From: Planctomycetales bacterium
GTDB taxonomy: Bacteria > Planctomycetota > Planctomycetia > Planctomycetales > Planctomycetaceae
DNA length: 41,340 nucleotides
Direction of reading: 5' to 3'
NCBI GenBank assembly: GCA_026400835.1
Contig: JAPLOA010000038.1
Location: 1 to 41,340 of the forward strand
Every line of letters starts with the position of its first letter. Positions within the stretch are counted from its first letter, which is position 1. A model generated the notes under the pieces. That model was not told the origin of the DNA. It did not search any database and saw only the letters and a program-made list of their open reading frames with translations. This document shows, one piece after another, positions 1 to 41,340 of this stretch. The position numbers and the translations under genes are program-made.

Positions 1-1
1 A

Positions 2-445
2 GTCAAGACTGGCAAGACGTTCTACCGTCCGATGAACCGTGTCGTTCATGAACACATTCGGAACATCATGCCCCAGTCGCCAGAACCCAATGATCCGGTG
101 TTTCGCGGCGGAGGTTGTCGGCCCAATGCGACGTTTGTAACCCTCTGTCATCTCGCTGGCATTCGCCCGAAACTGGACATCGAAACGGGGCAGCAGGTGC
201 CATGGCACTTGAAGGATCTCCGCAAGACATGCGCGACCTACTATGACGAGCACATTCCTGAGTCTTCCATCGAAATACTTGGCCATGCTGTCGGCGGAAT
301 CACGTACCGTCATTACGCACACCGTGATCCACTCGCGTTTCGAGCCATCATGACCATCCCGCAGCCCTCAGCATTTCTCTCACTTGTCAAAGGCCACGAC
401 GGTGAATGCCCGTGTTGCAGACGAGCATTCGTGACAGCAGATTGA
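2..445 (+). CDS. Tyrosine recombinase/integrase, C-terminal part (5' end outside window)
   Basis: The reading frame is open from base 2 and ends at a TGA, so only the last ~147 residues are present. The visible part is the catalytic C-terminal half of a phage-type integrase: DLRKTCAT (box II arginine; K-D-L-R rather than the usual H-x-L-R), then EILGHA (the usual second histidine) and RHYAH, which supplies the nucleophilic tyrosine. After it comes a ~35-residue tail with a CPCC cluster. Such enzymes cut and rejoin DNA at attachment sites. It is not closely similar to the integrase at 18,308-19,606, so it probably belongs to another element whose body lies left of the window. Whether the gene is intact cannot be judged. 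Confidence 0.8.
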   Translation, partial: VKTGKTFYRPMNRVVHEHIRNIMPQSPEPNDPVFRGGGCRPNATFVTLCHLAGIRPKLDIETGQQVPWHLKDLRKTCATYYDEHIPESSIEILGHAVGGITYRHYAHRDPLAFRAIMTIPQPSAFLSLVKGHDGECPCCRRAFVTAD

Positions 446-712
446 AGTCGCTGGCGGTGACTTGCTCCCAACGGTCTCAACATCGCGAAATGAACGAGTA
501 TTTCATTACCTCGGGGTGTCGGACCGGAGACTGACTGCACGACGAAGCTTAAGCTAGTGCCATTCGACCGGAGCAGTGAAGCGAACACCGTTTCCCCACC
601 TCGGCCGTGACCAACGGAGCGGCGCAGAACTGATTCGAATGGACGCTTCGAATGAGGGGGCGAAGTCGGTCCCGGTTGTTTATGAGCCACGCGACGTAAA
701 CAGTTGCTACTG

Positions 713-1465
713 TTACCGACCTGCAACTTCCAAGACCGAGGAGTTTCGTTTCAGTGTTCGCAGGCAGGCCCAAACCAAAGTGCCGGTCAGGAGAAAGATG
801 CACCATGGCCCCGAAACGGTCATACGTCCAGAGTCAAACCAGTCCCCGAAGAATTCCAGCAGGAAGCCAACAACGACAATTTGCAGTAACGTGTTGTATT
901 CTCGACGCAGCACATTGCGAATTGAGAACTTCAGATTGGGAGGCGTGTAGTTTTTCGAGCGTGGGATGAAGGCCGGCGTTTTCTGAATCCACTCGGTGAA
1001 CTGTTCACCGAACTTCGATCGCAGGAACGCTTCTTCTGCCATCATGATCCGTTCGTAATACAGCCAGAACGTCAAGGTGTACATCAACGGAAACCACCAC
1101 GTCAGAGTAAAACAGCTGAGGCCAAGGCCGATCAGAAAGTTGGCGAGGTACAAGGGATGCCTGACCGTCGAGTAAATTCCGGTCGTGTTCAGCGACTCTG
1201 CAACCTGACCAGCCGTGTTCCGCCCCGATGTTCCGGCCGGAGTATGGCCAACCGTCATCGCGCGAATCAACATGCCCAGAAAGCTGATCCCCAGACTCAC
1301 GATTTCAATGCTGTCAGCAATCAGGCCGTCGTGTCTGGGTTGTGGAATTGGTAACATCGCAATAACGGCACACACGACAACTGTGACAGGGAGAAAGCTC
1401 CGCCAGCGAAAAAGCCAGTTACCTGTGTTCGTCAACTCACGTTGCAGACCCATGCTCAAATCCAT
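713..1465 (-). CDS. ICMT/PEMT-family membrane methyltransferase (possibly lipid A 1-O-methyltransferase-like)
   Basis: About 250 residues with several hydrophobic segments. The signature region reads TTGIYSTVRHPLYLANF, followed by an aromatic stretch, then YYERIMMAEEAFL and AFIPR. The R-H-P-L-Y motif and the E-E-x-x-L helix are typical of isoprenylcysteine carboxyl methyltransferase and phospholipid methyltransferase enzymes, which methylate lipid-linked substrates in the membrane using S-adenosylmethionine. The upstream SGRNTAG segment recalls bacterial lipid A Kdo2 1-O-methyltransferases, but I rely on memory for that sub-assignment. A TTG at 1483 and ATGs at 1465 and 1453 are possible starts. 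I chose 1465 as the first ATG. The gene is divergent from the metal-efflux operon, so the two may share a promoter region at 1466-1684. Confidence 0.75.
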   Translation of the reverse strand: MDLSMGLQRELTNTGNWLFRWRSFLPVTVVVCAVIAMLPIPQPRHDGLIADSIEIVSLGISFLGMLIRAMTVGHTPAGTSGRNTAGQVAESLNTTGIYSTVRHPLYLANFLIGLGLSCFTLTWWFPLMYTLTFWLYYERIMMAEEAFLRSKFGEQFTEWIQKTPAFIPRSKNYTPPNLKFSIRNVLRREYNTLLQIVVVGFLLEFFGDWFDSGRMTVSGPWCIFLLTGTLVWACLRTLKRNSSVLEVAGR

Positions 1466-1684
1466 CGTTCTCGTCGAAATCAAAGGAATATCCGGCCGAC
1501 AGTCGCAGTGCGGCAGGTCCGGGATGAAAGGGTCGAAACGATAGTGAAACCTGACGAACTGTTACAGATGTAGTAGATTAAATTGAGTTTATCTGGCTCA
1601 GCTCAACTCCTAAGCAGTTCGGCTGATCGGATAGACTGGGTTGGCGTTTCACACTGCTTGGCGAGCTATCTTGTTGGCGATTCA

Positions 1685-2368
1685 ATGTCACGGGTTCTTG
1701 TTGTCGAAGACCAACCCAACCTGCTGAGAAGTATTGTGTCGGCGACGACCGAGGCTGGGTTCGTCGTCGTCGGAGCTTCGACTCTGGCCGACGCCACTGA
1801 GCAATTCAAGATGACTCCGGATCTGGTCATCCTCGACATCATGTTGCCCGACGGCAGTGGACTCGAATGGCTGAAAGGTCGCCGAAGCGAGAACAACGAC
1901 GTACCTGTATTGCTTCTAACGGCACGCGACTCCATTGAGGACCGCGTCCGTGGTCTCGACTGCGGAGCGGACGACTATCTTGTCAAGCCGTTTTCGATCG
2001 ATGAGTTGCTCGCCAGAGTGCGAGCACTACTGCGCCGACGATTACCGGAACTCCGTAGTGACACACACGTGCTGCAGATACAGGACATTCAGGTCGACCT
2101 GATGTCGAGAACTGTACTTCGCGGCGGTCGCTCGATAGAACTTCAGCCACGGCAATTTGAACTGCTTGTCTTTCTGATGCAGAATCGAAATCAGATCGTG
2201 ACTCGAGAGATGATCGCTGCCAGCGTGTGGAAACAGCCGGATGCCACATGGACCAATGTGATTGAGGTTCATATCAATCATCTTCGAAAGAAGATGGAAT
2301 TACCGGGCTGCGCTCCGATTCTGCAAACTGTTCGTGGCAAGGGATACCGGTTAGGAGACGCACTGTGA
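1685..2368 (+). CDS. OmpR/PhoB-family response regulator of a metal-efflux operon
   Basis: 227 residues. The receiver domain (about 1-115) opens with VLVVEDQ, has the phospho-acceptor Asp51 in LVILDIMLPDG, and the conserved lysine in VKPF. A winged-helix DNA-binding domain (about 130-225) ends with VIEVHINHLRKK and TVRGKGYRLG, the classic OmpR/PhoB C-terminus. The frame stays open upstream to 1583, but homologous proteins begin at the M-S-R-V-L-V-V-E-D segment, so the ATG at 1685 is the likely start. It overlaps the kinase gene by 4 nt (GTGA), which implies translational coupling. Because the efflux genes follow directly, it probably activates this operon in response to metal, like CusR or CzcR; this is inferred from context. 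Confidence 0.93.
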   Translation: MSRVLVVEDQPNLLRSIVSATTEAGFVVVGASTLADATEQFKMTPDLVILDIMLPDGSGLEWLKGRRSENNDVPVLLLTARDSIEDRVRGLDCGADDYLVKPFSIDELLARVRALLRRRLPELRSDTHVLQIQDIQVDLMSRTVLRGGRSIELQPRQFELLVFLMQNRNQIVTREMIAASVWKQPDATWTNVIEVHINHLRKKMELPGCAPILQTVRGKGYRLGDAL

Positions 2369-3822
2369 AAAGGCTGTCCATCCGCTGGAGGCTGTCACTC
2401 TATTTTGCCGTCGCTGTCGCCGGAATTGTCATGGGATTTGGGATCGTTTTGATCCTCATCACGCGGCAACAACTGTTGGCACGAACGGATGCTGCATTGC
2501 GGGAAGAGTTGCGTGAAATCCTGTTGGAAGCGGAACTGCATATTTCCGTCATCGACTTTCAGAAGGCTGCTCAGACGCGTTTTTATCATCACGACATTTA
2601 TGACTTTGTTGTCGTGGATGAGAAAGATTCAATTGTCTTTGTCAGTGCAGGGCTGACCCGCGAACAGAGTGTTCAGCTTACTCAGAACGAGGATGCTGAG
2701 TCTGTTGTTTTTGCAACCAAACAACTCTCCGGAACCTCAACGATTCGCTCAGCTCGATCGACGCTGAATAGCCAATTTGGAAGTCTGCGAGTGTTCTCCG
2801 TCACTTCGCTGCAACCCTTGCTGGATGAACTGCAAACGCTCGAAATGGTGGCTATCGGCCTTGTCCCTGTTGCTCTGCTGATTGCTGTGGCGGTGGGGCA
2901 TCTGCTCGCTGGACGAGCATTGGCCCCCGTCACCGCGATTTGCGAAACCGCCAACGCGCTCACGATTGATAGCCTCCATCGTCGAATCGAAGTGCCTAAT
3001 CCTCACGATGAACTTGGGAGACTCGCCGAAACTCTCAACTCGCTCATTGCACGCCTGGACCGGGCTGTCGGTGAGATCAAACGGTTCACAGCAGACGCTT
3101 CGCATGAGTTACGAACGCCTCTCGCGGCCTTAAAACTTGAGGCAGAGCTGGCTCTTCGTTGTGATCGAACGCCGCAACAATATCGAGCGGCGCTGAGCGT
3201 GATTGCGGAGGAGACAAATCGGCTCTGCCGACTTGCGGATCAGCTGCTGAACCAAAGTCGCGAGGATGCGGGAATTGCTCAGCCAATGGAAGACCGCGTT
3301 CCTATTCATGCAGTCTTGTCCGATGTTGTTCAGCAGTTGCGGCCGAGGGCCTTTGAAAGAGCGATCTCAATAACCGCCGACGGATTGCAGCCGTGCGAAG
3401 TTGTTGGAAACGATATCCGGCTGCGACAAGTATTCCTCAATCTTCTGGAAAATGCCCTGAAGTTCACCCAAGCCCATGGCTCAGTCCGAGTCCAATGTGA
3501 GTGCCAAGAGGATGCCGTCATTTGCAGTGTGAAGGATACTGGAAGCGGAATCGCAGAAGAGCATCTGCCATTCATCTTTGGACGATTCTATCGAGCGGAC
3601 CTCGGCCGAAGCTGTGAGTCCGGTGGTGTCGGACTCGGCTTGTCGATCGCTCAGCGAATTGTGAAGGCTCATGGAGGAACCATTGACGTCTGCAGTGATG
3701 TTGGTTCCGGCACGACTGTCGTTGTCACACTACCTGGCAGAATGCTTCCGTCCTCAATCGAGATTACGGCCGACACCGTTGCCGTGTCAGCCGATGTTCA
3801 GTTTTCGGAGATGACCGCGTAA
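2365..3822 (+). CDS. Membrane sensor histidine kinase (HAMP-HisKA-HATPase), CusS/CzcS-like
   Basis: 485 residues, with GTG as start, overlapping the regulator by 4 nt. A first membrane helix lies at about 12-33, a periplasmic sensing region at 34-157, and a second helix at about 160-183. A HAMP segment follows, then the HisKA domain with the phospho-acceptor His247 in FTADASHELRTPLA. The ATP-binding domain shows the N box (LLENALKFT), G1 (DTGSGIA) and G2 (GVGLGLSI). The periplasmic part has scattered histidines (for example the H-H pair near 75) that might take part in metal sensing, but this is speculation. The layout matches heavy-metal sensor kinases of the CusS/CzcS group. Its stop codon overlaps the next start by one base (TAATG). 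Confidence 0.93.
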   Translation: MKRLSIRWRLSLYFAVAVAGIVMGFGIVLILITRQQLLARTDAALREELREILLEAELHISVIDFQKAAQTRFYHHDIYDFVVVDEKDSIVFVSAGLTREQSVQLTQNEDAESVVFATKQLSGTSTIRSARSTLNSQFGSLRVFSVTSLQPLLDELQTLEMVAIGLVPVALLIAVAVGHLLAGRALAPVTAICETANALTIDSLHRRIEVPNPHDELGRLAETLNSLIARLDRAVGEIKRFTADASHELRTPLAALKLEAELALRCDRTPQQYRAALSVIAEETNRLCRLADQLLNQSREDAGIAQPMEDRVPIHAVLSDVVQQLRPRAFERAISITADGLQPCEVVGNDIRLRQVFLNLLENALKFTQAHGSVRVQCECQEDAVICSVKDTGSGIAEEHLPFIFGRFYRADLGRSCESGGVGLGLSIAQRIVKAHGGTIDVCSDVGSGTTVVVTLPGRMLPSSIEITADTVAVSADVQFSEMTA

Positions 3823-5117
3823 TGCCACAATTTGGGATTGAGCCATGTTCTCTAAGTCGTTGGTTGGACGTAGTTGTCTGTTGCATATTCGTATGCCATT
3901 GCGTTGGATGTGTTAAGTCGTCTGACGAAAAAGCCAAAACATCGCCTGTTGCACCCGCAAAGACGACACACTCCGTCTCTGAGACCAGCCTCAACACGAT
4001 CGAGCTGACCGAAGATGCTGTGCGACGATTGGGCATTGAAACTCAGCCGATGGCAGAGCGCAGCATGCCGCGTTTTCGCACCTATGGAGCGGAGGTTGTA
4101 TTACCGGCGGGAGCCTCAGTCGTCGTGTCTGCTCCGCTCTCAGGGACATTGAAGCTTCAGCATGAACAGCCCATGCTCATTCCAGGCCAGCGGATCGAGA
4201 AAGATTCGCAGGTCCTGCAATTGATGCCAATGCTGTCGCCTGAACGCGATGTGTTGACACCGGCAGAGCGAATTCGCTTTGCGGAGGCAAAGAATACGAT
4301 CGCTCAATCACAGAACGATGCCGCTGCTCAGGTGCAGCAGTCCGAGGTGCAGGTTGAAGCAGCTCAGATTGCTCTGGATCGTGCAGAACGATTGTTGAAA
4401 GACAAATCCGGCACGATACGAACGGTTGATGAAGCCACCGCACAACTCAAACTGGCGGAAGCTGCTCTGGAGGCTGCGAAGGCTCGCAAATTGATTGTGG
4501 ATGGAATCAAACTGGATGCGGAAGCCGGAACGCTCCAGCCCATTCCGATCGTCGCTCCCATGTCCGGGATCCTGCGCAGTGTGCAGGTTCAGCCTGGTCA
4601 AATCATGGCGGCGGGCTCGGCAATGTTTGAGATCATGAACACCGCGACGCTTTGGGTCCGAGTTCCCGTTTATGTTGGCGACCTCGACAGCCTGGAACTT
4701 ACCGGAGATGCTCGGTTAGCGAGTCCCGGAGAACTCCAGACATCAGAACGTGTTAGCGTAAAGCCGATTATCGTTCCGCCAACAGCGCAGGCCCTGGCCT
4801 CAACTGTCGATGTGTACTACGAATTGCCCAACGAGAACACAAGGTATCAACCGGGACAGAGGCTCAGCGCTCAAATTCGAATGAAGGGCGAAGCGACAAC
4901 ACGATCCATTCCCTGGTCGGCCGTTTATCTCGATATCTATGGCAACCAGTGGGTTTATGAAAAGACGGACGATCGAACGTTTGTTCGGCAGCGTGTTGAG
5001 GTTGCCTATGTCGCGGACGGCTGGGCCGCGCTGAATCATGGACCAGGTGTCGGAGCATCGATTGTCACCGCGGCTGTAGCCGAGCTGGCAGGGACGGAAT
5101 TCGGATTCGCCAAGTAA
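3822..5117 (+). CDS. RND efflux periplasmic adaptor (membrane fusion protein), probable lipoprotein
   Basis: 431 residues. The N-terminus is hydrophobic and ends with V-G-C at Cys30, a reasonable lipobox, so the protein is probably anchored to a membrane by lipid. Two lipoyl-like half motifs (VSAPLSGTLK near 105 and IVAPMSGILRSVQVQPGQ near 245) flank a coiled-coil hairpin rich in A, E, Q and L (about 155-225). Beta-barrel and membrane-proximal regions follow. This is the CusB/HlyD-type adaptor that links an inner-membrane pump to an outer-membrane channel. No methionine-rich or histidine-rich N-terminal metal-binding stretch is obvious. The start codon overlaps the kinase stop by 1 nt, which ties the gene to the two-component system. 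Confidence 0.9.
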   Translation: MPQFGIEPCSLSRWLDVVVCCIFVCHCVGCVKSSDEKAKTSPVAPAKTTHSVSETSLNTIELTEDAVRRLGIETQPMAERSMPRFRTYGAEVVLPAGASVVVSAPLSGTLKLQHEQPMLIPGQRIEKDSQVLQLMPMLSPERDVLTPAERIRFAEAKNTIAQSQNDAAAQVQQSEVQVEAAQIALDRAERLLKDKSGTIRTVDEATAQLKLAEAALEAAKARKLIVDGIKLDAEAGTLQPIPIVAPMSGILRSVQVQPGQIMAAGSAMFEIMNTATLWVRVPVYVGDLDSLELTGDARLASPGELQTSERVSVKPIIVPPTAQALASTVDVYYELPNENTRYQPGQRLSAQIRMKGEATTRSIPWSAVYLDIYGNQWVYEKTDDRTFVRQRVEVAYVADGWAALNHGPGVGASIVTAAVAELAGTEFGFAK

Positions 5118-5165
5118 CGACCGGGCCGTTAGTAGTGTGGCAGATTTTCGCAGGGCGATTTCACC

Positions 5166-8100
5166 ATGAGTTGGCTGATTGAGTTAGCACTAAGAATGCG
5201 AATCGCCGTTTTGGCGTTGTCGGTCGTGCTCATTGTTGTGGGACTGCGGCTCGTCCCATCCATGCCGCTGGACGTGTTTCCGGAATTCGCTCCACCGTAC
5301 ATTGAGATTCAGACAGAAGCGTCTGGCTTGTCCGCCGAAGAAGTCGAGAATCTCGTCACGTTTCCTCTGGAAAATGCCCTGATCGGGACACCTGGCCTTG
5401 AGACCCTGCGGTCAAAATCCGTGATGGGATTGTCTTCGATCCGATTGCTGCTGCATCAGAATGCAGACGTCTATCGTGCACGCCAGTTAGTTCAGGAACG
5501 GCTCGCGTCAGAAGGACCGAGACTTCCTAACGTCGCGCGGCCCCCTGTGATTCTTCAGCCGTTGTCGTCATTAAGCCGCATGCTGAAAATAGGCATCTGG
5601 TCAGATAAGCTTGACCAGAGTGATCTCACGGAACTGGCCGTGTGGACCATTCGGCCTCGACTGATGGCCATTCCGGGGGTGGCCAACGTAGCTATCTGGG
5701 GACAGAAAGATAAGCAACTTCAGGTCATCGTTGATTCAGAACGATTGCTCGCCCATGACGTCACACTCGACCGTGTGCTGCAGAGTGCTCGCGATGCGGT
5801 GGCTCTGGATGCTGGAGGTTTTGTTGATACGCCCAATCAGCGACTTGCCGTGCGGCAACTTTCGTCTGTTAAAACACCGGAAGACATGGCACGAACCGTC
5901 GTCTCGTTTCGAGATGGGGCCGCGCTGCATCTGGGCGATGTTGCCGATGTGAAGATCGGAACTCCGCCTGCGATCGGCGATGCAATCATCAACGATCAGC
6001 TTGGGCTGCTGCTCATTGTCGAAAAACAACCTGCAGCAAATATGCTCGAAGTGACTCGCAAAGTGGAAGCCGCCCTGGAGGCGATGAGACCCGGCTTGAA
6101 GGATGTCGAAATCGATCCGACCATCTTTCGACCAGCGACGTTTATTGAACGTTCGATCGACAACCTGACGTCGTCACTTCTGACGGGATGCATTCTTGTG
6201 GTCGTCGTCATCTGGATGTTTCTCTTCGACTGGCGAACCGCGATCATCAGTCTGACCGCGATTCCTCTCTCTCTGATGGCCACCATTATTCTGCTCTACT
6301 GGATGGGGCTGACGATCAACACCATGATCATTGCTGGTCTGGTCATCGCTCTCGGAGAAGTCGTGGATGATGCTATTATTGATGTGGAAAACATCGTGCG
6401 GCGTCTGCGAATCAATCGTACGCTGGCAAAGCCGCGGTCATCCTTCCGAGTTGTGCTTGAGGCATCGCTCGAAGTCCGCAGTGCAGTGGTTTATGCCACA
6501 GTGATCATCATGCTGGTCTTTCTTCCGGTCTTTTTTCTGGAAGGACTTCCCGGAGCGTTCTTTCGTCCTCTGGCGATTGGATATGTCGTCGCTATTCTGA
6601 CGTCACTGTTTGTGGCGTTAATCGTGACTCCGGCGATGTGTCTGCTGATTCTTCCGGGACATCAGGTATCAGAGAAAGAGCCGCCGCTGAGCCGCTGGCT
6701 GCGAACTCCCTATCGAGCGATGCTGCCATGGTTTGCGATTCGTCCGAAGTCGGCGTTTACGTTTCTCGCAGTGTCGCTGGCGGGAACGATGTTTATTTTG
6801 AACGGGCTGGGGCAGGAGTTTCTCCCGAACTTTCAGGAGACGGATTTTCTGATGCACTTCGTCGAGAAGCCCGGCACATCGCTCGAAGCGATGAATCGAG
6901 TTACCATTCAGGCAAGCCGCGAACTTCGAGCCATCCCAGGTGTTCGAAATTTCGGTAGCCATATTGGGCGAGCCGAAGTTGCGGATGAAGTTGTCGGCCC
7001 GAACTTCACGGAACTCTGGATCAGCATTGACACCGACGTGGATTACAACGAAACGCTCGCAAAGATCCAGACGGCGGTTGATGGCTATCCCGGCCTTTAT
7101 CGCGACGTGCTGACCTATCTGCGAGAACGAGTCAAAGAAGTTCTCACTGGAGCCAGTTCCAGCGTGGTCGTGCGAATTTATGGTTCGGATCTGAATGTGC
7201 TGCGTGCCAAAGCCAAAGAAGCCGAAGCGGTGATGGCGAAGGTCGAAGGCATCAACAATCTGAAAGTAGAAGCCAATGTGCTGGTACCTCAACTGGAAGT
7301 CAAGCTGCGGCACGATGCGATGGAGCAATTTGGGCTGACACCGGGCCAGGTGCGTCGCGCGATCACGACGGTTCTTCGCGGGACAAAAGTCGGCGAAGTC
7401 TATGAAGGCCAAAAGAAGCAGGATGTCGTCGTCTGGGGCACTGAGGCAACTCGGACGGATCTGAATTCGCTGAGAGAAATTCGCATCGATACTCCAACGG
7501 GAGGCCAGGTTCCTCTGCGAGACGTTGCCAATGTCGCCATCGTACCTGCACCAAATGAAGTCAAACGTGAAGGCGGATCACGACGAATCGACGTCACCTG
7601 CGACGCCAAAGGACGCGATCTCGGTTCCGTGGCACGGGATGTGGAAGCTGCAGTGCGCGGTCTTTCGTTTGACCGCGGGTACCATCCGGAATTTCTGGGA
7701 GAATACGCGGCTCGCCAGGAATCCCAGAGGCGATTGTTTGCTCTGGGAGGCGTTTCATTGCTCGGTATCTTGTTGATCCTCTACATGGATTTTCAGTCGA
7801 TTAAGCTAACCGCCATGGTGGCTCTGACGATTCCGTTTGCATTGATTGGCGGAGTCATTGCCGCCTGGATTGCCGGCGGAACTCTGTCACTTGGATCGCT
7901 GATTGGCTTTGTCACGGTCCTCGGGATCGCAGCTCGAAACGGCATCATGCTCGTTAGTCACTACCGCCATCTGCAGCAGGTCGAAGGCGAACCATTCGGT
8001 CTCAGCCTGGTCGTTCGCGGTGCTGAGGAGCGCCTGATTCCGATTCTAATGACGGTGCTGACGACCGCCCTGGCTCTGCTTCCTTTGGTGATGGCGGGCA

Positions 8101-8270
8101 ACAAGCCGGGACATGAGATTGAGTATCCTCTGGCGATCGTGATTCTGGGAGGGATCGTCACGTCCACGATTCTGAACCTGTTTGTGCTGCCGCCTTTGTA
8201 CCTGCTCTGGGGACGCAACGCAGTTCCACCTTTGGAGGACAGTGAAACTATTCCGCCTGTAGCGACCTGA
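5166..8270 (+). CDS. Heavy-metal-type (HME) RND efflux pump, CusA/CzcA family
   Basis: 1034 residues, the normal length for an RND proton-driven exporter. It opens with a membrane helix followed by [19 protein letters not shown], typical of the CusA/CzcA branch. Two sets of transmembrane helices flank two large periplasmic loops. In TM4 (about residues 388-408) the acidic proton-relay motif reads [13 protein letters not shown], as in many heavy-metal RND pumps. The sequence cannot decide between Cu/Ag and Zn/Co/Cd as substrate. The pump sits in the inner membrane and works with the adaptor 48 nt upstream and the outer-membrane factor downstream. Confidence 0.93.
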
Positions 8271-8465
8271 CAGCACATCCGGACCAACCGATACAACTCT
8301 AACCATCGGAAGCCGAGCGGCAGTTCCTGTCGATCGACCTTCAGGAAGCAGTGATCGCGAGTTTAACTTTGGCTTATCTGGCTCAAGCACTTTGCCGTCA
8401 TGACACGTGGATGGACGAACTGAGACTTGGGGCTCCATCTCGTTCATCGGTCAAACGCGTGCACT

Positions 8466-10037
8466 ATGAAAATCTACCATTATCGACTGTATCATCTGTT
8501 GATTCTGGGGGTGATGCTCAACGCTGGATGCCGGTCTGCCAATCTGGGTTGGCGTAGCACTGGCAAATCTCCGATAGGCTATCTGCCCTCGGTGCCTCAA
8601 CAGGAAACGGCAATCGTTCCGGAATCCGAACAAAGTAAAAAGTTGGTGGCCGCTGATGTCGCCGGAGTTCCATTTTGCTCGGCATCACTGTCGAAAGTGC
8701 TGCCTGAGCCAAGTGGAGCAGCCAACAGTAGCGCAGCGATCTCTGATCAACCGCCCGTCGTCGGCATGTCTCTTTCCGACCTGAGCGCGACGGCGGTTTC
8801 GCAGAATCCGGATCTCGTGACGCTGCGTCAGTCCGAACGAGTGAGTATGGCCGCGAAGGGTGTTGCGGAGACGTATCCGTTCAATCCTTTCCTTCAGGTG
8901 CAGGCCACGCCATTTCAGGATGCGGGGAATGGCGGCCCAAACAACATGTACCATTATGTTCTGCTGATGCAGACCATCCAACTGGCTCACCAGCAGGATT
9001 TCCGCGAGCAGGGAGCAAGGTTTGCTCTCAACAGTACGCGATGGAGCATTCATCATGCGGAGCTACAGACACTCGCTCAGGCCCAGCGTCTTTACTTCAC
9101 AGCCCTATATCTTCGAGGGATCCGCACACTGGCGGAGACCAGCCACGAGAATAATCTGCAACTGCTGAGCATCCTCGAAAATCAACTGGATGCCGGAGCA
9201 GCGACAGCCGCCGATGTCGCGATTGTTCGCGTCGATACAGCTTCAACTCGCCAGCAGCAACAGCTTGCTTCGGCGAACTTCCGAAACGCACTGCGAGATC
9301 TCGCACGGCACGTTGGAATACAGCCCGGTACTCTTCCGGACATTGCCGGGGATCTCCATCAGTTTGAATGGCTGCTTCCCAACGTTTCGCCACAACAGGC
9401 ATCATCGGCGGTGAACGAGTTGAACGAAGACGAGTGGAATCATGCGGTCAATAATTCCACAAGCAACGTTGTGGGCTGGGCTATGTCGCGTCCGGATGTC
9501 ATGGCGGCGCGTTCAGACGTGGATGTCACTCGCGCAAATCTGGGGCTTGCTTCCGCAGCAAAAACACCTGACCTTCAAGTGGGGCCCTACTACCAGTCCA
9601 CAGCCGACAGCACGACCTTTCTCGGTTTCCGCGCACAAATGGATCTGCCAGTTGTCAATAATGGCGAGCCTCTGGAACGTCAACGTCTGGCGGAACATCA
9701 CCAGCGAATCACCGCATGGAATCAGGCCCAGCGACGAGCCGAACTGGAAGCCACAGCCGCAATGGATCGCTATGCGACAGCTCTTGCGGTCGTCAAATCC
9801 GACGACGTAGACGTAGCGGCCTCTGATCTACCGACAGAACTCAAAGGATTGGAAAAGGAATTCGCGGCCGGTGAAGTTGATGTTGTCCGAGTCGTCCAAG
9901 CCCGCACCAGCCTCATCCTCAACCGCCGCGCTCGACTCGACCTGCTCAACGAACTCAGTCAGGCCGCCGCGACACTCGTTGGAGCGACGGGGATTCCGAT
10001 TGAGAACATTGTACGACTCGATCAGCATGCAGAGTAG
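8466..10037 (+). CDS. TolC-like outer-membrane efflux lipoprotein
   Basis: About 523 residues. I chose the ATG at 8466 because it places a signal sequence ending in L-N-A-G-C at the N-terminus (Cys22), a strong lipobox. The frame is open 13 codons further upstream. The body is rich in Ala, Gln and Leu helices with two outer-membrane efflux (OEP) repeats, for example around SLSDLSATAVSQNPDLVTL and WAMSRPDVMAARSDVDV. The latter R-P-D-V-x-A-A motif marks the second repeat of this family. It should form the trimeric exit duct for the RND system. The gap of 195 nt after the pump gene is larger than the other gaps in the operon, so a secondary promoter is possible. Confidence 0.87.
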   Translation: MKIYHYRLYHLLILGVMLNAGCRSANLGWRSTGKSPIGYLPSVPQQETAIVPESEQSKKLVAADVAGVPFCSASLSKVLPEPSGAANSSAAISDQPPVVGMSLSDLSATAVSQNPDLVTLRQSERVSMAAKGVAETYPFNPFLQVQATPFQDAGNGGPNNMYHYVLLMQTIQLAHQQDFREQGARFALNSTRWSIHHAELQTLAQAQRLYFTALYLRGIRTLAETSHENNLQLLSILENQLDAGAATAADVAIVRVDTASTRQQQQLASANFRNALRDLARHVGIQPGTLPDIAGDLHQFEWLLPNVSPQQASSAVNELNEDEWNHAVNNSTSNVVGWAMSRPDVMAARSDVDVTRANLGLASAAKTPDLQVGPYYQSTADSTTFLGFRAQMDLPVVNNGEPLERQRLAEHHQRITAWNQAQRRAELEATAAMDRYATALAVVKSDDVDVAASDLPTELKGLEKEFAAGEVDVVRVVQARTSLILNRRARLDLLNELSQAAATLVGATGIPIENIVRLDQHAE

Positions 10038-10728
10038 ATCACCTTCGTGCCAGATAAAGTGCAGATGCAATTCTCAACAATTACGCTGAGCACTCAAAAA
10101 GCCACGTCGCACACGCCGTGCCGGTAACAGTGCGCGGGCTCAATAGCGACATGTTCCAAGAACATTCCGCCAACAATCTCTGCAGCGGTAACACTCGAGG
10201 AAATTAGCATACTGTGCCCGTTTAGGTCCGACTCTCTTTTTTTTGCAATACGATAACTCCCTCCAGTAAAACCGCCCGACACGACTTTGCATCCCGCCGT
10301 TCGCTGCTCCGGTCACATCGACCGAGGCGGCCAACCGGGCTCCTTCTGCTCACTCTGGACCGACACCCGGGAGTTACGTAGAGTGATGTGACTGGTGCGA
10401 TTTAGGCATCTACTGTTCTTGCGTGTCTCCCGTGGTGCAGTATTGGCACTGATAGACGGTCCTGTTACCGGACGCTGCGTGTGGTGTCGCAAAAAAGTGC
10501 TATGTGCTTCAACTCATCGGTGTGCGCCCGCAGAACGCTGTGATCATTTTGTCGGCTGCTGGTTAGAAGAATAATTCAAAGTAAAGAATGATTCGGAAGG
10601 CAGAATAATTCTCAGACCGTGTTTCTTAGTGATTCAGATAATTCAAAAAGGCCAGGTAACCCCCATGCTCTGCCCGGTTGTCTCATATTTCTGAGGCGAT
10701 GACTCGACGGATGATGAAAGGCCGAAGG
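10038..10728. other. Intergenic region between the efflux operon and the accessory block
   Basis: About 690 bases without a convincing gene; the short reading frames here have no recognisable content. The only clear structure is the array of short palindromes at 10,569-10,611. I looked here for a copy of the tRNA-Gln 3' end that could mark the left border of the integrated element and did not see one. Confidence 0.5.
10569..10611. promoter_or_regulatory. Three GAATRATTC palindromes at 17-nt spacing, possible operator array
   Basis: GAATAATTC at 10,569, GAATGATTC at 10,586 and GAATAATTC at 10,603 are spaced exactly 17 bases apart. Each is a palindrome around its central base (GAAT-N-ATTC). 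A weaker copy, AGATAATTC, lies at 10,636. The array sits about 120 bases upstream of the first gene of the accessory block. It could be a repressor-binding array or small iterons. No -35/-10 pair can be assigned with confidence. Confidence 0.5.
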
Positions 10729-11307
10729 ATGAACGAGCCAGAGACGAATGATGTACTGGGACAGGAGCTGCCGCCTCAGCAGTCGGCTGAAATCCCTGCG
10801 AAACGCAAGAGGGGACGGCCGAAAGGGACAACGGGAATTCCGTGGGGCAAACGGCTCGCACCAACACGTTCCAGTGTTAAGGTACTTGCCGAGGCTCAGG
10901 AAAGTCTCAAAGAAGCCCCGGTTCAGAGTAATGCAAATATTCTCGCGCCCGAAGAAGTACTGTCGCTGGAGAAAAAGAAGGTCATTTTGGACGACGTCCG
11001 GTTCGCGATGATGATCCCCATGGCTCCCCGGAACATCGCCGTTGCCGTCTGCAGGAAGCACGGCATCAACCGGAAAACAGCCGAGACAGTCATCGCTCGA
11101 GTGCAAAACGAACAGTGTGATACTGCCGGTTTCGCTCCCTACCAATTGCTGGAACTTGCGCAACGGGTCCTTGTCGGTGTTTTACTACAGAAGGACAGGA
11201 AACACTCGGACAAACTGAAGGCGATCAAAATCGCAGATGCGATGTTTGGAATTGCCCGTCGGCCGGACGAGGATGCCGCTGTTAGAAGTGGAGCGTGGCT
11301 GAGATGA
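10729..11307 (+). CDS. Hypothetical basic protein, possible DNA-binding protein of the element
   Basis: About 192 residues from the ATG at 10,729, which has AAAGG seven bases upstream. The frame is open from a TTG at 10,678, with ATGs at 10,699, 10,711 and 10,714 as alternatives. Near residue 25 lies KRKRGRPKG, an AT-hook-like basic motif. The middle segment NIAVAVCRKHGINRKTAETVI looks helix-turn-helix-like. This combination suggests DNA binding, but I do not recognise the family; a terminase-small-subunit-like or regulatory role is possible. It lies behind the palindrome array, and the short frame at 11,304 overlaps its stop. Confidence 0.5.
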   Translation: MNEPETNDVLGQELPPQQSAEIPAKRKRGRPKGTTGIPWGKRLAPTRSSVKVLAEAQESLKEAPVQSNANILAPEEVLSLEKKKVILDDVRFAMMIPMAPRNIAVAVCRKHGINRKTAETVIARVQNEQCDTAGFAPYQLLELAQRVLVGVLLQKDRKHSDKLKAIKIADAMFGIARRPDEDAAVRSGAWLR

Positions 11308-11408
11308 TCCGTCGCATTGATCGCATGCCGCTCGCGGAATCGGATGCTTTTCGCCAGACGATCAACAATGGAGACATCAACTCACTAACAAGCATGGTTG
11401 GCTCATAG
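11304..11408 (+). CDS. Possible 34-residue protein coupled to the upstream gene
   Basis: An ATG overlaps the stop codon of the previous gene as ATGA, a common arrangement for translational coupling. The frame encodes 34 residues beginning MIRRIDRMPLAES and ending at a TAG. No domain can be recognised. GAG and GTGG sequences lie just upstream but are part of the preceding coding sequence. It could be chance; the overlap is the main support. Confidence 0.3.
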   Translation: MIRRIDRMPLAESDAFRQTINNGDINSLTSMVGS

Positions 11409-11606
11409 TTCACAAGTGGAGACGGTTCATCTTTGGACAGCGCCAGATGATTCGGCCTGCCTGGGAGGTCAATTGCGGACTTTGCAAATTCCGGGGGATC
11501 CTTCAAAAACCTTAGTCCCAAAAGCATGCTCCGTCGCTTTCGTCTTATCTCAACTGTCTGCACTCCGCCGACAGCAGACGGAAACCTCTTCACAGGACGA
11601 CTGCAC

Positions 11607-12620
11607 ATGGCCCACGAAATCACTCAGCACGACAATGTTGTTTTGCACCGCACTCCAGCATGGCACGGCCTCGGCGTCGTGGTGCAGGATGCTCCGACTC
11701 CGATGGAGGCTCTGAAAATCGCCGGGCTCGACTGGAATGTCGAACAGTGGCCGATGAGCGCCACCAACGGTGAAACCCGCCTCATGGTCGATGACCAGCT
11801 GAACGTCCGGATGCCGGGAGCAATCAAGCTGGGAATCGTGGGACAGCACTACAAGGTGGTCCAGAACGTGGAGTTGGCCCAGTTCTGTCAGGACCTCGCA
11901 GAACAGAACGATACGGTGCGAGTGGAATCGGCCGGCTCGATCCGGGAGGGCCGCAAAGTGTGGTTCCTGCTCAAGGGCGAAAGTTTTTCCGTCCGATCTT
12001 CAGATGAGGTGGTGCCCTACATCTGCGTCAGCAACGGGCACGATGGAGGCACAGCGATCCGTGCGACCCCCACAACCGTTCGAGTGGTCTGCTCGAACAC
12101 TCTCCACATGGTTATCCCTGACAATGAGCGGGAACTGAGTTCCCGGATCAAACCGACCGCTTTCCAGATCAGCCACGTGGGTGACCCACGCAAGCGGATC
12201 GAAGAGGCCAAGATGATTCTCGGGCTGTATGGTCGGACTCTGGACACAACTCGGGAGTTCATCGACCAGCTGGCGGCCAAGGACGTCAGCCGGGAATCGG
12301 TCAAACGGTTCTGGCTGGAAGCGTACACACGCACCATCGGCCCAATCGCCGATGTTCCTGCCACCGCCACGGAAAAGAAGGCCCGTGAGACGGCTCTGGA
12401 GGCCATGAATTGGGTGAGTGGCCGGTTCGAACAGGAACTTGACCTTGCCGGGGCGACAGCCTGGAACGCGGCCAATGCCTTCACCGCCTGGCTGCAGCAT
12501 GGCAAGGAATCCCGCTTGAAGGATCCGACAAAGATTCAGGACCAGAAACTGGGCTCGAACATGTTCGGGACTGCCCAGGACAAAACGATCCTGACGATGC
12601 AGATGGCGATGAGCCTTTGA
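11607..12620 (+). CDS. DUF932 (phage/plasmid-like, TIGR03299-type) protein
   Basis: 337 residues from the ATG at 11,607, with AGGACGA about 10 bases upstream; the frame is open further left, but that part lacks family character. The sequence follows the DUF932 pattern: TPAWHGLG near the start, MEALKIAGLDWNVE, LGIVGQHYKVVQN, VRVVCSNTLH in the middle and a helical C-terminus. Members are found on plasmids, phages and integrated elements, and their biochemical role is not established. Presence here supports the mobile nature of the block. The gene stands alone, with ~200 bases before it and ~425 bases after it. Confidence 0.85.
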   Translation: MAHEITQHDNVVLHRTPAWHGLGVVVQDAPTPMEALKIAGLDWNVEQWPMSATNGETRLMVDDQLNVRMPGAIKLGIVGQHYKVVQNVELAQFCQDLAEQNDTVRVESAGSIREGRKVWFLLKGESFSVRSSDEVVPYICVSNGHDGGTAIRATPTTVRVVCSNTLHMVIPDNERELSSRIKPTAFQISHVGDPRKRIEEAKMILGLYGRTLDTTREFIDQLAAKDVSRESVKRFWLEAYTRTIGPIADVPATATEKKARETALEAMNWVSGRFEQELDLAGATAWNAANAFTAWLQHGKESRLKDPTKIQDQKLGSNMFGTAQDKTILTMQMAMSL

Positions 12621-13046
12621 GTGGAACTCCTCAACCTCAAGTTCTGGGGTGATCTGGATCCCATACCCAACGATTCAGTCGCGAACGTCCCAACTCGATG
12701 GGCATCTGATTTGGTCTGAACTCCCCTCTGACATCCTTGCCCAGTCAGCAGGGATGTTGCTGACTGATTTCCAGTATGACCTTCCGGCCCACTGAGCGAG
12801 AAGGTTTATGGAGGGGGGCCGGCTTCCACTTTTTCGCGTTTTTTACCTGCCCCTGTCGCTTCTTTGCGGATTCCGCCTCAACACTCTAACGGTGAATGAA
12901 GAGCCGCCTCGTCAATTCCGAGGGGGCAACTCGTCGTGTTCCACTTCCGTTCTGCTTTCTTCCGTTCTGTTTTCCATTTATCCATCAATCGGGGTTCCCC
13001 GTTTGATGAACATCATCAATGTCAACCTGCAAATTGGGTATCGAGC
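12621..13046. other. Intergenic stretch upstream of the serine recombinase
   Basis: About 425 bases. An 80-codon frame (12,808-13,050) and the extension of the recombinase frame run through it, but neither has recognisable content. Nothing else stands out. Confidence 0.4.
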
Positions 13047-13724
13047 ATGAAACCGGCGATCGCGTACATCCGAGTCAGCACCGAAGAACAGGCAACGGAA
13101 GGCGTCAGTCTGAACGCACAGAGAGCAAGAGTTGAAGCGTGGTGCGTGGTGAACGACTTTCAACTTGCGGGCGTATTTGTTGATGCCGGCATCAGCGGCA
13201 AGCGAGCCGACAACAGGCCAGAATTGCAGAACGCCCTGACCGCCGTCACAAAGACCAAAGGTGTCCTCGTTGTGTACTCGCTTAGTCGCCTCGCTCGATC
13301 AACGAAGGACACGATTACAATCTCGGAGCGGCTAAACAGAGCCGGCGCCGACCTCGTGAGTCTCTCAGAGAAGATCGACACGACCAGCGCTGCGGGGAAA
13401 ATGGTCTTTCAAATGCTGGCAGTACTGGCGGAGTTTGAGAGGAATCAGATCAGCGAACGCACCAAAGCAGCCATGTCACACATGCGTGAGCAGGGAAGGT
13501 TCCTCGGAGAAGTGCCATTTGGGTACGATCTTAGAGCCGACGGTGAAACGTTGATTGAGAATCCTGGCGAACTGGAGACCATTGCCCTGATTAAGTCGTT
13601 GCGTGAAAAGGGCTACAGCCTGCAGGGCATCGCGAAAGAGCTCCACGCGTTAAACATTTCAACGAAGCGGGGCAAGCTGTGGGCACCACAAACAGTGAGC
13701 AACGTTCTGAATCGATCCGCTTAG
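13047..13724 (+). CDS. Serine recombinase, resolvase/invertase type
   Basis: 225 residues. The resolvase domain starts at once with AIAYIRVSTEEQ, placing the catalytic serine at position 11. It continues with the DAGISGK segment and VVYSLSRLARS, which supplies conserved arginines, and the E-helix region MLAVLAEFERNQISERTKAAM. The C-terminal ~60 residues (GYSLQGIAKELHALNIST, WAPQTVSNVLNRSA) form the start of a recombinase-type DNA-binding region with a helix-turn-helix. The enzyme would make staggered two-base cuts at recombination sites. The upstream in-frame extension to 12,936 is not conserved in character, so the ATG at 13,047 is preferred. A second recombinase beside the tyrosine integrase suggests dimer resolution or inversion within the element. 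Confidence 0.9.
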   Translation: MKPAIAYIRVSTEEQATEGVSLNAQRARVEAWCVVNDFQLAGVFVDAGISGKRADNRPELQNALTAVTKTKGVLVVYSLSRLARSTKDTITISERLNRAGADLVSLSEKIDTTSAAGKMVFQMLAVLAEFERNQISERTKAAMSHMREQGRFLGEVPFGYDLRADGETLIENPGELETIALIKSLREKGYSLQGIAKELHALNISTKRGKLWAPQTVSNVLNRSA

Positions 13725-13937
13725 GTGCCGAGCCAGAGCTTCGACGTCTGGGCCAAATTGGCCATACGGATGTCTGAGAGGCGGTTTGGAATGCTGCGGG
13801 ACACTTTGGTGGAACTCGCACTTGGCGATTCCGTAGACAGCCTGGCAACAAGATCAACGGTCAACGGCGGGGAACTGGCAGCCCGACAAGTAGCTGAGAC
13901 CCAAAGCGAGCCGACACTGAAAGTGGATCCATGTTGA
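13725..13937 (+). CDS. Possible 70-residue protein directly after the serine recombinase
   Basis: A GTG follows the recombinase stop with no gap, and the frame encodes 70 residues with helical, moderately charged content (for example VELALGDSVDSLATRST). No domain is recognised. It may be read by re-initiation after the upstream gene, or may be chance. The rest of the gap to 14,243 holds nothing that I can identify. Confidence 0.3.
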   Translation: MPSQSFDVWAKLAIRMSERRFGMLRDTLVELALGDSVDSLATRSTVNGGELAARQVAETQSEPTLKVDPC

Positions 13938-14242
13938 TTTCAATGCCCGTACTGAAGTGCGTTTGGTGAGTATGTGGAAGAAGTTTCTAAGGGGAATCTG
14001 ACCGAACTGCCCCGGGAAACTTTCAATAAACAGGCTCGACGCACTGGATTGAGAAGCGACGATCAATCAACTGGACCAACGTTTCGGCCAGTTTGCACCA
14101 TAATTTCATCCACTCCAATCGATGAACTTCCTAAGATTCGATGAAGGGATAGGCGGCGACTGATCATCGTGGCTGAAAAGGCGGAACACCAGAATCAGCC
14201 TTCCCTTTTGCACTTTCTGGTAGCAGTTTCTGGATTGCTGAC

Positions 14243-15154
14243 ATGAATGAACGGGCTGCATGTGTGCATAGCTGGATGAAGAATCCTGAGTTACTGGCAC
14301 GAGAATTTCGCCAGTTTCTTGTTCACCTTGAAAGTTACACGCAATCGGATGACCAGTGGGCTCATCCCGGTTCGGAGGCGAGGCGGCTGTTCGTGATATC
14401 CATTGAGAAGGCAGACATTGAACTCGCCAGAACGCGGGAGTTCAATGAACGGTTGGAGCTCCTCAAACGGATGAAGCCAGACATTCCAATTCCGGCTGGA
14501 TTACTCACGGAACTAATCGAACGTTTGGATTGGATTGTGAAGACCCCTCGGAGGCCTGAATCGTTTCAAGAGGCTGGCTCTACGTTTCCCAAAGACCCAC
14601 TCAACGGTCGGCTAGCATCCATCATTGAAATTCGAAAATCCGCCGATGCACTTGACCTCGTAGCAATATCAAACGGCGGACAGGAGCTAGGGGCGCAACA
14701 ACCAAAAAAAATGTTTGTGCCGACAAATGAAGACGTTAAAGCCGATCAACGATTGTTTGACGATCTTTCGGAGCTGGAACGGGATTTCAGGATTCGGGGG
14801 AATGAACAGCTTCCGACAACGGTCGGTGGGCGAGATCAGGAAAGTTTTGTTGAGCCTGAATCAAAGTCCCAAACCGTCGGCGGTTTGAAGCCAGAAATTG
14901 ACTCTGACGGCTTGGCGGGAACTCCGAGAAGGCTGTCGTCATTCAGAGAACCACAGGAGTGGCTTAGGTTGCGGCGGCTGAAAGGTCTGTCAAGTTCCAA
15001 GAATGTTTGGCCCGCACTCCGAAAACGTCACGGGCCTGAAATCGATTGCGAGTCAACAAAGTCAGCGCGAATCAGCCTCAAGTTGGCGCAGGAATGGGGG
15101 TTGGATCTCCCTGAATTTCGAGAACCCAAACCAGTGGACGCCCAAAAGAAATAG
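14243..15154 (+). CDS. Hypothetical protein of the integrated element
   Basis: 303 residues. The first ~100 residues are predicted helical with many charged residues (LAREFRQFLVHLESY, ERLELLKRMKPDIPIP). The centre is low in structure, and the C-terminal ~60 residues contain R-R-L-K-G-L and W-P-A-L-R-K-R-H segments that could be a small folded or nucleic-acid-binding part. No family is recognised. GGA lies eight bases before the ATG. It precedes the excisionase-primase pair by about 210 bases. Confidence 0.55.
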   Translation: MNERAACVHSWMKNPELLAREFRQFLVHLESYTQSDDQWAHPGSEARRLFVISIEKADIELARTREFNERLELLKRMKPDIPIPAGLLTELIERLDWIVKTPRRPESFQEAGSTFPKDPLNGRLASIIEIRKSADALDLVAISNGGQELGAQQPKKMFVPTNEDVKADQRLFDDLSELERDFRIRGNEQLPTTVGGRDQESFVEPESKSQTVGGLKPEIDSDGLAGTPRRLSSFREPQEWLRLRRLKGLSSSKNVWPALRKRHGPEIDCESTKSARISLKLAQEWGLDLPEFREPKPVDAQKK

Positions 15155-15367
15155 TCTCAAAGCGCAGCAAATCACAGCTTCGCACAGCAACTCCCAACGG
15201 CCGTCAGAGCAATCTGGCGAGCCGTTTTTTCGTCGTCTATTGTCTGCCGTTAGTGGCAGTTGCAGACTCTGGTTGTTCATCGTTCTGGGTTTGCAAATGT
15301 TCGCCAGTGTGTTGGATCCCGACGCGGGACCCAAGCAGAAAAGAACTCAGTTCAAAGGAACACTGCA

Positions 15368-15577
15368 ATGATGCAACCTGAAGAGATGATGACCAAAAAG
15401 GACATGGCCGCATTCGGGAAATGCAGTCTGCGGCAAATCGAACTGATGGCGGCGGCGGGACGAATTCCGAAGCCGATTTATCTGGGGACATCGTCGCCAC
15501 GATGGCGCAGAAGCGAGTTGATGGCGTTCATCGACCGGATGGCAGCGGCTGACGATTCCAGCGAGAAAGGCGAGTGA
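15368..15577 (+). CDS. AlpA/excisionase-like helix-turn-helix protein
   Basis: 69 residues. The ATG at 15,368 is preceded by AAAGGAACACTGCA, a good ribosome-binding site, which favours it over the longer open frame from 15,260. The pattern MTKKDMAAFGKCSLRQIELM, then GRIPKPIYLG, then PRWRRSELMAFID matches MerR-like winged-helix DNA-binding proteins of the AlpA/Xis class: HTH, a turn with a proline, and W-R-x-S-E-L. Such proteins direct excision of integrated elements or activate their genes. It is followed after 52 bases by the primase gene, and the two are likely cotranscribed. Confidence 0.8.
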   Translation: MMQPEEMMTKKDMAAFGKCSLRQIELMAAAGRIPKPIYLGTSSPRWRRSELMAFIDRMAAADDSSEKGE

Positions 15578-15629
15578 TGGAACCCGGGACGATTTCCCCA
15601 CGGACTCAGTTTGATTATGAGGGCTCACG

Positions 15630-17714
15630 GTGAGTTACAAAGCTGACGACATCAAACGCCAGGCGGCCGGACGTTGGGTTTCCATTCTGGAATCTGTCTG
15701 CGGTCTGTCTGCCCATGAACTGAACCCGAGAGTTAACGGGCCTTGCCCAAAATGCGGCGGAACTGATCGGTTCCGGGCGCTGAATGACGTGGCCGAAACC
15801 GGCGCTTTGTTCTGCAATCAATGCCACAACAAGAACACAACGCCCAAGTCTGGTGACGGATTCGCGGCCATCCAGTGGCTTCGAAACTGCACATTCTCCG
15901 GGGCGTTGAAACTGGCGGCTGAAGCGTTCGGGCATTCAGAACCCGGTAACCCCACAACGAACGGAAAGCAGGCCCCCAAGAAAAAGAAGGTTCACCCGAC
16001 GGCTGATGTGGCAGCGGACGTGCTCGCCTGGGGAATGGTTCAGAGCGGGATTCTGTCCGAGCAGCGGAAACCAGATTTCGGGTGGCGATATCGCAACGCG
16101 GACGGTTCAGACGCTGGAGCTGTTTACCGATGGAATCTGCCTGACGGTCGGAAGGAAATTCGCCAGGTGTCACGAATTGACAACGGCGGGACTCCGGCAG
16201 GATGGATTACGTCGGCAATGGCAGAACCTCGACCGTTGTACCGTCTGCCGGAGCTGGTGGAATCGTCTGAAGTCTGGATTTGTGAGGGCGAGAAAGCAGC
16301 GGACGCGATGGTGAGTCTCGGACTGCAGGCGACGACATCGGCAGGGGGTTCGAACGCGGCGGACAAAAGCAATTGGCGGCCGTTGAACGGCAAATGCGTT
16401 TACATCCTGCCGGACAACGACGAACCGGGCGAGAAATTCGCAACCGTTGTTCTCGGACTGATTCGACAACAGGCACCGGACGCCACGGTTGAAGTGAAAC
16501 GACTGAAAGACGACTGGCCAGAGATCCCGGACGGCGGGGACGTTTACGACTGGCAGGAATATTTTGATTCAGCGGATTCAGAAACGCTGCGGGCTCGCGT
16601 GCTGGCGCTACCCGATCGAATAGGGGAATACGTTCCTACGAAGCCGGAAGTCTGCGAAGTAAAACAACAGGGGCGAACATTCGAAGGAAAGTCCGCGGCC
16701 GAGTTGTGGGATTTAGCAGACCAGCCAGTGGAATGGCTGGTTGAGAATGTTTTCAGTTGTGATCAACCCACAATCTTCGGAGCAAAACAGAAGAGTCTGA
16801 AAACCACACTGCTGACAGACTTGGCGGTGAGTCTCGCAAGCGGCTATGCGTGGCTTGGTCGATTCGACATTCCAGCAAAACGGCGCGTTCTCTTTGTCAC
16901 TGGTGAGGCGTCCGAAGCGGCGGCAATTCGCAAAGTGAAGCGAGCGGCAACCTCTCGCAATCTCAGACGCGAAGACTTCACAGACAGCCTACGAATCGAA
17001 GCAATCACGTTTCCCAGGTTGCCGAGCGACAAAGATTGTGCAGCGGTGGCGGAAGCGGTGAAGGAACATGGTATCGAAGTCGTTTTGCTGGATCCGTTGT
17101 ATATGGGATTGAGTGGCCTGAACACGGCGAATCTGACGGAAGTTGGTCCCGCAATGCGGCAGTTCATGGAAGCTTGCCGACCGGCGAATCTGATCATTGC
17201 CCACCACGTCAAAAAGACAGCGAGTTTTGACGACGCGCCAAACCTCGAGGATTTGTCTCAGGCCGGGATTGCAGAGTTTGCGGGCAACTACTGGTTGATG
17301 GGACGAATGAGCGAGTACATCGGCGACGGAATGCATGAACTCGCCATTCGCTATGGTGGCCGGGATGAACAGTTCGGACTGTTGAAACTGGATTTTGACG
17401 AACGCGACTGGGAAGCAGAGTTCACCAGTCTGATTGATCACAGAGAAGATCAGAAGCAGCGGCGGGAGAATGATCGCGTCGGCGCTCAACTTCAAGCCAT
17501 AAAGGGACACCTGAGCAGACACGGAGGACAGGCGACTTTGGCAGCACTGGCTGAAGCAGCATCGACGAAACCGAAGCGCGAATCGTTCCAGAATCTGATT
17601 GATGATCTCTGCAACTCTGGCCAGTACGAACGATTCACCACAAAGGGCGGCAATAACAAACCATGCGAGGCCCTGAGAGTCAAAGGACAAAAGTCAACGG
17701 ACACTGTCCTTTGA
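15630..17714 (+). CDS. Primase/RepA-type ATPase with zinc ribbon and TOPRIM-like domain
   Basis: 694 residues with a GTG start. Residues 30-70 hold a primase-type zinc ribbon (Cys39, Cys42, Cys62, Cys65; CPKCGG and CNQC). Residues about 210-280 resemble a TOPRIM fold: ICEGEKAADAM with the catalytic glutamate, then ILPDNDEPG with the D-x-D pair. Residues about 380-560 are a RepA/AAA_25-like ATPase with a Walker A variant FGAKQKSLKTT, a Walker B (VVLLDPLY) and a following HHVKK. The protein should prime and unwind DNA during replication of the element. It implies that the element can replicate on its own after excision, like a plasmid or satellite. Confidence 0.87.
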   Translation: MSYKADDIKRQAAGRWVSILESVCGLSAHELNPRVNGPCPKCGGTDRFRALNDVAETGALFCNQCHNKNTTPKSGDGFAAIQWLRNCTFSGALKLAAEAFGHSEPGNPTTNGKQAPKKKKVHPTADVAADVLAWGMVQSGILSEQRKPDFGWRYRNADGSDAGAVYRWNLPDGRKEIRQVSRIDNGGTPAGWITSAMAEPRPLYRLPELVESSEVWICEGEKAADAMVSLGLQATTSAGGSNAADKSNWRPLNGKCVYILPDNDEPGEKFATVVLGLIRQQAPDATVEVKRLKDDWPEIPDGGDVYDWQEYFDSADSETLRARVLALPDRIGEYVPTKPEVCEVKQQGRTFEGKSAAELWDLADQPVEWLVENVFSCDQPTIFGAKQKSLKTTLLTDLAVSLASGYAWLGRFDIPAKRRVLFVTGEASEAAAIRKVKRAATSRNLRREDFTDSLRIEAITFPRLPSDKDCAAVAEAVKEHGIEVVLLDPLYMGLSGLNTANLTEVGPAMRQFMEACRPANLIIAHHVKKTASFDDAPNLEDLSQAGIAEFAGNYWLMGRMSEYIGDGMHELAIRYGGRDEQFGLLKLDFDERDWEAEFTSLIDHREDQKQRRENDRVGAQLQAIKGHLSRHGGQATLAALAEAASTKPKRESFQNLIDDLCNSGQYERFTTKGGNNKPCEALRVKGQKSTDTVL

Positions 17715-17760
17715 ATGTCCTTTGACAGCAGTATTTGGGCGCGGCGAATACTCAGATTCT

Positions 17761-17804
17761 CAGCAGCCGCGGACAACCCTTTAGGGTGTCCGCTGCGGCT
17801 GCTG
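17761..17804 (+). terminator. Strong GC-rich hairpin downstream of the primase gene
   Basis: CAGCAGCCGC + GGACA + ACCCT pairs with AGGGT + GTCC + GCGGCTGCTG across a two-base turn, interrupted by a small bulge. It starts 46 bases after the primase stop. There is no run of T after it, so it is either a weak intrinsic terminator or an RNA-stabilising structure. Confidence 0.5.
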
Positions 17805-17836
17805 CAAGAATCGACTGGTAGATTCTCAACGGACAA

Positions 17837-18157
17837 ATGACTAAGAACATGGCGGCAACACGAGATCCATCACCCGAACAGATCTCAGCGGCTTGCCTTG
17901 AGATCCAACGCGATCGGAGCAAGCGGGACGGAATGACCGAGTGGAAGTCGTCATCGTACTTCGTGTATCAGACCTTGAAGTTGACCGTGGGGCACGCCAA
18001 GGAACATCGCGATACCCTCGGTTGGCTCGACCATGCCGACAAACTGCTGATTGATCCGTATGTCGAGAGGAAAAAGCAGCCCCCTTCTGCCCATCAATCG
18101 CGACGGCTGAGAAATCAGTTTCTGCGGAACCAACTGCAGGCCGCCCCGACGAGATAA
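17837..18157 (+). CDS. Hypothetical 106-residue protein upstream of the integrase
   Basis: Starts with an ATG at 17,837. The first half is charged and helical (SPEQISAACLEIQRDRS) with W and Y residues in the middle (TEWKSSSYFVYQTLKL), and the tail is strongly basic (SRRLRNQFLRNQLQ). This resembles small accessory proteins of elements, but no family is recognised. The ribosome-binding site is weak. It sits between the hairpin at 17,761 and the integrase. Confidence 0.5.
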   Translation: MTKNMAATRDPSPEQISAACLEIQRDRSKRDGMTEWKSSSYFVYQTLKLTVGHAKEHRDTLGWLDHADKLLIDPYVERKKQPPSAHQSRRLRNQFLRNQLQAAPTR

Positions 18158-18307
18158 TCGGTCGGACTGGACATCGGCCGGAGACTGCGGATATCCTGGG
18201 TTTGCGGGATAGGTCCGGAGTAATTAACCGTGCTGACAAGTTTGGAAGTCTTACCAAATTTCCCGCACTTCATTTTTCAAGACATCACCCGAAAGGCAGG
18301 TGTGCCA

Positions 18308-19606
18308 ATGGCAAGCGTTGAAAAAGACGGACAGGGCTATCGCGTCCGATTCATCGACCACAACAAGGAGCGAAAAGCGATTCGCCTCACTGGCATAAAC
18401 AAATCGAACGCCCAAACAGTTGCCCACCATGTTCAGCAACTTGTGAACTGGAAGAAATCGGGCTTGGCGTTGGATAGTCAAACGGCAGACTGGATTGCCA
18501 AGAAAGTCGGGCAGGAGCTTTACGACAAACTGAGCAACGCGGGACTGATTGAAGCCCGAGTATCATCAAGCCTTGGTGATTTTGTCGCCAGTTACATCAA
18601 ACGACGTTCCGACGTGAAGCCCGGGACCACAACGAACTATGATCAGGTTCGCCTGAACCTCGTGGCATTCTTCGGGTACGACAAGCCCCTGAGATCCGTT
18701 ACGGCAAACGACGCAGCGGCGTTTCGCGAATGGCTGCAGGCGGAGGAAGGGCAGGCCGAAAACACTCTGCGGAGGCGATGTGGACGGGCTCGCCAGTTCT
18801 TCACGGCAGCAATGAAAGCCAAGTTGATCGACGATAACCCGTTCGATGGAATGCCGGTCACTGTCAGCGGCAATAAGTCCAAAGAACGGTTTATCACTGA
18901 AGCGGAAGCCCAAAAGATTCTTGACGCTTGTCCGAACGCAGAATGGCGGCTGATTTTTTCATTGTGCCGATACGGGGGGCTTCGTTGTCCGTCGGAAGTT
19001 CTGGCGTTGAAGTGGGAAGATATCGTGTGGGATGCGTCCCGAATCGTAGTTACCAGTCCAAAGACGGCACATCACAAGGGGCATGAATCCAGAGTGATTC
19101 CTCTCTTCCCAGAGCTCCTGAAACCGTTGATGGAAGTTCAGGAACAGGCTGCGGAACGAACGGTTCACGTGGTCACCCGTTACCGATCGTCGAATCAGAA
19201 CTTGCGAACGGAACTGAATCGCATCATTAAGCGGGCGGGGGTGATTCCCTGGCAGAAGCCTTTCCAGAACCTGCGATCGACTCGGGAAACGGAACTGATG
19301 GAAAGCTATCCCGCCCACGTGGTCTGCCGATGGATCGGAAATTCGGAAGCGGTGGCGAAGAAACATTATCTGCAGGTGACAGACGCGCACTTTGAAAGGG
19401 CTGCAGTTCCCAGAACGGTTGGGGGGGAGGGGCACAGCCAGGGGCACAAGGCATGCGAAACGACGAAAACTGGCGAAACCATCAAAGCAAGAGACCCCGA
19501 GAAAACTCAGCGTTTTTCGGGGTCCTGCGTTTCAGTTGCCAATTCTTCGCATCACAAAATTAACCCGGCCAGGACTCGAACCTGGAAAATCAGAACCAAA
19601 ATCTGA
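18308..19606 (+). CDS. Tyrosine integrase of the tRNA-Gln element
   Basis: About 432 residues from the ATG at 18,308 (AAGGCAGG eight bases upstream); the frame is open from a GTG at 18,230. An Arm/SAM-like N-terminal core-binding domain spans about 80-200. The catalytic domain shows box I LRCPSEVLALKW, the beta-hairpin lysine in SPKTAHHKG, box II QNLRSTRETEL (Gln where His is usual), WIGNS, and the tyrosine in KKHYLQV. The C-terminal ~60 residues are low-complexity and hydrophilic. The last 15 codons and the stop lie inside the tRNA-Gln gene on the other strand, so the reading frame crosses the presumed attachment core. Confidence 0.9.
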   Translation: MASVEKDGQGYRVRFIDHNKERKAIRLTGINKSNAQTVAHHVQQLVNWKKSGLALDSQTADWIAKKVGQELYDKLSNAGLIEARVSSSLGDFVASYIKRRSDVKPGTTTNYDQVRLNLVAFFGYDKPLRSVTANDAAAFREWLQAEEGQAENTLRRRCGRARQFFTAAMKAKLIDDNPFDGMPVTVSGNKSKERFITEAEAQKILDACPNAEWRLIFSLCRYGGLRCPSEVLALKWEDIVWDASRIVVTSPKTAHHKGHESRVIPLFPELLKPLMEVQEQAAERTVHVVTRYRSSNQNLRTELNRIIKRAGVIPWQKPFQNLRSTRETELMESYPAHVVCRWIGNSEAVAKKHYLQVTDAHFERAAVPRTVGGEGHSQGHKACETTKTGETIKARDPEKTQRFSGSCVSVANSSHHKINPARTRTWKIRTKI

Positions 19607-19631
19607 TGTGTTACCATTACACCACCGGGTT
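19561..19631 (-). tRNA. tRNA-Gln (anticodon TTG)
   Basis: On the minus strand a complete 71-base cloverleaf can be drawn. The acceptor AACCCGG pairs with CCGGGTT, followed by discriminator A. The D-stem is GTGT/ACAC, the anticodon stem TCAGA/TCTGA with loop TTTTGGT (anticodon TTG), and the T-stem CCAGG/CCTGG with loop TTCGAGT. All stems pair perfectly. CCA is not encoded. The 3' end faces the integrase gene, the usual geometry when a tRNA 3' end serves as attachment site. Confidence 0.95.
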
Positions 19632-19740
19632 GCTGAGAACAATGGGATCTTAGAGTGACTTTTTCGGAAGAACAAGCGCAGTCTTCTCCGTCGTCACTCG
19701 GTGGAATCCGGATCGATCCACTGCGTCTCTGTGAGGAACG

Positions 19741-19768
19741 GCCATCAGCCAGAGGGCTGGCTGATGGC
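19741..19768 (-). terminator. 12-bp perfect hairpin after the TPR/alpha-CTD gene
   Basis: GCCATCAGCCAG and CTGGCTGATGGC flank a four-base loop, 20 bases beyond the stop of the minus-strand gene at 19,789. It lacks a T-run, so termination is inferred from strength and position only. Confidence 0.5.
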
Positions 19769-19788
19769 TGTCCCATGAGGATTCAAAA

Positions 19789-21096
19789 TCAGTCGTTTCG
19801 CAGACGAATACCAACTTCGCCAAGCTTCTGGCGAATTTCGTTGAGCGATGTGACGCCGAAATTGCGGCTGGCCAGCAGTTCGTCGGGAGTCCGAGAAACC
19901 AGTTGCCCAATCGTCTGGATGTTCAAACGGCTCATGCACTTGCGAGAACGAACAGACAGATTCAAATCGACAACCAGCTTGTTCATCATTGCCTGCTCTT
20001 CTGGCGAGAGGCTCTGATCCACAACATGATCACGTGAATGAATCTTATGCAGGTGCTGACCGATTCGTAGTCCGTGAGCAGCCAGCAGTTCGCGAATTTC
20101 CATCAGCGATGTTTCGCCGAAGTTCTTGCCTGCCAGAAGTTCCTGCTCGCTGACTTCAGTCAGATCGCCCAGCGAATTGATGTTCATCGCCTGCAGGCAG
20201 TTGCGGCTTCGAACTGACAGTTCGAAGTCCGTGACTGGACGGCCCAGCAGGTGCTTCATGCGAGCTTCCTGACGTGCCTGATCCTCGTCGTAGTACATAC
20301 CCTGAGTTGCGTCGATGTCCTTCAGGTACAACGCCGCAAACTCATTGTTTGGGTCATACTCTCGAACACGTCGGAAGCAGAACGCTGCTGCCTGATAGTT
20401 CTCTTTGTCTTCGTACAGCAGGCCCAAATTCAGCATCGCACCCGTAAAGAACGGAGGACGTGAAAGAGATCGCTCGTACAACCGAATCGCCTCGTCGTCG
20501 TTACCTCGCAGGCAGTTTTCTGCTGCCAGCCAGAACAATGCGCGGGAGTGATGAGGATCCATGTCGACAGCACGTTCGAAATATTCGACCGCCGTCAGAG
20601 AGTCACCACGATCGGCCCAGATGCATCCCATCTGGAAAGAATACTCCGCACGGCTGGCCGCAGAGGCAGCCACGCTTCGCAGAAGTTTCTCGGCATCGTC
20701 GATCTTGCCTGTAGCACGAATCGCACCGGCTCGACGAAGCGCACATCCGACCGGATCATATCCCGCTTTGCCAGCCTGATCGAATCGATTGGCGGCTTCT
20801 TCCGGGCGGTGCAACGATGTCAGGCACTGACCGTGAATGAACATAGCGACGCCATCGCGAGTCACTCCGGACAGAATCTTGTCGGCCTGAGACTGTCGGG
20901 CCAGCAGGTAGGCTCCTACACCGGCTCGTGCCAGAAGACCTTCTGATTTTTCGCCCGCTTCAACTCGGCGAGATAATTCGCCGACGCCCTGTCGCACTTC
21001 CGTCAATTGTGATCCGCTGACTGCGTTCTCCAGCATCGAAAGGTCGCTTGCTGAAAGTGGACCTTCAGATTCGAGGAATTCTTTGATGTTGACCAT
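19789..21096 (-). CDS. TPR protein with two RNA polymerase alpha-CTD-like domains
   Basis: About 435 residues from the ATG at 21,096; a GTG at 21,111 with AGGA ten bases upstream is an equally possible start. Residues about 60-270 form tetratricopeptide repeats, for example SLTAVEYFERAVDMDPHHSRALFW and ENYQAAAFCFRRVREYDPNN. Two copies of a helix-hairpin-helix module follow: FELSVRSRNCLQAMNINSL to SLMEIRELL, and LNLSVRSRKCMSRLNIQTI to SLNEIRQKL. These closely follow the C-terminal domain of RNA polymerase alpha (L-S/T-V-R-S-x-N/K-C-L, G-x-x-S-L-x-E-I). That domain binds DNA UP elements and activators. The protein may bind DNA or imitate alpha-CTD to recruit regulators, with TPRs for protein contacts. 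This is inferred, not known. Confidence 0.88.
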   Translation of the reverse strand: MVNIKEFLESEGPLSASDLSMLENAVSGSQLTEVRQGVGELSRRVEAGEKSEGLLARAGVGAYLLARQSQADKILSGVTRDGVAMFIHGQCLTSLHRPEEAANRFDQAGKAGYDPVGCALRRAGAIRATGKIDDAEKLLRSVAASAASRAEYSFQMGCIWADRGDSLTAVEYFERAVDMDPHHSRALFWLAAENCLRGNDDEAIRLYERSLSRPPFFTGAMLNLGLLYEDKENYQAAAFCFRRVREYDPNNEFAALYLKDIDATQGMYYDEDQARQEARMKHLLGRPVTDFELSVRSRNCLQAMNINSLGDLTEVSEQELLAGKNFGETSLMEIRELLAAHGLRIGQHLHKIHSRDHVVDQSLSPEEQAMMNKLVVDLNLSVRSRKCMSRLNIQTIGQLVSRTPDELLASRNFGVTSLNEIRQKLGEVGIRLRND

Positions 21097-21578
21097 AATC
21101 GCTTGAGGCACTTCTCTGGTTTCCTGTCAGATCGAAAAACATGTGGACACGCTGAATCGTGCCGGCAAAACACCTTTGCCAAACCCACTACGGAAAATGC
21201 ACTTCACTGGACATGAGATGCACAGGCAGCGACCGGAACAGCAAATGCCGCACCGTCGCAGGATTTTCGAAACCGAAGAGTTTAGCAGGCTTTCAGTGTT
21301 GACACAAACCAGACTCGGATTTTCCAGGACCGTGCTGCGATTCCGGGAACAAAATTCGGCCGACATGGCCCGGTCGAAGGTCTGTTTGTGACGAAAATAC
21401 CGATCAACTGCGGCTTCCCACGCGTTACTCAGGTGCCGTCCTGGCATGACCTGCGGGTGGAATCAATCAGAAAATCAAGCGATGCACGCGTGTTTGCTGA
21501 GGCTCAATGGTCACGCCCTTCAGGAACACGGATGTGATTTCGAACCAGACCCCAACCCCCAACAGGGTCTTGCAGCGT
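21097..21578. other. Intergenic stretch between the TPR gene and the GNAT gene
   Basis: About 480 bases. Short frames exist on both strands but none has recognisable content. The promoter of the TPR gene should lie at its left end. No repeat or RNA structure was seen. Confidence 0.35.
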
Positions 21579-22529
21579 TTACAGCGTCTTAATAAATGTC
21601 AGTAAACGATCGTTCAGCTCGAACTTGGCCGACGTAAACAGATCAATCGCCGCCTTGTTTTCTGAATCCACATGCGCCTCAACAAGCTGCACGGATTCGC
21701 CTCGAAGCCGGCGACAGATTTCCAATACGAGCGCCTGAGCGTACCCGTGGCGGCGTTGAGATTCCGGCACGAAGATCTCGCGAATGCCGACACTGCGGAC
21801 TCCCCATTTGGGAATGAACAGGTCCATGCCGATGATCTGACCGCTTGCCACAACTTCCAGGTTTGTCTTTTCCTGCAGCTCAAACCGCAGCGAATCCAGA
21901 TGCCCAAAGCGAACAAACCACCACCAGGTTTCTTTCGAGGGGCGGTCGGTGATGACCAGATTCAAATGACGTCGATGGCGGAGCAGTTTTGCATTCACGG
22001 GGTCGCGGCTCTGCAACAGATCGCGGCGAAACACGAACGTCTCTTTGCCTCGAACATATCCGCATGACCCAAGGAATTCCTTCCACGCGGCAGAGGAACC
22101 ACAAAAGCCGGAAGGTTCCAGACCGCCATAGATCCCACAATAAAAGCCGTTTCGGTTTAAACCGCCGCCCGCTTCAATTGTCAGAGCACCACTGCTTCTT
22201 AAGTAATCCTCAGCCAGTCGAACCAGTTCCGTCCCGACCTTTCGACGGCGGTATTCAGGATGCACCATCAGGGCCGAAATGATCCCCTGAGTTCTATCCA
22301 GATTGCTTTCTGAGGCGTTTACCGCAAAGCTGGCGTGGACATATCCGACGATTCGCTGGCCATCCAGAGCAAGGATGAGTCCCTTGCGATCAAAATATGG
22401 CGGGGAGCAGGCAAATAGCTCAAACACATCACAGGAAAATCCCTCGGCAGCATTCCGTCCCAGCGCGCAGGCATGCCAGAGCTGATGAAGGCGAGGAGGG
22501 TCCGAGTTGTGATAAGTACGATATTGCAC
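21579..22529 (-). CDS. Tandem GNAT-family acetyltransferase
   Basis: 316 residues, about twice the length of a single GNAT domain. The first half has ALMVHPEYRRRKVGTELVRLAEDYL, with the R-R-x-x-G-x-x-L acetyl-CoA pyrophosphate loop. The second half has REIFVPESQRRHGYAQALVLEICRRL and a final VDSENKAAIDLFTSAKFE, again the GNAT pattern. Two-domain GNATs often retain one active and one structural domain, as in mycothiol synthase. The substrate is unknown. The second loop has R-R-H-G-Y-A, a good fit to the consensus, so both halves could bind acetyl-CoA. The gene stands alone on the minus strand. Confidence 0.82.
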   Translation of the reverse strand: MQYRTYHNSDPPRLHQLWHACALGRNAAEGFSCDVFELFACSPPYFDRKGLILALDGQRIVGYVHASFAVNASESNLDRTQGIISALMVHPEYRRRKVGTELVRLAEDYLRSSGALTIEAGGGLNRNGFYCGIYGGLEPSGFCGSSAAWKEFLGSCGYVRGKETFVFRRDLLQSRDPVNAKLLRHRRHLNLVITDRPSKETWWWFVRFGHLDSLRFELQEKTNLEVVASGQIIGMDLFIPKWGVRSVGIREIFVPESQRRHGYAQALVLEICRRLRGESVQLVEAHVDSENKAAIDLFTSAKFELNDRLLTFIKTL

Positions 22530-22776
22530 TATCCGTGAGCCCCGGTGTGCCGCCGGGGCGGCGACCGTCTGGAGTTGCAGTTTTTCCGAAGTGTTCTCGC
22601 AATTCAGTCCGCTGAACAGTGAACATTGCAGCGTTTGCGAAATTTCCGAGGAGTGGTGTCAATAAAATTCAGACGCACCGCCCATGACTGGAAAACGCGA
22701 ATCTAGCCGACATATGCTATTACAGCAAGGCGTGCATTCTTCTCCGACGCCAACCTTTTGGGGATTGAGGCAATTC

Positions 22777-23217
22777 GTGACGTGGACCGACCGAGAACTG
22801 GCCGCCTGGCTCGATGAACTGCTCCCGGCTGCTCGCATGGTGGAGTTTGAAACGCAATTGAGAGCCGACAAAGCGCTGCAGGCCCGCGTTGCTCAAGTGA
22901 TTCGGCACCGCGACCAGGGAGGAAATTCGATCGGCGAAGTGTGGCAGCGAGGACGTCTGAGCTGTCCGACCCGGTCCGAAATGGGCGGTTTTTTACTGGG
23001 AACGCTGAGCGAAGCGGCTGCAGCTTACGTCGAATTTCATCTGAAGACTGTCGGCTGTCGAGTCTGTCAGGCGAACATGCATGACCTCGAAGAACAGTCT
23101 ACACAAGCCGATCATGTTCCCGGCCGTCGTAAAAAGTTCTTTGAATCGTCAGCCGGTTTGTTGCGAAACGATGACGACTCCAGCCGGTTCCACAGCGAAT
23201 CAAATAAGGGCAGCTAA
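22777..23217 (+). CDS. Small zinc-finger-like regulatory protein (planctomycete family)
   Basis: 146 residues from the GTG at 22,777, which has TGAGG six bases upstream and begins with T-W-T-D-R-E-L-A-A-W-L-D-E-L-L-P as related planctomycete proteins do, as far as I recall. An ATG at 22,684 in the same frame would add 31 residues. The centre contains RLSCPTRSEMGGFLLGTL, and VEFHLKTVGCRVCQANMHDL follows, giving a spaced His and two Cys (H-x5-C-x2-C) similar to zinc-binding anti-sigma proteins. An early acidic helix matches the same type. Function is not established; an anti-sigma or sigma-associated role is plausible. The esterase gene begins 17 bases later, so they may be cotranscribed. Confidence 0.65.
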   Translation: MTWTDRELAAWLDELLPAARMVEFETQLRADKALQARVAQVIRHRDQGGNSIGEVWQRGRLSCPTRSEMGGFLLGTLSEAAAAYVEFHLKTVGCRVCQANMHDLEEQSTQADHVPGRRKKFFESSAGLLRNDDDSSRFHSESNKGS

Positions 23218-23234
23218 TCCAACAAGGGCCGATC

Positions 23235-24155
23235 ATGAGACTTCTTTTTACTGCGATTTTTTGCCCTGCGATTATTCTCGCGGTGTCTTTCATTATCTCA
23301 GTGCCGATGGCAAACGCTGATGATCCCATGGAATTGATCATCTGGCCAAATGGACATCCGGAGCCCAAAGTCAGCGCTGATCCACCGGAGGAATTAGTGA
23401 AAGGGCCGGATGGTCTGACTCGCCGATTCAACGTGTCGACGCCTCGGCTTTTTATCTACCCGCCAGCAAAAGAAATCGCGACAGGAGCGGCGATCATCGT
23501 TGTTCCCGGCGGAGGTTTCGGTCGCCTGTCGGATGAGCACGAAGGCTCGGACGTTTGTCGCTGGCTGGCGTCACTGGGGATTGTCAGTATCGAACTGGCT
23601 TATCGCACTCCCACGAATAAGCATGCCAATCCCGTCGAGGGCCCCGCGCAGGATCTGCAACAAGCATTGTTGACAGTTCGCGATAAGGCGAAAGAGCTGA
23701 GTATTGACCCTGACAAGGTCGGTGTAATGGGCTTCTCTGCCGGCGGACAGACTGCTCTTGTCGCCATGGCAGGTCAAGATGTGATCTCGTTTGACGGTGA
23801 TCCCCGGCGAATTCGTCCGAATCTGGCGCTGTTGATTTATCCTTATCAGGTCATGAATTCAGAAGCGACAGCGATCCGAGCCGACGTCAATCTTGATTCC
23901 GGACTGCCTCCGGTCTTCATGGCCCAGTCGCTTGATGACAAAGCGTCACCTCCGCAAGGCAGCGCGATGTTGTTCATGGAGCTTGTGAAACGCCGGATTC
24001 CTACGGAGTTGCATATCTACGAAACCGGTGGTCATGGTTTCGGGATGCGACACAGAACACCGCCTCCCGGAGCCCGCGACTGGTCTGAACGAGCCGCGGT
24101 TTGGCTGCGGCTGCACAAGTTCGCGGCGGAACTTCCGGGGGATGACGCGAAGTAG
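23235..24155 (+). CDS. Secreted alpha/beta-hydrolase (esterase, BD-FAE/acetyl-xylan-esterase-like)
   Basis: 306 residues with a signal peptide (about 1-28, ending near MANA). The oxyanion region is VPGGGFGRLSDEHEG, the nucleophile elbow is GFSAGG, the acid lies in AQSLDDKASP and the histidine in TGGHGFGM. This order and spacing match alpha/beta-hydrolases of the bacterial feruloyl/acetyl-xylan esterase group. It is likely exported and would remove acyl groups from polysaccharides, consistent with the polysaccharide- and sulfate-degrading lifestyle of planctomycetes. The exact substrate is not visible. The start ATG at 23,235 has GGG eight bases upstream. Confidence 0.88.
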   Translation: MRLLFTAIFCPAIILAVSFIISVPMANADDPMELIIWPNGHPEPKVSADPPEELVKGPDGLTRRFNVSTPRLFIYPPAKEIATGAAIIVVPGGGFGRLSDEHEGSDVCRWLASLGIVSIELAYRTPTNKHANPVEGPAQDLQQALLTVRDKAKELSIDPDKVGVMGFSAGGQTALVAMAGQDVISFDGDPRRIRPNLALLIYPYQVMNSEATAIRADVNLDSGLPPVFMAQSLDDKASPPQGSAMLFMELVKRRIPTELHIYETGGHGFGMRHRTPPPGARDWSERAAVWLRLHKFAAELPGDDAK

Positions 24156-24220
24156 TCGTACTGCGTCCTGACAGGCGTGCTCTGGGCTATTCTGACAGGC
24201 TGTTGATTGAATGGGTTTCA

Positions 24221-24293
24221 CAACCCGAAACGTCAGTGATCGATTAAAGTTGCCGCGTTCTCAACAACAATCCCTCGCTGACGCAGCGGGTTG
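24221..24293. repeat. Interspersed palindromic repeat, copy 1
   Basis: CAACCCGAAACGTCAG at 24,221 and CTGACGCAGCGGGTTG at 24,278 are inverted arms matching in 13 of 16 positions. The segment contains AATCCCTCGCTGACGC, shared with the copies at 30,106 and 34,320. It lies between two convergent genes, so it may act as a bidirectional transcription end. Confidence 0.7.
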
Positions 24294-24315
24294 TGACTAA
24301 ATCAACACCACGCTC

Positions 24316-25836
24316 TCAGGGGGTGGCCCGTGTTTGTGCGATAACGTCTGATGCCGCTTCACGCAGCAGTGAAATCGCCGTCTCCACGATTAACTCCCCG
24401 GAACCTGGCAGGGTTGTTGAGTTCGTCACTTCGTAACTCCCGCCTGCCGCGGCAACACGTGTCGGAACGTAGATCGTCTCCACGCAGTTCGACAGCTCAA
24501 TCACCAGTGTTGTCCTGAACGGCGAAGCCTGCTTAATCGACAACCCCAGTTCAACAAATGCTTCGCCCGGAAGTGCGACGATGGCGACGTCTGTTCCCAG
24601 CGTGATCACCGTCATATCCACTGGCAAATTATCACCGATCCCGGCCAACGATCGGCTCAAGCCCCAGGTGATGTGCTCGCCCGTCTTTGCGAACGGTTCC
24701 TTGTGTCGCATCTGGTCGATGATCAGTTTTTTGTAGGCCGTGACATGTTCCAGAAACTCAACCGGCTCCTTCCGTTTGGCCTTGTTGAGTACTTCAATGG
24801 ACTGGGCCACTTCTTCCCGAGTCGCATCCTGCATTGGCAACTGGACGACTCGCGACTTCACTGTCAACTTCTGATTGCCAAGCGGCTGTAACCCGGACAG
24901 ATCTCGCACAATGGAATTGCCAATCGACTGCCCAATGACTGCCGCTGTATTCCGCTCCGTGCTGCGAGGATTGACGTGATTAATGTCTCCGCAGCAACCA
25001 TTGCCAAAGATGGAGATCACTCCAGCGCCCAGCGACTGTTGCAGAGTTCGTTCAATAAAAAACGGATAGTCGGCACTCCACTTCATCCCACCGACGGTGT
25101 CCAGATGCAGGGCAAAGTTGCTGAGAACTCCCACGGGCTTTTTTCCTTCGTCGCGGATCATGACGAGTCCTATCTGCGGATCAATCGGCCCGGCGGTTTT
25201 GACGAAATCCGGATGGCTGGCGGCCATCCATGTCTTCACGCTGCCGTCGCGAGTGACCGCACGGCGATTGAAAGCGACTGCTTCATTCTGTGTCCCCGAG
25301 CCTGTTTCGATAAAGGATGGCTTTGCGTTGGCGAAAGCGGTACAGATCGCATCGACCGGGCCGCCAATCAACTTGTCGATGTAGTTCGCTCGCATCTCCG
25401 GCTGCGGTTCGTTTCCGATTCGCAGATACAGTTCCTTCATGTAGTCGGGAGCGGTGTGTGAGTGAGTTGCGGAGAGAGCGATATGTTCGGCAGGAATTCC
25501 GGTCTTCTCAGACGCACGTTTTCGCACTTCGTTCTTAAGATCCGTTGAGATGCCAATCAGATCACAGACGACAAGTGCCCCACTGGTTTCGCCGTCGATA
25601 AACACAATCGCTCGAGCTTTCAGAGGATCGATTTCGCCTTCAGCCAGACGTTCGTGATAATAGCCAGCCATTGGGAAACCAACCGGCGGCGTGATATCGG
25701 CTTCGGCAACTCCTACTCGCAGAGAGCCTTCGGATCCAAAAGCGGCTAACGACGTTGCCTCGAGCGCGAACAGGAACACAAAGCCCGGAGCGAAAAATGG
25801 CATGCATTGAAATATGCGTCGAAAAGACAGCGTCAT
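24316..25836 (-). CDS. Secreted neutral/alkaline ceramidase-like hydrolase (N-terminal domain type)
   Basis: 506 residues from the ATG at 25,836; the longer open frame to 26,100 runs through an 18-base tandem repeat and is probably not translated. A signal peptide is present (FFAPGFVFLFALEATSLAAFG). The mature part begins LRVGVAEADITPPVGFPMAGYY, the hallmark of the neutral/alkaline non-lysosomal ceramidase family. LSATHSHTAPD carries zinc-binding histidines, and a second zinc-type region is FALHLDTVGG. The family includes N-acyl-sphingosine amidohydrolases, but many planctomycete members are of unknown substrate. Compared with full ceramidases (~650-750 residues) it lacks the C-terminal immunoglobulin-like domain. 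It converges with the esterase gene. Confidence 0.87.
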   Translation of the reverse strand: MTLSFRRIFQCMPFFAPGFVFLFALEATSLAAFGSEGSLRVGVAEADITPPVGFPMAGYYHERLAEGEIDPLKARAIVFIDGETSGALVVCDLIGISTDLKNEVRKRASEKTGIPAEHIALSATHSHTAPDYMKELYLRIGNEPQPEMRANYIDKLIGGPVDAICTAFANAKPSFIETGSGTQNEAVAFNRRAVTRDGSVKTWMAASHPDFVKTAGPIDPQIGLVMIRDEGKKPVGVLSNFALHLDTVGGMKWSADYPFFIERTLQQSLGAGVISIFGNGCCGDINHVNPRSTERNTAAVIGQSIGNSIVRDLSGLQPLGNQKLTVKSRVVQLPMQDATREEVAQSIEVLNKAKRKEPVEFLEHVTAYKKLIIDQMRHKEPFAKTGEHITWGLSRSLAGIGDNLPVDMTVITLGTDVAIVALPGEAFVELGLSIKQASPFRTTLVIELSNCVETIYVPTRVAAAGGSYEVTNSTTLPGSGELIVETAISLLREAASDVIAQTRATP

Positions 25837-25955
25837 TGAATCACCTTCGTTGGTCGGCAGGCAGAAGAACTGGCGGGAGCGAGTAAGCTCGCAAGTGCCC
25901 GTGACTGTAACTTTCCTGAACGACGATGACGAGCGAACCGCGACGACTGCCGGGC

Positions 25956-26009
25956 TGAAGATTGGATCCTGTCTGAAGATTGGATCCGGGCCGAAGATTG
26001 GATCCGGAC
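25956..26009. repeat. 18-base tandem repeat, three units
   Basis: Three consecutive 18-base units start at 25,956, 25,974 and 25,992 and share GAAGATTGGATCC, with differences only in the last bases and in one first base. It lies upstream of the ceramidase-like gene, in its probable leader or promoter region. Confidence 0.85.
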
Positions 26010-26267
26010 AGCGGAGACCGTTACGCTCAGTGGTGAACTGACGATCTGTAGGCTGCAATTGCACCGGCGGAATCTGCCGGTGGGGTCTGGTCATCGCCAT
26101 GAGGGAGTGATAGTCTGCGGGAACTGGTTGACCCTCGGGTTGCGAACATCAGGAAAACCGGGTTTACTCGTCCGCTGACCCCGAAGCTGCTGTCGATAAA
26201 AAGACACTTGAGACACGGGTATTTGGAATTGCCGAGCCAGTCGGCGGACTCATGGAGGAGCATCGCT

Positions 26268-26489
26268 ATGTCAGAAGACTCACAGTATCGCCTCACAAGT
26301 TCTGACGAGTACGAAGAGATCAGCAGCGAAGAAGTCGATCGAGTTGTTGAAGCTCTGGATCGACTCATTGAAGGCGTGCAAAGCGAAAACATCAAGCACT
26401 ACCTCGAAGAGGCCGCCAGCAATATCTATTACCTCGTCTACGAGGAAGAAGAAGATCTGGCTGATGACTCTTTTGAGCAAGCTGCCTGA
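26268..26489 (+). CDS. Small acidic hypothetical protein
   Basis: 73 residues with a strong ribosome-binding site (GGAGGAG six bases upstream of the ATG at 26,268). The protein is very acidic: clusters of E and D in the middle (EEISSEEVDRVVEALDRLIEG) and the end (YEEEEDLADDS), and helical throughout. No family is recognised. The good start signal makes expression likely. Stem-loops at 26,575 and 26,633 follow. Confidence 0.7.
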   Translation: MSEDSQYRLTSSDEYEEISSEEVDRVVEALDRLIEGVQSENIKHYLEEAASNIYYLVYEEEEDLADDSFEQAA

Positions 26490-26574
26490 GATTGCTCATT
26501 GACGGGATTGTCTGTGAGAGGTCGCTGGTCAAATTTGATGGCCAGCCTGTTGTCAGCCTTTGATTTTGGGGTCT

Positions 26575-26599
26575 GTCATTCTCGTGCCACGAGAATGAC
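26575..26599. repeat. Perfect 12-bp inverted repeat around one base
   Basis: GTCATTCTCGTG is followed by C and CACGAGAATGAC. The perfect symmetry, AT/GC mix and absence of a loop make a DNA-binding dyad or repeat-element end more likely than a transcription terminator, though cruciform formation is possible. Confidence 0.75.
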
Positions 26600-26632
26600 G
26601 GACGACCTCGGGCTGGTTTTTGGCAGAGCATC

Positions 26633-26657
26633 AGGGCTCCGTTGACGCGGGAGCCCT
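26633..26657 (+). terminator. 8-bp stem-loop, possible terminator
   Basis: AGGGCTCC and GGAGCCCT flank a nine-base loop, between the small acidic gene and the sigma-factor fragment. No T-run follows. Confidence 0.35.
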
Positions 26658-26761
26658 CTGCACTGCATTATTAGCATCGCGCGACGATCGGGGCCAATAT
26701 GTCAGATATGCCCTTCGCGTCCATGGAGTCACATTCCTGCCCCGTAAATCTGTGTCGTGTC

Positions 26762-26953
26762 ATGTCTGAAGTTACAGTGCTACTGACAGCGATTGAACAG
26801 GGGGACACTCACGCCGCGGAGCAGTTGTTGCCGCTGGTATATGACGAACTTCGACGACTGGCCGCGAGCCGGATTGGTCGAGAGCGGACGCCGATGAGGC
26901 GAGTGCGACGTCTTTCGATCAGCGACTTCAGTCGGCCACCGAGCTGGTTGTAG
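26762..26953 (+). pseudogene. Truncated ECF sigma factor (planctomycete SigECF type)
   Basis: The first ~40 residues (EVTVLLTAIEQGDTHAAEQLLPLVYDELRRLAA) match the start of the ECF sigma family common in planctomycetes, in which region 2 continues for another 100 or more residues. Here the similarity stops after S-R-I-G-R-E-R and the frame ends at residue 63. No region 2.3, 2.4 or 4 remains, so it cannot act as a sigma factor. The break is followed immediately by the tail of an unrelated gene, as expected after a deletion. Confidence 0.75.
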
Positions 26954-26961
26954 GGTCACTC

Positions 26962-27294
26962 TTGTTTTCCGAAGAAACCAAATTGACCGCACCGATCGTG
27001 GGGATGTCGACGTTCGCTCAGGAGTTCGCCGCGCGAGGACTCAAGGATGATCAAGGCCGCAGTCTGCGAGAATTCGACCTGAAAACGCGGAAGTTTCGTT
27101 ATCCGTGCAGCGGCATGAGTCAAACGGCGGCTTTCGAGGAATTGCCCGAAGAGCTGAAGACTTCGGTCGGACTGCGAATCAAGGCTCTCCTCAGTGCGGA
27201 ATCTCCGGAACAGGGATTTGAACATCTCACAACCGAAGATCGAAGGGCGTTGCGGGCGATTCTGGCGGAAACGATGCCGGGATTGATCGATTAA
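26962..27294 (+). pseudogene. C-terminal fragment of a larger protein, fused after the sigma remnant
   Basis: The frame has only a TTG start and no upstream signal. The content, GRSLREFDLKTRKFRYPCS, then a helical middle and HLTTEDRRALRAILAETMPG, resembles the C-terminal end of large planctomycete proteins as I remember them, including the final D-R-x-A-I-L-x-x-T motif. It probably kept its frame after a deletion joined it to the sigma remnant. Family assignment is tentative. Confidence 0.5.
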
Positions 27295-27401
27295 GTCTGC
27301 GGTTGAAACTGACGCGATATTGTTTGAGTCGATAGAATGGGTCTGAGCCAATCAGATTTCTTCAGTCGCCACGGCTCATTCACACAGATAGGATTTTAAA
27401 G

Positions 27402-28733
27402 ATGTTGTCTTCTCTGCTGCTTATTACCGCCAGCTTCTTTGCCGACCAGCCCGCGTGGCCGGCTTTTCTGGGGGCAGGTGCGTCAGAGATTGATCCCGCG
27501 TCAATTCCGCTTAAATGGTCACCAGCTCAGAACATCGCGTGGGATGCATCATTGCCGGGGCATGGACAATCGAGCCCTGTGATCTGGGGTGAGAAAGTCT
27601 TTGTGACGACAGTGGAAGGCGACAATAAAGAAACGTGTCACACGGTGTGTCTGTCGCTGAAGGACGGAGCGATCCTGTGGGATCATAAGCATGCGTCGAC
27701 GGCACCGGATCCCAACAGCGTGTATATCAGTCGAGCCGCCCCGACGCCGGTCGTGGACAAGGATCACGTCTTCGTGTTCTTCGAGTGCGGCGATTTGGTT
27801 GCCCTGACACATGATGGCAAAGAAGTGTGGACGAAGTCGTTGTCGAAGGAATACGGCAAGTTCGTCAACAAGTTCGGCCTCAGCAGTTCACCAGTACAGA
27901 CCGAGTCTTCTGTGATCGTGCTGATCGACGACGAAGGTCCGTCGTATCTCGTCGCGCTCAATAAAGTGGATGGCGGCATTCTGTGGAAGACGGATCGCCC
28001 CAGTCGGACAAGCTGGAGTAGCCCGGCGATCCTGCCAATCAACGGTCAGCTCCAGGTGATTGTCAGCTCGGCTGGCACTGTCGATGGTTACGATCCCGCC
28101 GTTGGAAAGCTGTTGTGGACTTACGCGGATGTGGGTGGAAACACCGGAACAACTCCCTTGCCAGTGGGGCAGGACCAGTTCCTGATTGCGGCATCACCAG
28201 GCCGATCGGGTGAAAACTCAGAAGGCGCGAAGAAGTCGAATGCTTTGTTGAAGGTTACTCCTGAAGGTGACAGCTGGAAAGTTGAAAAGGTCTGGGCGGC
28301 TGCTGAGGCGACTCCATCCTGGGCATCTCCTTTTGTCCATCAGGGTTTTGCCTATTGGGTCAATCGAGTTGGCGTCGTGTATTGCATTGATGTTGCCACC
28401 GGCGAGCAAAAATATGCGCAGCGGACGAAGCAGTCGTGCTGGGCGACACCGCTGCCTCTTGGTGATCGCATCTACTTCTTCGGCAAAGACGGGGTCACGA
28501 CAGTGTTGGCAGCCGGGCCTGAATTCAAGGAGCTGACGGCCAACGAATTATGGCCTGCGGATACTCCGCCCACCGACAACGGCGCACCGAAGCCAGATGA
28601 GACCAGCACAGAACGCAAACAAGCGTCGGCGATGTTCTCCGGGCCTACTCAATACGGAATCGCCGCCGTCAGCGGCAGCCTGCTGATTCGTGTCGGCAGT
28701 CATGTGTACTGCGTGAGGGAAGCCGCCAGGTAG
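27402..28733 (+). CDS. Exported PQQ-like beta-propeller protein (BamB-like)
   Basis: 443 residues with an N-terminal signal peptide (about 1-14) and repeated PQQ-type blades: DGAILWDHKH, DGKEVWTKSL, DGGILWKTDRP, VGKLLWTYADVGGN and TGEQKYAQRT, each with the W-x-x-x/G-x-x-x-W pattern. It should fold as a seven- or eight-bladed propeller in the periplasm. Such proteins in planctomycetes are common, often near cytochrome or sulfatase genes, and mostly without known ligand; lack of a lipobox argues against a true BamB role. AGGA nine bases upstream of the ATG supports the start. Confidence 0.85.
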   Translation: MLSSLLLITASFFADQPAWPAFLGAGASEIDPASIPLKWSPAQNIAWDASLPGHGQSSPVIWGEKVFVTTVEGDNKETCHTVCLSLKDGAILWDHKHASTAPDPNSVYISRAAPTPVVDKDHVFVFFECGDLVALTHDGKEVWTKSLSKEYGKFVNKFGLSSSPVQTESSVIVLIDDEGPSYLVALNKVDGGILWKTDRPSRTSWSSPAILPINGQLQVIVSSAGTVDGYDPAVGKLLWTYADVGGNTGTTPLPVGQDQFLIAASPGRSGENSEGAKKSNALLKVTPEGDSWKVEKVWAAAEATPSWASPFVHQGFAYWVNRVGVVYCIDVATGEQKYAQRTKQSCWATPLPLGDRIYFFGKDGVTTVLAAGPEFKELTANELWPADTPPTDNGAPKPDETSTERKQASAMFSGPTQYGIAAVSGSLLIRVGSHVYCVREAAR

Positions 28734-29450
28734 AGGTCAGGTTGCGATCACTTCTGTCATGACCGCGTATTGAATATCACCGTGTATTGAACATCCGATC
28801 CCGACTGCAAAAAGTGGGCAGCAAGAAGAATGCAATGCGCGGTGAGTGAAGAGCGGATCGTTGCATTGCAAGGTGCGTAACTCGGACCGAGCAACGGGAG
28901 TTCCGGTAGTCTCCCGGAACGGACCAGCTTCCATAATCATCAATCATCAGAAGCGTCCACGGCAACACGATTGAGACAGGTATCGTCAATCCGTTATTCG
29001 AGTCTCTCCGTCACATTCTGATGGCGGCCCAGTGATCCAAATGCTCGCGGATCAAAGGGGCCTCGCTCAAAAATGGACACCCGTGCGTCAGGAATTTTTC
29101 CGGCTTTGGTGCGTGCGGTGGTGCCCCAGCCTGACTGAGTATCCTGAGTGGCAGATTCCGGGTGAACTCGATACTCCACCAGGACTCTCGGGAGATTGAC
29201 CTCCGGAATATTGCAGGCAGGCGGTGCAGGCATCCGCGGGGACTCGGAAATTTTCACATTCCTGCCCGACCATTTGTTCCAGAAGTCGACAACGAGCCGT
29301 CTCGGGCGAGCTCTTGCTGGCTGGCTGAATGGAAAAGCGAAAGGCACACTGCACTGGAAAATCCTTCCGGGGCTTCAGGCAGATCTTGTTGAGGCAGGAC
29401 GTGCGGCGGAGTCATCAAGTCCAAGCCGACAGGCAGCCAGAAAAGAGGGG
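28734..29450 (-). other. Gene-poor stretch, possible decayed coding sequence
   Basis: Minus-strand frames at 28,994-29,347 and 28,777-28,989 have partly protein-like content, but they are short, in different frames and without start signals. I think they are debris of the same gene as at 29,451-30,022, but the evidence is weak. Confidence 0.25.
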
Positions 29451-30022
29451 TCAAGGCCATACACGGCTATTGATGCCGACCAGCGGTAGAGTGCCTTCAA
29501 ACAGAAACCATGTCATCAGCAAACCGCCGATAAGGATAATGTCAATGATCAGAACAAGAGGGACCGTCTGTCTTCTGCGACGAAAGACGGACTCGGAGTT
29601 GGTCCAGAAGCCGACTCGTGTGAGGTTCTTCTTTGTTCCAAAAATGAAGCCCAAAAAACGGTCGCCAAAGTCAGCAGGACGATCTCGCTGGAGATAAATC
29701 CAACGAAAGGGGCACTGAGCCACGCGGGAAGGATTGGTTTGAATCTCTGAACCACAATGCCGATGGAAAATGCAGGAGCCTGTATCGCAAACATGACCGC
29801 TGGAATGAAATTGTGCCACCACTTTGACATGACCTTCAGCGAGATTTCGCATCGTCGCAAACTCTTTTGAGCCCCCGTCAGAAAACAAACGGTGGGCATG
29901 AAAGAGTCAGAAATCACTGTGCCGATGGCACTTGTTTTCTCCGCCATTCGCAACTCGGTTACGTATCCGATCGTGTCGAACAATCCCCACGCATTTGGCA
30001 GTCGTGTGGCCCATGGCTTCAC
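29451..30022 (-). pseudogene. Frameshifted membrane protein remnant
   Basis: One minus frame (30,022 down to 29,549) reads MAEKTSAIGTVISDSF and then three hydrophobic segments, including LSAPFVGFISSEIVLLTLATVFWASF. It loses character near position 29,640. The overlapping frame ending at 29,451 then resumes with TKKNLTRVGFWTNSESVFRR and another membrane segment LVLIIDIILIGGLLMTWFLF. The two halves join if one or two bases are lost or gained near 29,620-29,650. The family is not recognised. The read is either a real frameshift or a sequencing error. Confidence 0.4.
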
Positions 30023-30105
30023 TCGAGAGCCTGACTCGCCCTCCGAACGGGAGTTGAGGGACAGTCCCGAAACAACATCCTGTTTTTACTGCGGCGCGAA
30101 ATCGC

Positions 30106-30180
30106 AACCCGCTGCGTGAGCGAGGGATTGTGCTTTTGCGTTTGCCGCCGTGTTTCGGAAAATCCCTCGCTGACGCGTTT
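30106..30180. repeat. Interspersed palindromic repeat, copy 2
   Basis: Contains GCGTGAGCGAGGGATT on the left and AATCCCTCGCTGACGC on the right, complementary in 15 of 16 positions, with about 30 bases of loop between. The same arms occur in the copy at 34,320 and in part at 24,221. Confidence 0.75.
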
Positions 30181-30633
30181 CGAAGTTGCGCGTTTGGTTT
30201 TAATTTCGGGAACTTGTTTCGGGACTGGTCGTTAGTTCGGGTGGACAGTCGCAAAGAGGGATTGTTCGGAAGACTCCGATGGTCCTGAACAGGTCAGGCG
30301 GATCCTGCTGTTGTCCGGGGGGCAAACGGCCAAACTGGAAATCGGTGAGAAATGTGGAGTGAATCGGTGTTGCTATTCTTGTTCGTGGAGGGTAATGTCA
30401 CGCTTCCTGACTTTCGATGCGACTTGGAATACTAGTCCTGGAAGGATGGATGGTGTGAGCATTTGTGTTCTCGAAGACAGTCGTGTGCTAACTAGTTCCG
30501 TCCGCCCTTGAGTTCTCCTGCAGCACCCTTTTGCACAAAGTCGTACGTGGCTTTGTTGGTTATGTGTTCTAACGGCTGCCGTTGTGGCAGCGATCAGGTG
30601 TTTTGGAAGCTGTAAAGCTCAAGGGTTTTTGTG
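30181..30633. other. Leader region of the RRM gene
   Basis: No gene is seen. A short hairpin (CTGCC, four or five bases, GGCAG) lies near 30,575-30,590 in the likely untranslated leader of the RRM gene. A long leader is common for genes of cold-induced RNA-binding proteins, but regulation is inferred only. Confidence 0.3.
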
Positions 30634-31023
30634 ATGAGTAAGAACATTTTTGTAGGTAGCCTCGCATGGGGCACAACGTCTGAAGGCCTCGAGCGGGCTT
30701 TCGCACAGTACGGCGTCGTGACCTCAGCCAAGGTCGTCAGTGACCGTGAGACTGGCCGATCCAAGGGATTCGGCTTTGTTGAAATGGAAAGCGGTGGCGA
30801 TGAAGCCATCCGTGCACTGAACGGTTCAGACCTTGACGGCCGCCAGATTGTTGTCAACGAGGCTCGTCCTCGTGAAGGCGGCAGCGGTGGCGGCGGTGGT
30901 GGTGGTGGTCGCGGCGGCTACGGTGGTGGCGGCGGCGGCGGCCGAAGTGGTGGCGGCGGCGGCTACGGTGGTGGCGGCGGCGGTCGAAGTGGCGGTGGCG
31001 GCGGTGGTCGCGATCGTTACTAG
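30634..31023 (+). CDS. Glycine-rich RRM RNA-binding protein
   Basis: 129 residues. One RNA recognition motif spans 3-80: RNP2 is IFVGSL (5-10) and RNP1 is KGFGFVEM (44-51), with the aromatic residues that stack on RNA. A low-complexity tail of G with Y, R and S follows (82-126), as in glycine-rich, cold-responsive RNA-binding proteins of bacteria and plants. It likely binds single-stranded RNA and may act as a chaperone. AAGG about ten bases before the ATG marks the start; the GTG one codon earlier is less likely. A textbook terminator follows. The Gly tail could promote phase-separating behaviour, which is speculation. Confidence 0.92.
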   Translation: MSKNIFVGSLAWGTTSEGLERAFAQYGVVTSAKVVSDRETGRSKGFGFVEMESGGDEAIRALNGSDLDGRQIVVNEARPREGGSGGGGGGGGRGGYGGGGGGGRSGGGGGYGGGGGGRSGGGGGGRDRY

Positions 31024-31094
31024 GCACTTGCCCTTTGGGCTTTTTAGACAGCAGACTTCCTTCCTGATTCAGGATTGAACTGTACAAACTCAGA

Positions 31095-31127
31095 GGGTGT
31101 TCGAACGCAAGTTCGAACACCCTTTTT
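31095..31127 (+). terminator. Rho-independent terminator of the RRM gene
   Basis: GGGTGTTCGAAC, loop GCAA, GTTCGAACACCC and five T. The 12-bp stem is perfect and begins 71 bases after the stop codon. Confidence 0.92.
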
Positions 31128-31681
31128 GAATTCACGGCATCTGACAACTGCGGCGTATCTGCTCGCTTTTGCGAAAACGCATGCTCTCTGACGTCGCCCT
31201 GAGTCAGTTGTTCGCACCGAGCTGTTGATCAGATTTCCAATCGAATTCCGGCTGATGTCATCACCACAAGTAGTACGAGCCTGAAATCAACAGGCCCTCG
31301 AGTCAGTTTTGCTGCTCTTCAACACCCACTCACAATCGCATTGAGTTGCCTAATCGGGATGACTCGTCTCGTACGTTGGTCGCGCTGCGTCCGGGTACAA
31401 ATTGACGCCCCCGCATGTTTCGTTTCGGAAAAACGTGCGGAGTTGGCAAAAACTGCTCCAGCGACTGCTGAGTGGAATTCGAGGAAAACCGTGGGGACTT
31501 TCTTTTGTGCATAGACTCCTGTCTTGTTCAGCCGAATAGTGATTTCTAAACTCCGTTCGTACCAGACAGTTCGGAAAACCAGGAATGCGTGGTCAAACCG
31601 CCTTGCAGGCTGCTGCACTTTCTTTTGAAGTTGCCGCTCTCTGGGTTTGACTGGTCGTTCAGAACACCCGGGATGTGACCC
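31128..31681. other. Intergenic stretch upstream of the metallophosphatase
   Basis: About 550 bases. The minus-strand frame running from here into the next gene is a shadow of that gene. Nothing else was identified. Confidence 0.4.
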
Positions 31682-32428
31682 TTGAGAGCGTTGATCAGTG
31701 ATATACACGGAAATCTGGAAGCGCTTCAGGCCGTGCTGGCGGATATCCGCAAAAAGGGCATTTCCGAGATCTATTGCCTTGGCGACATCGTCGGCTACGG
31801 TCCCAATCCGGCCGAGTGTATCGACCTGGTGATGGATCTCGACATGTGCCTTCTGGGCAATCACGATCAGGCGGCTCTCTTTGATCCCGAAGGTTTTAAC
31901 GCAGGAGCTGAACGGGCGATCTTCTGGACTCGGTCTGTCCTCGAAAAAGGCATCGGCCCCAAGGCAGAGAAACGCTGGGACTTCCTTGGTGAACTCAGCC
32001 GACGTCATCGGGACGAAGCCACCAATACGATGTACGTGCATGGCTCGGCCCGGAATCCTTTGAACGAGTATGTCTTTCCGGACGACATCTACAATCAGGT
32101 AAAGATGGAAAAGATCTTTGCCCTCGTCGAGCAGTACTGTTTTCAGGGACATACCCATATTCCTGGTGTGTTCACTGACACCCTTGAGTTTTTTGCACCT
32201 GAAGAGATTGGTTTCAAGTACAAGCTTGGCAAGCAAAAGCTGATGGTGAATGTCGGCTCCGTTGGCCAGCCTCGAAACAATGATCCCCGCTCTTCATACG
32301 TCACATTGGACGGCGATACGATCGAGTTTCACCGAGTCAGCTACGACCTCGCAAAGACGGTCGAAAAGATCTACGCGATCCCCGAGCTGGACAATTTTCT
32401 CGGTGACCGACTTCGCGAAGGTCGCTAG
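31682..32428 (+). CDS. Calcineurin-like metallophosphatase (YfcE-type)
   Basis: 248 residues. The metal-binding motifs of the calcineurin-like superfamily are all present: D-I-H-G-N at about 7-11, G-D-I-V-G-Y-G-P near 34-41, GNHD near 59-62, the single V-H-G (MYVHGS) near 119, and GHTHIP near 157. The final part, [20 protein letters not shown], is typical of single-domain bacterial phosphodiesterases/phosphatases of this class. The substrate is unknown. The frame has no ATG near the start; the TTG at 31,682 is the first possible start because a stop codon lies six bases upstream in frame. Confidence 0.87.
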
Positions 32429-32722
32429 CTGGCCAGTTGATTTGATGGCCGTCTTTTGTCCTGCTCGCTTTACGCCGGCATTCGACCATGAAGTTTCGGT
32501 AGCGATGCCAACAGAAGGCAGCACTACAAAGAGAATCAGCAACTTTCAACGCGACACTGAATTTCAGGATTCTGTACACCGTGTATGGTGGCCGGGGCTT
32601 GATCCAGGAGTGCTCGTCGCTAAAACCCTGCCAAAGGTTGCTCACAACCCTGGGCTGGTCATGTCTCGTGAACATTTTTTACGCTGATTTGCCAGGGGAA
32701 ACTGTTTGCCTCGGAGCATTTC

Positions 32723-34243
32723 ATGCGCATGATCCTGTTGGTGATCGGAATTGTTGTCTCAGGATCCAGGGCTGGTTTTGGTGCGCAGCATCCAAATATT
32801 GTCGTGATCTACGTTGATGATCTGGGGTATGGTGATGTTGGCTGCTGTGGGGCTACCAGCGTTCGAACTCCGAACATCGATCGCATCGCCACCGAGGGCT
32901 GTCGTTTCACCGATGGCCATAGTTCAGCTGCGACTTGCACGCCTTCGCGATATGCTCTGCTGACGGGTGAATATGCGTGGCGTCTGGACGGGACGGGCAT
33001 TGCTCCGGGTGATGCAAATGCCATCATCAAACCGGGACGCGTGACGGTGCCTGCGATACTGCAGAAGGTCGGGTTTCGCTCCGCCGTGATCGGGAAATGG
33101 CATCTGGGTCTGGGCGACAGACCCATTGATTGGAACAAGCCCATTTCACCGTGTCCGCTGGACATTGGCTTTGATGAAAGCTTTATCATCCCGGCAACAG
33201 GGGACCGCGTGCCTTGTGTTTACGTCGAGAATCGCGATGTCGTGGGGCTTGATCCGAGTGATCCGATTGCTGTCAGTTTTCGTAACCGCATCGGCAATGA
33301 TCCAACCGGGTTGGACAATCCCGAACTCCTGAAAGTCGGATGGGATCACGGTCACAACGCGACAATCATCAACGGCATCAGTCGCATTGGCTTTATGTCC
33401 GGAGGCACGGCAGCTCGATGGGTGGATGAGGACATGGCCGACGTGATTACGACTCGGGCAAAGTCATTTATCGATCGCCATATGGCCAGCCATTCCGGTC
33501 AGCCATTCTTCCTGTATTTCAATCCGCACGATATTCACGTGCCGCGAGTTCCGCATCCACGATTTGCCGGAGCAACATCCATGGGGCCACGAGGAGACGT
33601 GATTGCGGAGCTGGACTGGTCTGTCGGTGAGATTCTGGAAACACTCGACCAGCATCGACTGACTCAGAATACCATTGTTATCTTAACCAGTGACAACGGT
33701 CCGGTGCTTAACGATGGCTACAAGGATGAAGCTGTGCAGAAGATCGGAGATCATTCGCCAGCCGGAGTTCTTCGCGGCGGCAAGTACAGTGCCTTCGAAG
33801 GCGGGACACGAGTTCCATTCCTGGTACGCTGGCCAGAGAAGATTGCTCCGGGCACAACGTCCGGTGCTCTCATGTGCCAGATTGATTTTCTGGCGACATT
33901 CGCGGACCTGGTCGGCCTCAGGCTGCCCGACGGCGCGGGGCCGGACAGTTTGAATATGCTGCCCGCATTGCTTGGTACGGATCGCAACGGAAGAAGTCAT
34001 CTTGTCGAGCAGGCCGGAGTGTTGTCGTTGCGAATGGGGCCGTGGAAGTACATCGAATCCGGAAAAGGGCCGGCTGTCAATAAGCAGGTCAACATTGAAA
34101 CCGGCAACGCTCCGGAGCCCCGTTTATTTCATCTGGAGCAGGATCTTTCCGAAGAGCACAACGTGGCAGATCAGCACCCGGAGCAGCTCAGGACGATGGC
34201 TGAGTTGCTTGCCCGAGTGCGCGAACAGGGGACGCCCCGCTAA
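32723..34243 (+). CDS. Exported sulfatase (Cys-type, formylglycine-dependent)
   Basis: 506 residues with a signal peptide (1-21). The metal site VDDLGYGDVG lies near 31-40, the active-site C-T-P-S-R has Cys72 as the residue converted to formylglycine, followed by LLTGEYAWR. Conserved blocks GKWHLG, LYFNPHDIHVP and TSDNGP complete the alkaline-phosphatase-like fold. Such enzymes remove sulfate esters from polysaccharides, for example algal glycans. It must rely on a formylglycine-generating enzyme encoded elsewhere. The ATG at 32,723 has GGAG eight bases upstream. It stands alone with a repeat element downstream. Confidence 0.93.
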   Translation: MRMILLVIGIVVSGSRAGFGAQHPNIVVIYVDDLGYGDVGCCGATSVRTPNIDRIATEGCRFTDGHSSAATCTPSRYALLTGEYAWRLDGTGIAPGDANAIIKPGRVTVPAILQKVGFRSAVIGKWHLGLGDRPIDWNKPISPCPLDIGFDESFIIPATGDRVPCVYVENRDVVGLDPSDPIAVSFRNRIGNDPTGLDNPELLKVGWDHGHNATIINGISRIGFMSGGTAARWVDEDMADVITTRAKSFIDRHMASHSGQPFFLYFNPHDIHVPRVPHPRFAGATSMGPRGDVIAELDWSVGEILETLDQHRLTQNTIVILTSDNGPVLNDGYKDEAVQKIGDHSPAGVLRGGKYSAFEGGTRVPFLVRWPEKIAPGTTSGALMCQIDFLATFADLVGLRLPDGAGPDSLNMLPALLGTDRNGRSHLVEQAGVLSLRMGPWKYIESGKGPAVNKQVNIETGNAPEPRLFHLEQDLSEEHNVADQHPEQLRTMAELLARVREQGTPR

Positions 34244-34319
34244 GGAGCAGTCCCGCAATAAGTGCCGTCTATCCCAACCCGAAGCGTCAGTTTTGCAGTT
34301 GCGCATTTGCTTCTATCCC

Positions 34320-34398
34320 AACCCGCTGCGTGAGCGAGGGATTGTGTTTTAGCGTTTTGGGCAGTGTTTCCGTAAATCCCTCGCTGACGCGTCGGGTT
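34320..34398. repeat. Interspersed palindromic repeat, copy 3
   Basis: AACCCGCTGCGTGAGCGAGG starts at 34,320 and extends to 34,343; its inverted partner spans 34,375-34,398, and 21 of 24 positions pair. A half copy (AACCCGAAGCGTCAG) precedes it near 34,276 and a derived one (AACGCGTCAGCGAGG) follows near 34,460. Confidence 0.8.
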
Positions 34399-34575
34399 AT
34401 GATAAATCCCAGTGTTTCTCCGCAAGTTAACAACCTCAGCGCCGAAACGCGCAACTTCAAAACGCGTCAGCGAGGCATCTGGATGCTGTGCCAGATCCCT
34501 CACGGAGGTGTCAGGTTGGAATTTCAAGGCATAGAAACATCCGGAAGTGAATCCGGGGCTGTTGCTTACGCGGCT

Positions 34576-35565
34576 CTACTTCAAAAGGCTCTTATCAAGC
34601 ACTGCGCGAGCTTTCTGGAAGTAGTCCTTCCATTCAATCTCGGGGCCGCCATTCTTCAGACAGTCGCGTACTTTCTGCAATGTGTTACGAGACATGTGCG
34701 GGCAGCGGTTACAGGCACATGTTTCACCCGTTGATGCCGTAATACCGGGCACCGGGATATACGTGTGTTGCGGCGCGGCCTTCTGCAGCGGATGAATCAT
34801 GGCGGCTTCCGTTGCAACAAGAAACGTCGTGGGCTTTTCAACCGACATGACGTGCTGTCGCATCTTTTCCGTCCCGCCAACGACATCGGTCAGTTCGAGA
34901 ATATTCTGAGGACACTCCGGATGCGCCATGATGACACATCCCGGAGTTCGTTTTTTGATGCGGATCAGATCCTGAATGCTGAAGACTTCATGCACCATGC
35001 AGGAGCCCGGCCACAGGATCATTTTGCGTCCCGTCACTTCGATCAGGTAGCGGCCAAGATGTTGGTCGGGAACGAAGAGAATTTCTTTGTCCGCGGGAAC
35101 ACGGTCAATGATCTCGCGAGCATTCCCGCTGGTCACGATCCAGTCCACAAGACTCTTCACGGCCGCCGACGTGTTGATGTAGGCGACGGTCTGAAAATCA
35201 CGACCTTGTGCCCGTAACTGGTCCTGAAATGCAGCCAGTTGATCGGGCGGACAACTGTCCGCAAGTGAGCAGCCAGCAAGCATGTCCGGAATCAAAACTC
35301 GCTTTTCCGGATTCATGATTTTGGCGGATTCCCCCATGAAATGGACCCCCGCAAACACGATTGTGGAGGTCGTCACTTTGGTCGCATCGCGAGCCAGTTT
35401 CAGGCTGTCGCCGGTAAAGTCCGCGATGTCCTGAATTTCGCCGTCGACGTAAAAGTGAGCCAGAATTGACGCATCTTTCTCTTTCTTTAATGCTTCAATT
35501 TCATCCATCAGATCCAATGGATCTTCTTCAGAAACCGGGCGCTCGGAAAAGATCTGGAGTGACAT
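34576..35565 (-). CDS. nadA: Quinolinate synthase
   Basis: 329 residues. The enzyme condenses iminoaspartate with dihydroxyacetone phosphate to quinolinate, the second step of de novo NAD synthesis, and carries a 4Fe-4S cluster. Cluster-region cysteines are Cys99 (AGCSLADSC), Cys189 ([11 protein letters not shown]) and the C-x-C-x-x-C group at 283-288. The conserved [36 protein letters not shown] and [10 protein letters not shown] motifs are present. The start at 35,565 matches the usual N-terminus. No nadB or nadC lies next to it in the window. The 5' region faces the epimerase gene across ~365 bases. Confidence 0.97.
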
Positions 35566-35930
35566 CAGGATAGTCCTTCAATTTCTGCAAGACAAAATGC
35601 GAATCGCTATTCTTCGCGGTGGCTGGAAAAATGGAAGGCTTTCCGCCACCAAAATCTCGTCTTTTGCACTTGTCTGCCCTGCGTCTGTAAACTGTTGAGG
35701 TCGGAATAACCGACACAATCCCTCGAAACAGTATCGTCAATTCACTGCCGAAATGCTGGAATTCCCTGCATTCCGTGGACTTCCGAGACTCCGGCAAAAT
35801 TTTTTTTCGCTGGACGGCATTTCAGAGCCGGCCTCTCGCTATGACCAGGACTGTCTGTAAAGCACAGTTCTGGGCGGAAACTGACATCTGTTCTGACCAT
35901 ACCACTACTTCAGGTCAAAAGGCTTTCAAA
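35566..35930. other. Divergent promoter region between nadA and the epimerase gene
   Basis: About 365 bases; the epimerase frame is open through most of it but carries no domain. Both genes' promoters must lie here. No riboswitch-like structure was recognised. Confidence 0.4.
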
Positions 35931-36878
35931 ATGCGATTGTTGATTACTGGCGGAGCAGGATTCATTGGAAGTCATATCGCAGAGCGTTCGCTGGCCGCTG
36001 GATGGAAGGTGGCCGTCGTCGATGATCTCAGCAGCGGCCGTGTCGAGAATGTCCCGGCCGGTGCTGAGTTCTTTCAGTTAGACATTCAGAACGCGGCGGC
36101 TGTCGCCAAAGCCTTTGAGGCATTTAAGCCTGACGCGGTCAGTCACCAGGCAGCTCAGGCGAGCGTCGTGGTCAGTGTGCGAGAACCCCAAAAGGATGCA
36201 TCGATCAACATCATGGGGTCTTTGAACATTATGCAGGCGTGCGTGGCAAGCAAGGTTCGCCAGATCGTGTTCGCCAGCACCGGTGGAGCAATCTACGGAG
36301 AAGTTCCAGATGGCATCCGCGCATCGGTTTCAACGCCGCCGGTTCCTGTCAGCCCCTATGCCTGCAGCAAGTTTGCCGTTGAAAAGTATCTTGAATGCTT
36401 CCGTCAGGAACATTCCCTGAACTACACCGTGCTTCGGTACGCCAACGTCTATGGACCTCGCCAGGATCCTCATGGCGAAGCCGGCGTAGTTGCGATTTTC
36501 TGCAATCGCATGCTGATCAATGAACCCGTAAAGGTGTTCGCAAAGAAAACGGTGGGAGATCCAGGCTGTATCCGTGACTATGTCTTCATCGACGATGTGG
36601 TGAAGGCGAATCTTGCTGCATTGGAAGGACGCATCCCCGATCGAATTCTGAACGTTGGAACGGGACGCGAATCCACAACTCAGCAGTTGGCAGAACAGAT
36701 CAGGAAATCCCTGAACAGCACCAGCACAATTTCCCATGGTGACCGCCGAGCAGGCGACGTCGAACGCTCACTGCTGGATGCGGATCGACTTGTCGAACTG
36801 CTGGGGCCGACGGTGACCATTGAAGCCGGATTGCAACAGACCGCAGAGTGGTTCCGCAAACGAGCCCTCGGACATTAG
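35931..36878 (+). CDS. NAD-dependent sugar-nucleotide epimerase/dehydratase (UDP-glucose 4-epimerase-like)
   Basis: 315 residues from the ATG at 35,931 (AAAAGG eight bases upstream), not the longer open frame from 35,775. The Rossmann loop is TGGAGFIGSH (6-15), the acidic residue that binds the NAD ribose is in VVDDLSSG, a serine/threonine of the catalytic triad sits in FASTGGAIYG, and Y-x-x-x-K is in SPYACSKFAVEKY. Further blocks are LRYANVYGPRQDP and RDYVFIDDVV. These are the features of extended short-chain dehydrogenases acting on UDP-sugars, for example galE-type enzymes. The exact sugar is unknown. A six-base hairpin overlaps the stop codon. Confidence 0.93.
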   Translation: MRLLITGGAGFIGSHIAERSLAAGWKVAVVDDLSSGRVENVPAGAEFFQLDIQNAAAVAKAFEAFKPDAVSHQAAQASVVVSVREPQKDASINIMGSLNIMQACVASKVRQIVFASTGGAIYGEVPDGIRASVSTPPVPVSPYACSKFAVEKYLECFRQEHSLNYTVLRYANVYGPRQDPHGEAGVVAIFCNRMLINEPVKVFAKKTVGDPGCIRDYVFIDDVVKANLAALEGRIPDRILNVGTGRESTTQQLAEQIRKSLNSTSTISHGDRRAGDVERSLLDADRLVELLGPTVTIEAGLQQTAEWFRKRALGH

Positions 36879-37160
36879 TGCATTTGTGCACTGCTGAACG
36901 ATGGAATCCAGTCTCATCAATCGCACTGCGTTTGCCTGAGCGTATTCGTGTTCTGCCGGGAGCGTCACAATAACATGAACGGGTTCAGGGCTGGCGCCCC
37001 ACCGGCATGTTGATTTGTTCGTGTGAGGGCAAGCTGCAATCGCCGTGTCCCGATTTCGCCTGTGACAATGGCTACGCCCGTGACTCGCCGTGAAACGAAA
37101 AAGCGGAACACGCGATTGAGTCAACGCGCTGTCACGCCACCGACCTGACAACGCACGACC

Positions 37161-38678
37161 CTATTCCGGCAATTCCTGGCCTTTCGTTTCCGGCCCGAGC
37201 CAGATCACGAAGACGCCGACCAGATAGATCCCGGCCAGCAAGGAACCGGCTTTGGGGAAACTGTTGCCGAAGAAGGTCATTAGATTGGCGGTCTGCAATC
37301 CTCCAATCGCGGCTATAATTCGACCGAAGTTGAACGAGAAGCCCTGACCTGTGGCTCGCACAGCGGTCGGAAATAGTTCCGGGAAGTACAGCGGAAAGAA
37401 TCCGTAGAACGAAGCCGTAACTCCGCCCGCCAGAAACGCAGCGAAGAGAAACGAGGCGTTGAAGGTGTCATGGAAGCGGTAAAAGTAGACTGCGGAAAGG
37501 AATGATCCCACACACAGAATGCAATAGGTTCTGCGTCGACCAAAGCGTCCGGCTGCCATGGCTGCCAGAATCGTGGAAACTATCGCTCCCATCGCAGTCG
37601 CACCCTGAGTCAACGGGGCCGCGTAAAACTTTTCTGTTGCTGTATCTGGTTTCAGCTCACCGGCCCAGCGTGGAGCCCATTGCAGAGATCCCCAGGTTCC
37701 CAGCAAAGCAATGCCCGCCAGGCTTGCTCCCAGCATCATGCGCGAAATCACCTTTGAGCCGGCTTCCTGCGACAAAGCTCCTGAAGCGACGGTGCGTTGA
37801 AGATACTGTCGCACCGGAAACAGAAAGCCACAGAGCGCCACGATCAGCCCCACGACAGTGGCAATAATGCTGACGGTTGTCGGAATTCCTGCTGCCGCGG
37901 GAGACCAGACGTAGATGATTCCAATGGCCGCCAGACATCCGATCAGAACACCGCCAAGGTCAATATTGCTCCAGTTGGAAGTATTGCCACTGGCTTTCTC
38001 TTCTTCCCACTTCGCCGATTCAGGAACAAACAGGCGAATGAAGAAAATCAACAACGCCGGGAATGCTCCGCTGATCATCAGGAATCGCCAGGCGGAGTTC
38101 TGCAGCAGTTCGGTGGTCGTCGACTGCGGAACACCGATTGCCAGCAACACTGACTCAACACTGCCGATGACCTGCGTGAGTCCAATGCTCAGCAAAGCCA
38201 CTAACAAAAATCCAACGTTTGAGGCGGCTCCAATCAAGCCGGCGATGAATGCGCGTGATTTCCCTGGCCAGATTTCATTGACCAGAGCCACGCCCAGCGA
38301 CCATTCGCCGCCCATGCCCAATGATGCGATAAATCTCAGCACGGCGATGTGCCATGCTTCCGTCGCAAATCCACAGAGCCCGGTCAGCAGAGCATAAGTC
38401 AGAATGCTCAGCGACATCGCTCGCACACGACCAATCTTGTCACCCAGCCAGCCGAACAGAACTCCGCCGCTGGCCGCGCCGACCAGAAACACGGCCATGA
38501 TCACACCGAACCAGCGATCCGACTGAGCCTGATCGGTCAGAAGATCTTTCAACGCTGGTTTGCCAATCAGCGGAAAGAGTCCCATTTCGAAGCCGTCAAA
38601 CATCCAGCCCAGCAGAGCGGCAGCAAGCGTGGCATATTGAGATCCCTTGCTTGCGGCTGGCTTGTTCTCGTTCGTCAT
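37161..38678 (-). CDS. MFS transporter (sugar/organic acid permease type)
   Basis: 505 residues from the ATG at 38,678. About twelve transmembrane helices are visible. The loop 2-3 signature is GWLGDKIGRVRAM. The start has GWMFDGFEMGLFPLIG, a TM1 pattern found in the aromatic-acid/metabolite-proton symporter branches of the superfamily. A long cytoplasmic stretch with KWEEEKASGNTSNW separates the halves. The substrate cannot be read from sequence. It is encoded on the minus strand, 53 bases beyond the stop of leuD, so the two genes could be one transcription unit. Confidence 0.9.
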   Translation of the reverse strand: MTNENKPAASKGSQYATLAAALLGWMFDGFEMGLFPLIGKPALKDLLTDQAQSDRWFGVIMAVFLVGAASGGVLFGWLGDKIGRVRAMSLSILTYALLTGLCGFATEAWHIAVLRFIASLGMGGEWSLGVALVNEIWPGKSRAFIAGLIGAASNVGFLLVALLSIGLTQVIGSVESVLLAIGVPQSTTTELLQNSAWRFLMISGAFPALLIFFIRLFVPESAKWEEEKASGNTSNWSNIDLGGVLIGCLAAIGIIYVWSPAAAGIPTTVSIIATVVGLIVALCGFLFPVRQYLQRTVASGALSQEAGSKVISRMMLGASLAGIALLGTWGSLQWAPRWAGELKPDTATEKFYAAPLTQGATAMGAIVSTILAAMAAGRFGRRRTYCILCVGSFLSAVYFYRFHDTFNASFLFAAFLAGGVTASFYGFFPLYFPELFPTAVRATGQGFSFNFGRIIAAIGGLQTANLMTFFGNSFPKAGSLLAGIYLVGVFVIWLGPETKGQELPE

Positions 38679-38731
38679 CGAAACTGGTCTCCAGGAGTTT
38701 TTTCTCAAGTGGACTTTGTAAAGAGAATCAC

Positions 38732-39325
38732 CTACGCGCTGAACCCGGACATGTAAGGAACCTTCTTTGCGTGCTCGGCAACCTGATCAGCAGCACTCAA
38801 CAAGCGTCCGAGATAATCCCATTGTCCGGTGACGAGTGCATCGCGAGCACTTCCGGGCATAATGACGGAGAACGTGACTCCGGCGGCACTGACGGTTAAT
38901 GCTTGCAGATCGACGGCGACTTCAAGCTTGGGATTGGCTTCAATTGCGGCTGCCAGCTTATCGAGATCCGCGCGAGCCGCCTTGACGGCCGGAATGCCCA
39001 GCGATCCACAGTTGCCGAAGAAGATCTCCGCGAACGATTCGGCAATGATCGCCTTGATGCCCCATCGCATCAGTGACTGAGGAGCGTGTTCGCGAGAAGA
39101 CCCGCAGCCAAAATTTCGCCCGGCCACCAGAATTCCCGCGCCCTGAAACTGAGGCTTATCAAAGGGATGATTGGCGTCCTGCTTGCGGTCGTCTTCGAAA
39201 GCGTGTTCACCGAGGCCGTCGAATGTGACACAGCGAAGAAAGCGGGCAGGAATAATGCGGTCGGTGTCAATGTCGTCCAGCAGAAGTGGGATGGCGGTGG
39301 ACTTTACAGATTGGATTTCGTTCAT
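38732..39325 (-). CDS. leuD: 3-isopropylmalate dehydratase small subunit
   Basis: 197 residues. The sequence [38 protein letters not shown] and [22 protein letters not shown] follows the small subunit of isopropylmalate isomerase, which works with LeuC to isomerise 2-isopropylmalate in leucine synthesis. The swivel-domain loop [11 protein letters not shown] holds the substrate-binding serine/arginine. No leuC is in the window on either side; in many bacteria the large subunit precedes it directly, so it may lie elsewhere. Length matches typical LeuD. Confidence 0.95.
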
Positions 39326-39842
39326 AGCTTGAGTCGTCTGGTGATGATTCCGGAACAGAGGAGACCTGAAAACATGACTCCCCAGTGTAATTAGAGCTTC
39401 CGCAAGAGGGAAATCACGGCCATGGAGAACGCGAACTTCAGGGAAATTCTCAGCCCGATTGTGCTGGTAAGGCTATTGCCGTGAGAGCAACTTCTCGGGT
39501 CGCACCCGCAATGAGCTGGACAACGCCATGTCGGACCAGATTCTCAGGCGTCAAGTGATGCTCTGACTGCGACCTTATCCGTGAAATCTCCGGTATCTGT
39601 GTTCGGAAACAGAATCGCATTTTCACCACCGACAGCACGGAGAACACAGAGGAATCACTCCAGTTGGGTGCTTGGAGCGGAACGCAACGCACCATGGCTT
39701 TAGGAACTGGTTCGAAATGATATCCGTAAATGGTGTGCCTGCGTTCGCCAGGGCGAGCTTGTCACGCCCTACACATTGCACCGTTTTCCTGTAGACAAAT
39801 TGGCCAGCCGTAGGGGGTGTAGTCGCGGATGATTGTCAATAT
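39326..39842. other. Intergenic stretch between leuD and the palindromic repeat
   Basis: About 500 bases upstream of the palindrome at 39,843, with no convincing gene. Promoter of leuD should lie at its left end. Confidence 0.4.
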
Positions 39843-39912
39843 GGGAGGGCGAGGCTCCTGCCGAGCCATTGGACTGCGGAAACTAGCGGCTCAGCAGGAG
39901 CCTCGCCCTCCC
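39843..39912. repeat. 25-bp inverted repeat (MITE- or REP-like)
   Basis: The left arm is 39,843-39,867 and starts GGGAGGGCGAGGCTCCTG; the right arm is 39,888-39,912 and is its complement in 24 of 25 positions. The 20-base loop is AT/GC-mixed. In RNA it would fold into a very stable hairpin. Its GC-rich sequence is unlike the other palindromes in the window. Similar sequences may recur in the genome, which cannot be tested here. Confidence 0.85.
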
Positions 39913-40049
39913 GGAATTGGACGCATTGAAGACCTACCGAAATCCGCGACTGCGCCCAGCCGTAGGCGTTGCGGAAATCGTCGTTGCATTCTGGTCAGGG
40001 CACAGTAAAGTACCCCCTGAATTGCAGGGGCATGTCGCCGTTGCAAGGA

Positions 40050-40290
40050 GAGTGTTTCAGGTGTTCGCGGGCGGTTTCGGACCAGTCGACGTTCATGTCG
40101 CAGTCAGAATCGCGGGTGCGAATGAAAAGGGAAGACGGTGACCAGTTCTGCTGGGAATCCGTCGCGGTCCCGCCGCTGTAATCGAGGACTGACTCTGCCG
40201 AATGTCACTGTGAAGAGGGCTGAATGCTCAGGTTCATGGGAAGACGCAGAGTTCGGGATGATTCGAAAGCCAGAAGACCTGCCTGAAAAC
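40050..40290 (+). ncRNA. Cobalamin (B12) riboswitch
   Basis: The conserved cobalamin riboswitch blocks occur in order. The P1 arms TTTCAGG (40,055) and CCTGAAA (40,282) close the element. AAAAGGGAAGACGGTG lies at 40,125, and CCCGCCGCTGTAA at 40,169. A stem ACTCTGC (40,192) / GCAGAGT (40,246) encloses CACTG and GGGAAG. The B12 box AGCCAGAAGACCTGCC lies at 40,268-40,283. All match the Rfam RF00174-type consensus as I know it. Such elements bind adenosyl- or other cobalamins and usually switch off transporter or biosynthesis genes. Here the next gene on the same strand begins about 250 bases later and is a prepilin-like gene. Confidence 0.93.
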
Positions 40291-40500
40291 GCTACGGACG
40301 AACACTTCGCGGAAGAGTGTTGTCGGTATGAACAGACCGCTGCGAACTTCGGTTCGGTGTGCGTTGTGTAAGTTCAGCGTTGTTGGGTTTGCGCGGCTTT
40401 TACTCCATCGCCGGGATGGCCGGTTTTGCCTTGCACGAACTCCGCGACTGCACTTCGACCAACGCGCCGGTTATTGTGGTTTCTTAATGTTCAGCCGGTA

Positions 40501-40531
40501 ACTCCCTGAAGCGAGCTTTTTCAGGTGGAGT
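40501..40531 (+). promoter_or_regulatory. Hairpin that can sequester the ribosome-binding site
   Basis: CCTGAA (40,505) pairs with TTCAGG (40,520). The stem is extended by ACTC (40,501) with GAGT (40,528), leaving a two-base bulge. The GGAG Shine-Dalgarno of the downstream gene (40,527-40,530) lies within the paired 3' side, ten bases before the ATG. CCTGAA and TTTCAGG also occur as the P1 arms of the riboswitch, so alternative pairing between the two elements is possible. Confidence 0.6.
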
Positions 40532-40539
40532 GAATTTCG

Positions 40540-41340
40540 ATGGCTGATTTGCTGGCCTCTCGACGCCAACACAGACAACTTCGCGGCTTTACGCTCATTG
40601 AATTGCTGGTGGTGATTGCAATCATTGCAGTACTGACCGGGCTGTTATTGCCGGCCGTGCAGCAGGCACGCGAGGCGGCTCGCCGAACGCAGTGCCGCAA
40701 TAGTCTCAAGCAGCTCGTGCTGGCTATGCATAACTATGCCGATCTGTTCCAGGAACAGTTCGTGCCCTATGTGGTCGAGAACCGCCAACGAATGAGCTAT
40801 TTGCAAACGTTCTCGGGTGGACAAGGGAAGGCTCAGTTCTGGTTTGGCACTGTGGACTATGACCAGCCTGATCCAAAACTGCAGCTTGATTTTTCCGCGG
40901 GGCCATTGAGTCCGTTCATGGAAACGAACTACGAATCGTTTCAATGCCCGAACTTTGGGCCATCACAGATGGATGTCGTAAGATTTGGTCGGCCAGCCAC
41001 CGGGTTCGGATACAACGGACATTATCTTTCACGGCCGGCTGGCGTCGAATGGTTGCCTCCGACCTATGCAGCTCAATTCAGCCCGAAGCCGCTGTGTCGC
41101 AGATTCAGAGATGTTCCCGAATCAGGACGGACTGCCGTTTTCTCTGACAGTGCGGCCGTCAAGCTGGTGGGATTTTCACCGATGATTTTCAGCTTCGAAG
41201 AAAACTGGCTGCTGGATCCGCCAAGTCAGAATTTTCCGACGGTTCACTTTCGCCATCTCGACTCTGCCAACGTCGCGTTTCTGGATGGTCATGTTGAAAG
41301 CTTTTCGTACGCCGTGCATGTCGATGTTCCGGGAGACAAT
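40540..41340 (+). CDS. DUF1559 prepilin-like protein, H-X9-DG motif (3' end outside window)
   Basis: 267 residues are visible and the frame is open to the end of the window. A type IV prepilin-like leader is present: the charged N-terminal part ends in G at 16, followed by [22 protein letters not shown], with the glutamate at +5. The [21 protein letters not shown] segment is the standard start of planctomycete DUF1559/SBP_bac_10 proteins, and the H-X9-DG motif ([12 protein letters not shown]) lies near the end. Members are exported pseudopilin-like proteins, numerous in planctomycetes, with no proven role. The translation start follows a GGAG site held in a hairpin and the gene lies behind a cobalamin riboswitch, so expression probably responds to B12. 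Confidence 0.93.

Follow-up and report, generated by a model that had tools for sequence, protein, structure and literature searches.

What control by vitamin B12 would have to do with a prepilin-type protein is the question raised by one end of the window (the whole stretch of 41,340 nucleotides analysed here, from a Planctomycetales bacterium), where a cobalamin riboswitch stands in front of a DUF1559 gene. Riboswitches of the RF00174 family sense adenosylcobalamin and switch the gene off when the vitamin is plentiful. After a cmscan of the whole window, the aptamer was located at positions 40055-40289 of the + strand (RF00174 model positions 14-178 of 189) with a score of 96.6 bits against the gathering score of 31.5 (E 5.2e-23) and with the core blocks aligned, and this Infernal search confirmed the initial annotation, in which a clear B12 riboswitch had been read from the letters. 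The covariance-model score lies over the gathering threshold and makes the window riboswitch a typical RF00174 representative; no other match to this family at E <= 0.001 occurs anywhere in the 7.58-Mb genome (99.99% complete).

Just 3' of the aptamer, a hairpin with the stem AACACU/AGUGUU (40301-40321, + strand) was read from the sequence, and the CTTCGCG side of its loop is conserved in all 7 aligned sequences, the window among them; from riboswitch anatomy we take it to be a candidate regulatory P13/L13-like hairpin. A putative Shine-Dalgarno-like element, AGGTGGAG (40523-40530, + strand), was likewise read 9 nt before the ATG. The initial annotation had named what would separate the riboswitch from this gene, namely a promoter of its own for the gene, an intrinsic terminator between the two, and a classic B12 gene on another transcript. 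No + strand promoter was detected in the region by a simple scan for promoters of the sigma-70 type, and the genome carries no second RF00174 site that could serve another transcript. The terminator is a mixed case: the window does have terminator-like sites 3' of the aptamer (the longest at 40363-40397; 6 against 2.2 expected, both strands of 2 kb being scanned), and across the relatives terminator-like sites between aptamer and gene were found in 12 of 93 regions, with ten Markov-resampled shuffles giving 4-10, so that no clear enrichment is seen and an intrinsic terminator is not clearly supported as the general expression platform. Translational control of the DUF1559 gene is possible as an alternative mode. 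The predicted RNA fold of 40280-40560 is not unusual in stability (z -0.94).

The first same-strand gene after the riboswitch occupies 40540-41340 of the + strand (ORF of 267 codons) and is open at its 3' end since the contig stops at 41340; it encodes a prepilin-type, divergent DUF1559 protein, proposed to be a B12 uptake component. The missing end could be read on another contig from the closest relative, G101 (G, L, g and f mark genomes, loci, genera and families), whose protein is 97% identical and shows 36 further residues ending in DELYDLQ. A prepilin cleavage/methylation motif, GFTLIELL and following residues (residues 15-36; 40582-40647, + strand), was recognized by PF07963 with 33 bits and by TIGR02532 with 28.8 bits against a cut-off of 16.3, giving the G-F-T-L-I-E motif and hydrophobic helix that define a prepilin. 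The profiles of specific pilin or type II secretion pseudopilin types, GspG, GspH, ComGC and others, stayed below their cut-offs and matched the N-terminal part only. PF07596 (DUF1559) scores 46.5-49.2 bits against a cut-off of 23.3, and the only matching part is residues 41-71 (40660-40752, + strand), corresponding to profile positions 1-31 of 268 rather than to most of the domain. The genome holds 67 matches to PF07596, of which 54 reach 100-220 bits, almost always along the whole profile, as compared with the 46.5 bits and 31 positions of the window protein. The exported, prepilin-like DUF1559 gene of the initial annotation is thus present and of prepilin type, with the corrections that the gene is incomplete and that its DUF1559 match is confined to the head. 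Judged from these matches, the product is a divergent DUF1559 relative with a distinct body of its own, and the name fits its head only.

With the DUF1559 (PF07596, SBP_bac_10) paralogues of Planctomycetota the window protein shares the N-terminal prepilin helix and an H-X9-DG-like motif near the C terminus, but its body has diverged (31 of 268 positions), it belongs to a distinct, riboswitch-associated clade, and the single RF00174 of the genome is that of its gene. The H-X9-DG region (residues 237-256; 41248-41307, + strand) gives 17.2 bits with TIGR04294, just below the cut-off of 19, and within this block HFRH, A, F and D-G-H are invariant in 21 aligned sequences; the invariant HFRH...A...F.DGH block is a candidate corrinoid site. 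Pfam detected neither a plug domain nor a beta-barrel in the window protein, which hence does not belong with BtuB. An AlphaFold model made with 21 sequences was too poor for a fold search (pLDDT 50, pTM 0.40), and a profile search of PDB sequences gave no solved structure for the protein body, the only hit being a nanobody at E 1, which is a chance match.

In order to follow the pair of riboswitch and gene through the family, as proposed in the initial annotation, an even draw of 150 family genomes was searched with a body profile from which the pilin helix had been left out (A2; matches from 125 bits upwards counted as strong). At E <= 1e-10, A2 matched 110 of the 150 genomes, 95 of them strongly and with one locus each (split into two pieces in G122 and over two contigs in G101) and 15 weakly. 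RF00174 lies no more than 1.5 kb upstream, in the same orientation, at 85 of the 95 strong loci and at 6 of the 15 weak loci, a signal stronger than the initial annotation had noted. At six of the ten strong loci without a linked riboswitch, the contig extends no further than 400 nt upstream of the match (G016, G117, G127, G115, G012 and G132), and in G144 a riboswitch stands at the edge of another contig, where the locus has presumably been split; in G071, G092 and G063 the gene is kept with no RF00174 even at E 1 in the 2 kb or more upstream. Altogether RF00174 was found in 124 of the 150 genomes at 150 places, 2 of which are below the gathering score. When 30 short riboswitch loci were searched by tblastn, a DUF1559 match was found in 29, and in the remaining one, L011, the contig continues for just 178 nt after the aptamer.

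A collection of 23 relatives from named genomes, which overlaps with the 150 family genomes (L033, for instance, looks identical to the contig G101:C539) and is not independent of them, carries RF00174 directly upstream in 22 of 23 (in L050 the contig ends within the aptamer). The one without it is a remote match in Lentisphaerae with 42% identity over 68 residues. In a midpoint-rooted tree with a basal support of 0.66, 78 of 93 riboswitch-linked DUF1559 proteins form a clade that includes none of the 30 best-scoring of the 67 paralogue loci of the window genome, and the other 15 fall into two groups among the paralogues. At the level of the phylum, A2 matched 39 of 392 genomes. Of these, 24 belong to the family, one (G409) is a strong match from a different family and also stands behind RF00174, and 14 are weak; at 5 of the weak matches, RF00174 precedes the locus in the same orientation at a distance of 0.5-3.1 kb, among the matches listed.

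The genes behind the pair were analysed by clustering 122 riboswitch loci (100 of the 150 RF00174 places plus the 22 named ones, duplicates included), with genes picked as the longest-first ORFs rather than by a trained gene finder and with context taken as same-strand order. The largest cluster, a small protein anchored by a lipobox or a helix and carrying a CxxC...C pattern, was found in 47 of the 122 loci, followed by DUF6580 (35), a BtuF-like protein with no obvious signal peptide (31), DUF71 (19), a BtuB-like receptor (8), CobC (8), CobT (7), CobS (7) and a class I-like ribonucleotide reductase (7). By Pfam search of one to three representatives each, DUF6580, Peripla_BP_2, PF01902, DUF4465, TonB receptor domains, a BluB-like nitroreductase, CobS and CobQ were confirmed; the names ribonucleotide reductase, CobT and CobC were given from the sequences and their context, not from a family search. 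The DUF71 cluster (one representative matching PF01902, Diphthami_syn_2, PP-loop, at E 1.2e-35) adjoins the BtuF-like gene and mostly DUF6580, as found for the B12 subgroup of DUF71. Bacterial DUF71 genes mostly cluster with B12 transport genes and have a predicted role in B12 salvage, according to the available text of PMC3541065. A BluB-like gene and the genes for CobQ, CobT, CobS, CobC and a BtuF-like protein are preceded by a distant orthologue in L057 and L155, and by a DUF1559 protein of the other set in L093 and L095. For the lipobox or CxxC protein, Foldseek gave no match in PDB at E <= 0.001 (model pLDDT 79), and tblastn at E <= 1e-3 did not detect it in G101:C462 or in ten further loci (L034-L039, L104, L107, L110 and L137).

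A second line of evidence came from the BtuB-like receptor, for which the riboswitch-linked protein has E. coli BtuB as its best PDB match (E 3e-42). With presence defined as E <= 1e-20 to one query (L128), the receptor was found in 21 of the 150 genomes and directly behind RF00174 in 16 of these 21. A strong DUF1559 orthologue is carried by 4 of the 21 receptor genomes as compared with 91 of the 129 receptor-free genomes (Fisher p 1.1e-5, the genomes being treated as independent), and when tallied by genus it is found in 4 of 12 receptor genera against 37 of 46 others (p 0.003). The co-occurring genomes are G035, in which the receptor is more distant and not riboswitch-linked, G043, G148, and G122 with its interrupted orthologue. 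Neither protein was detected in 23 of the 150 genomes, which means that other routes exist. The exchange can be followed within genera: in g32 the receptor is found in G031, G094 and G107 and the DUF1559 gene in G073 and G117, while in g56 the receptor is found in G083, G103 and G139, the DUF1559 gene in G056, G114, G129 and G144, and neither in G124 and G134.

In G083 the riboswitch and the receptor lie between the gene blocks that flank the riboswitch-DUF1559 pair in congeners: on one side there are four genes 86-97% identical to those after DUF1559 in L080 (G114), and the opposite side holds a gene of 1046 residues (63% identical to the G129 counterpart) together with one of 183 residues (85-86%). 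One of the blocks is inverted, and two short ORFs that match nothing intervene. In G139 only the second flanking side is present, and the loci of G103 and of g32 have different neighbours. In other planctomycete families, a TonB receptor follows 15 of the 23 top-scoring riboswitches (one of which has only 144 nt behind its aptamer), 11 of 11 in family f14, which contributes 11 of the 23, and 4 of 12 elsewhere. The likeness to BtuB, which is riboswitch-controlled in E. coli, therefore lies in the same genetic slot behind a cobalamin riboswitch; in contrast, the window protein is prepilin-type, unrelated in sequence, and without a beta-barrel or plug. From this genetic exchange, the DUF1559 protein may work like BtuB. 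In three loci of g32 (L268, L269 and L287), the B12 receptor is preceded on its strand by a gene that by eye resembles one for a TonB-type energising protein; such a gene is one that the DUF1559 arrangement would not need.

With one marker family taken for each statement, the window genome was found to carry the domain of the B12-dependent methionine synthase MetH in a 1322-codon frame, to have no match for CbiC of corrin-ring synthesis, and to be devoid of TonB plug domains (0 matches, E <= 0.001); in the family, any plug domain is found in 41 of 150 genomes and none at E <= 0.001 in 109. FecCD gave two matches in the window genome, and the listed one is a partial-profile match of 29.5 bits, just over the curated cut-off of 26.5. 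By these markers the organism looks like a B12 user that lacks ring synthesis and has neither a known outer-membrane receptor nor a clear BtuC.

For the inner membrane, a candidate is offered by DUF6580, which is present in only 3 of 22 genomes with strong FecCD as compared with 122 of 128 others (p 4e-16 by genome, 7e-5 by genus), strong FecCD being defined as 264 bits or more by a line drawn post hoc at a gap in the scores. The 22 genomes score 264-325 bits and the next value is 52.5; when the curated cut-off is applied instead, FecCD is matched in 133 of the 150, the window's genome included. The window genome encodes DUF6580 at G000:C80:4131-4631 (- strand), not linked to a riboswitch. DUF6580 is thus a candidate inner-membrane B12 transporter of a non-BtuCD kind, presumably comparable to BtuM, the solitary ECF-type B12 transporter, in being a small multi-helix membrane protein in B12 loci, but it differs from BtuM in having no sequence link. 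A relationship to BtuM by sequence was set aside, as the DUF6580 profile matched no PDB chain even at E 10, and the comparison is one of function.

The riboswitch, its conserved pairing with the gene, the gene context, the exchange with the BtuB-like receptor and the lack of a TonB plug in the window genome are computed results. The conservation of the pair, the B12 genes that follow it and the exchange with the receptor together point to uptake; of the two roles suggested in the initial annotation, corrinoid uptake or a B12-dependent surface function, the former is thus favoured. We propose that the DUF1559 protein probably carries out the outer-membrane step of B12 uptake in the place of BtuB. 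The riboswitch would sense adenosylcobalamin and turn the gene off at high B12, and at low B12 the prepilin-type protein would be made, cleaved and anchored by its N-terminal helix. It would then be placed in a (pseudo)pilus-like assembly that spans the envelope or is exposed at the surface, where its distinct C-terminal body could capture corrinoids and aid their crossing of the outer membrane, in many relatives with the small envelope-anchored CxxC protein encoded alongside. For most of the family, DUF6580 rather than BtuCD is the probable route of the corrinoid through the inner membrane, after which it would be salvaged in the cytosol with the DUF71, BtuF-like and CobT/S/C proteins.

That the riboswitch serves genes further downstream and DUF1559 is a mere passenger would agree with the B12 genes that stand on the same strand behind DUF1559 in many relatives, but it is difficult to reconcile with the lineage of the window itself, as read from G101 and not from the window's own strain. 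There the last residues of the gene stand at the start of contig G101:C462, on which no + strand ORF longer than 67 codons is found from the stop codon to position 795 (0.65 kb after the gene), a 1171-codon ORF from 951 runs on the opposite strand, and the + strand ORFs beyond are short or antisense, so that nothing convincing follows on the same strand. The lack of B12 genes after DUF1559 in this closest relative indicates that the DUF1559 gene itself is the target of the riboswitch. Other loci, e.g., L045 and L061, also keep riboswitch and DUF1559 without any of the named downstream clusters, and by such loci the passenger reading, to which we give hardly any probability, is largely refuted. 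The transporter that the initial annotation had expected beyond the window is accordingly met in many relatives, in the form of DUF6580 and the BtuF-like protein, but not in the window lineage. We also hold it decidedly unlikely that the gene makes fibres for attachment at low B12, for instance to B12-producing partners, without handling the vitamin. The protein is indeed of prepilin type, and planctomycetes bear pili-like fibres in the available text of PMC5394234, but adhesion leaves unexplained both the exchange with the BtuB-like receptor and the corrinoid salvage genes behind the gene.

To our knowledge, pilins alone form no outer-membrane pore, which is in favour of an accessory role, in which DUF1559 would capture the vitamin at the surface, like BtuG, BtuH and BtuJ of Bacteroides, and a separate outer-membrane channel would translocate it. 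In a second set of riboswitch units, other DUF1559 proteins are indeed paired with DUF4465 (L131 and L152, and by eye L264 of family f3), the domain of BtuJ, which is reported to bind B12 in the available text of PMC13398666. The Bacteroides proteins resemble the present one in being envelope proteins whose genes lie in uptake loci controlled by cobalamin riboswitches. They are, however, lipoproteins encoded beside BtuB (PMC13398666, as far as its available text goes), whereas the protein here is pilin-like and its gene is found mostly where BtuB is absent. Moreover, no TonB plug domain is found at E <= 0.001 in 109 of the 150 genomes, and no channel gene is seen among the annotated, larger downstream clusters. 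Capture with a separate channel is on these grounds a minority reading, with a small but real chance of being correct. The outer-membrane role in BtuB's place may be specified further, in a tentative form that we consider less than evenly probable, as a substrate-specific DUF1559 pilin that captures B12, a (pseudo)pilus that moves it into the periplasm independently of TonB, and DUF6580 in the place of BtuCD. Movement by a pilus fits the observation that dextran binds to planctomycete pili-like fibres and reaches the periplasm by an uncharacterized route (PMC5394234, available text).

The family may therefore take up B12 by a route not previously described. In the literature searched, a scope outside which lie most subscription papers and bioRxiv, no description of a riboswitch-DUF1559 link and no DUF6580 were found, and planctomycetes have 0 mentions in the main text of PMC13398666. 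Vitamin B12 has a mass of about 1.35 kDa. Porins admit about 600 Da, as stated in the available text of PMC5394234, and the uptake of larger molecules by planctomycetes is an open question. Planctopirus limnophila has 68 DUF1559 paralogues, two of them essential, in the text of PMC10632474 available to us. For one clade of this orphan family the riboswitch gives a candidate substrate and on/off control, and both the family and the uptake question become testable with a single gene, a single vitamin and a tractable strain. If the tentative pilus-driven route is true, the DUF1559 paralogues (67 matches here, 68 in P. limnophila) would by extension each serve in the uptake of a particular substrate, and such a set of subunits would help to explain the passage of large molecules through the planctomycete outer membrane. 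The near-complementarity of DUF6580 and FecCD adds a second prediction, that of a non-BtuCD inner-membrane B12 transporter.

Several minor observations were made along with this analysis. DUF4465 proteins with PEP-CTERM tails were seen in the riboswitch units L131, L152, L123, L115, L119, L122 and L264, some of them behind a different DUF1559; the domain was assigned by Pfam for L131, L152 and L119, by the same cluster for L115 and L122, and by eye for L123 and L264. A cobalamin riboswitch in front of a B12-independent isozyme such as a ribonucleotide reductase is a classic arrangement, and by eye a class I-like ribonucleotide reductase follows the riboswitch in L082, L100, L105, L108, L109, L112 and L118; the genes of L112 are followed by a further riboswitch, this one with DUF1559 (L064). 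The riboswitch at 1001-1220 of L265 (G468), from a different family of the class, precedes, by eye, a protein like MetE, the B12-independent methionine synthase. The public records of L033, L035, L042 and L050 are titled Candidatus Kuenenia stuttgartiensis; Kuenenia is an anammox lineage, and as the locus is of the Planctomycetaceae type, these organism labels look wrong. In the window itself, a GC-rich inverted repeat, GGGAGGGCGAGGCTCCTG...CAGGAGCCTCGCCCTCCC (39843-39912), resembling an interspersed palindromic repeat, lies between a leuD-like gene and the riboswitch, and a tRNA gene was identified at 19561-19631 on the - strand (66.6 bits), with the anticodon read by eye as TTG (glutamine).
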